This document shows positions 1-64,000 of a stretch of 64,000 bases of DNA, one piece after another. This DNA is from Phaeobacter sp. CECT 5382 (GTDB lineage: Bacteria; Pseudomonadota; Alphaproteobacteria; Rhodobacterales; Rhodobacteraceae): contig NZ_CYSG01000001.1 in the NCBI RefSeq assembly GCF_001457775.1, forward strand, positions 310,001-374,000. The letters are read 5' to 3'. Made by a program: the position numbers and the translations under genes. The notes beneath the pieces are model-generated. The model saw nothing but the letters and a program-made list of their open reading frames with translations. It was not told the DNA's origin and searched no databases. Numbering within the stretch: position 1 is the stretch's first letter; each line of letters opens with the position of its first letter.

Positions 1-225
1 TCCGATGGCCCGCCCCACGGTATCCGTGCGGCCACGGATTACCGCCACAACCCCGGTGCGACCAATGCCGGTCACCACGTCATCACAGCCAAAGCTTTTG
101 AGCTTTTCTGCCACAAGCGCGCTGGTGCGGTGGGTTTCATACAGAATTTCGGGGTTTTCGTGGATGTCGCGGCGCCAGGCCGTCACCTCCGCGTGCAGAT
201 CTGCAATTCGGTTTCTGACTGGCAT
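1..225 (-). CDS. M20D amidohydrolase, N-terminal 75 residues (runs off window)
   Basis: This is the start of a second M20D metal-dependent amidohydrolase (hippurate/N-acyl-amino-acid hydrolase type); the 3' part lies outside the window. The ATG at 225 follows AAGGAG. The 75 visible residues align without gaps to residues 1-75 of the gene just upstream (238-1404), with 45 identical positions, including TAWRR and TGIGRTGVVAVI. Only 12 bases separate the two genes, so they are a tandem duplication, probably co-transcribed. The zinc-binding residues lie beyond the edge, so activity cannot be judged. Known: M20D enzymes cleave N-acyl or N-aryl amides of amino acids. The exact substrate is unknown. 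Confidence 0.85.
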   Translation of the reverse strand, partial: MPVRNRIADLHAEVTAWRRDIHENPEILYETHRTSALVAEKLKSFGCDDVVTGIGRTGVVAVIRGRTDTVGRAIG

Positions 226-237
226 CGCGCGTCTCCT

Positions 238-1404
238 TCAGGTCGCTGGCATTCGTCGTTCGACAAGCTCTGCAAACCAGCTGCAGCCCAGCGGAATGGC
301 TTCGTCATCAAAGACATAGGCCGGGTGGTGGCACATGGCTGTGTCCCCGTTGCCAAGAAAAATATAGGCGCCGGGGCGCTCTTCGAGCATGTAGGAAAAA
401 TCTTCCGACGGCATGATGGGAGGCGTGTCCTCATCCACCGCAGCCCCGACTGCGCGGGCCGCCTCAATCGCATAGCCGGTTTCAACGTCAGAATTGACAG
501 TAACCGGATAGCTGGGCGACCAGATGACCTCGGCCGTGGCGCCAAAGGCCGCAGCTGTGCCGGTCGCGACCTGACGGACCCAGTCTTCGGCCAGGGTGCG
601 ATATTCGGTATCGAGCGTACGCACCGTGCCCTGCAATTTGGCAGTATGGGCAATCACATTTGACGCCGTACTGTCGGTTTCAAAAGTGCCAACGGTCAGT
701 ACCACGCGTTTGATCGGGTCAACATTGCGCGACACGATCGAATGCAGCGAGACCACGATCTGCGAGGCCACCAGCGTGGTGTCAATCGAATCATGCGGGG
801 CTGCCGCATGGCCGCCCTTGCCGGTCACATTGATCTCGAACTCATCCGAGGAGGCCATCAAAGCACCAGGGCGAATGGCGAATTCCCCCACTGGCATGCC
901 CGGCATGTTGTGCAGCCCGTAAACCTCCTGAATGCCCCAGCGGTCCATCAACCCGTCCTGGCACATCTCCAGCCCGCCAGCGCCGCCCTCTTCGGCGGGT
1001 TGAAAGATCAGCACGGCCTTACCATCGAAATTACGCGTCTCAGACAGGTATTTTGCCGCGCCCAGCAGCATCGCCGTATGGCCGTCATGGCCACAGGCAT
1101 GCATCACGCCGGGCGTATTCGACGCATAGTCCACCCCCGAGGCCTCATGGATGGGCAGCGCATCCATATCAGCTCGCAGGCCAATAACGCGACCGGAGGT
1201 ATTGGTCTTGCCCTCAATGACAGCAACAACGCCCGTGCGGCCAATGCCCGTGGTGATATCGCGGACGCCGAACCCCTTCAGCTGGTCGACGACAAAGGCC
1301 GCCGTCTTGTGGACTTCGTACATAAGTTCGGGATTCTCATGCAGGTGGCGCCGCCAGGCGGTGATCTCTTCCTGCATTTCGGCAAATCTGTTTTTGATTG
1401 GCAC
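238..1404 (-). CDS. M20D family amidohydrolase (N-acyl-amino-acid / hippurate hydrolase type)
   Basis: A cytosolic 388-residue zinc or manganese amidohydrolase. The metal motif HACGHDGHT is at about residues 102-110, FQPAEEGG (catalytic glutamate) at 134-141, and the late ligand region has MPSEDFSYM and CHHPAYVFDD. I chose GTG at 1404 because AGGAG sits 8 bases upstream and because this start aligns exactly with that of the paralogue at 225; a longer reading to 1440 has no such support. No signal peptide is visible. It lies downstream of a MarR regulator and an ArgE-like gene, which suggests use of acylated amino acids or peptide-derived amides. Family assignment is firm; substrate is inference. 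Confidence 0.9.
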   Translation of the reverse strand: MPIKNRFAEMQEEITAWRRHLHENPELMYEVHKTAAFVVDQLKGFGVRDITTGIGRTGVVAVIEGKTNTSGRVIGLRADMDALPIHEASGVDYASNTPGVMHACGHDGHTAMLLGAAKYLSETRNFDGKAVLIFQPAEEGGAGGLEMCQDGLMDRWGIQEVYGLHNMPGMPVGEFAIRPGALMASSDEFEINVTGKGGHAAAPHDSIDTTLVASQIVVSLHSIVSRNVDPIKRVVLTVGTFETDSTASNVIAHTAKLQGTVRTLDTEYRTLAEDWVRQVATGTAAAFGATAEVIWSPSYPVTVNSDVETGYAIEAARAVGAAVDEDTPPIMPSEDFSYMLEERPGAYIFLGNGDTAMCHHPAYVFDDEAIPLGCSWFAELVERRMPAT

Positions 1405-1457
1405 AGGCGCAACTCCTATCATTTGAGATGATTGGTACAAAAGTAAAATAGGCTTGT

Positions 1458-1943
1458 CTACGCTTCTTGCAAATCGGGGCCTTCGGCGGACAAAAAGGTG
1501 ACGAGGTTGGCCTGCAGCTGCGCAATTTCCGGAGCACTAAGTCGAGCGGTGATGTCGTCCTGAACGCCAGAGAGACGCGTTTTGACCTCAAGAATGAAGG
1601 TCATACCTTCATCTGTAAGCGTCAGGCGTACGGTCCGGCGATCTTCGTCACAGCGTTCACGGCGCAGCAGGCCCCGTTCGGCAAGCTTGTCCACATAGCG
1701 GCCCAAAGTGGCATCATTGATCGCCAGGATCGACCCATAGACATTCTGCACCAGTCCGGGCTTGCGGCGCACCATGCCCAACACACTGAGATGGCCCGCA
1801 GACAGGCCGAGATCCTTGCCAATCGCCTCAACGTATTGCGCAATCATGCGCCCCGCGATCTGCACCAGAACCGCAAAATCTATGTCCTCATAGATTCCGC
1901 GCGGCAGGTCTGTTTCGGCTTCGTCCCTATCAATATCGGACAT
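1458..1943 (-). CDS. MarR family transcriptional regulator
   Basis: A 161-residue winged-helix regulator. The DNA-binding core covers about residues 45-110, with the recognition segment NDATLGRYVDKLAERGLL followed by the wing RRERCDEDRRTVRLTLTDEG, typical of MarR. Flanking helices would form the dimer interface. GGGGGA lies a few bases before the ATG. It sits between an ArgE-like M20 gene and two M20D genes, all on the minus strand, so it probably controls this amide-hydrolase and peptide-transport block in response to a small ligand (inference). No clear palindromic operator was seen in the 77 bases upstream. Confidence 0.9.
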   Translation of the reverse strand: MSDIDRDEAETDLPRGIYEDIDFAVLVQIAGRMIAQYVEAIGKDLGLSAGHLSVLGMVRRKPGLVQNVYGSILAINDATLGRYVDKLAERGLLRRERCDEDRRTVRLTLTDEGMTFILEVKTRLSGVQDDITARLSAPEIAQLQANLVTFLSAEGPDLQEA

Positions 1944-2020
1944 TATTCCCCCGGCTTTCTGTTTTTCCCGGCCTGATCATGGATACCTTTCTGCGCGGGA
2001 TCCCGTCTCTACCCGAAAGG

Positions 2021-3187
2021 TTATTCAGACATTCTCTCAACCAGTTTTCTCATGAAATCATGGCCGGCATTAAGTTGTGCAACTGTGATGAATTCGTTGG
2101 GTTGATGCGCCTGAGCGATATCACCGGGACCACATATCACCGCCGAATAGCCCGCCGCCTGAAATTGCCCGGCTTCTGTGCCGTAGCTGACGACATGGGT
2201 TGCATTGTCACCAGTCAGGCTACGCACCAGTGCTTCGGCCTCACCCCTCTCCTCGGGAACCAAGGCGGGCACGTCAAAGGATTTTTCTATCTCGATACGC
2301 GCCTCGGGGTGGACCGCCTGCATCTCCGCTTCGATCTCTTGCACACGCTGGCGATAGGCGGCTTCCCAATCCCCTGCCTGTTCACCGGGCACCACGCGGA
2401 AGTCCATCATGAATTCGCAGTCCTTGGCGGTGATGTTATGGGCGGTGCCACCCGATATCATGCCCACGTGACAGGTGGTAAAGGGCGGGTTGAACAGGGC
2501 CTGCATCTCTCCCGGCTCGCGGGCCATGTTTTCAGCGTTGCGCTGGTTGGCCCAGTCGATCAGACGCGCCCCCTGCATGATGGCGCTGACGCCGGTGTGC
2601 ATCAGCGAGCTGTGCACCTCGAACCCGATCATATGCGTGCGGTATCCTGTGCCCCCCTTGTGACCGGTCACGGCCTGCATCATCGAAGGCTCGCCCACAA
2701 TAACGGCCGAACCTTTGGGCAGCAGTGGCTGCATCGCCTCGATCATGGGCGGCGCCCCGGTGCAGCCGATTTCTTCGTCAAAGCTGAGCGCCAGTTGCAA
2801 AGGTCGTTTCACACCACGCTGATGTGCCGCGACCAAGGCCCAGATCGCCAGCGCGTCAAAGCCTTTCATGTCGCAGGTGCCGCGGCCGAAATACTTGCCG
2901 TCGCGTTCGACCACGGTGAAAGGATCCGTATCCCAGGGCTGGCCATCGACCGGCACCACATCCGTATGCCCTGAGAGTACAATCGCGCCTTCGACCATAG
3001 GGCCGACATGGGCAAAGACGGCCGCCTTGTGCGGCTGATCCGGGTCGACCCAACGATGCGAGGCAATCCCTTGATCGGACAGATACCCCTGAACCCAATC
3101 AACCAGCGGCAGGTTGCTATCGCGACTCACCGTCGGGAAAGCAACAAGATGCTCCATGATCTGGAGCGGCGTCAAAACTGTCGTCAT
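2021..3187 (-). CDS. argE: acetylornithine deacetylase-like M20 peptidase
   Basis: A 388-residue M20A metallohydrolase of the ArgE type, which removes the acetyl group from N-acetylornithine or related acyl amino acids. Visible motifs: GHTDVVPVDGQPW at residues 73-85, GRGTCDMKGF at 101-110 and FDEEIGC with the catalytic glutamate near 138; the dimerisation (lid) domain is at about 180-290. ATG at 3187 is preferred to the longer frame to 3241 because it begins 4 bases after the stop of the upstream ABC ATPase gene and matches family N-termini. Sitting beside a peptide transporter and two M20D enzymes, it may act on imported substrates rather than in arginine synthesis. Confidence 0.85.
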   Translation of the reverse strand: MTTVLTPLQIMEHLVAFPTVSRDSNLPLVDWVQGYLSDQGIASHRWVDPDQPHKAAVFAHVGPMVEGAIVLSGHTDVVPVDGQPWDTDPFTVVERDGKYFGRGTCDMKGFDALAIWALVAAHQRGVKRPLQLALSFDEEIGCTGAPPMIEAMQPLLPKGSAVIVGEPSMMQAVTGHKGGTGYRTHMIGFEVHSSLMHTGVSAIMQGARLIDWANQRNAENMAREPGEMQALFNPPFTTCHVGMISGGTAHNITAKDCEFMMDFRVVPGEQAGDWEAAYRQRVQEIEAEMQAVHPEARIEIEKSFDVPALVPEERGEAEALVRSLTGDNATHVVSYGTEAGQFQAAGYSAVICGPGDIAQAHQPNEFITVAQLNAGHDFMRKLVERMSE

Positions 3188-3191
3188 CGAG

Positions 3192-5012
3192 TCAGTACCC
3201 GCTGTCGGTGGTAAGCACGAAATGCCCCGGTTCGACCTCAAGATATTGCGAGGGCTCTGGCTGATAATCGAGACCGTGGATGGGAGAGGGAATCGGTTTG
3301 AAGTTCAGATCCTTCTCGCTTTTGCGACGATGCGGATCAGCGATTGGAACCGCTTTCATCAGCGCCTGCGTATAGGCGTGCTGCGGGTTTTCAAACACCC
3401 GCGCGCGGGGGCCCAGCTCAACGATGCGGCCCAGATACATCACGCCAACCTGATGGCTGACTCGTTCGACCACCGCCATATCGTGGCTGATGAACAGGAA
3501 AGACAGCCCCAGATCCGCCTGCAGTTCCATCATCAGGTTCAACACCTGCGCCTGCACCGACACATCCAGTGCCGATACGGCCTCGTCTGCGACAATGAGT
3601 TTCGGGTTCAACGCCAAGGCACGGGCAATGGCGATGCGCTGACGCTGACCACCGGACATCTCGTGCGGGTAGCGGCGCATGAAACTGCGCGGCAGCTGCA
3701 CCCGGTCAAACAGGGTGGCCACCCGATCCTGCAGTTCGGACCCCGAAGCGAGACCATAGTTGTGCAAAGGTTCAGCCACCTGATCCAGCAGCTGCATCTG
3801 CGGGTTCAGGGAGGCGAAGGGATCCTGAAAGATCATCTGCATGTCCAGCCGCGCCTTGTGCATATCGGCATGGTTCAAATCCAGAATATTGCGCCCCTCG
3901 AATTCGACCTTGCCGGACTGAGGTTCAACCAGACGCAGGATCGACCGCCCGGCAGTGGATTTCCCACAACCGGATTCGCCAACCAATGACAGGGTTTGGC
4001 CCTTGAACACCTTGAAAGAGACATCTTCAACCGCATGCACATTGGCCACGGTGCGCCGCAGCAAGCCACCTTTGACCGGAAAGCGCGTGGTGAGGTGCTC
4101 CACATTGAGCAGCACCTCGTCGCTGCCGGTGATTGGTGCGATTTTCTGATCCTCAACGCCCATCAGCTTCATCGGTTCGGGATAGGCTTTGCCCTGCATC
4201 TCACCCAGCTTTGGCACCGCGGCCAACAGCGCCTTAGTGTAGTCGTGCTGCGGGTTTTCAAAGATCTCCTGAACGGTGCCTTCTTCGACCTTGTTGCCGC
4301 GGAACATGACGACAACGCGGTCAGCCATCTGCGCCACCACGGCCATATCATGGGTGATGAACATCACTGCCGTGCCGGTTTCGCGCTTCAGGCGGTCCAT
4401 CAAGGCGAGGATTTCGGCCTGAATGGTCACATCCAGCGCCGTTGTCGGCTCATCCGCGATCAAAAGGCGCGGCTCACAGGCCATGGCCATGGCGATCACC
4501 ACCCGCTGACGCATCCCGCCCGACAATTCGTGCGGATACTGCTTCAGGCGGCGTTCCGGTTCAGGAATACGGACCTGGACAAGCAGCTCAAGTGCGCGGG
4601 CCTCGGCCTCTGATTTATTCATGTTTTTGTGGACACGCAGCCCTTCGGTCAACTGACGGCCAACGGTAAACACCGGATTCAGCGCGGTCATCGGCTCCTG
4701 AAAGATCATGCCAATCTCGTTACCGCGAATCTCTTTCATCAGGTCACCGGAGGCATCTGCGAGGTCTTGCAGGGCGCCATCGCCGCGATCAAACATCAGC
4801 TCTCCGGCCGCGATTTCACCACCGCCAAACTCGACCAGTCGCATCAAAGACAGCGAGGAAACCGATTTTCCCGAGCCAGATTCGCCAACCACACAGACGG
4901 TTTCTCCGGGGTTGACGTCAAACGAGACGTTTTCGACGCCAACAACCGGGCCGTCTTTGGTCTGAAATTCGACTCGCAAGCCCTTAATTTGTGCAATTGG
5001 TTGATCCAGCAC
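3192..5012 (-). CDS. dipeptide/oligopeptide ABC transporter, fused double ATPase (DppD-DppF type)
   Basis: A 606-residue protein with two ABC ATPase domains in one chain, like GsiA. Domain 1 has Walker A GESGSGKS at residues 43-50, signature LSGGMRQR and Walker [13 protein letters not shown]. Domain 2 starts near residue 310, with Walker [10 protein letters not shown], signature MSGGQRQR and a Walker B with ADEAVSALD. Each domain ends in an oligopeptide-transporter C-terminal extension. It energises import through the two permeases at 7270-9181, which with their binding protein are transcribed in the opposite direction from a 409-base spacer. The next gene (ArgE-like) follows after 4 bases. 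Substrate is probably peptides or glutathione-like compounds; not determinable here. Confidence 0.93.
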
Positions 5013-5421
5013 CCGGTCTTCCCCTTGTTAATCCGCGTTCCACAGGCCTTTGAACCAGTGTCGCATTGATGTTTATTTGGCGCCTAAGACGCAGATTTTC
5101 GCTGTTATACTCTCGTATAGTTCGCGTTTAGTATGAGGACGGGATCTAAGACTATCCCGGACGTCCCGTCAAATCTATCGCGGAAAATTCCCGACGGTAA
5201 GGCTTGCATTTTCCTCAAACTCTGTTTCGATACGGCCAGTATCTGCTTGGGGAGCGGTGTTCGTTAATTGATCGAATTCTTTTGAAAACGCTCAGTTGCA
5301 ATTGTTCCCATAAATGATCCTGAGCAGAGCGACCTCATATCCGCAGCGATGCGGCAACAAGCCGGGACCGACTGACGCCTGGCACAAAAAGACACGTAAT
5401 GTGTCCGACAAGGAGAGTGTA
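5013..5421. promoter_or_regulatory. divergent promoter region of the peptide transporter
   Basis: This 409-base spacer separates the ATPase gene (leftward) from the binding-protein gene (rightward) and must hold both promoters. No supported ORF lies in it. An inverted repeat GACGGGA (5138-5144) / TCCCGTC (5164-5170) could be an operator or RNA hairpin, and the stretch around 5105-5120 contains TATAC and TATAG. Neither promoter could be fixed with confidence. Confidence 0.45.
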
Positions 5422-7122
5422 ATGAAACTCAAAACCCTATTGATGGGAGCCATCGCCTCGGCTGCTATCGCGCCTGCGGCCTTTGCCGAGCGCGGCTCCG
5501 ACGGCCAGGTCAATATCATCTATTGGCAAGCGCCCTCGATCATGAACCCCTTCCTTTCTGGTGGTACCAAAGACGTCGAAGCCGCCTCGCTGGTTATCGA
5601 ACCTCTGGCGCGCTACAACGAAGTTGGTGAGATGGTGCCTTTCCTGGCCGCCGAGATCCCAACGGTTGAAAATGGCGGCGTCAGCGAAGATCTGACCACC
5701 ATCACCTGGAAAATTGCCCCCGGCCTCAAATGGTCCGATGGCTCTGCCTTCACTGCCAACGACGTGAAATTCACTGCCGACTACTGCATGGATCCCGAAG
5801 GCGGCTGTGCCCAGGTTACAAAATACGAAGGCGTGAGCTCGGTTGAAGCGCTGGACGATCTGACCGTCAAAGTCACCTTCGCAAAGCCTACCCCCTTCCC
5901 TTATGGCCCCTTCGTTGGCGGTGAAAGCCCCATCATCCAGGCAGCCCAGTTCGCCAACTGCATGGGCGCCAAAGCACCTGAATGCACCGAGGCCAACTTT
6001 GGCCCCATCGGCACCGGCCCCTTTGTGGTTGATGAATTCAAACCAAACGACGTGATCACCCTGTCAGCCAACCCGAACTACCGTGACCCGGCCAAGCCTG
6101 CCTTTGCCAAGGTCCTGTTCAAAGGGGGCGGCGACGCAACCGCTGCTGGTCGTGCCGTAATGGAAACCGGCGAATTCGACTACGCCTGGAACCTGCAGCT
6201 GGCACCCGAAGTCATTGCCCGCATGGAAGCAGCCGGCAAAGGTACCCCCGTCGCTGGTTTCGGCCCGCTGGTTGAGCGCATCATGCTAAACAACACCAAC
6301 CCTGATCCGGCGCTTGGCCCGGATGAGCGTTCGGTGATCCGTCCGCACCCCTTCTTGGGCGACCCTGCCGTCTACAAAGCCATGTCGCTGGCGATCGACC
6401 GTCCTTTGCTGGTCGAAATCGGCTACGGCAAAGCGGGTAAAGTCACCTGTAACTGGATCCCGGCTCCTGCGGCGGTGAATTCCGACACTTTCACCTGCGA
6501 CAAGCAAGACATCGCAGCTGCAAACGCGATGCTGGACGAAGCGGGCTACAAAGACACCAATGGTGACGGCGTACGCGAAACCCCTGCTGGCGTTCCAATG
6601 AAGATCCTGTACCAGACCTCGACCAATGCCGTGCGTCAGGATTTCCAGGCGCTGATCAAACAGTGGTGGAGCGAAATCGGTATCGAATCCGAACTGCGTA
6701 ACCTCAGCGGCTCCGTGTTCTTTGGTGGTGATCCCGGCTCGCCCGACACCTTCCAGAAGTTCTATGCTGACGTTGAAATGTATGCAAATACCTTCAACGG
6801 CACCGACCCTCAGTCCTACTTGGCCAACGGTCTGTGCGACAAGGCACCTACTCCTGCATCGCAGTGGCAGGGTGAGAACATCTCGCGCTTCTGTAACGAA
6901 GAGTTCGACAAGCTGCATGCTGAGCTGACAACCACAGCCGGTGCCGCAGCCCGTGCCGAAATCTCCAAGCGTCTCAATGACATCATCGTTGAAAACGGCG
7001 GTATGATCCCGCTGGTTCACCGTGGCCGTCTTTCAGCACATGCCAATACTCTTGGCGGTGTTGTGCTGAACGTTTGGGACAGCGAAATCTGGAATGCTGC
7101 TGACTGGTATCGCATCAAGTAA
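5422..7122 (+). CDS. peptide ABC transporter, periplasmic substrate-binding protein (SBP_bac_5)
   Basis: A 566-residue family 5 solute-binding protein. Residues 1-22 form a Sec signal peptide ending AFA, with mature protein starting near ERGSDGQ. The body has the usual SBP_bac_5 features, including the early segment YWQAPSIMNPF, a TWKIAPGLKWSDGSAFTANDVKF block around residues 95-120 and a late VHRGRLSA. Four or more cysteines in the mature part could form disulfides in the periplasm. ATG at 5422 is chosen because AGGAGAG precedes it and the signal peptide follows directly; the frame is open to 5314. It delivers ligand to the permeases downstream. Confidence 0.93.
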   Translation: MKLKTLLMGAIASAAIAPAAFAERGSDGQVNIIYWQAPSIMNPFLSGGTKDVEAASLVIEPLARYNEVGEMVPFLAAEIPTVENGGVSEDLTTITWKIAPGLKWSDGSAFTANDVKFTADYCMDPEGGCAQVTKYEGVSSVEALDDLTVKVTFAKPTPFPYGPFVGGESPIIQAAQFANCMGAKAPECTEANFGPIGTGPFVVDEFKPNDVITLSANPNYRDPAKPAFAKVLFKGGGDATAAGRAVMETGEFDYAWNLQLAPEVIARMEAAGKGTPVAGFGPLVERIMLNNTNPDPALGPDERSVIRPHPFLGDPAVYKAMSLAIDRPLLVEIGYGKAGKVTCNWIPAPAAVNSDTFTCDKQDIAAANAMLDEAGYKDTNGDGVRETPAGVPMKILYQTSTNAVRQDFQALIKQWWSEIGIESELRNLSGSVFFGGDPGSPDTFQKFYADVEMYANTFNGTDPQSYLANGLCDKAPTPASQWQGENISRFCNEEFDKLHAELTTTAGAAARAEISKRLNDIIVENGGMIPLVHRGRLSAHANTLGGVVLNVWDSEIWNAADWYRIK

Positions 7123-7139
7123 GTGGTCCAGAGCCTAAC

Positions 7140-7167
7140 GAGGCCCCGGTGATATCACCGGGGCCTC
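7140..7167 (+). terminator. perfect 28-bp palindromic hairpin between binding protein and permease genes
   Basis: GAGGCCCCGGTGA and its exact complement meet around a central TA with no spacer, giving a very stable stem followed only by TTGCC. Lacking a long T tract, it is more likely a 3' mRNA-stabilising hairpin or partial terminator than a full stop. Such elements let the binding protein be made in excess over the permeases. Confidence 0.6.
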
Positions 7168-7269
7168 TTGCCTTGAGTGCTGCGATCCGTTCTACCGCAC
7201 CTGCACTTTGGCAGTGGCTCCTCCCTCTGCCCCAATCAACAACAACAAATAACAAAAGGCGCACACCCC

Positions 7270-8277
7270 ATGCTGACCTTTACAATCAGGCGACTGATCC
7301 TGTCGGTTCCGACATTGCTGTTCATCAGTCTCGTGATTTTTCTGCTGCTCGAGCTCGCCCCGGGCGACCCGATGGCCCAGGTTCCCCTTACTGTTCCCCC
7401 TGAAGTCAAAGAAAAGATGCGCGAAGCGCTTGGCCTTGGCCAACCCGCGCCGATCCGGTTCTGGAAATGGCTGGTTCAGTTCTTCTGGATCGAACCCCAG
7501 GTGATGATCGACCATTACTTTGGCACCACATTCTCGCAGGGTGATCTGCGGGTCATCTCCTGGCAGACCCGTTCGCCAGTGATGGATATCGTCATCCAGC
7601 GCATGCCGCAGACCCTGTGGGTTGTGGGCACCGCCTATGTCGTCGCTATCATCATTGCGCTGCCTATCGGTATCTATTCCGCCTATCGCCAGTACAGCTG
7701 GTTCGACCAAATGGGGACTTTCGTCTCCATGGTGGGGTTCTCCGTGCCGCCCTTCTTTTCCGGCGTTTTGGTGATCGTGATCTTCTCGGTACAGCTGGGC
7801 TGGTTCCCGTCGATTTATGACACCACCCATGTGGTCGACAGCTGGGACAGCTTTGTCTACCAGTTGCGACAGATGATCATGCCCGTCATGGTTCTGGCCC
7901 TGCAGATTACCGCACAGCTCAGCCGTTTCATGCGGGCCTCGATGCTGGACAACCTCAACCAGGATTATGTCCGTACCGCCCGCGCCAAGGGGCTCAGCGA
8001 ATATGTCGTAGTCATGGTGCATGTGCTCAGGAACTCGATGATCCCGGTGGTTACCGTGATTGCCTTGGGGATCCCTGCGATCTTTGGCGGCGCCATCATC
8101 ACCGAGCAGGTATTCAAGGTGAATGGTATCGGCCAGCTGCTGATTGGTGCGATCCAAGCCAATGACCTGCCGATGGTGCAGACGCTCACCTTTATCTTTG
8201 CCGTGCTCATCGTGCTGTTCAACCTGATCGCCGATGTTCTGTATGGTATTCTAGACCCGAGGATCCGCTATGACTGA
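7270..8277 (+). CDS. peptide ABC transporter permease (DppB type)
   Basis: A 335-residue inner-membrane permease of the BPD_transp_1 family. The first membrane segment follows RRLILSVPTLLFISLVIF at the N-terminus, and about five more segments lie from residue 110 onward. The EAA loop that docks onto the ATPase is visible as ARAKGLSEYVVVMVHVLRN at about residues 237-255. ATG at 7270 is selected because the preceding 31 codons of open frame lie in the intergenic stretch after the hairpin. It overlaps the next permease by 8 bases, a sign of translational coupling. Confidence 0.93.
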   Translation: MLTFTIRRLILSVPTLLFISLVIFLLLELAPGDPMAQVPLTVPPEVKEKMREALGLGQPAPIRFWKWLVQFFWIEPQVMIDHYFGTTFSQGDLRVISWQTRSPVMDIVIQRMPQTLWVVGTAYVVAIIIALPIGIYSAYRQYSWFDQMGTFVSMVGFSVPPFFSGVLVIVIFSVQLGWFPSIYDTTHVVDSWDSFVYQLRQMIMPVMVLALQITAQLSRFMRASMLDNLNQDYVRTARAKGLSEYVVVMVHVLRNSMIPVVTVIALGIPAIFGGAIITEQVFKVNGIGQLLIGAIQANDLPMVQTLTFIFAVLIVLFNLIADVLYGILDPRIRYD

Positions 8278-9181
8278 TCTTAGCAATCCCATTCCCAGCA
8301 ACCCGCCGCGCAGCCAGTGGCTGGATGTTTGGGACCAGTTCAAATCGCACCGCGGCGCTTTGATGGGCGGTATCCTGTTCCTGCTTATCGTGGCCTCTGT
8401 CTATCTGGGGCCGTTGATCTGGGACATTGAGGCTACCCATATTGACATCCGTGCCCGTAATCAGGGCCCCAGCTGGGCGCATCCTTTTGGCACCGACCAG
8501 CTGGGGCGCGATATGCTGGCCCGGATGATGGCCGGTGGGTCGACCTCGGTTTCGGTTGGTCTCACCGCGATGCTGCTGGCGCTGTTTCTCGGCTCTTTCA
8601 TTGGCGTACTGGCTGGCTTCTTCAAGCGGCTCGACGGGCCTTTGATGCGGCTGACGGATCTGTTTCTGGCCCTGCCCTTGCTGCCTTTGCTACTGGTGAT
8701 GATGCTGTTGTTCCGCGAACCGCTGAACGCCGCCTTTGGACCGGAACAGGGGATTTTCATCCTCATCGTCGGGGCCATCGGGATCACCTCCTGGATGCCA
8801 ACTGCGCGGATCGTGCGCGGTGATGTTCTGGCCATCAAGGAACGCGAGTTTGTGATGGCAGCCCGCTCTATCGGCACACCAGACAACAAGCTGGTCACCC
8901 GTCACATCCTGCCCAATGTGCTGTCTCCGATCATGGTTTCAGCGACGCTGGGTATCGCGACGGCGATCATCACCGAAAGCTCGCTCTCGTTCCTGGGCCT
9001 GGGCTTTCCGCCGGATTTCCCGACCTGGGGACGGCTGCTGTTTGATGCGACTGACTATCTACAGCAATACCCCGAACGGGTGTTCTGGCCCGGCATGGCG
9101 ATCTCGCTGACAGTACTGAGCGTGAACTACCTCGGTGATGGCCTACGCGATGCCTTGGATCCACGGATTCGCGGCCGTTAG
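8270..9181 (+). CDS. peptide ABC transporter permease (DppC type)
   Basis: A 303-residue second permease of the transporter. It has a cytoplasmic N-terminus of about 30 residues, a first membrane segment near residues 35-55, the OppC-type periplasmic region with FGTDQLGRDMLARMM, then five further segments. The EAA loop reads AARSIGTPDNKLVTRHILPN. It ends with DALDPRIRGR, common in DppC proteins. The start codon lies inside the end of the upstream permease gene. With the fused ATPase and the binding protein, all transporter parts are present. Confidence 0.93.
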   Translation: MTDLSNPIPSNPPRSQWLDVWDQFKSHRGALMGGILFLLIVASVYLGPLIWDIEATHIDIRARNQGPSWAHPFGTDQLGRDMLARMMAGGSTSVSVGLTAMLLALFLGSFIGVLAGFFKRLDGPLMRLTDLFLALPLLPLLLVMMLLFREPLNAAFGPEQGIFILIVGAIGITSWMPTARIVRGDVLAIKEREFVMAARSIGTPDNKLVTRHILPNVLSPIMVSATLGIATAIITESSLSFLGLGFPPDFPTWGRLLFDATDYLQQYPERVFWPGMAISLTVLSVNYLGDGLRDALDPRIRGR

Positions 9182-9250
9182 AAGCGTTTCAAGATCCGGC
9201 GGCTAAAATCAGCGGATCACTGAGACATATTCAAATAAGAACATGACATT

Positions 9251-9284
9251 TGGCCGCTCCCTCGGGGGCGGCCACTTTGTTTTG
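9251..9284 (+). terminator. terminator of the permease operon
   Basis: TGGCCGC (9251-9257) pairs with GCGGCCA (9268-9274) around a 10-base loop, followed by CTTTGTTTTG. It lies 70 bases after the stop of the second permease gene. Confidence 0.7.
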
Positions 9285-9472
9285 CGCGCCAGAAGTTCAG
9301 AAAACCGCCATCCCTGTCAAACCGCCTGCAGTGGAATTATTTCCCACAACAACCAAGGCTGAGCGGCAAAGGACTCCTTGCTTTGCTGAAACCTCCCGGC
9401 CATTTCGGGAGATAATTCCAACTCCACCCTTTGCTGCACCCCTCCCAGCAAGCCACTCCACAGGAGATACCA

Positions 9473-10558
9473 ATGTTTGAAACCTTTGGATTTGAAGACA
9501 CCAGTGCTCGCGAGGTCTCTGTCCTGTTTGCCCTCGGGCTCGGGCTTGTCTTTGGCCTTCTGGCGCAGATCACCCGTTTCTGTTTCCGCCGCGCTGTGGT
9601 TGGCGAGGATCGCCGTCAGGCCGCAGGCGTCTGGGCACTGGCACTGGCAGTCTCCGTGCTTGGCACCCAGGGTTCTGTGGCCATGGGCTGGATCAATTTC
9701 GAGGGCCACCGCCTGCTTGCCTCAGACCTACCGCTGCTGGCGATTGTTCTGGGGGGCGTCATGTTCGGCACCGGCATGGTGCTGACGCGCGGCTGCATAT
9801 CCCGTCTCACAGTCTTGTCCGCGACTGGCAACCTGCGCGCATTGCTCTGTGTCGGTATCTTCGCCATCATCGCCCACGCCACGCTCAAAGGTGTTCTGGC
9901 GCCGCTGCGCACCCTTGTGAGCGGCTATACCGTTCCGTTAGGCGATGCAGCCTCGCTGGCAGCCCTGCCCGGTGGTGCCCAGGTCTGGAGCCTAGCGATT
10001 GCCCTGCCCGCCCTTTGGCTGGCGCTACGGTCCGAAAACCGGGCAACAGCCCTGCTGGGCGGCGCGCTGATCGGTGCCTTGGTCCCACTGGCCTGGGTCG
10101 GCACCGGTTTTGTATTGTTTGATGAATTCGACCCCATCGCTATGGAAAGCCTGTCCTTCACAGCACCCATGACCGAAGGGCTGTTCTACGTCATCGCTGC
10201 CAGTGCAGTGCCTGCAGGGTTTGGCCCCGGCTTGATGGCAGGCGCACTTGGCGGTGCCCTGATCGCCGCACTGTTGCGCCGCGAATTCCAATGGCAGAGC
10301 TTTGAAAACCCGCGTCAAACCGGTCGCTACATGCTGGGTGCTGCCCTGATGGGGTTTGGCGGTGTTCTGGCCGGCGGCTGTACCCTTGGGGCCGGGCTCG
10401 CCGGGATTTCCACGCTCGGCGTCGCTGCACTGCTGGCGCTGACCTCCATAGGTCTGGGTGGCTGGGCCGCACACCGGCTGCTGCAAAGGCGTGCTAATGC
10501 AGCTTCTTTCGCACCCGCTGCACCGCAAGCCACACCAGCCCCACAACCGGCAGCGTGA
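9473..10558 (+). CDS. YeeE/YedE family sulfur-compound transporter
   Basis: A 361-residue membrane protein of the YeeE/YedE (Sulf_transp) family, whose characterised members import thiosulfate. About nine hydrophobic segments are visible. Two conserved cysteine motifs occur: RGCISRLTVLSATGNLRAL in the first half (about residues 105-123) and AGGCTLGAGLAGIS in the second half, an internal-repeat pattern in which cysteines pass the substrate. ATG at 9473 has AGGAG 7 bases upstream. The C-terminus is Ala/Pro-rich and overlaps, tail to tail, the end of the DUF3422 gene by 65 bases. Thiosulfate as substrate is inference from family. Confidence 0.85.
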   Translation: MFETFGFEDTSAREVSVLFALGLGLVFGLLAQITRFCFRRAVVGEDRRQAAGVWALALAVSVLGTQGSVAMGWINFEGHRLLASDLPLLAIVLGGVMFGTGMVLTRGCISRLTVLSATGNLRALLCVGIFAIIAHATLKGVLAPLRTLVSGYTVPLGDAASLAALPGGAQVWSLAIALPALWLALRSENRATALLGGALIGALVPLAWVGTGFVLFDEFDPIAMESLSFTAPMTEGLFYVIAASAVPAGFGPGLMAGALGGALIAALLRREFQWQSFENPRQTGRYMLGAALMGFGGVLAGGCTLGAGLAGISTLGVAALLALTSIGLGGWAAHRLLQRRANAASFAPAAPQATPAPQPAA

Positions 10559-11774
10559 TCATCGCCGTCATCATCCCCTTGCTGATGCCCATAACATCCG
10601 CGAGGGGATACATCAGATAGGCAGCTAGCGAGACTGCGTAATAACTGATCGCCACCACCGACAGTCCTTCGACCGTGTGCTGCAACCGCAGCGCCAGATC
10701 GGCCCGGCGATCCATGCTCGCCAACAGCGCCTGGTTCTGCGCGCTGCGCTCCACATCCACACGCGTCCGTAAAAGCTCTCCGCCGCGCCGTGCCCGATCC
10801 GCCAGGGTAGCAATGCGTTTCTCGGTGGATTTCACCGTGCGCATGGCCGGCTCATAGCGGCGCAGCATGAATTCCGAAAACATCTGAAAGCCGCCATGAC
10901 GCGTCTCACGCAAAAGACTGATCCGCTGGTTGACCAACGCCTCATAGGCGCCAGTGGCCCCAAAGCGAAAAGCCGATTGCGCGGCCATTGCCTCCAGCTG
11001 AGCAGAGACCTGCAGAAGCTGCGTCAGCGTCTGTTCCGCCGGAACCGTGTCCGAGGTCATCTCAGCCATCATCTCGCTCAGATAGGTGTCCAGGGCGCCA
11101 ATTGTCGGCGCCAGACCGCGGGCGCGGGAAAAGCCCAGCATCGACATGGCGCGATAGGTCTCGATCTCGCAGAGCCGCGGCCCCCCGCGACCGATGCGCT
11201 GGCTGCCGGTGGTGGCATGGGCAACCCCCGCGACCCGCATATGCCCGGCCGGATCAATGCGAAAATCGCCCGCCACGACCGCGCTGTCATCGAGAACCTC
11301 GGCCACTGCCAGGCTTTCGGGTACGAACCAGTCCTGCAGTTTGGCGCGGATGTCATCGGGATCTGGTCGCGGCAGGATCCGCATCATCAGTGAGGTCACG
11401 CGCTGACCAGGGGCCTCCGTCAGCCAATCAGATGGGAAAATATCAAAATCCGCCGGATCAAAGGCGCGCTCGCTGACGCCATCGCCATAGAGCGTATAGC
11501 TGACGAATTCTGTGTGCTGTTCCCATTTCAGCGTGTAGCGCCCCAGCTGCGCCGAGTGATGCGTAGACCCTGGCTGCGGGTGTGCGGCACCGTGACGGTC
11601 CAGCAAGGCACGCAGATGCGCCAGATCCAGCGTACGGTCACGATGCACTGCTTCTTTGGGCTGTTTCACCGCCAGATAGATCACCGTGCTCGGGCTTTGC
11701 ATCGCCGGAAAGGGACGTGCGTGCAGCTCGTTCGCGAGATGATAGCGCAAGGGGTGATCCTGGATCGGGGGCAT
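10494..11774 (-). CDS. DUF3422 family membrane-anchored protein
   Basis: A 426-residue protein of the DUF3422 family, of unknown function. It opens with HPLRYHLANELHARPFP, typical of the family. The middle is mixed alpha/beta, a predicted helical region with Arg/Glu-rich segments is near residues 290-370, and two hydrophobic segments at the C-terminus (about 372-395 and 400-418) would anchor it in the inner membrane, ending in a basic tail. Its last 65 bases overlap the convergent YeeE-type gene, so convergent transcription could affect both. Nothing in the neighbourhood hints at its role. Confidence 0.85.
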   Translation of the reverse strand: MPPIQDHPLRYHLANELHARPFPAMQSPSTVIYLAVKQPKEAVHRDRTLDLAHLRALLDRHGAAHPQPGSTHHSAQLGRYTLKWEQHTEFVSYTLYGDGVSERAFDPADFDIFPSDWLTEAPGQRVTSLMMRILPRPDPDDIRAKLQDWFVPESLAVAEVLDDSAVVAGDFRIDPAGHMRVAGVAHATTGSQRIGRGGPRLCEIETYRAMSMLGFSRARGLAPTIGALDTYLSEMMAEMTSDTVPAEQTLTQLLQVSAQLEAMAAQSAFRFGATGAYEALVNQRISLLRETRHGGFQMFSEFMLRRYEPAMRTVKSTEKRIATLADRARRGGELLRTRVDVERSAQNQALLASMDRRADLALRLQHTVEGLSVVAISYYAVSLAAYLMYPLADVMGISKGMMTAMITLPVVGLVWLAVQRVRKKLH

Positions 11775-12093
11775 GGGCGGGTCTCCAACAAAGTGGGAGT
11801 GAGCATAGCTTAATGCGCAAAATCTGTACAGAGTTCTTTTATTTCAATGCGTTAGACGAATACCTTCGTATACAATGGTCCTTTTCCGCCGGTTAGCTCA
11901 ATTGGATGGCCGCATTTCATCCCAATGGCGACTTGCCCCTCCGCTTAACCAATATCTGCTGCGTGCCAAGGCAAGACGGATGGTCCTTTATAGGAAACTT
12001 CTATTGGGCACTGCCAAGCTGTTGCGTAGAGTCACAAAACAAAAGGGCGCGCCGGATCTCTCTGGCGCGCCCTTTGAATGGAATATTTCGACC
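11775..12093. other. intergenic region with pntB terminator and a tRNA-like box
   Basis: This 319-base gap lies between the start of the DUF3422 gene and the end of pntB. It contains the pntB terminator (12042-12075) and, at 11888-11905, GCCGGTTAGCTCAATTGG, which resembles the 5' third of a tRNA but has no T-arm downstream. No supported ORF. The DUF3422 promoter is presumably within about 11775-11880. Confidence 0.5.
12042..12075 (-). terminator. pntB terminator
   Basis: AAAGGGCGCGCC and GGCGCGCCCTTT form a perfect 12-bp stem with a 10-base loop. On the minus strand it is followed by TTTTGTTTTG, a good intrinsic terminator directly after pntB. Confidence 0.9.
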
Positions 12094-13527
12094 TTACTGG
12101 ATCAGCGTCAGTAGCTGATCGAGGCTGGCCTTGGCATCGCCATAGAACATCCGGGTGTTCTCTTTGAAGAACAGCGGATTCTCGATACCAGAGTAGCCGG
12201 TGCCCTGGCCACGCTTGGAAACAAAGACCTGCTTGGCCTTCCAGCACTCCAGAACCGGCATGCCGGCGATGGGCGAGTTGGGGTCTTCCTGTGCCGCCGG
12301 GTTGACGATGTCATTGGAGCCAATAACGATCGCTACGTCGGTTTCCGGGAAGTCCTCGTTGATCTCGTCCATTTCCATGACGATGTCATAAGGCACCTTG
12401 GCCTCGGCCAGCAGCACGTTCATGTGGCCCGGCAGACGCCCCGCAACGGGGTGGATAGCGAACCGCACGTTTTTGCCTTTGGCACGCAGGCGGCGGGTCA
12501 GCTCTGCCACGTTCTGTTGCGCCTGAGCAACCGCCATGCCGTAACCGGGGATGATGATGACACTGTCGGCTTCTTCCAGCGCGGTTGCGACACCATCGGC
12601 ATCGATTGCCACCTGTTCGCCTTCGACCTCCATCTGCGGGCCGGTGGTACCACCAAAGCCGCCAAGGATCACCGAGATGAACGAGCGGTTCATCGCCTTA
12701 CACATGATGTAGCTCAGGATCGCACCCGAGGAGCCAACCAGAGCCCCCACAACGATAAGCAGGTCATTGCCAAGGCTAAAGCCGATCGCGGCAGCAGCCC
12801 AGCCGGAATAGCTGTTCAGCATCGAGACCACGACAGGCATATCGGCGCCGCCGATGCCCATGATCAGGTGATAGCCAATGAACAAGGCCGCCAGGGTCAT
12901 CAGCGCCAGCGGCAGCAGACCACCGGTGTTGAAGTACCAGATCAGCGAGATCAGCGACAGCGCGCCAGCGCCGGCATTCAGCATATGACCACCGGGCAGC
13001 TTGGTCGCCGCCGAGGTCAGCTTGCCTGCCAGTTTGCCATAGGCCACGACGGAGCCGGTGAAGGTCACCGCGCCGATAAAGATGCCGAGGAACAACTCAA
13101 CCCGAAGGATCGAGACTTCAACGCCGTCCTTTTTGGCCAAAAGCTTGGCAAAACCTTCAAGCGCCTGTTTCTGTTCGGCGTCCATCGCCAGGACACGACC
13201 CAGCTCAACATGGGCAATCACGCCCACAAAGACCGCCGCCAGACCAACCAGCGAATGCATCGCAGCCACCAGTTCCGGCATCTGGGTCATCTGAACCCGC
13301 GTTGCCAGCTGATAACCAATGGCACCGCCGCCTGCGATCAGCAGGATCGACAGCAGCCACAGGCCCGAGCCCGGCCCGACCAAGGTTGCAAAAACCGCAA
13401 GGGCCATGCCGACAATGCCGTACCAAACCGCGCGCTTGGCGCTTTCCTGACCGGAAAGCCCACCCAGCGACAGGATGAAGAGAACAGCTGCAACCACGTA
13501 GGCAGCAGTGGTAAATCCATATTCCAT
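12094..13527 (-). CDS. pntB: NAD(P) transhydrogenase subunit beta
   Basis: A 477-residue beta subunit of the proton-translocating transhydrogenase, which uses the proton gradient to reduce NADP+ with NADH. The N-terminal two-fifths is an eight-to-nine-helix membrane domain. The C-terminal domain III binds NADP(H), visible as [13 protein letters not shown] (about residue 325), the [20 protein letters not shown] segment and [16 protein letters not shown] at 13527 is preceded by AAGGAGG at suitable distance; the frame is open to 13593 into the pntA end. The start lies 13 bases after the pntA stop. Strong terminator follows. Confidence 0.96.
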
Positions 13528-13540
13528 CTCTGTAGCCTCC

Positions 13541-15112
13541 TTAAGATTTCTGGAACATGGCAAGCATGCGCCGGGTGACGAGGAAGCCACCAAAGATGTT
13601 GATACCCGCCATAAAGACCGACAGCGCCGCCAGCAGGATCACCAGGAAGCTGCCCGATCCGATCTGCATCAGGGCCCCCAGAATAATGATCGAGGAGATC
13701 GCATTGGTCACCGCCATCAACGGTGTGTGCAGGCTGTGCGCCACACCCCAGATCACCTGGAAGCCGATAAAGACCGACAGAACAAAGACGATGAAGTGCT
13801 GCATGAAGCTGGCAGGGGCCACTAGGCCAACAGCCAGCAATAGCGCACCGCCAACGGCCAGCAGGGTCACCTGCTGCTTGGTCGCCGCCTTGAAAGCCGC
13901 AACCTCTTCGGCGCGTTTTTCTTCGGGCGTCAGTTCCGGCACCACCTCTTTGGGTTTGGCAGCGATTGCAGCCACTTTAGGTGGTGGCGGCGGGAAAGTG
14001 ATTTCACCACCATGGGTCACGGTGGCGCCACGGATGACGTCGTCTTCCATGTTGTGATTGATCTGGCCGTCTTTTTCAGGGGTCAGGTCGGTCATCATGT
14101 GGCGAATGTTGGTGGCATAAAGCGTCGAAGCCTGCGCCGCCATGCGCGATGGGAAGTCGGTGTAGCCGATAATGGTCACGCCATTGTCGGTCACGATCTT
14201 TTCGTCCATCATGGTGAGCTTGCAGTTGCCGCCCTTTTCCGCCGCAAGGTCGACAATGACCGAACCGGGCTTCATCGCCTGAACCATGTCTTCGGTCCAG
14301 AGCTCAGGAGCCTCGCGGTTGGGGATCAGTGCCGTGGTGATAACAATATCCACCTCGGGTGCCAATTCGCGGAACTTGGCCAGCTGGGCTTCGCGGAACT
14401 CGGGGCTGGACACAGAGGCGTAGCCACCGGTTGCCGCACCATCTGCCTGATCTTCTTCGAAGTCGAGATAGACGAACTCGGCGCCCATGCTTTCGACTTG
14501 TTCCGCCACTTCGGGACGCACGTCAAAGGCCAGGGTAATCGCGCCAAGGCTGGTCGAGGTACCGATAGCAGCCAGACCGGCCACACCAGCGCCAACCACC
14601 AGAACCTTGGCTGGGGGCACCTTGCCCGCAGCCGTGATCTGGCCGGTAAAGAAGCGACCAAAGTTGTTGCCCGCCTCAATGACCGCGCGGTAGCCCGCGA
14701 TATTGGCCATCGACGACAGCGCGTCCATCTTTTGCGCCCGGCTGATACGCGGCACCATTTCCATGGCAACCACACTGGCGCCTTTGGATTTGGCCAGCTC
14801 CAGGCCTTCTTCGTTGCCACCGGGATTGAAGAAGGAGATCAGCGTCTTCTTCGAATTCAGGCGTTTCAGCTCAGCCTCGTTGGGCTGGCGCACCTTGGCG
14901 ATGATGTCTGATGCCTTCCACAGCGCCGCAGCGGTCTTGATCACCTCAACCCCGGCTGCCTCGTAGGTGGCATCACTAAAGCCGGCCAGTTGCCCGGCAC
15001 CGCTTTCAATGGCGCAGTCGTAACCCAGTTTCTGCAACTGACGCGCAGAATCGGGCGTCATGGCGACACGCGCCTCGCCGTTGATCACCTCTTTGGGTGT
15101 TCCAATTTTCAC
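13541..15112 (-). CDS. pntA: NAD(P) transhydrogenase subunit alpha (PntAA-PntAB fused)
   Basis: A 523-residue alpha subunit. Domain I (about residues 1-375) binds NAD(H), with the N-terminal segment [17 protein letters not shown] and a Rossmann fingerprint [11 protein letters not shown] near residue 172. A Pro/Lys-rich linker (about 375-420) joins it to three to four membrane helices at 425-523. In Rhodospirillum rubrum these two parts are separate genes (known); here they are one chain. The start is GTG at 15112, with GGGGGA about 8 bases before it. Forms an operon with pntB. Confidence 0.96.
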
Positions 15113-15181
15113 CTTGTCGGTCCCCCTCGTCTCGCCCGTGCCGACATCGGCCGGGTTCGGATCGCAAATATTCTAGCTATA

Positions 15182-15202
15182 TTGCGCAACATCTTTGCGC
15201 AA
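15182..15202. promoter_or_regulatory. double TTGCGCAA palindrome upstream of pntAB
   Basis: The 8-bp palindrome TTGCGCAA occurs twice, at 15182-15189 and 15195-15202, 13 bases centre to centre, about 70-90 bases before the pntA start. Just beyond, GCCGCATTTC is repeated near 15219 and 15238. This arrangement suggests a regulator site; the protein is unknown. Confidence 0.45.
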
Positions 15203-15364
15203 GCGTTTCGCTGCGTCGCCGCATTTCACTGCCGCGTTGCCGCATTTCTGCACCAGTCAACGCAATGGAAGCCGATTTTGCAACCACTTCCCTGCGTGAC
15301 CTGTTTGTCGCCAACCTGTCTGCAGGCGTTCCACGGCTTCTAGAGCCTGCGGCCAAAGCCGGTC

Positions 15365-15814
15365 TTACAGCCATCGGCGCACCTTTGCTTCGTATCTGGC
15401 CCAGTCCGCCCGGAACGTGCGTCGCATTCTGTCCTCTTCCCCGATGATAAAGCGCTTTTCCAGCACCCAGGTCAGGATCGGGATCAGTGGCAGGCAGAGA
15501 ACTGCATCAAAACGCAGGATCAACCCGGCCAGGATCAGGACATCGCCGAGATAAATCGGATTGCGGCTGCGGGTGAAAATCCCTGACTGAACCAGCTGTG
15601 ACGGAGTTTCATGTGGCATGATCGTTGTTTTCTGACGACGCATTTCGGTCAGGGCCAAAAGCATCAGCACCAGACCACCGCCAACCAGAAGCCCGCCCAG
15701 AAGATCCGCCCAGATCTCTCCAAACCCCAGTCCAAACGGCAGATATGTCGCCTGCGCCCAGGCTAGGGCAACACAGGCACCAAGCCAGACTGGTGGGATA
15801 TCAATCCATTTCAT
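15365..15814 (-). CDS. isoprenylcysteine carboxyl methyltransferase-like membrane protein
   Basis: A 149-residue integral membrane protein of the ICMT/PEMT superfamily. Four hydrophobic segments are visible. The SAM-binding C-terminal part has GIFTRSRNPIYLGDVLIL at about residues 78-95 and ends with the family pattern EEDRMRRTFRADWARYEAKVRRW. Bacterial members methylate unknown small or lipid substrates; there is no prenylated protein partner to point to here. It ends about 250 bases upstream of pntA on the same strand. Confidence 0.85.
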   Translation of the reverse strand: MKWIDIPPVWLGACVALAWAQATYLPFGLGFGEIWADLLGGLLVGGGLVLMLLALTEMRRQKTTIMPHETPSQLVQSGIFTRSRNPIYLGDVLILAGLILRFDAVLCLPLIPILTWVLEKRFIIGEEDRMRRTFRADWARYEAKVRRWL

Positions 15815-16088
15815 TCGAGCATTCTCTCTATCAGGCTACAAACTTTGGCCAACAGGACCGCAAATCAGAGGTTTCGTGCTACAGGTTTTGCACCGCTGCA
15901 CCTTTTCCGGATCAGCCAACAAGGTCCAGATCCCATAGGGACCTGGCGAGAGACTGACAAAAGAAAAGGACGAAACACCTATGCATTCCCGACAATTCAC
16001 GACTCTGTTCCGACCCGCAACGTACCGCGCGCCTTCTGCGACAAAATGAGCCCCTTACGGCGTCAATGCTATACTTCTGTCGGAAATG

Positions 16089-17057
16089 TTACTCCCACTC
16101 CATTTCCTCATATACGCGGCCGGCATTCTTGGTCGCCAGCTCATCAAAGGTGTCGAGACGACGCCACTGATCCTGATCGACATAATAGGCCTCAGCGAGA
16201 TCACCGCCGTCCTCAATATGGGCACCGATCTTGGCCCGCAGATCCGTCAGATAATCCAGCGTATAGCGCCGGACCTGGGCCAGATTGGTGGGATGGCCGT
16301 GACCCGGCACCAGATAGGTCGGGTTCATCGGTTCCAGCTTTTCAACCCAAGTCTCGATCCAGCAGCTGGTGCAGGTATGGGGAAAGATTGGCAACATGCG
16401 TTCGTGAAAGGCAATATCGCCGGCAATCATCATTTTCCATTCGGGAATCCAGACCTGCAGATCACCGGGATCATGGGCAGGTCCCAGATGCAGCACCTCG
16501 ATCTTGACCCCGCCCAGCGTCAGGTCATATCGATCCTCAAAGCTGAGGTTAGCATGCTCAATACGCGTGTCGCCTGCCCGGTCCTTGTTGTAGCTCTGCA
16601 TTCGCTGAAGAATGAAATCGCCGTTCTTTTTGGTTTCGGCAATGGCGTCGGCATGGGCCAACACATCAACGCCCAGGTCGCGCCAATAGCCATTGCCCAG
16701 CATGGCGTGACCCTGACCGTTTTCATTGATCACCAGCACAACAGGTTGATCCGTTTGCGCTTTGATCTCGGCATGCAAGGCCGCGGCCAGCGCATCTGAT
16801 GCGCCTGCATTCACCACCACAACGCCTGCATCCGTCACGATGAACGACAGGTTGTTGTTGTGCCCTGCGTTTTCATATCGAGGAGGTGCCGTAGCGCCGA
16901 TGGCGGAAAACACATGCGGGATCACCTCAACCGGCTTTGAATAGAGCTCTGACTGGGGGTACTGGTCTGCGATATCATCACTGGCGGTGGTCGCGGTTGC
17001 GATGGCTGTCGTGGCCAGTGCGAGGGCTATCCTCTGTGTAATCGATGCAAAATTCAT
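16089..17057 (-). CDS. exported metallo-beta-lactamase-fold protein with altered metal motif
   Basis: A 322-residue protein with an N-terminal signal-like segment (about residues 1-26, ending TTASDD) and an MBL fold. Three late positions look conserved: His195 in GPAHDPGDLQVW, Asp214 in AGDIAF and His253 in VPGHGHPTN. The hallmark HxHxDH motif is replaced: where it should be (residues 111-118) the chain reads NENGQGHA. The protein may bind one metal ion, or none, and may not be a hydrolase. Three cysteines at about 229-232 and nearby (CTSC) could bind metal instead. ATG at 17057 follows GGGAGGCAGGA. It is divergent from the SDR gene. Confidence 0.75.
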   Translation of the reverse strand: MNFASITQRIALALATTAIATATTASDDIADQYPQSELYSKPVEVIPHVFSAIGATAPPRYENAGHNNNLSFIVTDAGVVVVNAGASDALAAALHAEIKAQTDQPVVLVINENGQGHAMLGNGYWRDLGVDVLAHADAIAETKKNGDFILQRMQSYNKDRAGDTRIEHANLSFEDRYDLTLGGVKIEVLHLGPAHDPGDLQVWIPEWKMMIAGDIAFHERMLPIFPHTCTSCWIETWVEKLEPMNPTYLVPGHGHPTNLAQVRRYTLDYLTDLRAKIGAHIEDGGDLAEAYYVDQDQWRRLDTFDELATKNAGRVYEEMEWE

Positions 17058-17221
17058 TCCTGCCTCCCAGATCATTCATGCAATTTTCGCCATAACTATT
17101 CACACTTGCGAATATGATTGTAAATCCCCCATCGCTGCCACTGCCTCTGGCTGTGACGGAACGGCGCGCTTGCGCCTTGCCCTGCCCCGGATAGGCTGGC
17201 GCAAAACGGGAGGAAAGAACA

Positions 17222-17974
17222 ATGAACCTGACAGGAAAGCATGCTTTGGTCACCGGCGGCGGCACCGGCATCGGCCTGGCCATCGCTAAAGCATTGGCCG
17301 ATCAGGGCGCCAAGGTGACCATCACCGGGCGCCGCCAGGAGGTGCTGGAAGAGGTCGCAACCGAAGGCCTGTTTCCGATGGCCATGGATGTGCGCGACGA
17401 AGCCGATGTGGTGGCCAAGATCGAAGCCGCCGTGAACGAACGCGGCCCCATTCAGATCTGTGTCGCCAATGCTGGCGTCGCCGAAGGCAAAGCCCTGCAC
17501 AAGACCTCGATGGAGTTCTGGCGCAACATGATGGCAACCAATCTGGACGGCGCGTTTCTGACCATTCGCGAATGTCTGAAATCGATGCATCAGACCGACT
17601 GGGGCCGGGTCATCACCGTGGCCTCGATCGCCGGGCTGCGCGGATTGAAAGGCGGCGCCTGCTACAGTGCCAGCAAACACGGCATGATTGGTCTCACCCG
17701 CGCGCTGAGCGAAGACTACATGGGCACCGCTTTCACCGTGAATGCCATCTGCCCGGGCTATGTCGACACCCCGATTGTGGATCGCAACATCTCCTCGATC
17801 GCGACCCGCGCTGGCATCAGTGAAGATGAAGCGCTGAAGGTCATGGTCAATGCCAACCGCCACCAGCGCCTGATTGAACCCGAAGAGGTCTCAGCTGCAG
17901 CGCTTTGGCTGTGCGGTCCCGGATCGCAGTCGATCAACGGCCAGACCATCGAAATTGCAGGTGGGCAAACCTGA
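17222..17974 (+). CDS. SDR family NAD(P)-dependent oxidoreductase
   Basis: A 250-residue classical short-chain dehydrogenase. The cofactor motif TGGGTGIG is at residues 10-17, NAG at about 84-86, the catalytic serine in ASIAG near 140, and YSASKHG with Tyr/Lys near 154-158. The C-terminus (INGQTIEIAGGQT) is typical. AGGAAAG precedes the ATG. The stop overlaps the next start by one base. In related organisms such enzymes act on beta-hydroxyacyl-CoA or cyclic acyl-CoA substrates; because it leads into kynU/kynA it may serve aromatic breakdown after anthranilate, which is inference. Confidence 0.88.
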   Translation: MNLTGKHALVTGGGTGIGLAIAKALADQGAKVTITGRRQEVLEEVATEGLFPMAMDVRDEADVVAKIEAAVNERGPIQICVANAGVAEGKALHKTSMEFWRNMMATNLDGAFLTIRECLKSMHQTDWGRVITVASIAGLRGLKGGACYSASKHGMIGLTRALSEDYMGTAFTVNAICPGYVDTPIVDRNISSIATRAGISEDEALKVMVNANRHQRLIEPEEVSAAALWLCGPGSQSINGQTIEIAGGQT

Positions 17975-18348
17975 TGAACCGGGCGGAATTCAACCAGTTC
18001 TGCGCCACATTCCAAGCGGCGGAGCATGTGGTGCAATGGGGCAATTCCGATGTCTGGAAAGCAGGCGGCAAGCTCTTTGCCGTCTGCGGCTGGGCCGATG
18101 GTGACGACGCCTTTACCTTCAAGGCAGGCGAGATCGCCTATGAGGTCCTGCAATCACGCCCAGGGGTGCGCCCCGCCCCCTATCTCGCCTCACGCGGGAT
18201 GAAATGGCTGCAGCAATACGCCGATGATGGCCTGACAGACGAAGAGCTGCGCGACTGCATCACTCTCTCCTATCAGATGGTAACGGCGGGACTTTCCAAA
18301 AAGAAGCGGGTTGAACTGGGCATTCCCGACCCGGTGTCAAACACTTAG
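17974..18348 (+). CDS. MmcQ/YjbR family protein
   Basis: A 124-residue protein of the MmcQ/YjbR fold, small cytosolic proteins with a double-wing DNA-binding-like fold and no settled function. Recognisable features are the WGNSDVWKAGGKLFAV beta-hairpin near residues 23-38, APYLASRGMKWLQ, and the C-terminal helix LSYQMVTAGLSKKKR. Its ATG overlaps the SDR stop (TGATG), so the two are translationally coupled. About 96 bases follow before kynU. Confidence 0.85.
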   Translation: MNRAEFNQFCATFQAAEHVVQWGNSDVWKAGGKLFAVCGWADGDDAFTFKAGEIAYEVLQSRPGVRPAPYLASRGMKWLQQYADDGLTDEELRDCITLSYQMVTAGLSKKKRVELGIPDPVSNT

Positions 18349-18401
18349 AACGTCGTATCAGGCACTGGACAGGCCTGCGCGGATCGGATACGAAATATCA
18401 A

Positions 18402-18414
18402 AAGCTTTAAGCTT
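18402..18414. promoter_or_regulatory. AAGCTT-T-AAGCTT palindrome before kynU
   Basis: Two copies of the palindrome AAGCTT separated by one T, itself a near-perfect inverted repeat within AAAAGCTTTAAGCTTGAA, lie 31 bases before the kynU ATG. It could be an operator or part of the promoter. No regulator gene is adjacent. Confidence 0.3.
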
Positions 18415-18444
18415 GAAGTAAATGCACGACCCAGCGAGGCTCTC

Positions 18445-19638
18445 ATGACTGATTTTGCTGCCACCAAGGCAATGTTCGACCTGCCTGAGGGGATGATCTA
18501 TCTCGATGGCAACTCTCTTGGCCCCCTGCCCAAGGCCGCCAAGGATCGTGTTGCCTCGATGATCGAGGACGAATGGGGCAAGATGCTGATCACCGGCTGG
18601 AACAAGGCTGGCTGGATGCAGAAGCCCACATCGGTCGGCGACCGTATTGGGCGGCTGATCGGGGCCGAAGCGGGCCATGTGGTGATGGGCGACACCCTAT
18701 CGATCAAGGTCTATCAGGCCGTCGCTTCGGCACTGGAGCTAAACCCCGGCCGCCGAGTGGTCCTGTCGGACAACGGCAACTTTCCCTCAGACCTCTATAT
18801 CGTGCAGGGGCTGCTGAAATCGCTTGGCGATGATTATGAGCTGCGGGTGGTGAACCCCGAGGATGTCGCCAACAATATCACCGATGACCTTGCCGTGCTG
18901 ATGCTCACCGAAGTCGACTACCGGTCGGGACGCAGGCACGACATGAAGGCCCTGACCGAGCTGGCCCATGCCAAAGGCGTGGTCACAGTCTGGGATCTGG
19001 CCCATTCCGCAGGCGCGCTGCCGGTCGATCTGGCTGGCTGCAAGGTGGATTTTGCGGTGGGCTGTTCTTATAAGTATCTCAACTCTGGTCCCGGCGGCCC
19101 GGCCTTCATCTATGTGGCACCCCGCCACGTCGATACTGCACGTCCGGCGCTGTCTGGTTGGCTAGGGCATGAAGCCCCTTTTGCTTTTGATCTGGACTAC
19201 CGCCCCGGCACTGGCATCGAACGCATGCGCGTCGGCACCCCGCCTGTCATCCAATTGGCCGCGCTTGAGGCCTCGATGGATATCTGGGATCAGGTTGAGA
19301 TGGCGGATGTCCGGGCCAAATCCATTGCCCTGTGTGATCGCTTCATTGCTGGGGTCGAGGCAAAATGCCCGGAACTGACGCTGGCCTCCCCCCGGGATGG
19401 CACTGCGCGCGGCAGCCAGGTCTCTTTTGCCTTTGAAAATGGCTATGCTGCGATGCAGGCCGTGATTGCCCGCGGCGTGATCGGCGATTTCCGCGCGCCT
19501 GACATTATGCGCTTTGGCTTTACCCCGCTGTATATCGACGAGGCAGACGTGGACGGCGCGGTCGAAATTATCGCCGACGTGATGAACAACCGCCTATGGG
19601 ACCGCCCCGAATATAAAATCCGCGCGGCCGTGACCTGA
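18445..19638 (+). CDS. kynU: kynureninase
   Basis: A 397-residue PLP enzyme that cleaves kynurenine to anthranilate and alanine. The N-terminus has YLDGNSLGPLPK, strongly typical of kynureninase. The PLP lysine is in CSYKYLNSGPGGPAF (about residues 210-224), with VWDLAHSAGA just before it. GAGG precedes the ATG. It is followed after 148 bases by tryptophan 2,3-dioxygenase, so two of the three steps from tryptophan to anthranilate are here; the formamidase is not in the window. Confidence 0.95.
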   Translation: MTDFAATKAMFDLPEGMIYLDGNSLGPLPKAAKDRVASMIEDEWGKMLITGWNKAGWMQKPTSVGDRIGRLIGAEAGHVVMGDTLSIKVYQAVASALELNPGRRVVLSDNGNFPSDLYIVQGLLKSLGDDYELRVVNPEDVANNITDDLAVLMLTEVDYRSGRRHDMKALTELAHAKGVVTVWDLAHSAGALPVDLAGCKVDFAVGCSYKYLNSGPGGPAFIYVAPRHVDTARPALSGWLGHEAPFAFDLDYRPGTGIERMRVGTPPVIQLAALEASMDIWDQVEMADVRAKSIALCDRFIAGVEAKCPELTLASPRDGTARGSQVSFAFENGYAAMQAVIARGVIGDFRAPDIMRFGFTPLYIDEADVDGAVEIIADVMNNRLWDRPEYKIRAAVT

Positions 19639-19786
19639 TGAGCTGTCTTGGCACAAAGGCCTTGCCCCTGTGCCGGCCCTTTGGCTGGGTAGCGCAGTGG
19701 CGCCGCCTGGCCCAAAGTGGTGCGTTGAATAAAAGGATCTCCACCTTTCCCTGAACACGATAATATCTAGGAAAAGGAGGGATCCG

Positions 19787-20638
19787 ATGAGCGATTCCAA
19801 GACCCCAAACTGCCCTTTCAATCCGGCTGACGATGGCGCCCAGATGGATTTTGACGGGCGTATGTCCTATGGTGACTACCTGTCGCTGGACATGTTGCTG
19901 ACGTCCCAGAAGACCTGGAGCGACACTCATGATGAGATGCTTTTCATCATCCAACACCAGACCTCTGAGCTATGGATGCGGCTGGCCATTCACGAATTGC
20001 AGGCCGCCCGTGCACGGTTGATCGCAGGTGAATTTCGTCAGGCCTTCAAAATGCTGGCACGGGTGGCGCGCATTTTTGAACAGCTGAATTCGGCCTGGGA
20101 CGTGCTGCGCACCATGACGCCGTCGGATTATACCGCGTTCCGCGACGCCCTGGGGCAAAGTTCGGGGTTTCAATCACATCAGTACCGGCAGATTGAATTC
20201 ATGCTGGGCAACCGCAACAAGGCGATGCTGAAACCGCATGCACACCGCCCCGATCTGGTGGCCCTGCTTGAGAATGAACTCGCCCAGCCGTCGCTTTATG
20301 ATGTCGCACTACAGGCTCTGCATCAGAGCTTTGCCCTCCCCGAGGAGGTCATCACCCGCGATCTATCTGCGGCCTATCAGGCCAGTGATGCGGTAGAGGC
20401 CGCCTGGTCCGAAGTCTACCGCGCCCCTGAGGCCCATTGGGAGCTGTATGAGCTGGCGGAAAAACTGGTGGATTTCGAGGATTACTTCCGCCGCTGGCGC
20501 TTTAATCACGTGACCACCGTCGAACGGGTCATCGGCTTCAAACGCGGCACCGGTGGCACCGGCGGGGTGAACTACCTGAAACGCATGCTGGAGGTGGAAC
20601 TGTTTCCTGAACTCTGGCACCTGCGCACAACACTCTAG
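19787..20638 (+). CDS. kynA: tryptophan 2,3-dioxygenase
   Basis: A 283-residue haem dioxygenase that opens the indole ring of tryptophan to N-formylkynurenine. Typical segments are [11 protein letters not shown] near residue 26, [19 protein letters not shown] with the distal histidine near 50, [17 protein letters not shown] (about 122-138) and [19 protein letters not shown] with the substrate-binding loop near 247-262. AAGGAGGG lies just before the ATG. The 148-base gap after kynU holds no ORF; an own promoter is possible (GATAATAT near 19759) but not certain. Confidence 0.96.
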
Positions 20639-20709
20639 CCTCACACAGATATAACGGCGGGCTCCCGCCCGTCTTTCGGCATTGGAAATGCCACATCCCG
20701 TTGGGCCCG

Positions 20710-20806
20710 GCGCCGCGTTTCACGCGGCGCGGCAGCTCTTTCAGTCAAACTTGGCCGTAACAGAAAACGGGGCCAAATAAGACCAAATAAGAAATGGGCC
20801 CCTTTT
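20710..20806 (+). terminator. two hairpins after kynA, the second bidirectional
   Basis: GCGCCGCG (20710-20717) pairs with CGCGGCGC (20723-20730) over a 5-base loop, without a T tract. Further on, GGGGCC (20769-20774) pairs with GGCCCC (20797-20802), extended by AAAA/TTTT with one bulge; it can end both kynA (plus) and the TetR gene (minus). Confidence 0.6.
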
Positions 20807-20836
20807 CCGGTTCACAGTCGGGTTTCCCAAAAAGGC

Positions 20837-21415
20837 CTAGAGCTGCAATGCCTGCGCACAAAGTGCAGCATAGTCTTGCACACCACGACGGTAGGTCTCA
20901 AAGCTCTGGGAGGTATGTTTCACCCCTTTCAGACAAGCGCAGAACAGGCGGGCCATGTCGCACGCCTCGCCGCTCAGGCGCAGACGTCCCTGCGCGGCCT
21001 CATCGGCCAACCAATCTGTGTAAAGATCACGAAGGCTTGCTTCACCGGCCTCAATCGCCTCACCCGCCACGCTCATACTGGCCTCAAACAACTCCATCCC
21101 ATGCGCCGAAGTCATCATCGCCTCCATGGTTTCGCCACCATGTGCGGCAAAGGCACGCGCGAGCTTTTGCGACAGCGCGCCGTCGACCTGCAAAGCAGCA
21201 GTGATCTCGGCACGGGCGGTGGCATAATAGCCTTCGACCAGGGCGCGAAAAATCGCCTCCTTGTTTTTGAAATGCAGATAGAGCGCCGGGCGTGACATGC
21301 CCGCACCGCGCGCTATGTCATCCATTGAGGTCTTGCGAAACCCATAGGCGGAAAAACCCTCCCAGGCGGCCTGAAGGATGATTTGAGTTTTTGGATCGGG
21401 ATTTGCGGTGCTCAT
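20837..21415 (-). CDS. TetR/AcrR family transcriptional regulator
   Basis: A 192-residue TetR-type repressor. The helix-turn-helix is at about residues 22-45 (FRKTSMDDIARGAGMSRPALYLHFKNKE), and the rest is the ligand-binding helical domain. A GTG at 21430 in the same frame is possible but lacks a Shine-Dalgarno, while ATG at 21415 has GGAG nearby. It is divergent from the molybdenum hydroxylase genes, with an inverted repeat between them, so it probably represses that operon and itself (inference). Confidence 0.88.
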   Translation of the reverse strand: MSTANPDPKTQIILQAAWEGFSAYGFRKTSMDDIARGAGMSRPALYLHFKNKEAIFRALVEGYYATARAEITAALQVDGALSQKLARAFAAHGGETMEAMMTSAHGMELFEASMSVAGEAIEAGEASLRDLYTDWLADEAAQGRLRLSGEACDMARLFCACLKGVKHTSQSFETYRRGVQDYAALCAQALQL

Positions 21416-21442
21416 ATCTCCATCTGACACTTTGGGTGAAAA

Positions 21443-21464
21443 ATGTCAATTGACGCGCTGACAT
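21443..21464. promoter_or_regulatory. candidate TetR operator
   Basis: ATGTCA (21443-21448) and TGACAT (21459-21464) form an inverted repeat with a 10-base spacer that itself begins with the ATTGAC half of TCAATTGA. It lies between the divergent TetR gene and the iorA-type gene, the expected place for the repressor site. Confidence 0.55.
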
Positions 21465-21546
21465 ATTTCGTGCATTTTGTCACAACTCAAAATGCATGAC
21501 TCAAAATATTCCAGCCCCAGTCGGACCCAGCAAAAAGGCCAGTTCC

Positions 21547-22011
21547 ATGTCGAAAACCCTCCGCATCAATGGAAAACCACATCAGGTGGATCTGCCCGAC
21601 GATGTGCCCCTGCTGTGGGTGCTGCGCGATGAGATCGGCCTGACCGGCACCAAATTCGGCTGCGGCGTCGCTGCCTGTGGTGCTTGCACCGTGCAAGTGA
21701 ACGGCGAGGCCATCCGATCCTGCCAGCTGCCGCTTGGCGATGTTGAGGGCGACATCACCACCATCGAAGGTCTCGGCACGCCAGACAATATGGCAGCAAT
21801 CCAATCGGCCTGGGTCGAACACCAGGTCGCGCAATGCGGCTACTGTCAGTCAGGTCAAATCATGCAGGCGGCCAGCCTTCTGGCGGAAAACCCCACGCCA
21901 AGCGACGCGGACATCGACGAGGCGATGCAGGGGAACCTTTGCCGCTGTGGCACCTACCCCCGTATCCGCGCCGCCATCCATTCCGCCGCCAAAATGATGC
22001 AGGAGGCGTGA
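21547..22011 (+). CDS. iorA: [2Fe-2S] subunit of a molybdenum hydroxylase (isoquinoline 1-oxidoreductase alpha type)
   Basis: A 154-residue iron-sulfur subunit. Plant-type cluster ligands are in [17 protein letters not shown] (about residues 37-53) with a fourth cysteine near 60; the second cluster is bound by [11 protein letters not shown] (about 98-108) and [12 protein letters not shown] near 132-143. It passes electrons from the molybdenum centre of the partner subunit. The frame is open to 21496, but ATG at 21547 gives the usual length. It ends 4 bases before the large subunit gene. Confidence 0.9.
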
Positions 22012-22015
22012 TCCG

Positions 22016-24256
22016 ATGGCCAGCTTGAAAAAAATTGCCCGCCGCAGCTTTCTGGTCGGTTCTGCCGCCATTCTGGGCGGGGTCGCCTTTGGCACCTACA
22101 AATATCACCAGCCCGCTCCCAACCCGCTGGAGCCCGGTGCGGGCAAAGCGGTGCTCAATCCCTTTGTGTTTTTGGACCAGTCAGGAGTCACCCTGATTGC
22201 CCCCCGCGCCGAGATGGGACAGGGCGTGCGCACCTCCTGGGCGGCGCTGATCGCCGAAGAACTGGATGTGGATCCGAATGCGGTGAACGTGATCCACGGC
22301 CCCGCCGCCAAGGCCTATTACAACAGTGCCATGATGGCCGAAGCCCTGCCCGGGCGCGGCTACAACGCCAGCGATTTCCAGCACTCATTGGGACAGGTTG
22401 TCGGCAATTTCTCCAAGTTCCTGGATCTGCAGGTCACAGGTGGTTCCTCCTCGATGAAGGACGGGTTTGAGCGCATGCGCCGCGCTGGCGCCTCTGCGCG
22501 CGAAACCCTGAAAGAGGCGGCCGCTCAAAAACTGGGTGTGTCGCGTGCCCTGCTTGAAACAAAAGACGGGCATGTGCTGGCCCCCGGTGGTGTGACGCTA
22601 TCTTATGCTGAGCTCGCTGTTGAAGCTGCAGGCATTGCCCCGCAAGAGGTTGAGCTGCGCCCTGCCGCGCAGTGGAAATACATCGGCAAGACCGTGCCGC
22701 GCATTGACATGGTGGCCAAGGTCACTGGTACCGCTGGATTTGGTGTGGACACCCGCATCCCAGGTATGAAATTTGCCGCCATCAAGCAGAACCCACATTT
22801 TGGTGCGGGCATGCGCAGCTTTGACGCTTCAGCGGCCGAAGCCATGGCCGGGGTGGAACAGATCCTTGATCTGGGTGACGCGGTTGCGGTTGTCGGCAGC
22901 AATACCTGGCTGGCGCAACAGGCTGTGAATGCGATCACAGTCGACTGGGAGCCTGCGAGCTATCCGCAAACCACCGAAGGACTGTTTGCAGAGATCGCCG
23001 CCAGCTTTGACGGCTCTGCCAATTCAACCCTGCGTGACGATGGCGATGTGGACGACCTGCCCGAAGGGGCCGAGGTGATTGAGGCCGAATACCAGCTGCC
23101 CTATCTGGCCCATGCCACCATGGAGCCGATGAATGCCACGGCCCTGTATACTGGGGACGCACTGGAAATATGGGCCCCTAATCAGGGCCCGACCGTGGTA
23201 CAGAAATCCGCCGCAGAGCTAGCCGGTCTGGAAACTGAGGCAGTCACGGTCCACACCACCTATCTGGGCGGCGGTTTTGGTCGCCGGATCGAGGTGGACT
23301 ACGCTGATCGCGCCGTTCAGATCGCCCGGCAGATGAAAGGCACGCCGGTGCAGCTCACCTGGTCGCGCGAAGAAGACATGCGCCATGACTTTTACCGCCC
23401 CGGTGCCATCGGCCGCTATCGCGCTGCGATCAAGGATGGCAAGGCAGTGATGGTACACGGCAAGATCGCCGCGCAATCCACCACACAGGAAGGCGCTGGC
23501 CGCATGTTGGGACTGCCGATGTCAGGCCCTGACAAGGGTCATGTGGACGCCGCCTTTAACCAGCCGCTGGCAATCCCCAATTTCCGCGTCGAAGGTTATA
23601 TCACCAAGCCGATGATCCCGGTGGGGTTCTGGCGGTCGGTTGCAGCCTCGTTCAACGGTTTCTTCTCGGACAGTATCATCGACGAGATGGCCCATAAGGC
23701 CGGGCGCGACCCGCTGGAGTTCCGGCTGGAGCTGGCCCGTGCCGAATGGGAGCCGGGTGCGAAGGTTCTTGAAACCGTGCGCGATATGTCCGGCTGGAGC
23801 GGCAAAACACCCGAGGGCATCGGCCGCGGTGTCGCCTTTGTCTATAGTTTTGGCACCCCGGTGGCGCAGGTCATCGAGGTGGCGGATCAGGACGGGCAGA
23901 TTGCCATCAAGAACGCCTGGATTGCCGCTGATTTGGGCACTGCTGTGGATCCGCGCAATGTCGAGGCACAGCTGTTCAGCGGCCTTGCCTATGGGCTTTC
24001 GGCGGCCTGCTTTGGCGAGATCACCTTTGACGGTGGCGCGGTGCAGCAGGAAAACTTCCCTGACTATGACGCCATCCGCATGCCCAGCATGCCACGGGTC
24101 GAAGTCGCCGTGCTGCAGGAGCAAAAACACATGGGCGGCGCAGGGGAGCCCGGCACGCCGCCAGCAGCCCCCGCACTGGCAAATGCGATCTTTGACCTCA
24201 CAGGCACACGCGCACGCCGCCTGCCCCTGATGCATGACTTCGATCTGCTGAGCTAA
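22016..24256 (+). CDS. iorB: molybdopterin-binding subunit of a xanthine dehydrogenase-family oxidoreductase (IorB type)
   Basis: A 746-residue large subunit. The N-terminus KKIARRSFLVGSAAILGG is a twin-arginine signal, so the complex is probably exported folded to the periplasm with its small subunit. The molybdenum cofactor domain shows HTTYLGGGFGRRIEVDYA near residues 415-433 and MGGAGEPGTPPAAPALANAI near 704-723, the latter with the catalytic glutamate. GGAGG precedes the ATG. Substrates of this family are N-heterocycles or aldehydes; which one is not readable. No FAD subunit is present, so electrons probably go to a cytochrome (inference). Confidence 0.9.
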   Translation: MASLKKIARRSFLVGSAAILGGVAFGTYKYHQPAPNPLEPGAGKAVLNPFVFLDQSGVTLIAPRAEMGQGVRTSWAALIAEELDVDPNAVNVIHGPAAKAYYNSAMMAEALPGRGYNASDFQHSLGQVVGNFSKFLDLQVTGGSSSMKDGFERMRRAGASARETLKEAAAQKLGVSRALLETKDGHVLAPGGVTLSYAELAVEAAGIAPQEVELRPAAQWKYIGKTVPRIDMVAKVTGTAGFGVDTRIPGMKFAAIKQNPHFGAGMRSFDASAAEAMAGVEQILDLGDAVAVVGSNTWLAQQAVNAITVDWEPASYPQTTEGLFAEIAASFDGSANSTLRDDGDVDDLPEGAEVIEAEYQLPYLAHATMEPMNATALYTGDALEIWAPNQGPTVVQKSAAELAGLETEAVTVHTTYLGGGFGRRIEVDYADRAVQIARQMKGTPVQLTWSREEDMRHDFYRPGAIGRYRAAIKDGKAVMVHGKIAAQSTTQEGAGRMLGLPMSGPDKGHVDAAFNQPLAIPNFRVEGYITKPMIPVGFWRSVAASFNGFFSDSIIDEMAHKAGRDPLEFRLELARAEWEPGAKVLETVRDMSGWSGKTPEGIGRGVAFVYSFGTPVAQVIEVADQDGQIAIKNAWIAADLGTAVDPRNVEAQLFSGLAYGLSAACFGEITFDGGAVQQENFPDYDAIRMPSMPRVEVAVLQEQKHMGGAGEPGTPPAAPALANAIFDLTGTRARRLPLMHDFDLLS

Positions 24257-24293
24257 GTCAGCGCCCAGCCTTGCGTCATCCCTATCACAACGC

Positions 24294-24322
24294 AAAAGGC
24301 CACCCCATCGGGTGGCCTTTTT
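24294..24322 (+). terminator. terminator after the iorAB-type operon
   Basis: AAAAGGCCACCC (24294-24305) and GGGTGGCCTTTT (24310-24321) form a perfect 12-bp stem with a 4-base loop, followed by T. The A/T ends make it work for the convergent puuD-like gene as well. Confidence 0.9.
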
Positions 24323-24347
24323 GTATCGCTTCAGTTTTATCAGAACA

Positions 24348-25130
24348 TCAGGCGGTTTTCTGCAAGCCCTGCGCAGGGCGTTCGCCTGCGGCCCAGGCAT
24401 GCACGGCGGCGCCAAAGGCCTGAAACAGAGGACGACTGACCGGATCATTTGCGGCGTCCCATTCGGGATGCCACTGCACCGCAAGGGTAAATCCGGGCGC
24501 GTCCTTGACATAGATCGCCTCCGGTGTGCCATCCGGGGCTTCACCATCAATAACAATGCTTTGGCCCGGCGTTTTGATGCCCTGCCCGTGCAGCGTATTG
24601 GTCATCACCTCATCCGCGCCAAACAGCTGATGAAACACTCCGCCTGTGGTCATTTTCACCAAATGGCGCAAAGCAAATTTTTCTTCCAGCGTGCCATCCG
24701 GCGGCATGCGGTGATTCATGCGCCCCGGAAGATCACGGATTTCCGGATAAAGCGTGCCGCCCATCGCCACATTCACTTCTTGAAAGCCGCGGCAGATACC
24801 CAGAAACGGTTGGCCGCGCTGCACGCAGGCTCGCACGAGCGGTAGGGCAATAGCATCGCGGGCCCGGTCAAAGGCGCCGTGGGCTTCGGTTTCCGCCTCG
24901 CCATATTCATTGGGGTGCACATTGGGTCGCCCGCCGGTCAGCAAAAAGCCGTCAAAGGTCTCAAGAAGCTCATCAACTGACAAAAACCGCGGATCTGAGG
25001 GGATCAGCAAGGGCATGCAATCAGCAACCTCGGCCACGGCTTCGGAATTCATCGTGCCGCCGGCATGGGCCGGGTATTGATCGTTGATCAGATAGGAATT
25101 GCCGATAATGCCGACTTTGGGACGCGCCAT
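24348..25130 (-). CDS. gamma-glutamyl-gamma-aminobutyrate hydrolase family protein (PuuD-like)
   Basis: A 260-residue class I glutamine amidotransferase-like hydrolase. The nucleophile elbow is GICRGFQEVN (cysteine near residue 117) and the histidine/glutamate pair is in VQWHPEWDA near 222-230, so the triad looks complete. PuuD members remove glutamate from gamma-glutamyl-GABA in putrescine breakdown (known). No other puu genes are nearby, so the physiological substrate is open. It converges on the molybdenum hydroxylase operon. Confidence 0.87.
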   Translation of the reverse strand: MARPKVGIIGNSYLINDQYPAHAGGTMNSEAVAEVADCMPLLIPSDPRFLSVDELLETFDGFLLTGGRPNVHPNEYGEAETEAHGAFDRARDAIALPLVRACVQRGQPFLGICRGFQEVNVAMGGTLYPEIRDLPGRMNHRMPPDGTLEEKFALRHLVKMTTGGVFHQLFGADEVMTNTLHGQGIKTPGQSIVIDGEAPDGTPEAIYVKDAPGFTLAVQWHPEWDAANDPVSRPLFQAFGAAVHAWAAGERPAQGLQKTA

Positions 25131-25293
25131 GGGGACTCCGGATATGAATTGGACCCTGTAAAACTAAGCGCTCCGCATGGATCTCGCAACAGCCGAGCAG
25201 TGCGACAGGTGCGCAGGCGACTGTTCAGCCCTGCACATCCTAGCGTCACTTTGCCCGGATATGCAGCTCGTGCACAAAGAACACGCAAACAAA

Positions 25294-25320
25294 AGGAGCG
25301 CCAAGGGTCTTGGCACTCCT
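25294..25320 (-). terminator. glcG terminator
   Basis: AGGAGCGCCAAG (25294-25305) pairs with CTTGGCACTCCT (25309-25320), one C/A mismatch and a 3-base loop. On the minus strand TTTTGTTTG follows, 68 bases after the glcG stop. Confidence 0.8.
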
Positions 25321-25387
25321 CAATCGTATGGGATAGACTGCAGCCATCACCGCGCCGCGGTCAGGTTTTTCAGCCAGATTTCTCCGG

Positions 25388-25813
25388 TTAGATTTCTCCG
25401 GTCAGGCCAACCGCATCAATGCCAGCCATGGCCGCGATGGCATCATTGTCCGAACTGTCGCCAGTGACCCCAACAGCGCCAATCACAGCACCTTTTTTGT
25501 CACGCAGCAACACGCCTCCGGGAACCGGGATCACCTGACCGCCATAGACACCGTTCACGGCTGCCATGAAGTAGGCCTGATTTTCAGCCCGTGCCATCTG
25601 GGCGGTGCCCGCCATGCCCAGCATCACTGCGCCGTAGGCCTTGCCATGGGCAATGGCAAACCTACCCGGGGCAGCACCATCTTCGCGTTCAAAGGCCTGC
25701 ACATGGCCGCCGGCATCCAGCACCACGACCGAAAGCGGTTTCAACTCCATCTCGCGGCCCTTTTCCAGAGCTTTGCGAATGATGGTGCGTGCGCGTCTGA
25801 GGGAAACTGTCAT
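25388..25813 (-). CDS. glcG: GlcG/HbpS family heme-binding-like protein
   Basis: A 141-residue single-domain protein of the GlcG/HbpS (DUF336) family. Recognisable segments are LSVVVLDAGGHVQAFEREDGA near residues 27-47, the helix RFAIAHGKAYGA, and the glycine-rich VPGGVLLRDKKGAVIGAVGVTG near 97-118. No signal peptide is seen, unlike HbpS. In many bacteria glcG lies with glycolate/glyoxylate genes, and here it follows glcB on the same strand after 84 bases. Its biochemical role is not settled. Confidence 0.88.
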   Translation of the reverse strand: MTVSLRRARTIIRKALEKGREMELKPLSVVVLDAGGHVQAFEREDGAAPGRFAIAHGKAYGAVMLGMAGTAQMARAENQAYFMAAVNGVYGGQVIPVPGGVLLRDKKGAVIGAVGVTGDSSDNDAIAAMAGIDAVGLTGEI

Positions 25814-25856
25814 GATCTTATCCTTCTGTCTTATCTTGTTCGCTTACAAACAAAGA

Positions 25857-25879
25857 GGGTCAGGCACCTGACCTGACCC
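25857..25879 (-). terminator. hairpin between glcB and glcG
   Basis: GGGTCAGG (25857-25864) pairs with CCTGACCC (25872-25879) across a 7-base loop. On the minus strand it is followed by TCTTTGTTTG. It can act as a partial terminator lowering glcG expression relative to glcB. Confidence 0.6.
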
Positions 25880-25897
25880 TTGTCTGTTTCGAGTATC

Positions 25898-28030
25898 CTA
25901 GCTGGAGGCCTTGAGTTCAAGGCGGCGCGCATGCAGCACCGGTTCGGTATAGCCAGACGGCTGGATCCGTCCCTTAAACACCAGATCACAGGCCGCCTGA
26001 AAGGCAATGCCATCGAACCCCGGCGCCATGGGGGTATAGCTGGCATCCCCCGCATTTTGCCCGTCCACCACTGCAGCCATCTTTTGCATCGCCTCCATCA
26101 CGCGGGATTCATCCACGACGCCGTGATGTAGCCAGTTTGCCAGCGCTTGGCTGGAGATCCGACAGGTGGCGCGGTCTTCCATCAGGCCGACGTTGTTCAG
26201 GTCAGGTACCTTCGAGCAACCAACCCCCTGATCCACCCAGCGCACCACATAGCCCAGAATACCCTGGGCGTTGTTTTCAACCTCGTGGGTAATTTCACCA
26301 TCAGACAGGTTCTGTCCCTGCATAACGGGAATGGTCAGCAGATCCTCCAACGTGCCACGTGGCCCTGCGGCACGCAGAGCATCCTGCCGCGCCAGAACGT
26401 CAAACTGGTGATAGTGGGTCGCATGCAGGGTCGCCGCAGTCGGCGACGGCACCCAGGCGCAGGTCGCACCGGCCTGAGGGTGGCCAATCTTGGCTTTCAG
26501 CATTTCGCCCATCAGATCCGGCATGGCCCACATGCCCTTGCCGATCTGCGCGCGCCCCTTCAGGCCACAGGCCAGACCGATATCAACATTGCGATCCTCA
26601 TAGGACGCAATCCAAGCGGTTCCCTTCATCTCTCCCTTGGGCAGCATTGGACCCGCTTCCATCGAAGTATGGATCTCGTCGCCGGTGCGATCAAGGAAGC
26701 CTGTGTTGATAAAGGCAACACGCGACTTCGCGGCGCGAATGCATTCCTTAAGGTTCACCGAGGTGCGGCGTTCCTCATCCATGATGCCGATCTTGACCGT
26801 ATTGGCAGGCAGGCCCAGCGCCGCTTCGACATGGTCGAAGATACGGCAGGCAAAAGCGACCTCTTCGGGGCCGTGCATTTTGGGTTTCACCACATAGACC
26901 GAGCCATGCAGCGAATTACCGCCCTCAGCCTGCAGGTCATGCATGGCGCAGAGCACGGTTATCATCGCATCCAGAAAGCCTTCGCCCGCCTCGCGGCCTG
27001 CACTGTCCAGCACGGCAGGGTTGGTCATCAGATGACCAACATTGCGCACCAGCAAAAGTGAGCGCCCCTTAAGGCTGGCGGTCTCGCCTTTGGCGGTGGT
27101 GTACTTCAGATCCGGATTCAGAGCCCGGATGAAGGTCTCTCCACCTTTGGTGACCTCTTCGGTCAGGTCACGCTTCATCAGGCCCAGCCAGTTGGAGTAG
27201 GCAACAACCTTGTCTTCGGCGTCGACGCAGGCCACGGAATCTTCGCAATCCATGATGGTCGACAGCGCCGATTCCAGCGTGATGTCGTTGATGCCTGCTG
27301 CATCTGACGCCCCAATGTTGCCTGCGGCGTCGATTTCGATGACCGCATGCAACCCGTTGTTTTTCAACAGGACACGACTGGGGTTCGCGGCGTCACCGAC
27401 ATAGCCGACAAACTGATCCGCCGACTTTGGCGCAGGCACCAGCGCGCCATCCACAACCGCAAGGCCGGAAATCTCGCTCCAGGAACCACTGGCCAACGGG
27501 AAAGTCTCATCCAGGAAATTACGTCCCCAGGCGATCACCCTTGCGCCGCGCGAGGCATCATACCCACCACCGGAGGGCAGATCCCCCATCGCATCGGTGC
27601 CATAGAGTGCATCATAAAGACTGCCCCAGCGGGCATTGGCGGCATTCAGTGCAAAGCGTGCGTTGGTGATCGGCACCACCAGCTGCGGGCCCGGTGTCAT
27701 GGCGATTTCAGCGTCGACATTGGCCGTGTCGATCTCGAAATCATCGCCTTCAGGCACCAGATAGCCGATCTCTTTCAAAAATGCCTGATAAGCTGCGGCA
27801 TCCTGTGGGGCTGCGCGATGTTCAATGTGCCAGGCGTCGATCTTGCCCTGGATATCAGCCCGTTTGGCCAGCAGGGCGCGATTTTCATCACCCATGTCAT
27901 TGACCAGCCCTGACAGCCCGGCCCAAAAGGCATCTGCCGCTACGCCGGTTCCCGGCAAGGCCTTGGTTTCAATGAAATCCGCCAGTTCGGATGCCACCTG
28001 CATCCCCTCGATTTTGCGCATGCCGCTCAT
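25898..28030 (-). CDS. glcB: malate synthase G
   Basis: A 710-residue monomeric malate synthase G, which condenses glyoxylate with acetyl-CoA to malate. Visible are the glyoxylate/Mg site regions, [17 protein letters not shown] near residues 423-439 and [20 protein letters not shown] near 448-467, and a late [23 protein letters not shown] at 28030 has GGGAGG at good spacing. Together with glcG it forms a glyoxylate-use unit. Isocitrate lyase is not in the window, so the glyoxylate source (isocitrate, glycolate, allantoin or the ethylmalonyl-CoA route) is not known. Confidence 0.96.
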
Positions 28031-28346
28031 TGAATTCCTCCCTGCGGGTTGCCGATCCTGTTTCTCGGATACAGGATAAGTTTCCTATCGGCAACATGCG
28101 TGGTAATATTATTTTACCAATTATCGCACAGCTGCTTCAAAATCCATTTGCAAATCTCGGATATTTTCAAAATCTCGGGAACTTTCAACGAAGAGGCATA
28201 AATCGCATTTTTGCCACCACCTGCTTGCCGACGGCGCAGCCATTGCCTACCACTGGTGCAACCGATGAGACAGGCCAGATGCCCGGAACTGCGACTTTGC
28301 AAGTGCCTTTGGAATCCAGCCTGATAGCGACAGCAAGGATCCGAAG
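28031..28346. other. divergent intergenic region glcB / pepN
   Basis: 316 bases with no supported ORF, holding both promoters. Besides the palindrome at 28101-28119 there is TTTGCAAA at 28147-28154 and TTTTCAAAA at 28164-28172, each followed by a TCTCGG. TTTGCAAA resembles sites reported for ScfR-type regulators of short-chain acyl-CoA metabolism (from memory of the family; tentative). Confidence 0.4.
28101..28119. promoter_or_regulatory. TGGTAA-N7-TTACCA operator candidate upstream of glcB
   Basis: A perfect 6-bp inverted repeat with an AT-only 7-base spacer, 71-89 bases before the glcB ATG. Size and sequence fit a dimeric GntR/FadR-like or similar repressor. The regulator itself is not in the window. 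Confidence 0.55.
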
Positions 28347-30917
28347 ATGACGGCAGCAACAGGCCACGACAGCACAGCGCAGCAAACCTTTTATCTGAAG
28401 GACTACACCCCCTTTGGGTTTGAGGTCGACAGCGTCGATCTGACCTTTCGTCTGGCTCCCAATGCCACCCGCGTGATCAGCCGGATCCATTTTACGCCAA
28501 AGGCCGACGCAGCTGATCCGCAGTTCTTTTTACATGGCGAAAAGCTCAAACTGATCTCGGCCAGTATTGATGGTGTCGCCGTAACGCCTGATGTGACCCC
28601 CGAAGGTCTGGTCTGCACCACCCCAGACACCGCCTTTCTGTGGGAAGCAGAGGTCGAGATCGACCCCGCAGGCAATACCGCCCTCGAGGGGCTCTATATG
28701 TCCAATGGCATGTATTGCACCCAGTGTGAGGCCGAAGGTTTTCGCAAGATCACCTATTACCCCGATCGCCCCGATGTCATGAGCACCTTTACCGTGCGTA
28801 TCGAGGGCGATGAAGAGGTCTTGTTGTCAAACGGCAATCCAGTATCGCAGGGCGCAGGTGCTGCCGAATGGCATGACCCCTGGCCGAAACCGGCCTATCT
28901 GTTTGCACTGGTGGCCGGTGATCTGGTCAATCATCCGGACACCTTCACCACCAAGTCCGGTCGCGCGGTCGAGCTCAACATCTGGGTACGTCCGGGTGAC
29001 GAAGACAAATGCGCCTTTGGCATGGATGCCCTGAAGAAATCCATGACCTGGGATGAACAGGCCTATGGGCGCGAATACGACCTAGATATCTTCAACATCG
29101 TCGCGGTGGATGATTTCAACATGGGCGCGATGGAAAACAAGGGGCTGAACATCTTCAACTCCTCTTGTGTTCTAGCCAGCCCCGAAACCAGCACCGACGC
29201 CAATTTCGAACGTATCGAGGCGATCATCGCCCATGAGTATTTTCACAACTGGACTGGCAACCGCATCACCTGCCGCGACTGGTTCCAGCTCTGCCTGAAA
29301 GAGGGGCTGACGGTGTTTCGCGATGCGCAATTCACTTCTGACATGCGCTCGGCCCCGGTGAAACGGATCTCTGACGTGATTGACCTGCGCGCGCGCCAGT
29401 TCCCCGAGGATCAGGGCCCGCTGTCGCACCCGGTACGCCCCGAAGAATTTCAGGAAATCAACAACTTCTACACTGCCACCATCTATGAAAAAGGCGCCGA
29501 AGTCATCGGCATGCTGAAACGTCTGGTCGGGGATGGGGCCTACAGTCGCGCGCTAGATCTCTACTTTGAGCGTCACGATGGGCAAGCTTGCACCATCGAA
29601 GACTGGCTGAAAGTGTTCGAAGACACCACTGGCCGCGATCTGAGCCAGTTCAAACGCTGGTATTCCCAGGCCGGCACCCCGCGCCTGAAGGTAGACGAGG
29701 CCTATGAAGAGGGCACCTACACCCTGACATTCGAACAAGACACGGCACCAACACCGGGTCAGCCGCAAAAGGATCCCCGCGTCATCCCGATCGCCATTGG
29801 TCTGTTGAATGACAACGGTGATGAAGTGTTGCCTACCACGGTTCTGGAAATGACCGAGGCAAAGCAGGTCTTTGAATTCAAAGATCTCGCCAGCAAACCA
29901 GTGCCTTCGATCCTGCGCGAGTTTTCCGCCCCGGTGGTTTTGGAGCGCGAAACCAGCAATGCCGAACGGGCCTTTTTGCTGGCCCATGACAGCGACCCTT
30001 TTAATCAGTGGGAAGCCGGAAACAGCCTCGCGCGCGCCTCGCGCCTGTCGATGGTAAAAACTGGTTCAGCCCCGGATCCGGCCTATCTGGATGCGTTGCA
30101 GAAACTGCTGCGTGACGACACACTTGATCCGGCCTTTCGGGCACTGATGCTACAGCCGCCCAGCCAATCCGATATTGCTCAGGCCCTGTTCGAAGATGGC
30201 ACCGTGCCGGATCCGCAAAAGATTGACGATGCCGCTGAAACCTTTGCCATGACCCTGGCGCAGCAACTCGCTGACAGCTTGCCCCGGCTTTATGCGGCAA
30301 CCACGGTCGATGGCCCCTATTCGCCGGATGCAACCAGTGCTGGCAAACGGGCCCTGAATGGCCGCATCCTGTCGCTGCTGACACGACTGGATGGCGGCGA
30401 TGCTGCCGCACGTCAGTTCGCCTCTGCCGATAATATGACCCAGCAATACAGTGCACTGGCCAGCCTGATGAAAGCGGAAAAAGGCGAAACCCAGTCCATA
30501 GCCTTCTTTGAGAAGTGGCAAGCAGACCGGCTAGTGATGGACAAATGGTTTGCTCTGCAAGTGGCCTGCGCCAGCCCGGACCGCGCCGCAGGCATTGCCG
30601 CTGATCTGACCCGGCATCCGCTTTTCACCCTGAAGAACCCCAACCGGTTCCGGGCGGTCATGGGCGCCCTCGCCGGTCACCACGCGGGCTTTCATCATGC
30701 CAGTGGCGCGGGCTATAGCCTGCTAGCAGAAAACCTCATCGCGCTGGATAAGCTCAATCCACAAACCACGGCGCGCATGTGCACCGCCTTCCAGACCTGG
30801 AAACGCTATGACAGCGACCGCCAGTCCCTGATCAAAGCCCAGTTGCAGCGCATTGCGTCCAGCGGCGGTCTCAGCCGGGACACCAATGAAATGGTCAGCC
30901 GGATCCTGAATGCTTGA
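28347..30917 (+). CDS. pepN: aminopeptidase N
   Basis: An 856-residue M1 zinc aminopeptidase of the proteobacterial PepN type. GAMENKGLNIF (substrate N-terminus binding) is near residue 260. The zinc motif HEYFHNWTGNRITCRDW starts at residue 296. AAGGATCCGAAG precedes the ATG. It is cytosolic and releases N-terminal amino acids from peptides, fitting the other peptidases in this window (pepT, pepP, M20 enzymes). Its last 8 bases overlap the start of a small membrane protein gene. Confidence 0.95.
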   Translation: MTAATGHDSTAQQTFYLKDYTPFGFEVDSVDLTFRLAPNATRVISRIHFTPKADAADPQFFLHGEKLKLISASIDGVAVTPDVTPEGLVCTTPDTAFLWEAEVEIDPAGNTALEGLYMSNGMYCTQCEAEGFRKITYYPDRPDVMSTFTVRIEGDEEVLLSNGNPVSQGAGAAEWHDPWPKPAYLFALVAGDLVNHPDTFTTKSGRAVELNIWVRPGDEDKCAFGMDALKKSMTWDEQAYGREYDLDIFNIVAVDDFNMGAMENKGLNIFNSSCVLASPETSTDANFERIEAIIAHEYFHNWTGNRITCRDWFQLCLKEGLTVFRDAQFTSDMRSAPVKRISDVIDLRARQFPEDQGPLSHPVRPEEFQEINNFYTATIYEKGAEVIGMLKRLVGDGAYSRALDLYFERHDGQACTIEDWLKVFEDTTGRDLSQFKRWYSQAGTPRLKVDEAYEEGTYTLTFEQDTAPTPGQPQKDPRVIPIAIGLLNDNGDEVLPTTVLEMTEAKQVFEFKDLASKPVPSILREFSAPVVLERETSNAERAFLLAHDSDPFNQWEAGNSLARASRLSMVKTGSAPDPAYLDALQKLLRDDTLDPAFRALMLQPPSQSDIAQALFEDGTVPDPQKIDDAAETFAMTLAQQLADSLPRLYAATTVDGPYSPDATSAGKRALNGRILSLLTRLDGGDAAARQFASADNMTQQYSALASLMKAEKGETQSIAFFEKWQADRLVMDKWFALQVACASPDRAAGIAADLTRHPLFTLKNPNRFRAVMGALAGHHAGFHHASGAGYSLLAENLIALDKLNPQTTARMCTAFQTWKRYDSDRQSLIKAQLQRIASSGGLSRDTNEMVSRILNA

Positions 30918-31434
30918 CCCCAAGCCCCCAGTCGGGTCCGGGCGCGCGCACAACCACGCCCCGGGGCAGGAAAGCACACAGGATGCGGGGGCAAAACACG
31001 CCCCCCATCCTGATTATCACTTCCAGCGACAAGGACGGTCGTTATCACTGGTTCTGGCCCTGCTGTGTTGGATACTGGCGCTTGCCGCCCTCGGCCTCGT
31101 GCTTGAGGCTGCCGGGTGGATCATTCTGATCTTTGCTCTGCCTGCCTTGCCTGCAACCTGGGATCTGTGGCGCAACCCTTCCTCGGGCCTGGTTCTGGAG
31201 GGTGACCAGATTACCTGGTTCACCGGCACAGCACGCAACAGCCTGGCGCTGCAAGATATTCAACTATTGCGGCTGGACCGGCGCTGGGATTTCTCCTTCC
31301 GCGCCACCTTGATCCTGCGGAGCGGCGGCAAAATCCGCCTGCCGCAATCTGCTCTGCCACCGGTGGATCCCTTCGAACAGAAGATGCAAGACCGTGGGGT
31401 CACCAGCGAGCGCCACCATTTCACGGTATTTTAG
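30910..31434 (+). CDS. two-helix membrane protein with PH-like C-terminal region
   Basis: A 174-residue protein of unknown function. Residues 1-42 are polar, two hydrophobic segments follow at about 45-66 and 67-84, and the C-terminal 85 residues are beta-rich (LVLEGDQITWFTGTARNSLA), resembling bacterial PH-like domains. The ATG lies within the end of pepN (8-base overlap), so it is translationally coupled to it. I can name no partner. The frame and coupling support a real gene; function is not inferred. Confidence 0.7.
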   Translation: MLDPKPPVGSGRAHNHAPGQESTQDAGAKHAPHPDYHFQRQGRSLSLVLALLCWILALAALGLVLEAAGWIILIFALPALPATWDLWRNPSSGLVLEGDQITWFTGTARNSLALQDIQLLRLDRRWDFSFRATLILRSGGKIRLPQSALPPVDPFEQKMQDRGVTSERHHFTVF

Positions 31435-31684
31435 CCTCCGGCTGTGCCTGCCCTCAAGGCCCAGCTCTCAGGTCACAACCATTTCAAGCGACATATCGCA
31501 GATCCCTCGCGGCTGTTTCAACGGCACTCCTAAATACATTATTTCAAATACATCATAAGCAATCTCCGATGCCTTGCGATTTCCCAATTCGGCTCGGCAA
31601 ACTCCCCATCCCTGCCACGATTGCGCCGCATTGAAGGATCAGTTTGATCCCAACAACGAAGCTGCCAACCCGCAGGACTTTTGA

Positions 31685-33148
31685 ATGCTCAAAACGCGCG
31701 AACAGATGTGGGCATTCATGTCCCAACTGCCCAAGGATATTCCCAACTGGCTCAATGCCAGAGTGTCGGCCCTGCCCTTTCCCGGTGGCAATGCAGGCAC
31801 CGAAACAGATACTGTTTCTGTCTCCGGGACACATAGAGCCGCAGGCGCATCAGAAACAGCTCCCGACACGAGGTCACAACCTAAGGCCGAAATTGCAATT
31901 CCGACTGGAGTAATTTCGGCAGCGGACACCAGCGAAAGCACAGTGCAAGACACTCCAGCCGAAGGTCGGGCGAAACACCTGGAAGACAAGCTGCTGATCC
32001 CAATCTGCACCGATTGCCCGGATGTTGCACGCCGCCAGTCTCTGCAAGACCAAGGCCAGTTTCTGGCCCGTCAGGAACGCTGGGAGGAGCTATCGGCACT
32101 GATCCGCACCGCAGACCGGAACCAGACCTGCACCCCCGGTGGGCTCGCCGAGGCCGATCTTTTGGCCTTTGGCGCCCGGGCAGATGTGGTCAATGCGGTC
32201 GAACATGCACTTGAAGACGCCAGCGTCAAAGGGGCACCGGCCAATAACAATCGCGCCCTCATTGCCGGTATCATGGCACTGGAAGCGCTACGCGGTGAAC
32301 ATCGCCTGAACAGTTATCTGACGGCTTTGGTCGCATTGGCCCATGTCGATATTGCCTGGATCTGGCGCCGCTCGGCGACCGACGAGACCAATGGCAAGAC
32401 GGCGCAACGGCGCGCGGCGGCGCATTTTGACCGCGCTGCAGCTCTTATGGCCCCTCTCAAGGACGACTGCGAAGAAAGCGCCTTTTTGTCATCGGCCCAA
32501 TGCGCGCTTTATGCCGGCAAAACCGAAGACACCCTGCGCGTGGCCGACGCCTACGCGGCCCTGATCGACCGTGACCCTGGCAATCCACGCCATATGCGTG
32601 GCCTTGGCATGCAGATGCTGCCCCGCGCCAATGGTTCTTATGCCGCGCTCGAACTGGAGGCCCGACGGACTGCTGCCCGCACGCAGGAGTTGTGGGGGGC
32701 TGGCGGCTATACCTGGGTCTATTTTGATGCCATGGCGCTGGATGGACAGGCCTGTGCACGGGTCGATCCAAAGTTCTTTATGGATGGGTTGCAGGATATC
32801 CTCTGCGCCAATCCCAGCCAGGAGATGATCAACCTGCTGACCGCCTATTGCGGTGTCACCCTGCGTCACGACAACGGTCGCAATGATCAGGCCGAGGCCA
32901 CCCGACGCCAGATCTGCGAAGCCACCCGCTGGCTGGTACGCAGCCACCTGCGCGAACTACACCCGCTTGTCTGGGCGCATGCGACGCGGGGATTTGACAA
33001 CAGTGCTCGCGTCACATCAGTCCGCCGATTTGCCGCACGCGGGCAGGCCGAGGCACTGGAATGTATTGCCCGCGTTTTCCACGAAGAAATCGACAGCGGC
33101 CACAGGATCTCCTTTACTCCGGAGGGCTTTGATCTGCTGCAGGGCTGA
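31685..33148 (+). CDS. hypothetical 487-residue protein with helical repeat-like body
   Basis: I do not recognise this protein. The first 45 residues include MWAFMSQLPKDIPNWLN, then about 60 residues are low complexity, rich in Thr/Ser/Ala/Glu. From residue 100 on it is mostly helical with paired-helix spacing reminiscent of TPR-like repeats (for example ALIAGIMALEALRGEHRLN and AAAHFDRAAALMAPLKDDC). A CTDCPD cysteine pair is at about residues 108-113. No signal peptide or membrane segment. AGGA lies 8 bases before the ATG. It may be lineage-specific to roseobacters; not verifiable here. Confidence 0.75.
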   Translation: MLKTREQMWAFMSQLPKDIPNWLNARVSALPFPGGNAGTETDTVSVSGTHRAAGASETAPDTRSQPKAEIAIPTGVISAADTSESTVQDTPAEGRAKHLEDKLLIPICTDCPDVARRQSLQDQGQFLARQERWEELSALIRTADRNQTCTPGGLAEADLLAFGARADVVNAVEHALEDASVKGAPANNNRALIAGIMALEALRGEHRLNSYLTALVALAHVDIAWIWRRSATDETNGKTAQRRAAAHFDRAAALMAPLKDDCEESAFLSSAQCALYAGKTEDTLRVADAYAALIDRDPGNPRHMRGLGMQMLPRANGSYAALELEARRTAARTQELWGAGGYTWVYFDAMALDGQACARVDPKFFMDGLQDILCANPSQEMINLLTAYCGVTLRHDNGRNDQAEATRRQICEATRWLVRSHLRELHPLVWAHATRGFDNSARVTSVRRFAARGQAEALECIARVFHEEIDSGHRISFTPEGFDLLQG

Positions 33149-33314
33149 GACAGCAATCTGCCGCCGCCCCTTCAGCCACGTTCTCGGCGTTCCCACCAAT
33201 GCGTGCCTCTTGGCAATCCCAGAGCATCCGATGTAGTTCGCGCAGATAGAACGCGGGACTTGAGCCCCTCAAGTGACTTGAAGCAGGGCGAAATCACCAA
33301 GGGCGACATACAGA

Positions 33315-33341
33315 AAAGGCCGGACATAGCGCCCGGCCTTT
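33315..33341 (-). terminator. tex terminator
   Basis: AAAGGCCGG (33315-33323) pairs with CCGGCCTTT (33333-33341), 9-base loop, followed on the minus strand by TCTG. It lies 45 bases after the tex stop and can also serve the convergent plus-strand gene. Confidence 0.8.
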
Positions 33342-33385
33342 CCTCTGGCACTTTCGTCATCAAGCCTAGATAGCATCAAGCCTAG

Positions 33386-35758
33386 CTAGTTCTTTTTGAA
33401 GGCATCCATCAGGGCCGCGCCCAACGCACCGGTTTCGGACTTACCACCGCCACCAGGCGAGGCCGACATTTTACCGCGCCCCTGCCCACCTTTTTGCCCC
33501 ACCTTTTGTCCACCGCGCGGGCCATGTTTGGCCCCTTTACCGGTTTCGCGTGCCGCTGGCCCTGTGGCATTGCGGTCTTCACGTGCCGACGCGCCGCCAT
33601 CCTTGCGCATGGTTAGCGCAATGCGTTTGCGCGCCACATCGACCTCGGTGACGGTGACCTTGACCACTTGCCCCGTTTTTACAATCTCATGGGGATCTTT
33701 CACAAATTTGTCCGCCAGCTGGCTGACATGCACAAGACCGTCCTGATGCACCCCAATATCCACAAAAGCGCCAAAAGCTGCGACATTGGTCACCGTACCT
33801 TCCAGCACCATACCCGGCTTCAGATCCTGCATGGTTTCGACCCCTTCCGCAAAGGTGGCCGTCACAAAGGAGGGGCGTGGATCTCGACCCGGCTTTTCCA
33901 GCTCGGCAAAGATGTCGCGCACGGTCGGCAAGCCAAAGGTCTCACTGACAAACTGATCGGCGCGCAGGGTTTTGAGGGCCGTGCTGTCGCCCATGATCTG
34001 GCGAATGTCGCGCCCGCAGGCCGAAACAATCTTGCGCGCCACATCATAGGCTTCCGGATGCACCGATGAAGCATCCAGCGGCTCTTTTCCTTCGCGGATA
34101 CGCAAGAAGCCCGCGCATTGCTCAAAGGCCTTGGGACCAAGGCGCGCCACCTTCAGCAATTCCCGGCGCGAGACAAAAGCACCGTTCACATCGCGATGTG
34201 CCACGATAGCCTCGGCCAATCCTGGCCCCAGCCCCGAAACATGGCTCAGCAGCGGCGCCGAGGCCATATTGAGATCAACGCCCACTGCGTTCACCACGTC
34301 CTCGATCACCGCCTCGAGCGATTTCGTCAGACGGTGCTGGTCAACGTCATGCTGATATTGCCCCACACCGATGCTTTTGGGCTCGATCTTGACCAACTCG
34401 GCCAGCGGATCCTGTAGACGCCGCGCGATGGAAACCGCCCCGCGCAGACTGACATCCAGATCAGGAAACTCCCGCGCCGCAAGTTCAGAGGCCGAATAGA
34501 CCGAGGCGCCAGCTTCGGAGACCACCACTTTAGTGGGTTTTTTCACCTTGGCGGGAAGGTTCTGGATCACCTCTGCCACCATGCGTTCGGTTTCTCGGCT
34601 GGCAGTGCCGTTGCCGATGGCGATCAGCTCGACACCATGTTCGGCGACCAGTTTCAGGATGCTGACCTGGGCGCCACGCAAATCATTCTTTGGCTGAAAC
34701 GGATACAGCGTCTCTGTGGCGAGCAGTTTCCCGGTTGCATCAACCACTGCCGCCTTGACGCCGGTGCGAATGCCCGGATCCAGCCCGAGAGTCGGCCGCG
34801 CACCGGCTGGGGCAGCAAACAGCAGATCCTTGAGATTACGCGCAAAGACCTGAATTGCATCGTCCTGCGCACGGGCGCGCAGATCGCTCATCAGTTCCAG
34901 CATCATCGACAGGCTCAGCTTCACGCGCCAGGTCCAGCCTGCCACTTTGCGCAACCACTTGTCACCGGGGCCGGTGCCCCCAGCCCCCAGTTCTGCCGCC
35001 ACCATGCTTTCGGCGCGGGCAACACCCTCTTCGGGCTCGGGCCCGATATCCAGCGTCAACACGCCCTCATTGGAGCCGCGCAACATCGCCAGTGCACGGT
35101 GCGAAGCCACATCGGCCCAACGTTCGCTATGATCAAAATAGTCAGAAAACTTGGCGCCGACCTGTTCCTTGCCCTCGACCACCCGGGCGGTCAGCCGGGC
35201 CTCGGCCTGCATGAACTGGCGCAGCCGCCCCAGAAGGCTCGCGTTTTCCGTCATACGTTCGGTCAGAATATCACGCGCGCCGTTCAGCGCCGCTTTGGTA
35301 TCCGGCACAGCCTCTGTGACAAAGCCCGCAGCCAGCGCATCAGGCACCGCCGAGCGGTCTGCAAGGATAGCCTCTACCAATGGCTCCAGCCCGTTTTCAC
35401 GGGCAATCATCGCCTTGGTGCGGCGTTTAGGTTTGAAGGGCAGATAGATATCTTCCAGCTGCGCCTTGGTCTCGGCCTTGGCGATTGAAGCCGCCAGTTC
35501 ATCGGTCAGTTTGTCCTGCGATTTGATCTGATCAAAGATCGTCACCCGCCGGGCCTCCAGCTCACGCAGATAGGACAGACGCTCTGCCAGTGTGCGCAAC
35601 TGGGTATCATCCAGACCACCGGTAACCTCTTTGCGATAGCGCGCCACGAACGGCACGGTTGCGCCCTCGTCCAGCAGCGTCACGGCACTGTTTACCTGTT
35701 TGGGGGCTGCGCCAATTTCAGTGGCAATGGTCTGGGCAATACGGGCTGCGGTATCCAA
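33386..35758 (-). CDS. tex: Tex family RNA-binding transcription accessory protein
   Basis: A 790-residue Tex protein. The N-terminal helical region covers about 1-200, then the YqgF-like domain with [18 protein letters not shown] near residue 325, a helix-hairpin-helix region around 500-560 ([16 protein letters not shown]), and an S1 RNA-binding domain near 635-710 ([20 protein letters not shown]). The tail is Gly/Lys-rich. No ATG suits: the frame opens at TTG (35758), with AGAGGA about 8 bases upstream and family-like [15 protein letters not shown] following. It is divergent from gatB. Confidence 0.93.
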
Positions 35759-35954
35759 CGATGCGTCCTCTTCGTTCTGCTCGGGCACTCTTCTTAGCTC
35801 TGCGTGGCAGCCGCGCCAAGTGCTCAGATCACTGGTAGGCGGATGCAGCCCTGACCTGCCCCGCCTTATCAACCTGGCACGCCTTATCCTCTTGCCCCGC
35901 ATGGCCCGCTGGCCTAGAACGCTTTGCAAACGTGATAAATGGAGCCGGTGCGAA

Positions 35955-37466
35955 ATGCTCGACCTGACATATGAACTCCCCAAGCCCAAGGTGATTTCGG
36001 GCGCCAAACATGACTGGGAACTGGTCATCGGTTTGGAAGTCCATGCCCAGGTCAGCTCCAATGCCAAGCTGTTCTCTGGCGCTTCGACAAAATTCGGCGC
36101 CGAGCCGAACTCGAATGTCTCGTTCGTGGATGCCGCTATGCCCGGCATGCTGCCCGTCATCAACGAATACTGCGTTGAGCAGGCGGTGCGCACCGGGCTG
36201 GGTCTCAAGGCAGAGATCAACCTCTGGTCCGCCTTTGACCGCAAGAACTATTTCTACCCCGATCTGCCGCAGGGCTATCAGATCAGCCAGCTCTATCACC
36301 CCATCGTGGGCGAAGGAGAAGTGCTGGTGGAACTGGGTGACGGCACCGCGCGCAACGTGCGGGTCGAACGCATCCACATGGAACAGGACGCGGGCAAGTC
36401 GATCCATGACATGGACCCCAACATGTCTTTTGTTGACCTGAACCGGACCGGCGTCTGCCTGATGGAGATCGTCAGCCGCCCCGACATTCGTGGCCCCGAA
36501 GAAGCCGCCGCCTATGTTGCTAAAATCCGCCAGATCATGCGTTACTTGGGCACCTGCGACGGCAACATGCAAAACGGCAACCTGCGCGCAGATGTGAACG
36601 TCTCTGTCTGCCGCCCCGGTCAGTACGAGAAGTATCAGGAAACTCAGGATTTCTCGCACCTCGGCACCCGTTGCGAAATCAAGAACATGAACTCGATGCG
36701 GTTCATTCAGCAGGCCATCGAGGTGGAGGCCCGCCGTCAGATCGCCATCATTGAGGGTGGCGGAGAGGTCACGCAAGAGACCCGTCTGTATGACCCTGAC
36801 AAGGGCGAGACCCGTTCGATGCGGTCAAAAGAAGAAGCGCATGACTACCGCTATTTCCCCGATCCTGATCTGCTGCCACTGGAAATCGAACAGGCCTGGG
36901 TCGACGGTATCGCAGCTACCCTACCCGAATTGCCCGATGGCAAAAAGGCGCGCTTCATCGCAGATTTTGGTCTCAGCGATTATGATGCCTCGGTACTGAC
37001 TGCCGATGTCGCTTCCGCCGCCTATTTCGAGGCCGTGGCTGAGGGGCGCAACGGCAAACTGGCCGCCAACTGGGTGATCAACGAGCTGTTTGGCCGCCTG
37101 AAAGCGGACGAAGCCGATATTGCCAACAGTCCGGTCACCCCAGAGCAGCTCGGTGGTATCGTGGCGCTGATCTCAGCTGAAACCATCTCGGGCAAGATCG
37201 CCAAGGATCTGTTTGAAATCGTCTACACCGAAGGCGGCGACCCGGCACAGATCGTCGAAGAGCGTGGCATGAAGCAGGTGACTGATACGGGCGCCATCGA
37301 AGCTGCCCTGGACCAGATCATCGCCGACAACCCCGCGCAGGTGGAAAAAGCCAAACAGAACCCCAAACTGGCGGGCTGGTTTGTGGGTCAGGTGATGAAA
37401 GCGACCGGCGGCAAGGCCAACCCAAAAGCGGTGAACCAGCTTGTGGCGCAGAAACTGGGCGAATAA
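35955..37466 (+). CDS. gatB: Asp-tRNA(Asn)/Glu-tRNA(Gln) amidotransferase subunit B
   Basis: A 503-residue GatB, which with GatA and GatC converts mischarged Glu-tRNA(Gln) or Asp-tRNA(Asn) by amidation. The signature [10 protein letters not shown] is near residue 25, [19 protein letters not shown] near 170, and the kinase/catalytic cradle with [11 protein letters not shown] near 300. The C-terminal YqeY-like tail ends [14 protein letters not shown] at 35955 has GGAG 10 bases upstream. gatA and gatC are not in the window. The open frame runs back to 35700 over the tex start without homology. Confidence 0.96.
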
Positions 37467-37487
37467 GCCCACACGAATTCCAATACA

Positions 37488-37530
37488 AAGGGGCGGGTCT
37501 GTAGCACACAGGGCCGCTCCTTCTCTTTTG
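37488..37530 (+). terminator. gatB terminator
   Basis: AAGGGGCGG (37488-37496) pairs with CCGCTCCTT (37514-37522) with one G-T pair and a 17-base loop, followed by CTCTTTTG. Confidence 0.65.
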
Positions 37531-37615
37531 TCGATGCAGGTGTCGATGCAAGCTCCTCTTGACCCCAAGACTTGTCTGGCTAAGCCTGCTGGCAAAACCA
37601 AAAGGGGATACCATC

Positions 37616-38866
37616 ATGCAGCAGGATTTCGACAGGCGTTTTGATCAGGAACTTCAGGATCGTCTGGTGCGCTACGCCGCCATCGACAGTCAAAGCGATG
37701 AAAACTCACCTTCTTCGCCCAGCACAGACATCCAGTTCGACATGCAAAACCTGCTGGTTCAAGAGCTGCAGGAAATCGGCGCACAGGATGTGCAGTTGAC
37801 AGACTATGGCACCGTCTTGGCCACCGTTCCCGGCAACACAGAAGGACCAACAGTTGGCTTTCTCGCCCATGTCGACACCGCGCCGCAGTTCAATGCCGAG
37901 GGCGTAAAACCCCGTGTGATCAAAGGCTACAACGGTGGCGACATCACCTTTCCTGACAATCCAGACCTGGTGTTGTCCCCTGCCGACCACCCTTACCTTT
38001 CCGGTAAGGAAGGCCATGACCTCGTGACAGCCTCGGGGTTGACGCTACTGGGGGCCGATGACAAATCCGGGGTGTCGATTGTCATGACCTTGGCCCGCCA
38101 CCTGCTGGCCAATCCAGACATTCCCCATGGCCCCATCCGCATCGCCTTTACGCCTGATGAAGAAATCGGACGCGGGGTCGATGCCAAACTGCCCAAGGAT
38201 CTGGGAGCGGATTTTGCCTATACTCTGGACGGGAGCGATCTGGGGGAAATCATCTACGAGAGCTTTTCTGCGGATCGCGCAGTCGTCAAGATCAAAGGCG
38301 TCTCTATCCACCCCGGCTGGGCCAAGGAAAAGATGGTCAATGCCGCCCACCTGGCGTCCAAAATCGTGCAGACCCTGCCGCAGGCAACCATGACCCCAGA
38401 GACCACCGACGGGCGCGAGGGTTTCTTGCATGTCACCGATATGAGCGGCGGCTCCTCCGAGATGGAGATCAAGCTGATCCTGCGTGATTTTGAACGCGAC
38501 GGCCTTGCGGCCAAGGGCGATCTGCTGCGCAAGGTCTGCGATGCGGTGCAGGCGTCAGAGCCGCGCGCAGAAATCACCTGTGAGATCTATCCGCAGTATC
38601 GCAACATGCGGTACTGGCTAGAGGACGACATGACCCCGGTTGATCTGGCACTGGAGGCTTGCCGCGCCAATGGGATCGAGCCGATCTCTGTCCCTATTCG
38701 CGGCGGCACTGATGGCTCGCGCCTGACAGAATTGGGGGTCCCCACGCCCAATATCTTCTGCGGAATGCAGTGCGTACACGGACCACTTGAATGGGTTTCG
38801 GTGCAGGACATGGCCGCATCCTTGCAGGTTTGCCTGACTCTCGCTCAGCTGGCCGCGAAAAAGTAA
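37616..38866 (+). CDS. pepT: peptidase T (tripeptide aminopeptidase)
   Basis: A 416-residue M20B metallopeptidase, cytosolic, that removes the N-terminal residue from tripeptides. Metal motifs visible: FLAHVDTAPQF near residue 82, LGADDKSGVS near 143, TPDEEIGRG near 180, and IRGGTDGSRLTELGVPTPN near 360. ATG at 37616 follows AGGGG. The G-rich hairpin after the gene may be its terminator. It stands alone, with gatB upstream and a DUF4177 gene downstream. Confidence 0.94.
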   Translation: MQQDFDRRFDQELQDRLVRYAAIDSQSDENSPSSPSTDIQFDMQNLLVQELQEIGAQDVQLTDYGTVLATVPGNTEGPTVGFLAHVDTAPQFNAEGVKPRVIKGYNGGDITFPDNPDLVLSPADHPYLSGKEGHDLVTASGLTLLGADDKSGVSIVMTLARHLLANPDIPHGPIRIAFTPDEEIGRGVDAKLPKDLGADFAYTLDGSDLGEIIYESFSADRAVVKIKGVSIHPGWAKEKMVNAAHLASKIVQTLPQATMTPETTDGREGFLHVTDMSGGSSEMEIKLILRDFERDGLAAKGDLLRKVCDAVQASEPRAEITCEIYPQYRNMRYWLEDDMTPVDLALEACRANGIEPISVPIRGGTDGSRLTELGVPTPNIFCGMQCVHGPLEWVSVQDMAASLQVCLTLAQLAAKK

Positions 38867-38892
38867 ACTCGCCCGTCACCCTCTACCCTCTC

Positions 38893-38935
38893 GTCCCCTC
38901 CTGCCCGATTGCAAGTTCGAGCAGGGGGGGGGGAC
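38893..38935. repeat. 10-G homopolymer inside a hairpin after pepT
   Basis: GTCCCCTCCTGC (38893-38904) pairs with GCAGG...GGGGAC, where the right arm contains ten consecutive G (38924-38933). The run is intergenic, 57 bases after the pepT stop. Long G tracts are prone to slippage and to sequencing error, so its length should be treated with care. Confidence 0.6.
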
Positions 38936-39101
38936 AGGTGGGCGCAGTACAACATGATATCGCGGAGATATCAGCCAGTTGGGAGACATCTCATTTGCCG
39001 TGTTTCTCGTCAAAGACGACAGAGCCCGCTTAAGCCAGCGAACCCAGACTTGACCCCTCGCCTGCATGCGTTACACCTGCGCTCCAAGTCAGGAGACCGG
39101 C

Positions 39102-39635
39102 ATGCAAGCGTTTGAGTACAAAGTTGTCCCCGCCCCGCACAAGGGGATCAAGGCCAAAGGCGTCAAAACGCCAGAAGCGCGGTTCGCGAATTCCGTGGAA
39201 ACCACTCTGAACGAGATGGCTGCGGAAGGTTGGGAATATTTGCGCGCGGAACTGCTGCCTTCGGATGAACGGTCTGGTCTGACCGGATCAACCACCCACT
39301 GGCGCAATGTCCTTGTGTTTCGCCGGGCAATCCCTGCTCAGGCGGCCGGCTCTGCTCCGGTTACAGCAACCACCCCTGCCGTCACCCCGTCCACTGCTCC
39401 GCCGGTCGCAACTCCGCCGGTCACATCCCAGGCCGCCTCCACACCACCAGTGCAGAGGGCTCCGGTTACTGCAACGGCCGGCGATCCCGAAGCGCCGGCA
39501 GATGCCAAACCAGTGCCCGGAGCAGGGGCCGCCAAAATGCAGGCCGATGATGGTGTTGAAGAGCTGAGCCCGGTTTCCGGCATGACAGCTGCGCTGAAAG
39601 CCCGTGCGAAGCTGAACACGCCTAGCGAAGACTGA
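39102..39635 (+). CDS. DUF4177 domain protein with low-complexity tail
   Basis: A 177-residue protein. Residues 1-75 form a DUF4177 domain (FEYKVVPAP at the start, LNEMAAEGWEYLRAELLP in the middle, LVFRRA at the end), a small fold of unknown function. Residues 80-150 are Pro/Thr/Ala/Val-rich with PPV and TP repeats, and the last 25 are mildly charged. Plain DUF4177 proteins are about 60-80 residues, so this is an extended form. AGGAG sits 6 bases before the ATG at 39102. No export signal seen. Confidence 0.8.
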   Translation: MQAFEYKVVPAPHKGIKAKGVKTPEARFANSVETTLNEMAAEGWEYLRAELLPSDERSGLTGSTTHWRNVLVFRRAIPAQAAGSAPVTATTPAVTPSTAPPVATPPVTSQAASTPPVQRAPVTATAGDPEAPADAKPVPGAGAAKMQADDGVEELSPVSGMTAALKARAKLNTPSED

Positions 39636-39729
39636 GGCACTGCAGCCGCCATAAAAGTTCGGCCCCTTTTGAGACCTAACTTGATGCCCCTCGTCCCGAA
39701 AGACGAGGAGTGCTATCAGTACCTGTTGG

Positions 39730-39987
39730 TCATGCGCTGCCGATATCCAGCGCCAGAGCATGAATACGTGGCACGATATCGCCCAAAGCCTTATGAACTG
39801 CGCGGTGTTGCTGCACCCGGTTCATCTCGGCAAAGGCGGCTGCCCGGATCATCACGTTGAAGTGGCTTTCACCACTGCCATCATGTCCCGCATGGCCAAT
39901 ATGGCTATTACTGTCGTCCACCACCTGCAAAGCAGAGGGGTCAAAAGCCTCTGTCAGGCGCTGTTCCATTTCCGCACGAATGCTCAT
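39730..39987 (-). CDS. bolA: BolA family protein
   Basis: An 85-residue BolA-type protein. It opens MSIRAEMEQRLTEAF and has the DSNSHIGHAGHDGSGESHFNV region with the histidines that can coordinate an Fe-S cluster together with a monothiol glutaredoxin, then the RVQQHRAVHKAL helix. Role in the family: Fe-S trafficking and iron sensing. It is divergent from the J-domain gene, and this arrangement ahead of cobS/cobT is common in Rhodobacterales (from memory). A hairpin CCTCGTC/GACGAGG sits about 30 bases after its stop. Confidence 0.92.
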   Translation of the reverse strand: MSIRAEMEQRLTEAFDPSALQVVDDSNSHIGHAGHDGSGESHFNVMIRAAAFAEMNRVQQHRAVHKALGDIVPRIHALALDIGSA

Positions 39988-40093
39988 TTTCCGCTCATCC
40001 TCATATTTATTTCTCTGCCCCCCTTCAATCTGACGCCCCTTAGACTAAACTGCTGCCTCCGAGTCGAGTAGATGCGTCGAGAAGGTGCACCCC

Positions 40094-40717
40094 ATGAGCA
40101 AATCAGATCCTTTCGGTTTCGATATGTCCGTCAGTTCTGCCAAAAAGAAAAATCCGCGTGGACGCCGAGCCGCAACCGGGGCTTCCGAGACCTCTGTGCG
40201 GGTCTGTGACAAAGAGGGCTGCAAAGAAGCCGGCAAGTTCCGCGCGCCCAAGGCCCCCGATGTGCTGGATGATTTCTTTTGGTTCTGTCAGGAACATGTC
40301 CGCGAATATAACAACCACTGGAATTTCTTCCAAGGCACCACCGAGGCCGAGTTGAACGCCCAGCAATCCAAAGACAAGGTCTGGGAACGCCAGACCAAAC
40401 CCATGGGTGACCCTGAGGCCCGCGCCTGGGCCCGCCTTGGCATCGAGGATCCGCATCAGGTTCTGGGGGGCAATGCGACCCAGAACCCCGGTCGATCCGC
40501 CGCAACCGGACGCCGCCTGCCCCCAACCGAGCGCCGCGCCATCGAAGTGCTGGAGGCCAAGGATGACTGGTCAAAGGCCGACATCCGCAAGGCCTATAAA
40601 AAACTCATCAAGGTTCTGCACCCGGATATGAACGGCGGCGACCGCAGCCAGGAAGAACAGCTGCAAGAAGTCATGTGGGCCTGGGATCAGATCAAGGACA
40701 GCCGCAGCTTCAAATAG
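40094..40717 (+). CDS. J-domain (DnaJ-like) protein with N-terminal extension
   Basis: A 207-residue protein with the J domain at the C-terminus (about residues 150-207): DDWSKADIRKAYKKLIKVLHPDMNG, containing the HPD motif that stimulates DnaK. The first 150 residues hold KKKNPRGRRAATG and a CDKEGCKEAGKFRAPKAP cysteine pair, and lack the zinc-finger and substrate domains of DnaJ itself. ATG at 40094 is selected over a GTG at 40085 because GAGAAGG is then well placed. A strong terminator follows. It is a specialised DnaK co-chaperone; client unknown. Confidence 0.9.
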   Translation: MSKSDPFGFDMSVSSAKKKNPRGRRAATGASETSVRVCDKEGCKEAGKFRAPKAPDVLDDFFWFCQEHVREYNNHWNFFQGTTEAELNAQQSKDKVWERQTKPMGDPEARAWARLGIEDPHQVLGGNATQNPGRSAATGRRLPPTERRAIEVLEAKDDWSKADIRKAYKKLIKVLHPDMNGGDRSQEEQLQEVMWAWDQIKDSRSFK

Positions 40718-40756
40718 TGGCGCGCTCTGCGCTCCTGCATCACCTCGGCAAAATAC

Positions 40757-40782
40757 AAAGGGCAGTCGCGGCTGCCCTTTTT
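40757..40782 (+). terminator. terminator of the J-domain gene
   Basis: AAAGGGCAG (40757-40765) pairs with CTGCCCTTT (40772-40780) around a 6-base loop, then TT. A clear intrinsic terminator separating this gene from cobS. Confidence 0.9.
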
Positions 40783-40993
40783 CGTGCCGCCCTTTCTTTG
40801 CCCCTGCCGTAGTGGTTCACTTTTGATAGTTCTGATAGTTCACATAGTGAGCCTGCCATAAGGCCAGTTCCTGCCACAACATCACGTTATTTGGTTGCCT
40901 CCTACTCTGCCTCTTGCCCTTCACCGCAAGATCAGGCACCAATCCAGCGGATTGACCCCGCAAGCAGCGGGAGAGGAACAAGGATCGACTGAG

Positions 40994-41980
40994 ATGACTG
41001 ATGGCATGCTGGATATGAATGCAAAACCGACCGATAGTATTTCGGTCCGCGATGTCTTCGGCATCGACACAGACATGACCATCAAGGGCTTTGCCGAAGG
41101 CTCTGACCGGGTTCCAGCGATCGACAACACCTATAAGTTCGACCCCGACACCACCATGGCCATTCTGGCCGGGTTTTCGCACAATCGCCGTGTGATGATC
41201 CAGGGCTACCACGGCACAGGCAAATCGACCCATATCGAACAGGTCGCTGCCCGTCTCAACTGGCCCTCTGTACGCGTGAACCTCGACAGCCACATTTCCC
41301 GGATCGATCTCATCGGTAAGGACGCGATCAAGCTGCGCGATGGCAAACAGGTGACTGAGTTCCACGAAGGCATCCTGCCCTGGGCGCTGCGCAACCCCGT
41401 CGCCATCGTCTTTGACGAATACGACGCAGGCCGCGCCGACGTGATGTTTGTGATCCAGCGTGTGCTGGAACATGACGGCAAGCTGACCCTGCTGGACCAG
41501 AACGAAATCATTACCCCGAACCCGTTCTTCCGCCTGTTTGCCACTGCCAACACTGTTGGTCTGGGCGACACCACCGGTCTGTATCACGGCACCCAGCAGA
41601 TCAACCAGGCCCAGATGGACCGTTGGTCACTGGTCGCCACGCTGAACTATCTCAGCCATGACGCCGAAACCGCCATCGTTCTGTCCAAAGCGCCACATTA
41701 CAACACCGAGGCAGGCCGCAAGAGCATCAGCCAGATGGTCACCGTCGCGGATCTGACCCGCACCGCCTTTATGAATGGTGATCTGTCGACCGTGATGAGC
41801 CCCCGGACCGTGATCAACTGGGCGCAAAACGCCGAGATATTCCGCGACGTGGGCTATGCCTTCCGCCTGTCGTTCTTGAACAAATGTGACGAGCTGGAAC
41901 GCCAGACTGTCGCCGAGTTCTATCAGCGCTGCTTTGACGAAGAGCTGCCCGAAAGCGCCGCAAGCGTCAGTCTGGGCTGA
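40994..41980 (+). CDS. cobS: cobaltochelatase subunit CobS
   Basis: A 328-residue AAA+ ATPase subunit of the aerobic cobaltochelatase, which with CobT drives CobN to insert cobalt into hydrogenobyrinic acid diamide. Walker A is [10 protein letters not shown] near residues 73-82, Walker [11 protein letters not shown] near 137-146, and a sensor region [15 protein letters not shown] near 177-191. ATG at 40994 is chosen for AAGGA upstream and family length; the frame is open to 40895. The racemase-like gene starts 19 bases after its stop. cobN is not in the window. Confidence 0.95.
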
Positions 41981-41999
41981 TCAGACAAGGACAAGAACC

Positions 42000-42701
42000 A
42001 TGCATATTGGATTGATTGGTGGCATCGGTGTTGCGGCCACAGTGGTCTACTATCAACGGCTGACGGCCGCGATGGCAGTCCGCAATCTGCCGCTCCAATT
42101 GACCATTGTGCATGCCGATGTTCAGGAACTTATCCGCAACAATCTTGCGGATAACCGCGCGGCACAGGCCGAGGTATATGCCGGTCTGATCGACCAGTTA
42201 CACGGGGCCGGAGCCGATTGTGCCGCAATCACCTCGCTTGGGGGGCACTTTTGCTTTGACGAAACTGTGCCCTTGTCCAGCCTGCCACTGGTCTCTGCCG
42301 TGACGCCGCTGGACAGCTATTTCACCTCTCAGGGGCTGAAGACAGTTGGCCTTCTGGGCACTCGCGTAGTGATGCGCACAAAAGTCTATGGGCAGTTGAC
42401 GCAGACCCGGGCCGTGACACTGGCAGATGAAATTGACAGCTTGGGACAAAGCTACGTGGATATGGCCGTTGCCGGAACCTGCCCTCCTCAGCTGCGCGAC
42501 ACATTTCTGGATGCCGGGCAGCGTATGGTCGAGACCCTAGGTGCAGACGCCATTGTCCTGGCAGGCACCGACCTGAACCTTGCCTTTGACGGGCAGGATC
42601 CAGGGTATAGGGTTGTAGACGCTCTGGACGTACATGTGGATTTGCTGGCCCAGCTTGCGGCAGGTGACGCCGACCTCGATGAAGTGAGCGCGAAAAGATG
42701 A
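42000..42701 (+). CDS. aspartate/glutamate racemase-fold protein lacking both catalytic cysteines
   Basis: A 233-residue Asp/Glu racemase-family protein. It opens with [16 protein letters not shown], a family hallmark. The first catalytic cysteine, normally in a CNT motif, is replaced: the segment reads [10 protein letters not shown] with Ser79 at that position. The second, normally in GCTE, is AGTDL with Gly189. Other cysteines (74, 85, 161) are not at those positions. It is therefore unlikely to act as a cysteine two-base racemase. It lies 19 bases after cobS and overlaps cobT by 4 bases (ATGA), so it is embedded in the cobaltochelatase operon. Function unknown. Confidence 0.85.
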
Positions 42702-44584
42702 AAAAACCAAACGACAACCCAGCTGATCCCTTCAAAAAGGCGCTGGCCGAAGCCACCAAGGTCATGGCCAATGACCCAGAGCTGAGCGTGTCTTACACCG
42801 TCGATCCCTCTGGTGTGTCTGGTGACAACATGCGCCTGCCGCAGGTTAGCCGCCGCATGAGTCGCGAAGAAGTGCTGCTGGCGCGTGGCACGGCTGACGC
42901 ACTGGCCCTGCGCCGCAAATTCCATGACGATGCCACCCATGCCAAATACACTCCCCAGGGTGAGATGGCACGCGATCTCTATGAGGCGATGGAAACTGCG
43001 CGCTGCGAAGCGATGGGCGCACGCCACATGCCCGGCACCGCCAGCAATATTGACGTGAAGATCCGCAACGAAGCCATCCGGCGCGGCTATGACCAGATGA
43101 AGAGCTCTTCAGAGGCCCCTCTGGCGGCCTCGGCCGGTTATCTGGTGCGCCATCTGGCGACAGGGCGCCCCCTGCCGCAGGGGGCCGAAAATGTGATGGA
43201 GCTGTGGCGCGGGTTCATTGAATCCCAGGCCGGCGAAACGCTGGAAAACCTCGACGAAAAAATCGCCGATCAATCCGAGTTTGCCAAATTCGCGCGTCAG
43301 ATCATCTCGGATCTGGGTTACGGCGACCAGCTGGGCGACGACCCGGATGAGCTGGACGACAACCAAGACGACGAGGCCGAAGACAACGCCGAAGAACAGC
43401 CCGACCCAGACAGCTCTGGCCAGGATGACTCTGAAGACGAGCAGGCCGAAGCCGACGCCGAACAGGCGCAGGAACAGCAGCAGGACGAAAGCCAGGCCCA
43501 GATCTCGATGGATGAGCTGGCCGACGAGGAACTCGCCGAAGACACCGAGATGCCCGATGGCGAGGCCCCCTTGGAGCCGCCCCCGCCACCTGCCGCCTCG
43601 GAAGCGGATCCGGACTATAAGGTCTTTCTCGACGCCAACGACGAAGAAATCGCTGCCGAGGATCTGGCCGAACCGGCCGAACTGGAGCGCCTGCGCGCCT
43701 ATTTGGACCAGCAGTTGGAGCCGCTGAAAGGTGCCGTGAGCCGCCTGGCCAACAAGTTGCAGCGCCGTCTGCAGGCACAGCAGAACCGCTCTTGGGAGTT
43801 TGACCTTGAAGAGGGCATTCTGGATGCAGGCCGTCTGGCGCGGGTGATTGCCAACCCGACTACACCGCTGTCGTTCAAACGCGAAAAAGACACCGAGTTC
43901 CGGGACACTGTGGTGACATTGCTGCTGGATAACTCCGGCTCGATGCGCGGTCGGCCGATCTCTATTGCTGCGATCTGCGCTGATGTTTTGGCCCGCACGC
44001 TGGAACGCTGCAACGTCAAGGTCGAGATCCTCGGCTTTACCACCCGCGCCTGGAAAGGCGGCCTCGCCCGTGAGGCCTGGCTGAACGAAGGTCGCCCCCA
44101 GATGCCCGGTCGCCTGAATGATCTGCGCCACATCATCTATAAATCGGCAGATTCTCCCTGGCGGCGGGTGCGCCCCAATCTGGGGCTGATGATGAAAGAG
44201 GGCCTGCTGAAAGAAAACATCGACGGCGAAGCCCTGGAATGGGCCCACCGGAGAATGTTAGGGCGGCAAGAGGCGCGCAAGATCCTGATGGTGATCTCGG
44301 ATGGGGCGCCCGTGGACGACAGCACGCTCTCTGTAAACCCGGCCAATTACCTGGAAAAACACCTGCGCGATGTGATCGCCATGGTGGAGCGACGCAAGCA
44401 GGTTGAACTCCTGGCGATTGGTATCGGCCATGACGTGACACGCTACTACGACCGCGCCGTAACCATCACCGATGTGGAGCAGTTGGCCGGTGCTATGACA
44501 GAACAACTGGCCGCCCTGTTTGACAGTGACCCACGGGCCCGCGCACGAGTCATGGGCATAAACAACATCAGCAGAAGCGGCTAA
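42698..44584 (+). CDS. cobT: cobaltochelatase subunit CobT
   Basis: A 628-residue CobT. The N-terminal helical part covers about 1-200. A long acidic Asp/Glu/Gln-rich stretch lies at about 210-300, seen in CobT proteins. The C-terminal von Willebrand A domain has the metal-site motif [14 protein letters not shown] near residues 409-422 and [11 protein letters not shown] near 530-540. CobS and CobT form the ATP-dependent motor for CobN. Start overlaps the previous stop. The stop codon falls inside a GGCTAAG/CTTAGCC hairpin. Confidence 0.95.
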
Positions 44585-45025
44585 GGCTGTGGCTTAGCCC
44601 GGTCCCAGTGGGTGCCTTCCCAATTCTAAAGCCAGGTGAACGAAAGGGTCCCGCGCCATGGCTGCGCATCACAGATGCGCTTTCAAGTCTTGTGCATGGC
44701 AGCGCACCTTCCGGCGCGCTGCGGTTGCGAACAAGCGAAACCTCTGCGCCTGTCGCCAACCGCGCCGCGCAATAGCGCGGCGCCCGGCCCAAGCGACGCA
44801 AAGCATCTTTGATGCTGTTGCAACGCGCGGGAGGCACCGCGTCACAGGATTGCCCGCCCTCCCCCTCATTCCAGAGTGGCCGAGAGGTCCGGCTCCCCCT
44901 TGCCACTGGCGGGGGGATTTGAAAGACATACCATAAGCTTGATCATTACGACTGGCGTCAAAGCCGACAGAACCACTGATCCCTGCCGCCGCCAAAGACC
45001 AAGACAAAGCCAAGGAGAGCACCCG
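44579..45025. other. hairpin-rich intergenic region between cobT and pepP
   Basis: About 440 bases without an ORF. Stems, in order: GGCTAAG/CTTAGCC (44579-44599), GCGCATC/GATGCGC (44664-44680), GCAGCGC/GCGCTGC (44699-44722), GCGCCGCGC/GCGCGGCGC (44762-44783, 9 bp with AATA loop), AGCATC/GATGCT (44802-44816), and CCCCC/GGGGG with an inner GCC/GGC near 44895-44915. At 44874-44893 AGTGGCCGAGAGGTCCGGC looks like a tRNA-Ser D-arm, without a T-arm after it. May be a structured RNA, repeat remnants or a relic. The pepP promoter should lie near 44930-45010. Confidence 0.45.
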
Positions 45026-46816
45026 ATGTTTCAGAGTTACGAGGTCACTGCGCGCCCTGAACAAGGTCCCCCACGGCTACAGGCGCTGCGCCAGGAACTT
45101 GCACGCGACGGGTTGGATGGTTTTCTGGTCCCACGTGCCGATGCCCACCAGGGCGAATATGTCGCTCCGCATGACGAACGACTGAGCTGGCTGACCGGCT
45201 TCACCGGTTCGGCCGGGTTCTGTGCCGCCCTTGCAAACATCGCTGGCGTGTTTGTCGACGGGCGATACCGTACTCAGGTCAAACGTCAGGTGGCAGACCT
45301 TTTCACTCCGGTGCCCTGGCCCGAAGTCCAGCTGGCAGACTGGTTAAAAGAACAGCTCCCTCACGGCGGAAAGGTCGGCTTTGATCCCTGGCTGCATGCC
45401 ACCTCGCAAATCACCACCCTCGCCCAGGATCTGCAAAACAGCGGGATCGAGCTGGTACAGACGGACAATCTGGTGGATCGCATCTGGTCAGATCAACCCG
45501 CCCCGCCCGCGGAACCCGTCCAGTCCCATGCGCTAACCTATGCAGGTGAAAGCGCCACCGACAAATCCGGACGTCTGGCGAAAGCGTTGAGCTCAGCCGG
45601 GCACAGTGCCGCCCTGATCACCCTGCCCGACAGCATCATGTGGCTGCTCAATATTCGCGGTGCAGACATTCCGCGCAACCCGGTGGCACATGGCTTTGCC
45701 ATTCTGCATGCCGATGCCCGCGTCGATCTGTTCATGTCCCGCAAAAAACTTCAAAACCTGGGCAATCACCTGCCGGATACGGTCTCTGTTCACCCACCGT
45801 CGCAGTTCTTGCAGGCCATCGCCGACCTCACCGGATCGGTTGCGGTCGATACTGCCAGCCTGCCACAGTTTGCGGCGGATGCTCTGGGCGACAAGCTCAT
45901 CGCTGTCGGCGATCCTTGCGCCCTGCCCAAAGCCCGCAAAAATGCCGCCGAAATCGCAGGCTCTGCCGCCGCGCATCTGCGCGATGGAGCTGCCGTCATC
46001 GAACTTCTCGCCTGGCTCGACGCTCAGGCGCCCGGCACGGTGACGGAAATCGATGTGGCAAAACGGCTCGAAACCCTGCGTCGCCGCGACCCCAACCTGC
46101 GCGATATCAGTTTCGAGACCATTTCTGGCACTGGCGAAAACGGTGCCGTGATGCATTACCGGGTCACAGACGAAAGCAATAGCCTACTGCAGCCCGGACA
46201 TATTCTGGTTTTGGACAGCGGCGGACAATACCTGGACGGAACAACGGATATCACCCGGACCATCGCAATCGGCATACCAGATGCCGAGCAATGCGCCGCC
46301 TTCACCCGGGTCTTGCAGGGGATGATCGCCATGTCGCGCCTGCGTTGGCCCAAAGGGCTTGCAGGACGCGATATCGAAGCCATAGGTCGCATGCCGCTTT
46401 GGCTGGCGGGGCAGGATTTCAATCACGGGCTTGGTCATGGTGTTGGCGCCTATCTCAGTGTCCATGAGGGCCCACAACGCCTGAGCCGCGCTTCGCATGT
46501 ACCACTGGAGCCGGGTATGATCCTCTCCAACGAGCCCGGCTACTATCGTGAAGGCGCCTTTGGGATCCGGATAGAGAACCTGCTGGTGGTACAGCCTGCT
46601 GCCCAGTTGGAGACCAGTGATCGTGAACGGGAGATGCTGACCTGGCAGACCCTGACCTTTGTGCCGATAGACCGGCGACTGATCCTGCGCGACTGGCTGA
46701 CCGAGGGCGAACGTGACTGGCTCAATGCCTATCACGCCGAAATCCGCAGCAAGCTTCGTCCCGACGTCAGTCCAGAGGCGCAGATCTGGCTGGATGACGC
46801 GACCGCTCCGCTCTGA
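45026..46816 (+). CDS. pepP: Xaa-Pro aminopeptidase (aminopeptidase P)
   Basis: A 596-residue M24B metallopeptidase that releases N-terminal residues before proline. Two creatinase-like N-terminal domains cover about residues 1-310. The pita-bread catalytic domain follows, with metal ligands in DSGGQYLDGTTDITRT near 400-415, the HGLGHGVGAYLSVHEGP segment near 475-491, and ILSNEPGYYREGAFGIRIEN near 505-524. A C-terminal extension to 596 is typical of this longer class. ATG at 45026 has AGGAGAG upstream; the open frame runs back to 44876 through the intergenic hairpins. Confidence 0.94.
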   Translation: MFQSYEVTARPEQGPPRLQALRQELARDGLDGFLVPRADAHQGEYVAPHDERLSWLTGFTGSAGFCAALANIAGVFVDGRYRTQVKRQVADLFTPVPWPEVQLADWLKEQLPHGGKVGFDPWLHATSQITTLAQDLQNSGIELVQTDNLVDRIWSDQPAPPAEPVQSHALTYAGESATDKSGRLAKALSSAGHSAALITLPDSIMWLLNIRGADIPRNPVAHGFAILHADARVDLFMSRKKLQNLGNHLPDTVSVHPPSQFLQAIADLTGSVAVDTASLPQFAADALGDKLIAVGDPCALPKARKNAAEIAGSAAAHLRDGAAVIELLAWLDAQAPGTVTEIDVAKRLETLRRRDPNLRDISFETISGTGENGAVMHYRVTDESNSLLQPGHILVLDSGGQYLDGTTDITRTIAIGIPDAEQCAAFTRVLQGMIAMSRLRWPKGLAGRDIEAIGRMPLWLAGQDFNHGLGHGVGAYLSVHEGPQRLSRASHVPLEPGMILSNEPGYYREGAFGIRIENLLVVQPAAQLETSDREREMLTWQTLTFVPIDRRLILRDWLTEGERDWLNAYHAEIRSKLRPDVSPEAQIWLDDATAPL

Positions 46817-46879
46817 TAACAGATTGTTACATAAAAACGGCATAGAGATATGCCACAAGATAAAACATGGGGGAAAAAG

Positions 46880-47221
46880 ATGAGCAGCATTCGTATTCAC
46901 AAAGCCGAAGGAACTTGGGTAGTCCGCTCGGGCGGCGCGGTTTTGGGCGAAAGCAATCAGGCGCTGGAGCTGGAGGAAGAGGGACACTCTCCCGTGATCT
47001 ATTTCCCCCGGGCTGACATCGCCATGGCCTTTCTCGACCCCGGCAGCAAGACGAGCCATTGCCCGAAAAAGGGCGACGCAACCTACTATTCGATCGCCAA
47101 CAAATCTTCGGTCAGCAAAAATGTGGTCTGGAGTTACGAAGACCCGACTGAAGCAGTAGCTGCAATCAAAGGCTATCTAGCGTTTCATCAGGGCGATAGC
47201 ATCAAGGTTGAACGGATCTAG
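46880..47221 (+). CDS. DUF427 family protein
   Basis: A 113-residue DUF427 protein, a small beta-rich fold of unknown function. Recognisable segments are GTWVVRSGGAVLGES at the start, VIYFPRADIAMAFLDP near 40-55, and KTSHCPKKGDATYYSI near 59-74, ending in a VAAIKGYLAFHQG helix. ATG at 46880 is picked because GGGGG lies upstream; an ATG at 46850 is also in frame. It follows pepP by 63 bases and may be co-transcribed. Confidence 0.87.
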   Translation: MSSIRIHKAEGTWVVRSGGAVLGESNQALELEEEGHSPVIYFPRADIAMAFLDPGSKTSHCPKKGDATYYSIANKSSVSKNVVWSYEDPTEAVAAIKGYLAFHQGDSIKVERI

Positions 47222-47610
47222 GACAGAGGAGGCCCTGCCAGCCTCAGAACCTGCCAGCCTAGGGCCCTTGCCAAACTAGGGCCCTTGCCAAACTAGGGCC
47301 CCTGCCAAAATCCTGATCCTTGGCGGGGATCCGAGCCAAGGCATCAAATTGAAAATGGTGACGGCCAAATTATTGCGTCAGCTTCAAAGCGAGCTGCAAT
47401 TGAACCAGGTGGTTGGGATCAAACACGACTAGTGCCAGGATGTAAGTAGCCTGAAGAAAGCGAAAAAAGCATGCCTATACAGATAGATAGGGATCAACTA
47501 ACGGCGCTCTAGTCCCGGTCGCCCTTTATCAGGCACCAGAATAGTTATGGCAATAACTGCCATCCCCAAAGTTTACGAATTCAAATGCGGCGAATTCACC
47601 AAAGTCAGGC
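47222..47610. other. intergenic region with tandem repeats
   Basis: About 390 bases with no supported ORF. It holds the 17-bp repeats (47259-47309), two copies of CCTGCCAGCCT just before them, and a hairpin CCTTGGC (47318-47324) / GCCAAGG (47335-47341) that may terminate the DUF427 transcript. The rest (47342-47610) shows nothing I can name and is less GC-rich than the flanks. Confidence 0.55.
47259..47309. repeat. 17-bp tandem repeat, three copies
   Basis: CTAGGGCCCTTGCCAAA occurs at 47259-47275 and 47276-47292 exactly, and at 47293-47309 with one T-to-C change. Each unit contains the palindrome TAGGGCCCT-like core. It lies 38 bases after the DUF427 stop. Confidence 0.9.
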
Positions 47611-47799
47611 CTAAAGAACAGCGCGACAAAGATGGCGTCGAGCATTCTCAAGACGTTCATCCGCACTAAAGACATTAGTGTCCAAGGCACACTGAATCGC
47701 ATAGTCGATCAATGATTCAAGCGCCGCCTTTTCTTTTTCCTGCTCGCCAGCGTTTTGTTTTTGCACAGCCTCTTTTGGGCTGACTTCAAAAGTACGCAT
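47611..47799 (-). CDS. small hypothetical protein
   Basis: A 62-residue ORF, charged and mostly helical (EAVQKQNAGEQEKEKAALES, then LIDYAIQCALDTNVF, LENARRHLC). GGAAGG lies 6 bases before the second in-frame ATG (47799), which I take as start over 47805. It is divergent from the LysR gene with a 92-base spacer, the usual place for a LysR target. I recognise no family. It could be a chance ORF, but the ribosome site and position favour a real gene. Confidence 0.45.
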   Translation of the reverse strand: MRTFEVSPKEAVQKQNAGEQEKEKAALESLIDYAIQCALDTNVFSADERLENARRHLCRAVL

Positions 47800-47891
47800 A
47801 TTCATCCTTCCGCACTTTAGTAACTATCGCTACTGTAGGGATACCTTTCACCAGGCCAAACTGTTAATCAATAGAAAGAAAAAATTAACCT

Positions 47892-48803
47892 ATGCGTGAT
47901 GTCGATACATCGCAAATTAGTGGCCGCCTCCTGAAGGTGTTCATCACTGTGTTTGATGAAATGTCCGTCAGCAAGGCCGCCGCGCAGTTGGAAAGCAGCC
48001 AGTCTACCATCAGTCACAACCTTGAAAAATTGCGCAGTATTCTTGGCGACACATTGTTTTTGCAATCAGGTCGCGGCATCATTCCAAGTGCCCGTGCCGA
48101 GGTCCTCGCCCCTAAAATCCGCCTTCTTCTGGCGGAATTGGAAATCTTGGCGGATGGCAGTGAATACGACCCGGAAAAAGACCGGTCTGCCGCAACCATC
48201 GCAACAAACGGCAGCACTTTGGCGCCCGAACTGGACCAGGTTCGCAAGCTGATTTGGTCCAAGATTCCGGACAAAAAACTCATCTTTCGAGAGCTCGGTT
48301 CACGCGCAAATCTTGAAAGTGTTCTGGACAAAGGCAAGGCTGACATCGCTGTCACCGCGCGCCCCTTTCACTATCCTGACCTTCTGGTCAGCCAGGAGCT
48401 TTTTGCTGAGAAATCTGTGATCTTCTACGACCCAAATTTCAGAAAACCAATTGAAACCATTAACGAATATTGCACCGCTCGCCACGTGAACCTTGATTTC
48501 GGCGGCTCTGTCAAAAGCGTCGTGGAAACGACACTTGAAACGCTGGGGCTGTCTCGAAACATCGTGATCAGTGTTCCCAATGTTTGGTTTTTGGCCCAAA
48601 CTTTGAAAGGAACGGATCTGGTCGCCACCCTGCCCGCTCTGTTGAAAAAATCTGCCTTTCAGGATCTGGAAACCTGCGATTTACCGATCTCCATCCCACC
48701 CGTGCACTTTGATCTGGTCTGGCACCGACGCTACGATGATTCAGCCCGAATTTCATGGATTCGCAGCCAACTGACCGAAGCGCTGGCCCCAAACCGCAGC
48801 TGA
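47892..48803 (+). CDS. LysR family transcriptional regulator
   Basis: A 303-residue LysR-type regulator. The winged helix-turn-helix is at residues 10-70 (MSVSKAAAQLESSQSTISHNLEKLRSILGD), followed by the effector-binding domain from about residue 95. The HTH uses SQSTISHNLEKLR as recognition helix. It is divergent from the small ORF at 47611-47799, a likely target by position, and convergent with the ClC channel. The region around it is visibly less GC-rich than most of the window, a weak sign of later acquisition. Ligand unknown. Confidence 0.9.
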   Translation: MRDVDTSQISGRLLKVFITVFDEMSVSKAAAQLESSQSTISHNLEKLRSILGDTLFLQSGRGIIPSARAEVLAPKIRLLLAELEILADGSEYDPEKDRSAATIATNGSTLAPELDQVRKLIWSKIPDKKLIFRELGSRANLESVLDKGKADIAVTARPFHYPDLLVSQELFAEKSVIFYDPNFRKPIETINEYCTARHVNLDFGGSVKSVVETTLETLGLSRNIVISVPNVWFLAQTLKGTDLVATLPALLKKSAFQDLETCDLPISIPPVHFDLVWHRRYDDSARISWIRSQLTEALAPNRS

Positions 48804-48906
48804 GCATCCCCATCGGCCCAACCGGTATTCATTGAAAAACAGACCCTTTGCGGACCTGCCTTTTCGATCACTCCGACAGCTGCGTTGCTTCGTAGTTCCG
48901 CTTATT

Positions 48907-50589
48907 TCAGCGGTGCTCCTCTGCCGCGATCGCCACCAAAGCGCGGTTGTAGGCCTTTAGGGTATCCAGATGATAAATGGCGCCAAGCAGCCGATCCGTG
49001 CCATCTGACCTATCAACTACTGGCAAAAATGTCACATCTGCGCGATCAAAAACCGGTAAGGCTGCTTCCAGTGAGGCACCTTCTTCAAGAAATAGCCCCT
49101 GTTCAAGCAGCGCATGACACTCTTCCGCAGAGGCGCAGCCTGGGCTTTCCAACGGGCGCATGACCGCATTCGCCTTCAGCAGAGCAAGCAGGTAGGCCTG
49201 TGGTCCCGCCGCGCAGCGGATGTTGCGCTTTTCGAGCTGGGTCAGGAAAAAGGAACGGTCCACCAGACGCGACGCCAGAGCTGTTGAAATCGAAACGGCC
49301 ACCATCACCGCCAGACCGATCTGCCAGTCCCCAGTGAGCTCAAAAACAATCAAGGTGGTGGAGATCGGCGCTCCGAGAACAGCAGCCGCCACGGCCCCCA
49401 TTCCAGCAAAAGCATAAAGCGTATGCGTCCCCGAAACATCCGGCAAAAACGAAGTCGCAACCAGGCCAAAGGCGAGACCTGTGATTGCCCCGATCATCAG
49501 AGACGGGGAAAACACCCCGCCGCCCATCCGACCGCCCATGGTGATTGCCACCGCAGCCGTCTTGACCACGACGAACAGCACCGCCTGTGACAGCACCAGC
49601 CCCCCGGTCAGAGCCAGCACAGTGGTTTCATAGCCGACGCCGATGATATGCGGGTACCAGATCGCGATCACCCCGAGCATTAACCCAGAGACCGCAGGAC
49701 GCAGCCATCGCGGAAGCCGCAACTGCGCCTGGATCTCGTCACCGATCTTGTCCGCCATAAAGATCGACCGCATAAGAACCACAGCAACCAGGCCGCAGAT
49801 CACCCCCAACAGCAAAAAGGCTGGCAGTTCGACATAAAACTGCAGCGCGCCAGGTGTCATCAGTGAAAACTCGGTCACATCGCCATATTCCAGACGGTTG
49901 ATCACCGTGCCCGCCACCGATGCAATGACGATGGGCGCAAAGGCGTGGACTGCAAAATGACGCAAGACCACTTCCAGCGCAAACAGGGCACCGGCAATCG
50001 GCGCGTTGAAGCTGGCGGAAACAGCCGCTGCAACTGCGCAACCCAGCAGGTCGCGGCCGGTGATGCCATCTGCTTTGATTTTTTCGCTGACCCAGCTGGA
50101 AATCACCCCGGCGAGATGCACAACCGGCCCCTCCCGCCCAGAAGAGCCACCAGTGGAGAGAGTCAGAAAGGACGCCAGCGCAGAGGCTAAACCTGCGCGG
50201 ATTTCCAGCCGACCGTCCTTGAGCGCGGCGCCCTCGATCACGTCAGCCACCGAACGCACCCGCGCATCCGGCGTGAACCGATCCAGAATGATGCCAACGA
50301 TCAGGCCACCACAAGTGGCGATCAATACCAGCGTGTACCAGGGCAGATCGGCCGCAAAACTATGCAGGTAGTTGGCATCTTCGGCGCCATAAACCCATGC
50401 TTGCAAAGCTGAAATCCCTTTGCGGAACGACAGTGCCGCAAACCCTGCACCGATCCCGATCAGCAGCGCAATCACCCAGAATTGAAACTGGCTCGGCCCC
50501 CTTTGCAACAGAATGCGCCACAGGTCACGTACTCCCGCAAGCATTTGGGAAACATGAGCAGAAATGGCGGCGCGAAGCATCTGGGGCAT
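48907..50589 (-). CDS. ClC-type chloride channel/antiporter with C-terminal CBS region
   Basis: A 560-residue ClC family protein. About ten or more hydrophobic segments. The gating-glutamate motif is GSSGREGPVVHLAG near residues 150-163 and a later filter motif GGVFSPSLMIGA near 365-376. After about residue 430 a cytosolic CBS-type tail follows (NAVMRPLESPG, then FDRADVTFLPVVDRSD). ATG at 50589 has AGGA nearby; the longer frame to 50622 begins at TTG. It may exchange chloride for protons or act as a channel; the sequence alone does not settle which. Confidence 0.92.
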   Translation of the reverse strand: MPQMLRAAISAHVSQMLAGVRDLWRILLQRGPSQFQFWVIALLIGIGAGFAALSFRKGISALQAWVYGAEDANYLHSFAADLPWYTLVLIATCGGLIVGIILDRFTPDARVRSVADVIEGAALKDGRLEIRAGLASALASFLTLSTGGSSGREGPVVHLAGVISSWVSEKIKADGITGRDLLGCAVAAAVSASFNAPIAGALFALEVVLRHFAVHAFAPIVIASVAGTVINRLEYGDVTEFSLMTPGALQFYVELPAFLLLGVICGLVAVVLMRSIFMADKIGDEIQAQLRLPRWLRPAVSGLMLGVIAIWYPHIIGVGYETTVLALTGGLVLSQAVLFVVVKTAAVAITMGGRMGGGVFSPSLMIGAITGLAFGLVATSFLPDVSGTHTLYAFAGMGAVAAAVLGAPISTTLIVFELTGDWQIGLAVMVAVSISTALASRLVDRSFFLTQLEKRNIRCAAGPQAYLLALLKANAVMRPLESPGCASAEECHALLEQGLFLEEGASLEAALPVFDRADVTFLPVVDRSDGTDRLLGAIYHLDTLKAYNRALVAIAAEEHR

Positions 50590-50745
50590 ATTGGTCCTGT
50601 GCTGTGTCAATTTTTGACCCAATCAGCCAAAGAAAAGACAAGACATCGTAAAGATCTCATCGAACGTCGCGAGAAGACAGTAAAAATTTCGAACTCCCAC
50701 CCTGGATCAACACAACGTGCCAATTCAGGAGGTCACATCAAAGCG

Positions 50746-52392
50746 TCAGCTCACCAGCAAGGCCCGTGCCGCGGCGCGTGCTTCTTGAGTTATGGTATCA
50801 CCAGAGACCATTCGGGCAATTTCATCCACCCGCTCCGTGTCATCCAAGGGTACCACTTCTGACAGGGTAATCCCATCGGCAACGCGTTTTTGCACCCGCC
50901 AGTGATAGCCCCCTTGCGCGGCAACCTGGGGCGAATGGGTGACGACCAGTACCTGCCCAGCCGCGGCCAGCGCCTTCAAACGGCGCCCAACGGCATCTGC
51001 CGTTGCACCGCCAACGCCACGGTCGATCTCATCAAAAATCAGCGTCTTGCTTTGATCGTCCCCGCGCAGGCAAACCTTCAGAGCCAGCAGGAACCGGCTC
51101 AACTCCCCCCCAGAGGCGATCTTGTTCAACGGTCCCGAAGGTGCTCCGGGGTTAGTCGCAACCGTAAAGGCAACGTCATCCTGCCCCTCAGGACCAGCGT
51201 CGCCCTGTGTGACCAGAGTTTCAAATACGGCACGCTCCATCTTGAGCGGCGCGAGTTCGGTCATGACGGCCTGATCCAGCACACCTGCATTCTGACGCCG
51301 CGCCGCGCTCAGCAGATCCGAGGCCGCCTGATACGCCTGCTGGCAGGCCTTTAATGCCTGCTCCTGATCGGCAAGATCACGGTCCCCGGCATCCAATGCG
51401 CCCAGCTTGATGCGCAGGCTCTCGGCATGTGCCGCCAGTTCATCCGGCTGAACCCCGTGTTTACGCGCCATGGCCCGAATTTCGAACAGCCGTGCCTCGC
51501 AATCTTCCAGATCACCGGGATTGAATTCCAGCCCATCGAGAATACGCGCGACCCCGTCCTGAGCATCGCCAAGCTCAATCATCGCCCGGCTCAACGCGGC
51601 AAGCGGTGCAACAAGCCCGACATCATCGCCGCCCTCAACGCCTTCGAGCCAACGTTGCGCGTCGCCCATCGCCCCCTCGGCGCCTTCGCTCAGCAACGCA
51701 TGGGCGCGGGCAATGTCGCCCCGGATCCGCTCTGCGCCCTGCATCTGGCGGCGGCGCGCATCCAGCGCCTCGTCCTCACCGGGCTCGGGGCTTAGCTTGT
51801 CGAGTTCCGCCACTGCATGGCGAAGGAATTCTTCTTCGGCACGGATAGCGTCAAGCGCGGCTCGCGTCGCCGCAACCGATTTGCGCGCCTTGGCCATGGC
51901 AGACCAGGTTTTACGAGTGTCGTTCAACAGATCCGGCACATTGGCGAAGGCATCCAGCAGAGCGCGGTGCCCCCGTGGGTTCAACAGGCCACGATCATCG
52001 TGCTGCCCGTGCAACTCCACCAGGGTTTCAGACAGACGCCGCAGGACTTCACCGGAACAACGCCGGTCATTGACCCAGGCGGTCTTGCGGCCGTCAGCGG
52101 TGTTCACCCGCCGCAGGACCAATTGCTCACCGCCGGGCAGTCCCGCCTCTTCGAGGATCGAATGCGCCGGGTGATCTGCATTCAGATCAAATTCCGCGAT
52201 GACTTCGCCCTGGGCCGCGCCCTGACGCACCAGTTCAGCCCGACCGCGCCACCCCAGAACAAACCCCAAAGAGTCTAGCAAGATGGATTTCCCGGCCCCG
52301 GTTTCGCCGGTGAGTACATTCAGCCCCGGCTGAAAAGCCAGTTCCAAATGATCAATGATCAGAAGATCGCGTATATCAAGTGCGCGCAGCAT
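50746..52392 (-). CDS. recN: DNA repair protein RecN
   Basis: A 548-residue SMC-like ATPase in double-strand-break repair. Walker A GETGAGKSILLDSLGF is at about residues 30-45. Two helical coiled-coil arms (about 150-380) flank the central part, and the C-terminal lobe has GGELSRFLLALKVCLRG (signature), TLIFDEIDRGVGGATAD (Walker B) and VLVVTHSPQVAAQGGYH. It is the last gene of the cell-division block and follows bamD by 37 bases, so probably shares its transcript. No LexA site was looked for successfully. Confidence 0.95.
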   Translation of the reverse strand: MLRALDIRDLLIIDHLELAFQPGLNVLTGETGAGKSILLDSLGFVLGWRGRAELVRQGAAQGEVIAEFDLNADHPAHSILEEAGLPGGEQLVLRRVNTADGRKTAWVNDRRCSGEVLRRLSETLVELHGQHDDRGLLNPRGHRALLDAFANVPDLLNDTRKTWSAMAKARKSVAATRAALDAIRAEEEFLRHAVAELDKLSPEPGEDEALDARRRQMQGAERIRGDIARAHALLSEGAEGAMGDAQRWLEGVEGGDDVGLVAPLAALSRAMIELGDAQDGVARILDGLEFNPGDLEDCEARLFEIRAMARKHGVQPDELAAHAESLRIKLGALDAGDRDLADQEQALKACQQAYQAASDLLSAARRQNAGVLDQAVMTELAPLKMERAVFETLVTQGDAGPEGQDDVAFTVATNPGAPSGPLNKIASGGELSRFLLALKVCLRGDDQSKTLIFDEIDRGVGGATADAVGRRLKALAAAGQVLVVTHSPQVAAQGGYHWRVQKRVADGITLSEVVPLDDTERVDEIARMVSGDTITQEARAAARALLVS

Positions 52393-52429
52393 GGCCTGGT
52401 TCCGTCGTCTCGTTCCGCCACACAGCTGC

Positions 52430-53278
52430 TTACAGCCAACGCCCCTTGATCGATTGACGATAGACCTGGCTTAGCCAGTTATTGCCACGATCCTTGAGTT
52501 TCAGCCCCTGCGCGGTCAGCAGGCGATAGCTGTCCTCATACCATTCGGTGGACTGGTAGTTATGGCCCAGAATAGCCCCTGCCGTCTGCGCTTCATCCAA
52601 AAGCCCCAGAGACAGATAGGCTTCGACCAGACGATGCAGAGCCTCGGCAGTGTGGCTGGTGGTCTGGAAGTCTTCGACCACGACACGGAAGCGATTGATT
52701 GCAGAGGTATAGTGACCTCGACGCAGATAATAGCGCCCGACTTCCATTTCCTTGCCAGCCAAGTGGTCAAAGGCAAGATCAAATTTCAACAGTGCGGAGT
52801 TGGCATATTCACTTTCGGGATAGACCTCGATCACGGTCCGCAGTGATTGAAGCGCCTGATAGGTCAACCCCTGGTCACGGCCAACTTCGTCAATCTGGTC
52901 GTAATAGCTGAGTGCCAGAAGGTATTGTGCGTAGGCGGCGTCTTCATCGGTCGGGTAGAAATCGATATACCGCTGGGCCGCACTACGGCTTTCTTCGTAG
53001 TTCTTTGCCTGGTGATTGGCAAAGGCCTGCATGATCAACGCCTGCTTGGCAAATTCGGAGTAAGGATAGAGCCGTTCGATCTCGGAGAAATAGTAGGCGG
53101 CATCCTTGGTACGGTTGCGCGCCAGTTCGAACTCGCCACGTTCAAAGATCTGTTGAGGCGTATAGCTTTCCAGCGGCACAGTCTGTTCCGCAGCCCCACC
53201 ATCTCCACCACATGCGGAGAGTGTTGCCATCAAAAGAGCCGCACCGATGAATTTGGCTCCAGTCTTGATGCCGATCAT
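52430..53278 (-). CDS. bamD: outer membrane protein assembly factor BamD (lipoprotein)
   Basis: A 282-residue lipoprotein, essential partner of BamA in folding outer-membrane beta-barrels. The signal ends in a lipobox LSAC with the acylated cysteine near residue 23. TPR-type repeats follow (TPQQIFERGEFELARNRTKD, YSEFAKQALIMQAFANH and others up to residue 230). ATG at 53278 has GAGG 9 bases upstream and gives a standard lipoprotein signal; an earlier in-frame start at 53299 is less likely. Downstream of lpxC, so lipid A synthesis and barrel assembly are linked in position. Confidence 0.94.
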   Translation of the reverse strand: MIGIKTGAKFIGAALLMATLSACGGDGGAAEQTVPLESYTPQQIFERGEFELARNRTKDAAYYFSEIERLYPYSEFAKQALIMQAFANHQAKNYEESRSAAQRYIDFYPTDEDAAYAQYLLALSYYDQIDEVGRDQGLTYQALQSLRTVIEVYPESEYANSALLKFDLAFDHLAGKEMEVGRYYLRRGHYTSAINRFRVVVEDFQTTSHTAEALHRLVEAYLSLGLLDEAQTAGAILGHNYQSTEWYEDSYRLLTAQGLKLKDRGNNWLSQVYRQSIKGRWL

Positions 53279-53606
53279 ATTGCCTAACCTCACCGTCATT
53301 GTCTTTCGGGTGTCGCGCCCCGGGTTCAGCCCCGTTTAGCACATTCATCTGGCGTGCAAAACGCCTTTAACCCGTTTGCTCCCCCACTTGGCAGAGAATG
53401 TGAAGGATGGTCAAGCCTGACAGGGCTCTGGGGCAGCACAACGACATAGCTATGCGCCCCAAAACGCATAAAGCCCCGTTCCAACGGGGCTCTGAGAGTG
53501 TCAAATAGATGTGCTTTCTAGTTGTGCTTTCCAAGACCGCAGTGAGGAGATTTCCCCACGCCTCGATCTTGCTGATGCATTCTTGATTGCCGTTCAGGTC
53601 GGGACC
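53279..53606. other. gap between lpxC and bamD with lpxC terminator
   Basis: 328 bases with no supported ORF. AGCCCCG (53472-53478) pairs with CGGGGCT (53485-53491) around TTCCAA; on the minus strand TTATGCGTTTTG follows, so it is probably the lpxC terminator. A second stem GGGGC...GCGCCCC lies near 53431-53460. bamD therefore probably has its own promoter between about 53300 and 53430. Confidence 0.6.
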
Positions 53607-54539
53607 TCAGGCGACGCGACGCGTGGCCGGAACCTCGGACCAGACAAGACCCTGGCCCGGCAGCCGTGCAGTCATCGCCAGATCGCAGTCAACCACTCGC
53701 GATGCACCCGGTGTCGCAAAAAGCTCCCGCAACAGGGTATTGGTCAGCGCGTGACCGGCCCGTTCGCCAACATAACGCCCAAGCAGTGGTCCACCAGCCA
53801 GCGCGAGATCGCCAAGAGCATCTAGCATTTTATGACGGACGGGTTCATCCGCGTGGCGCAGCCCCTCGCCGCTTTCGATGGTGGAGCCATCAAAAACGAT
53901 AGCGTTCTCGCCTGGCACACCGCCCAGAGCCAACCCATTGGCCTGCATCGTCTCGACATCAGAACGGCGGCAGAAGGTGCGACTGTCGCAAAGTTCACGC
54001 ACAAAGGCACCGTTGCGCAGGTCCAGAACCCGGCTTTGGCGCCCGATGGCCTGTTCTTCGAAATCGATATGGAACTCAATCATCAGGCGATCACAGGGCA
54101 GCAGAGTTGCGGTTGCTCCGTCCTTGGTCACGGTCACCGGCTTCAGCACTTCGATGGCTCGTGCCGGAACACCAAGACGGTGAATGCCACGCGCCATGAT
54201 CCCGCGCACGAAAGGTGCCGAAGACCCATCGAGGATCGGAACTTCGGGACCGTCGATTTCGATCAGAGCGTTGTGGATACCACAGCCCGCCAAAGCAGCC
54301 ATCACATGCTCAACGGTCGAAACCGTGACACCGGCTGCATTGATCAGACGTGTACACAGTGCAGTGCGTTCCACATGATCCCAGCGGGCTGGAACGATGG
54401 TATTGCCCAAAGCGATATCAGTGCGTTTGAATTGAATGCCGTGACCTGCCGCAGCAGGGTTGAGAACCAGTCGGGCCGATTTACCTGAATGCAGGCCAAC
54501 CCCTTCAAATGTCACCGATGCTTTAAGCGTATTTTGCAC
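53607..54539 (-). CDS. lpxC: UDP-3-O-acyl-N-acetylglucosamine deacetylase
   Basis: A 310-residue LpxC, the zinc deacetylase that commits to lipid A. The N-terminus is QNTLKASVTFEGVGLHSGK. Zinc ligands fit HVMAALAGCGIHNA near 80-93 and HKMLDALGDLALAG near 236-249, with the late GHALTN. The start is GTG at 54539, with AGGAG 6 bases upstream; the ATG of the open frame at 54644 would add 35 residues with no homology. Its C-terminus ends RLPGQGLVWSEVPATRRVA. Confidence 0.95.
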   Translation of the reverse strand: MQNTLKASVTFEGVGLHSGKSARLVLNPAAAGHGIQFKRTDIALGNTIVPARWDHVERTALCTRLINAAGVTVSTVEHVMAALAGCGIHNALIEIDGPEVPILDGSSAPFVRGIMARGIHRLGVPARAIEVLKPVTVTKDGATATLLPCDRLMIEFHIDFEEQAIGRQSRVLDLRNGAFVRELCDSRTFCRRSDVETMQANGLALGGVPGENAIVFDGSTIESGEGLRHADEPVRHKMLDALGDLALAGGPLLGRYVGERAGHALTNTLLRELFATPGASRVVDCDLAMTARLPGQGLVWSEVPATRRVA

Positions 54540-54705
54540 CTTGTGCTCCTGATCTCTATGTCCGGCGACAGGCGCCGTGTTGCAAAGACAGGTAAGGATT
54601 TCACAAAAAAGCCACAACTCAATCTTTGTAACGGAATGAAACATCTCTGAAACAGATAGGCAAAAGACTGCTTAACTTTGGGCAAATCTTTGTTTTTAAA
54701 ATAGA

Positions 54706-54729
54706 AAAGGCCGCCCGAAGGCGGCCTTT
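54706..54729 (-). terminator. ftsZ terminator with UUCG loop
   Basis: AAAGGCCGCC (54706-54715) pairs with GGCGGCCTTT (54720-54729). On the minus strand the loop reads TTCG and the stem is followed by TCTATTTTAAAA. It lies 20 bases after the ftsZ stop. Confidence 0.92.
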
Positions 54730-54749
54730 CAACCTCAACTAGTGAGGTG

Positions 54750-56435
54750 TTAATTTGCCTGACGGCGCAGGAAAGCGGGAATTTCGATACGATCCTGCTC
54801 TTCTTCGGCCTGCTGTTGCGGCGCGGGCTGTGGCTGTGGCGCCACCGCCTGCTGCTGAACCGGCGGCTGCTGGCGCACAGGCTGGGGTTTTGCCCCCTGC
54901 GCTTCGGCGGCGCTGCCGGTCATCCGGTGGATCAGCGAGTTGAGACCAAAGCGGCGCTGCTCGGACTGAGGCTCTTCTTGCTGAGCCGCCACCGGACGTT
55001 GCTGCGGTGCGACCTGCTGTGTCATCGGACGCTGCTGACCTTGGGCGCGGGCAGCGGCCTGCTGAAGGCGCACGATTGCATCCGCCGACGGGGTACCAGG
55101 TGCGGGCGCTTTGGGCGCCACAAACGAGGCTTCGGGCTGGGCATCCATCGCATCCGCCTGAGGCTGGAAGTCAGGCACCTGAGGCTGATAGGCCGGGCGC
55201 GGCAAGCCGTCATTGTCCAGCTCGTCGATTTCCTCGAACAGATCTTCTGCCTGCTCCTGCGCGGCAACCTGCTGCACATCCATGCCCTCAAACAAAGTAG
55301 GTTCTTGCTGTGCTTGCGCCGCAACGGGAGCGGCTTCAGTTGCAACCTGTGGCTGTTCAACGGGCGTGTTCAGCTCCAGCGGTGCGGGGCGGGCCTGCTC
55401 GACGCTGACGGCCTTTTTCAAAGGCGCTGACATCGGGCGACGCGGTACCGGCATATCCGTCATCACATCGGTGGCGTCGATCCCGGTGGCGACAACGGAG
55501 ACGCGCATCTTGCCTTCCATGCCGGTGTCCAACGTGGAGCCAACGATAATGTTTGCTTCCGGGTCCACCTCTTCGCGGATACGATTGGCAGCCTCGTCGA
55601 GTTCAAACAAGGTGAGGTCATGCGCGCCGGTGATGTTGATCAGAACACCTTTGGCTCCGCGCAGGCTGATTTCATCCAGCAGCGGGTTGGCAATAGCTTT
55701 CTCAGCCGCCTGAACCGCGCGATCTTCGCCTTCGGCCTCGCCAGTGCCCATCATCGCCTTGCCCATTTCGTCCATTACGGCGCGAACATCGGCAAAGTCG
55801 AGATTGATCAGGCCCGGACGAACCATCAGGTCGGTCACACCTTTGACACCCTGATAGAGCACATCGTCGGCCATCGAGAAGGCCTCGGTAAAGGTGGTCT
55901 TTTCATTGGCCAGACGGAACAGGTTCTGGTTTGGAATGATGATCAGCGTATCAACAACCTTTTGCAGGGCTTCGACGCCCTCCTCGGCCTGTTTCATCCG
56001 CTTATTGCCTTCAAACTGGAAAGGCTTGGTGACAACACCGACGGTCAGCACACCCAGCTCACGCGCGGCCTGCGCAATGATTGGTGCTGCACCAGTACCA
56101 GTGCCGCCCCCCATACCGGCGGTGATAAAGCACATATGTGCCCCCGCCAGGTGGTCAACGATCTGTTCGATGCTTTCTTCAGCCGAGGCGGAACCTACCG
56201 AGGGGCGCGCACCGGCACCAAGACCTTCGGTGACTTTCACACCCAGTTGGATACGGCTTGTGGCCGCGTTTTGCTGCAGGGCCTGAGCATCGGTATTGGC
56301 AACGACAAAATCGACACCTTCCAGCTCTTTGGCGATCATATTGTTGACCGCGTTGCCACCTGCACCGCCGACACCGAACACGGTGATCTTAGGGGCCAGT
56401 TCTTCCTGCCCGGGCATCGAAAGGTTCAATGTCAT
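54750..56435 (-). CDS. ftsZ: cell division protein FtsZ
   Basis: A 561-residue FtsZ. GTPase core about 1-320, with [13 protein letters not shown] near residues 21-33 and the GTP-binding loop [12 protein letters not shown] near 109-120. The T7 loop contains [14 protein letters not shown] long linker (about 330-545) rich in Gln, Pro and Ala follows, and the chain ends with the conserved tail [14 protein letters not shown], which binds FtsA and other partners. Long linkers are usual in Alphaproteobacteria. GGAAGAG precedes the ATG. It has its own terminator, and the 394-base spacer before it separates it from ftsA. Confidence 0.97.
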
Positions 56436-56829
56436 GCTCTTCCCGCCTGTTTTTCAGCCCTCCCGCAAGGGCTATTCCTGTGTAATCCGCCTCAATCTTA
56501 CCGTGATGGCGGAGTCTCGTCATCCTAAAAAGCGAAAAACGCCACAAAATATGGCCCAAAGATTGGTAAAAACCCGCAGATTTTCGCTTATCCCAGCAGA
56601 TCTGGTAGAACACTGGCCACGACAACACAACAGAGATCATGCCCCTAGCAAAGATGCCAAAGGTCAAACGTGTTGTTTTGTTTTTGTGGCTGGCCACTGC
56701 TCGGCCTGCTGCTGCCGCTTTTACGGTCATTAAATCTTTGTTATCCGGTTTTGCATGGCCTGTCACCCAGCCCGTTCAGGGTTTTTCCACAAGCTGTGGA
56801 AATTTTTCAGACTGTTGCCGCCCGGACGC
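56436..56829. promoter_or_regulatory. ftsA-ftsZ spacer with a 19-bp palindrome
   Basis: 394 bases with no convincing ORF, the place for the ftsZ promoter. TTTCCACA (56784-56791) and TGTGGAAA (56795-56802) form an inverted repeat with AGC between; each half is close to a DnaA box (TTATCCACA). A GAGTC (GANTC class, CcrM methylation) is at 56512-56516, 77 bases before ftsZ. An 80-residue plus-strand ORF here is not supported. Confidence 0.5.
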
Positions 56830-58164
56830 CTACCAATTGTCTCTGAACCACCGCACTGCCCGACTAATCGTGCGGCCCTGATATCGATCTACCGGAGTCT
56901 CAAAGTCCCACCACTCATCCTGTGGGTTGGCAGCAAAAAGGCTCAGGCCGACGGCGGCTGCGAATCCTGGCCCGGTGGCCGATTGTGGCAGACCATGCAC
57001 CCGCAACGGACGTCCCAGACGCACCTGCTGGCCCAGAATGCGACTCGCCAGCCCATCAAGACCGAGGATCTGGCTGGAGCCGCCGGTCAGAACGATCTGC
57101 TGGCTTGGAAGGTATTCGAATCCGGCGGCATCAAGCCGCGTGCGCACTTCTTCGAGGATCTCCTCGACCCGGGGGCGCATAATACCAATCAGCTCTGCCC
57201 GGCTAACGGTGCGCCGGTCATGCTCCCAGTCACCCGTGTCTCCACCAATATCAATCATGTCACGATCATCGGCCCCGGTGGCATGCACGCCACCACAGAA
57301 GGTCTTGATGCGCTCGGCGTTCGCCATTGGAACACCCAGCCCCATGGAAATATCAGAGGTAATATGATCGCCACCCATACGCACCGCATCGGCATAGATC
57401 ATGTGTTTCTTCATAAAGACCGAGATCGAAGTGGAGCCGCCGCCCATGTCGATGCAGGCGGCACCCAACTCCTGTTCATCTTCGACCAGTGCTGCATAGC
57501 CGGAGGCATAGGCGGAGGAGGCAATACCGGCCAGTTCCAAATCACAGCGCTGAATACAGCGTACGAGATTTTGCACCGTAGCAGCATCAACTGTGAGCAT
57601 ATGCATGTCCACTGCCAGGGTCTGGCCCAACTGGCCACGCGGGTCTTCCAGCCCGGACCGATTGTCGAGCGCAAAGTTCACTGGCTGCGCGTGCAGAACC
57701 TCGCGACCAGCACCATATTCCGGCACCTCGCAGGCTGCCAGCACACGGGCGATCTCGGATTCAGACACCTCCTGCCCTTCAAGTTCGAGCTGAGCATCCA
57801 AGCCATAAGAACGCGGATTGGCACCGGAAAAACTGGCGATCACATGATCGACGCGCACACCAGCCATCTTTTGCGCGGCCTGCACGGCAGTCCGGATGGC
57901 GCGTTCGGTTTCCTGCATGGCGGTGATTTCACCAAACTGCACGCCGCGCGACCGTGTCGTGGCAGCCCCAATCACCCGAAAGCCTGACTGCCCCGCAAGC
58001 GAGCCGATCGAATTATCTTCGCTCAGCCGTCCCGTACCGTCGAAACGCAGCACCAGGCAGGCAATTTTGGAGCTGCCAATATCCAGAATGGCAACCACAC
58101 CACGCTGCATGGCCTGACGGCGCATCTGCCGCATCGCGCGCTGGGATTGATAGAGATCCGTCAT
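56830..58164 (-). CDS. ftsA: cell division protein FtsA
   Basis: A 444-residue actin-like protein that ties FtsZ to the membrane. Phosphate-binding and adenosine motifs are LDIGSSKIACLV near residues 28-39 and ACIDMGGGSTSISVF near 227-241, with IVLTGGSSQILGLDGL near 348-363. The C-terminal RTISRAVRWFRDNW is the amphipathic membrane helix. The start is one base after the ftsQ stop, so the two are coupled. Confidence 0.96.
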   Translation of the reverse strand: MTDLYQSQRAMRQMRRQAMQRGVVAILDIGSSKIACLVLRFDGTGRLSEDNSIGSLAGQSGFRVIGAATTRSRGVQFGEITAMQETERAIRTAVQAAQKMAGVRVDHVIASFSGANPRSYGLDAQLELEGQEVSESEIARVLAACEVPEYGAGREVLHAQPVNFALDNRSGLEDPRGQLGQTLAVDMHMLTVDAATVQNLVRCIQRCDLELAGIASSAYASGYAALVEDEQELGAACIDMGGGSTSISVFMKKHMIYADAVRMGGDHITSDISMGLGVPMANAERIKTFCGGVHATGADDRDMIDIGGDTGDWEHDRRTVSRAELIGIMRPRVEEILEEVRTRLDAAGFEYLPSQQIVLTGGSSQILGLDGLASRILGQQVRLGRPLRVHGLPQSATGPGFAAAVGLSLFAANPQDEWWDFETPVDRYQGRTISRAVRWFRDNW

Positions 58165-58165
58165 C

Positions 58166-59056
58166 TTACAGCCCGCCTTCGTTCAATTCTCTGATGCGCC
58201 ACCAGTTTTCCACTGCATTCTCCGTCATTCGAATTGTCGGCCGCGCCGCAATCCGCATATCCACCACCGCAACATCGCGCTCCAGCAAGTCCTGCACTTC
58301 ACTCACCACGATCACCCGCTCCAGCGCCGGGATCGGCCTGTCGGCTGGCAACAGGATGCGCTGACCGCGATCCAACACCACATCCCAGCGGCGTTCACCA
58401 ATTCGGACAAGACCACGCAATCGCGTGCCCAGCGGATTGGCGGCTGCAATCAGCTGAAGCGCCTCGTGTGCCTGCTGGTCTGCGGCCTGCCCGGCGATCA
58501 ATGGCAGATCCGGGTGCAGCCCGCGCTGACCCAGCTCTGCAACATGGGCGCCGGTTTCATCCAACAGCGCCAGACCTTCGTGACTGCGCCAAATCAGAGC
58601 AGGCGCACGCTCTTCAACATCCACCTGCAAAATACCGCCCGGGCGAATACGCACCTTGGCAGATTTCACCGGATCCAGACCTTCGATCTGATCGCGGATC
58701 TGGCCCAGATCGAGATCGAACGAGCTGATAGGGAAATCCAGCGGCACCACTTCGCGCACATCCTGCGCCACACTGGCGCCAGCCCCATCGATGGCCATAA
58801 CATTGACCATGAATTCAGGGCGCTCCTCGATAGCGGCCCGTACGGCATTGATTTGCGCCACGACCAGATCCCGCCGACCTGCATCTGCAAGAAAACCGCC
58901 ACCAGCAGCGAGCAACAGGCACAGCGGCACACCGAATTTCAGACCAAAGCGAATGCCCGGCGTCAACATCCAGCGCTGCAGGCGATATTTCAGCCGCGAA
59001 GGTGCCGGATCGGCGCGCGAGTCGCCGCGCTGCAGCCTGCCCATCAACGCCCGCAT
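58166..59056 (-). CDS. ftsQ: cell division protein FtsQ
   Basis: A 296-residue divisome protein. A cytosolic N-terminus of about 35 residues rich in Arg is followed by one membrane segment near 37-52 ([16 protein letters not shown]) and a periplasmic POTRA domain ([20 protein letters not shown] near 82-101), then the FtsQ-type beta domain. ATG at 59056 with AAAGGA upstream overlaps ddl by 13 bases; a second ATG at 59046 overlapping the ddl stop is an alternative start. It bridges cytosolic and periplasmic division proteins. Confidence 0.93.
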
Positions 59057-59964
59057 GATGCGTCCTTTACCATCCAGTCACAGAGCTGGCCAAAGGTCAT
59101 GCCGCAATAGGCTGCCTGTTCAGGAACCAAAGAGGTCGGCGTCATGCCCGGCTGGGTATTGGTTTCCAGCAAAATCAGGCCATCAGCGCCGCGGCTTTCA
59201 TCCCAACGGAAATCTGTCCGGCTGACGCCGCGACATCCCAGAGCCTGATGCGCCCGCAGGGCATAGTCGAGACATAGCTGAGTGATCTCATCTGGCACCT
59301 CGGCAGGCACCACATGGCGGGACCCACCGGGTTTGTATTTTGCGTCATAGTCATACCATCCATCCGTCAGGATGTCGGTGACCGCCAGAGCCTGGTCGCC
59401 AACCACCGTGGTCGTCAGCTCGCGGCCCGGCGCGAAGGCCTCGACCAACACGTCGTCCGGCATATCCTGCGATAGCTGCGGCGGGCCGTTTGCGGCCTCA
59501 TGCACCAGATAGATGCCAACGCTGGAACCTTCATTGTTAGGCTTCACCACATAGGGTGGCTCCATCACGTGTCCTGCCATGACGGCGGCCTTGGAAAACA
59601 GGCCACTGCCCATCACTGGCAGGCCAGCCTCCTGGAACACCATCTTGCTACGCTGCTTGTCCATCGCCAGCGCCGAGGCCAGCACCCCGGAATGGGTATA
59701 GGGCAAACCCATCCATTCCAACAAACCCTGTACGCAGCCGTCTTCACCCCAGCGACCATGCAGGGCGTTGAACACAACATCCGGTTTGCAACTGATCAGA
59801 TGCGCATAAAGATCCGGACCCGCGTCCAGTTCTGTTACGTCATATCCTTCGCCCCGTAGCGCGGCCGCGCATTCACGCCCACTAGACAAAGACACCTCAC
59901 GTTCTGCTGAGGGTCCGCCCAATAGTACCGCCACTTTCGGGAGTGTTCCGCTCGACTCACCCAC
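59044..59964 (-). CDS. ddl: D-alanine--D-alanine ligase
   Basis: A 306-residue ATP-grasp ligase that makes the D-Ala-D-Ala dipeptide for lipid II. Motifs: [16 protein letters not shown] near residues 14-29, [17 protein letters not shown] near 137-153, and [20 protein letters not shown] near 267-286. The start is GTG at 59964 with GAGG about 8 bases before it; no ATG is available nearby. The last 13 bases overlap ftsQ, showing coupling of wall synthesis and division. Confidence 0.95.
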
Positions 59965-60350
59965 GATAGCGCCTCAAAATTGTCGGGCTTTGCGCCCTTG
60001 GTTATTGGAGCCGGAAATTGGCCCGCATTGTTTTTGTCTTTGGTCGCCGTTTTCCGGCGTCAGTCTTTCTCTTCGGCCCGGCGCAAGCCCTGATCCATAT
60101 CAGCCCTGCGCCGATCCCCTGTGGCTGCCTGCTCCACCGGGAAAATCCTTTTTTTTGCACCGATCCAGTCCCCACTGCGAAACGAGATCGGTCACGCCAT
60201 CATAACGCCGCATGTCTTACCGGGTTATTAACGTGTACTTTACCATGTTTAAGATCGCCCCTGCCCTGCAGCACCCGCCCCTATTTTCCCAAAGCATAGC
60301 AGCGTCATCGCAAGACACTGAAACGATAAGGATTTAGGGGTCATTTTGTG
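59965..60350. promoter_or_regulatory. spacer between murB and ddl
   Basis: 386 bases without a convincing ORF, unusual within an otherwise tight cluster, so a promoter for ddl-ftsQ-ftsA is likely here. An AT-rich patch at 60222-60256 contains TTAATA and TTAAAC (minus strand), and a T8 run is near 60149-60156. No full CtrA site (TTAA-N7-TTAA) is present. Exact promoter not assigned. Confidence 0.4.
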
Positions 60351-61274
60351 TTAGTCAGACAGCGGCTCTCCGACCCGCATGATTTCCCATTCTAGCGTTA
60401 TGCCCGAATTGGCGTAAACCTTTTTTCTGACCTTTTCCCCCAAACTCTCAAGATCTGCGGCAGATGCGCCACCCGCATTGATCATAAAGTTAGAGTGCTT
60501 CTCGCTCATCTGGGCCCCGCCCACCCTTGCGCCGCGCATGCCCGCGTCATCAATCACCTTCCAGGCTTTGAGATCTTGCACATCATCGGCCCGCCCGGTC
60601 GAGGAAAACCCAGCAGGATTGCGAAACGTAGACCCGGCAGAGCGCTCTTTGGTGGGCTGGCTCTCGTCACGCTTTTTCAACTGCTCCGCCATGCGGTCAT
60701 GCAGGTTTTTCGGATCGGCCTGCGTGCCGCGCAGGGTGGCAGACACCAGAACTGCGCCTGCGGGAAAAGCTGTCTGGCGATACTGAAACTGCAAATCCCG
60801 TGCGGTGATTTCAAGCAGCTCACCCGTGCGGGTGACAATCTGCGCCGACACAAAGACATCGGCGATGTAACTGCCATAGCAGCCGGCATTCATGCGCACA
60901 GCCCCGCCGATAGAGCCGGGAATGGTGCGCAAGAAAGAAAGGTCCAGCCCGGCGTCTGCGGCCCGTTTGGCCACATGCGCATCCAGCGCTGCCGCCCCCG
61001 CTGTGATCTGATCGCCCTCGATCTCGATCCCGTTGAAGCCACGCCCCAGGCGGATCACCACAGCCCGCAGGCCACCGTCGCGCACGATCAGGTTCGAGCC
61101 CACCCCCATAGGAAAGATCTCCACATCCGCAGGCAGCTGGCGCAAAACTAATTGAAGGTCGGCGATATCAGCAGGCTGAAACAGATAGTCAGCTTGGCCA
61201 CCGACGCGCAGCCAGGTCAGTCCGGACAGATCCCGGTTCGCGGTGAGTTTCCCACGCAGCCCTTCAATAATCAC
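60351..61274 (-). CDS. murB: UDP-N-acetylenolpyruvoylglucosamine reductase
   Basis: A 307-residue FAD enzyme that completes UDP-MurNAc. FAD-binding motifs are [11 protein letters not shown] near residues 66-76 and the [12 protein letters not shown] segment near 135-146; the chain ends with the type I pattern and GKLSEKHSNF-like [20 protein letters not shown]. The open frame begins at 61304 with GTG, but GTG at 61274 has AAGGAGG 8 bases upstream and gives family length. 175 bases separate it from the DUF2484 pair. Confidence 0.95.
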
Positions 61275-61449
61275 GCCACAGCCCTCCTTTGGCCGTTCGG
61301 CCACACTGGGCCGAAATTCTGTCGTCAGCCTTTAGCGCGGTTCCCGGCGCATTGACAACGCGCAATCAGAACGGCCAAGCCAGTTCGCGTTGGCGCTGCA
61401 TGGCGCAGATCCCGGAGGGCCTCAGCCCTAATCTTTCCCGTTGGGTGCT

Positions 61450-61695
61450 TTACCGCAGCCCTCGGCGAAGCCAGCGCATCAGATAGATCACCGGCCAGCG
61501 CAGCACGCTCATCCCGGCGCATAGCACGCCAAGCCCCCACCAGAGCCCGTTTTCATATGTCACATAGCCCAGGATTGGCAGGCCTATAAGAATCAGCCCA
61601 TAGGCGCGGCGCCAATGGTTGTCCCGACTGGGCAACATCCCCAGGAAATTCGCCGCCAGCGCCCAGAGGGCCGCCAGTGTCAAGGAAAGCGTCAT
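61450..61695 (-). CDS. DUF2484 family small membrane protein (downstream copy)
   Basis: An 81-residue protein with hydrophobic segments at about residues 3-22, 33-45 and 50-70 and a basic C-terminus (MRWLRRGLR). It shares with its neighbour the pattern W..A....MLP near the N-terminus, a central glycine-tyrosine region, WG in the third segment and a late RP...Y. DUF2484 is known from Rhodobacterales in this position beside murB/murC, function unknown. Start overlaps the stop of the upstream copy by 4 bases. Its place suggests a role in wall synthesis or division. Confidence 0.75.
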   Translation of the reverse strand: MTLSLTLAALWALAANFLGMLPSRDNHWRRAYGLILIGLPILGYVTYENGLWWGLGVLCAGMSVLRWPVIYLMRWLRRGLR

Positions 61696-61937
61696 CCAGG
61701 GGGCTCCTCACTGCGGCGCAGCTTTTGCCAATAGTATCGGATTGGCCGTCGATACATCGACCCCACAGCAAAGACCCCGAATGCAACAGCGCCCCAGCCG
61801 TAGTCCAGCCCCAGCCAGATAATCACCGCTGGGGCCAAGCACAGCAGAACACGTCCGGGATAGTAATGTCGCCCTACCGGCAACATGGCGACAGCCGTTG
61901 TCGCAAATACCCAGACGATTGCAACCGCCGCACTCAT
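61692..61937 (-). CDS. DUF2484 family small membrane protein (upstream copy)
   Basis: An 81-residue protein with hydrophobic segments at about 1-18, 28-43 and 46-60 and a basic tail (RRPIRYYWQKLRR). By eye it is the closer match to family descriptions (ATTAVAMLPVGRHYYPGR). ATG overlaps the stop of the amino-acid permease gene, and its stop overlaps the second copy, so the three are read as one unit. Function unknown. Confidence 0.78.
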   Translation of the reverse strand: MSAAVAIVWVFATTAVAMLPVGRHYYPGRVLLCLAPAVIIWLGLDYGWGAVAFGVFAVGSMYRRPIRYYWQKLRRSEEPPG

Positions 61938-63145
61938 AACATTCCCGCAATCGCGGTCGAAAACGCACCAAGCGACAGCAGCAAGCCAACAACCGGGACC
62001 AGCATCGGCACCCTGAAGGAGGCCTCAGGCGCGCGTCGTTTTTGCAGGATCAGCGCCAGATTCACTAGGATGAACACGGCCAGCAAGGTGGTCGAGGTCA
62101 TCTCGGCCAATTGCGACAGGGGCACCAGATAGGCCGCTGCCACAACCGCGCCGCCGATCAACACTGTTGCACGCACAGGTGTGCCGAAGCGGTGATGTGT
62201 CTGGCGAAACACATGCAGTGTCGCCGTTCTACGCCCCAGCCCGAACAACACCCGCGAGGCCATGACGATCTGCGCCAGCACGCCATTAAGGGCGGCAAAA
62301 ACCGCAATACTGGACAGGAAATGCGCATTCCCCCCCTGGGTTACTTGCCAGACCAGCGCCAGCGGGCTTTGCGACTGAGCCAGATCCTGCAGGGGCACCG
62401 CCCGAACCGCCGCCCAACAGACCAGCGCATAAACCACCGAGGTGATCGCCAGCGACAGCATGATGGCGCGGGGCATGACGCGGGTAGGATGGCGCACTTC
62501 TTCGGCCATGTTGACGATATCTTCAAAACCGATAAAGGCAAAGAACGCCAGCACTGCGCCAAAGGAAACTCCGGTCAACACGGCCGGGTGAGCAAGGGCT
62601 GTGATGGCAGGCGCTGCCGTACTCCAGTCCTGCGTGACTTCAGCACCGAAACCGGCCCAGATCACCAGCGCAAGACCGGCGATCTCGATCGCAGTAAAGA
62701 CCGCGACCAGCGCAAAGCTTTCCAGCACACCCAGAACAGCCACAGCCGTCAACGCAATCCCCATGGCCAGAATGGCGATATCGGGGCTGATACCGGTGGC
62801 GGCCGCAAAATACCCGGCCCCACCGCGCAACACAGCCCCTGCGGAAATAGTCCCCGCCAGAACCACCGAAAGCCCCACAAAGATTGCAAGTCGCGGCGAT
62901 GACAGCCCCTGCCCGACAAAGGCGGCCTCACCTGCGGCTTCGGGCAGGCGCGAGGAAAATTCGGCATAGGACAGCGCCGTCGGCGCCGCGATCAGACCTG
63001 CCAGCAAAAAGGAAAACGGCGCCAGAGTGCCCGCCTCGGCCACCACGGCGCCCACCAGCACATAAATGCCAGCCCCAACCATGACACCCACCCCATAGGC
63101 CGTCAGTAGGCCAAGGCCGATACGACGCTTCAGGGGCTCTGTCAT
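61934..63145 (-). CDS. APC superfamily amino acid permease
   Basis: A 403-residue transporter with about 12 membrane segments. The first segment has LGLLTAYGVGVMVGAGIYVLVG with the glycine-rich helix-break motif GAGIYV, and a conserved cytosolic loop contains IGFEDIVNMAEEVRHPTRVMPRAI near residues 205-228. GGGAGA precedes the ATG. Substrate may be an amino acid or polyamine. It lies between murC (39 bases away) and the DUF2484 pair, with a 4-base overlap to the latter. This is an unexpected place for a permease. Confidence 0.88.
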   Translation of the reverse strand: MTEPLKRRIGLGLLTAYGVGVMVGAGIYVLVGAVVAEAGTLAPFSFLLAGLIAAPTALSYAEFSSRLPEAAGEAAFVGQGLSSPRLAIFVGLSVVLAGTISAGAVLRGGAGYFAAATGISPDIAILAMGIALTAVAVLGVLESFALVAVFTAIEIAGLALVIWAGFGAEVTQDWSTAAPAITALAHPAVLTGVSFGAVLAFFAFIGFEDIVNMAEEVRHPTRVMPRAIMLSLAITSVVYALVCWAAVRAVPLQDLAQSQSPLALVWQVTQGGNAHFLSSIAVFAALNGVLAQIVMASRVLFGLGRRTATLHVFRQTHHRFGTPVRATVLIGGAVVAAAYLVPLSQLAEMTSTTLLAVFILVNLALILQKRRAPEASFRVPMLVPVVGLLLSLGAFSTAIAGML

Positions 63146-63184
63146 CTGGGGTCTCCCTTATATGCGGGCTCGCTTACTTCCCGT

Positions 63185-64000
63185 TCAGGTATTCTTGCTC
63201 AACCGCTCCGGCAGGCCGTTGGCCCAGGTACTGATTGTCCCGGCTCCAAGACATACGACCATATCGCCGGGGCGCGCCTGTTCGCGCACCAGCCGCTCCA
63301 GATCGTCCTCGTCCAGCAAGGCACGCGCATGGCGATGACCATGGCGGATCAATCCGGCGACCAGATCGTCCCGGCTGGCGCCTTCTATGGGATCTTCGCC
63401 GGCCGCAAACACTTCGGCAATAGCCACCACGTCAGCCTCGTTGAAGCAGGCACAGAAATCATCAAACAGATCTGACAGTCGCGAATAGCGGTGTGGCTGA
63501 TGCACTGCGATAACGCGGGCCTCGGGGTTGTCGCCAATGGCCTGGCGCGCCGCTTTCAAAACGGCTGCGATCTCAACCGGGTGGTGACCATAGTCGTCGA
63601 TGATGGTCACGCCATTGACCTCGCCCACCTTGGTGAAACGGCGGTTGACGCCACCAAAATTGGCCAGGGCCTCGCGGATTTCAGAGCCCTTCATGCCCAG
63701 ATGTCGCGCCACGGCCACCGCCGACAGCGCGTTGGAGACATTGTGGTCGCCGGGCATAGGCAGGCTACAGTCCTCGATCACGCGGCCTTCAGACTGTAGG
63801 TGAATATCAAAATGCGCCACGCCCGCCTTGTAGGTCAGATTTGTGGCACGCACGTCGGCCTGCGCATTGAAGCCATAGGTGACGACGCGCCGATCCGTGA
63901 TGCGGCCAACCAGCGCCTGCACTTCGGCGTGATCTGTGCAACACACAGCGACGCCGTAAAAGGGAATGTTGGAGACGAATTCGTAAAACCCATCCCGCAG
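63185..64000 (-). CDS. murC: UDP-N-acetylmuramate--L-alanine ligase, C-terminal part
   Basis: The visible 271 residues are the back half of MurC, which adds L-Ala to UDP-MurNAc; the start lies beyond the window. The reading frame is open to base 64000 ([21 protein letters not shown] precedes the internal methionine at 63946). Motifs: [38 protein letters not shown] and [16 protein letters not shown], all typical Mur ligase domain 2-3. The following gene is the APC permease. Confidence 0.93.

Follow-up and report, generated by a model that had tools for sequence, protein, structure and literature searches.

The window, by which we mean the whole 64,000-nucleotide stretch of DNA analysed here, carries a racemase-like gene placed between two cobaltochelatase genes, with the following features:

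40994..41980, + strand: cobS, cobaltochelatase subunit, upstream neighbour (TIGR01650, 580.8 bits against a cut-off of 558.55)
41987..41991, + strand: AAGGA, Shine-Dalgarno-like, 8 nt 5' of the ATG (from sequence)
42000..42701, + strand: Cys-less Asp/Glu-racemase-fold gene, 233 aa, ATG at 42000 and TGA at 42701 (PF01177)
42228..42260, + strand: first catalytic loop, codons 77-87, with Ser79, Leu80-Gly81 and the family-specific Cys85 (from sequence and alignment)
42561..42575, + strand: second catalytic loop, codons 188-192 (A-G-T-D-L), with Gly189 in place of Cys and Asp191 in place of Glu
42698..42701, + strand: ATGA stop/start overlap of the racemase-like gene with cobT (from sequence)
42698..44584, + strand: cobT, cobaltochelatase subunit, downstream neighbour (TIGR01651, 812.1 bits against a cut-off of 759.05)

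The stop codon of cobS ends at 41980, leaving 19 nt to the racemase-like ATG, and this spacing, together with the ATGA overlap with cobT, is as an earlier sequence-only reading of this DNA had described it. Upstream of cobS lies a J-domain protein gene (window 40085-40717, + strand; PF00226, 41 bits). A search of the same genome returned no second match to the racemase-like gene at E ≤ 0.001.

The encoded protein is a member of the Pfam family Asp_Glu_race (PF01177), scoring 62.1 bits against a gathering cut-off of 31 (E 8.6e-17). Three NCBIfam-type models also matched it, all below their cut-offs: CuyB NF052483 (56.5 of 190 bits), TIGR00035 (49.2 of 93.1) and the Asp/Glu racemase model PRK10200 (32.7 of 417). 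When eight divergent relatives were compared with NCBIfam models, none passed an equivalog, which leaves no clue for naming, and one narrowly passed the TIGR00035 amino acid racemase model (94.2 vs 93.1 bits). An AF2 model of the protein (mean pLDDT 95.8, pTM 0.91) is predicted to adopt the two-lobed racemase fold, its best match among solved structures being 5hra_A, an Asp/Glu racemase with D-Asp (Z 30.2, rmsd 1.7 Å over 224 residues). The next matches were other Asp/Glu racemases (Z 22.3-25.6), and Foldseek placed 2zsk, 3ojc and 5hra at its top ranks. The Pfam match alone would label these proteins Asp/Glu racemases, a label that the active site contradicts: cofactor-independent racemases carry a Cys/Cys or Cys/Thr pair across the lobes, and here the pair is Ser79/Gly189.

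Residues at the two catalytic positions

In a profile alignment to EcL-DER (5ELL), Ser79 aligns with Thr in the C-T-N-T motif and Gly189 with Cys in G-C-T-E, and the register is identical in alignments to 3ojc and 2zsk, confirming that Ser and Gly occupy both racemase catalytic positions, as had been noticed from the sequence. To follow these residues beyond the window we used a genome scan in which the best 80 of 330 stretches encoding a relative were kept as named loci; Ser79, Gly189 and Cys85 were identical in 81/81 sequences (those 80 plus the window copy). Adding divergent members from samples of the family, class and phylum gave a set of 107 rows, which we compared with 21 ordinary racemases that these searches also turned up. 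Thinning at 80% similarity left 85 of the clade's 134 sequences in a separate alignment (A1).

Position 189 was Gly in all 107 clade rows and Cys in all 21 ordinary racemases, a split to be read with the rows being related to one another and found by similarity to the family profile, with no random draw. The first site was less uniform: 93 of the 107 have Ser, 13 Ala and one Leu, against Thr in 7, Cys in 7, Ser in 4 and Ala in 3 of the 21; the ordinary racemases, then, vary at their first site and keep the second Cys. Around these positions the clade has residues of its own: position 80 was Leu, Ile, Met or Val in every clade row and never Asn (Asn in 19/21 ordinary racemases), position 152 was Tyr in 107/107 (Ile or Met in 21/21 ordinary racemases, Tyr in none), position 191 was Asp in 104 and Glu in 3 (Glu in 21/21), and position 85 was Cys in 104 and Ala in 3 (Cys in 0/21). 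His83 was replaced in 5/107 rows, and Thr121, Thr190 and Asp191 were mostly retained.

Of the 14 rows lacking Ser79, 13 are unlinked to the cob genes and one (L136) is cob-linked, and Ser79 was near-constant among cob-linked copies, being present in all those examined except L136. Gly189 and Tyr152 were kept both inside and outside the cob locus, including in sister clades and exported copies. Across the aligned sequences, loss of the second-site Cys is therefore the defining constant mark of the clade, while Ser79 is not fixed. A chance or strain-specific substitution is ruled out by the constancy of Gly189, which carries the observation beyond this strain. The expectation that the Ser/Gly pair as such would be conserved in Rhodobacterales held in part: the pair is common to many copies and its Gly is constant, but its Ser is replaced in 14 of the 107 clade rows. 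Because these 14 have Ala or Leu at position 79, Ser79 is not a clade-wide catalyst; nor can Cys85 or His83 be the sole catalyst throughout the clade, since the former is Ala in 3/107 and the latter is replaced in 5/107.

Distribution and linkage to cobS and cobT

Our family sample comprised 295 genomes, Rhodobacteraceae and relatives to judge from what their nearest hits are called, and 87 of them had some match to the gene at E ≤ 0.001. The clade itself accounted for 52 copies in 51 genomes (E < 1e-35); the remaining matches had E values of 2e-10 or weaker and were ordinary racemases in the six examined; one of these matches is the relic in genome G107 described below. We called a copy cob-linked when cobS lay on the same strand less than 2.5 kb upstream or cobT less than 2.5 kb downstream (less than 3 kb for the named loci). 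By this definition 39/52 family copies adjoin cobS and/or cobT and 13 do not, with flanks of only 1.5 kb in 30 of the 52 loci; five of the loci (L018, L023, L025, L028 and L031) show cobS but no cobT inside their 1.5-kb flanks. Among the named loci (best 80 of 330), 64 were linked and 16 unlinked. The distance to cobT was measurable for 34 of the cob-linked family copies, 13 of which show a stop/start overlap with it, and every clade-bearing family genome had a full cobS match except G256, a fragmented assembly with a piece of cobS.

The reverse relation did not hold. cobS was present in 283/295 family genomes and the clade in 51/295, so that the gene does not accompany cobNST in most genomes having it, and the cobS-gene-cobT order that the sequence-only reading proposed to look for in Rhodobacterales turned out to be common to many copies, with the gene itself absent from most cobS-bearing genomes. 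In a genus sample of 12 genomes, the clade was found in 3 and cobS in 10; six of the seven cobS-bearing congeners without the gene show a bare cobS-cobT gap of 162-189 nt. In the seventh, G005 (L155), the slot holds an unrelated frame of about 160 aa running up to cobT.

In 20 family genomes without the gene, chosen among those with the highest cobS scores rather than at random, the cobS-cobT gap ranged from 17 to 2979 nt, and in 10 of the 20 it measured at least 502 nt and contained open frames, not all of which are real genes. A second tenant recurs in this gap, a secreted-looking protein of about 135 aa with a FATCAGRL motif and a second Cys near its C-terminal end. It was found by tblastn in 35 loci (in some cases two loci of a single genome), both where the racemase-like gene is present and where it is missing, among them L010, L027, L035, L048, L100, L216 and L229, and was seen in six of the ten genomes with gaps of at least 502 nt. 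Some loci carry two copies (L219:1234-1638 and 1696-2103), neither of which passes a Pfam cut-off.

In one genome, G107, a 63-aa relic (L230:1103-1294) lies between retained cobS (91%) and cobT (82%) genes. The start of this relic resembles the gene (44% over 59 residues), its C-terminus resembles it by eye, and the overlap with cobT is kept along with little of the middle of the frame.

In a class sample of 385 genomes, the clade occurred in 19 (two of them from the window's family) and cobS in 294, and the two showed no association (cobS in 17/19 genomes with the clade vs 277/366 without, Fisher p 0.27). The 17 class genomes outside the family hold 19 copies, and neither cobS nor cobT lay beside any of these within the 8.6-15 kb examined, even though 15 of these genomes do carry cobS and 16 carry cobT. 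In all four non-alphaproteobacterial MAGs with the gene, neither CobS nor CobT was matched at E ≤ 1e-30; binning errors are possible in these, and two of the copies sit on short contigs (L096 on 3.1 kb, L104 on 5.7 kb). Among the 398 genomes of a phylum sample, searched at E ≤ 1e-25, the clade was confined to the window's own class; the ordinary second Cys is present in the other 10 matches (E 1e-25 to 3e-29). A plasmid collection gave no match to the gene at E ≤ 1e-15.

Neighbours of the unlinked copies vary, and include a TRAP transporter, a CoA transferase III, an MFS carrier, an S58 peptidase and a GMC oxidoreductase. That the unlinked copies might have a constant partner gene was considered and rejected: when the frames of 47 unlinked loci (19 from the class sample and 28 others) were compared all against all, the 60 most widespread groups listed were antisense shadow frames of the gene itself, lineage-local neighbours such as a methyltransferase common to six Bosea-type loci, and a few groups recurring in 3-5 unlinked loci with no fixed distance or orientation. 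Near three unlinked copies lies a frame (L065:6734-7723, L072:8494-9720 and L079:8492-9718, all on the - strand) that begins with a G-x-L-G-A-G-K P-loop and that, from this motif, we take to resemble COG0523/CobW-type GTPases.

A quick tree, built from 92 rows of the clade plus seven of the 21 ordinary racemases and leaving out the short copy L191, set the clade apart from these seven (SH-aLRT 100, with a long-branch warning). The deep branches consist of unlinked rows, and Bosea-type and Rhizobiaceae copies nest among the cob-linked ones (37/95 inner branches unresolved). Two genomes of family code f66 contain two clade members each, G370 (L172 and L176) and G582 (L168 and L177); the G582 copies sit in two deep branches (tree rows L187 and L196), and the G370 copy in L172, whose match starts only at position 42, was left out of the tree. 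The simplest history is that of an old solitary gene that was inserted between cobS and cobT in Rhodobacterales, was frequently lost there, and moved back out. The link to cob is real but probably positional: the location would be an inherited insertion into an operon gap that tolerates inserts, and the ATGA overlap would serve translation of the operon.

Proposed function and its alternatives

We propose that the gene encodes a stand-alone small-molecule enzyme of the Asp/Glu racemase fold with cysteine-independent chemistry, to which we assign a probability of roughly 0.6. The classical two-Cys site is gone, and the suggestion of the sequence-only reading that this might be an unrelated enzyme of the fold stays the best available. 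Such an enzyme would have given up two-cysteine 1,1-proton transfer. Its substrate may be a small carboxylate-type metabolite held between the two lobes, as the fold and the mostly retained Thr121, Thr190 and Asp191 suggest, with the carboxylate presumably bound at the helix N-termini that follow Thr78-Ser/Ala79 and Gly189-Thr190-Asp191, in space freed by the missing side chains. Another residue would then perform the chemistry, the candidates, chosen by conservation, being Asp191, Tyr152, His83 and Cys85; that Asp191 or Tyr152 carries it is a guess. The reaction would most likely be that of a one-sided lyase, isomerase or hydrolase rather than a racemisation. More tentatively, and at somewhat less than even odds, the clade as a whole, which is mainly alphaproteobacterial and mobile between contexts, may represent a Cys-free, one-sided lyase, isomerase or hydrolase that relies on Asp191 or Tyr152 instead of the Cys pair, a reaction class new to the superfamily, with a solitary role in metabolism or metabolite repair.

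The main rival is a ligand-binding pseudoenzyme or sensor that binds an amino or dicarboxylic acid and performs no chemistry. Both proton-transfer residues have been lost to small ones (Ser or Ala, and Gly) while the fold is kept, the model lies nearest to a ligand-bound racemase, and conservation alone fits an enzyme and a ligand-binding pseudoenzyme alike. We nevertheless consider this reading unlikely, as chemically able residues have become newly constant (Tyr152 in 107/107, Asp191 and Cys85 each in 104/107) and the neighbour comparison revealed no constantly adjacent effector or regulator.

The sequence-only reading had also suggested an accessory to the aerobic cobaltochelatase CobNST, acting as an adaptor, in assembly or in binding a corrin precursor, and co-translated with CobT. 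The linkage of 64/80 named loci (best 80 of 330), combined with the ATGA coupling, would also fit a real link to the chelatase within Rhodobacterales. The 39/52 linkage in the family sample, the near-constant Ser79 of cob-linked copies and the full cobS match in every clade-bearing family genome but G256 speak for it too. This proposal is nonetheless unsupported and, in our estimation, improbable, given that the clade reaches only a minority of cobS-bearing family genomes and 7 of the 10 in the genus lack it, that clade and cobS show no class-level association, that all 19 class copies outside the family lie away from cobS and cobT, that the four MAGs with the gene show neither subunit at E ≤ 1e-30, that G107 keeps both subunits around a relic, and that other sequence fills the slot (at least 502 nt) in half of the 20 genomes without the gene. 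Even in Rhodobacterales alone, a chelatase role would have to be dispensable in most cobS-bearing family genomes. The place in the operon is in this sense a warning, in that a conserved, translationally coupled gene in a B12 operon may still be a passenger.

A surviving amino-acid racemase or epimerase, in which Ser79 and one of Cys85, Thr190 or Asp191 formed the acid/base pair, finds partial precedent in PMC8142540: EcL-DER is active although one of its sites is Thr, and MMP0739, whose pair is Cys/Thr, has the base on the opposite side substituted. Each of these keeps one Cys, however. In OpaE (PMC12661438), the C90S mutant retains 4.8% activity, and C199S and the double mutant retain at most 0.3%. 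Although one of eight divergent relatives just passes TIGR00035, the window protein scores far below this model, the CuyB model and the Asp/Glu racemase model, Gly is incapable of proton transfer, and 14/107 rows have Ala or Leu at position 79, which together make this a very improbable reading of the gene.

The gene is under strong purifying selection. Its dN/dS was 0.136 against the Pseudophaeobacter leonis copy and 0.079 against that of Roseobacter sp. MED193 (cobS, in the same two comparisons, gave 0.041 and 0.032), and 10 Ruegeria pairs gave 0.067-0.118. That it is a decaying or non-functional gene carried in the operon, as the G107 relic and the patchy presence might suggest, is contradicted by this estimate (dN/dS 0.07-0.14) and by the full-length frames and constant residues of copies down to 32% identity, and is hardly credible.

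Comparison with known enzymes of the superfamily

The whole fold is shared with the L-Asp/Glu-specific racemase EcL-DER (5ELL, 5ELM) and with the Asp/Glu racemase 5HQT/5HRA/5HRC (5ell_B Z 25.6; 5hra_A as above), and the EcL-DER/5HRA group and the racemase-like protein also have in common a GG start with YY, an LGT loop and a D...H near the C-terminal end. They differ at the active site, where the Thr/Cys of EcL-DER is replaced by Ser79/Gly189, the Asn-Thr after the first site by Leu-Gly, and the Glu after the second by Asp. The best PDB sequence-profile match, the aspartate racemase homologue PH1733 (2ZSK; E 1.9e-24), likewise lacks the first-site Cys, having Ala there; its Asn-Thr loop and its second Cys, within G-C-T-E, are both retained, unlike in the racemase-like protein. 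The cysteate racemase CuyB (NF052483) gave the top NCBIfam match, yet at 56.5 bits against the 190-bit cut-off. NozR (PMC10156859) is another member of the superfamily with both Cys residues.

Arylmalonate decarboxylase (AMDase) belongs to the same superfamily and, according to PMC4996985, catalyses a non-racemase reaction with Gly at one catalytic position: Gly74 occupies the first site and a required, proton-donating Cys188 the second. The racemase-like protein departs from this pattern, with Ser79 first and Gly189 second, and did not match the AMDase model at E ≤ 0.001; one distant relative gave a weak match (18.6 of 225 bits). Because both site cysteines are absent here, the mechanisms of EcL-DER, MMP0739, OpaE and AMDase are inapplicable as they stand.

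In the open-licence literature of PubMed Central we recognised no paper on a Cys-less or cob-linked member, though this does not establish that none exists. The fold is already known, and what is new is the active site of the Cys-less clade. The characterised members described in PMC4996985, PMC12661438, PMC10156859 and PMC8142540 use at least one catalytic Cys, and a Cys-free branch retained so widely would offer a case for testing how this fold gains new reactions.
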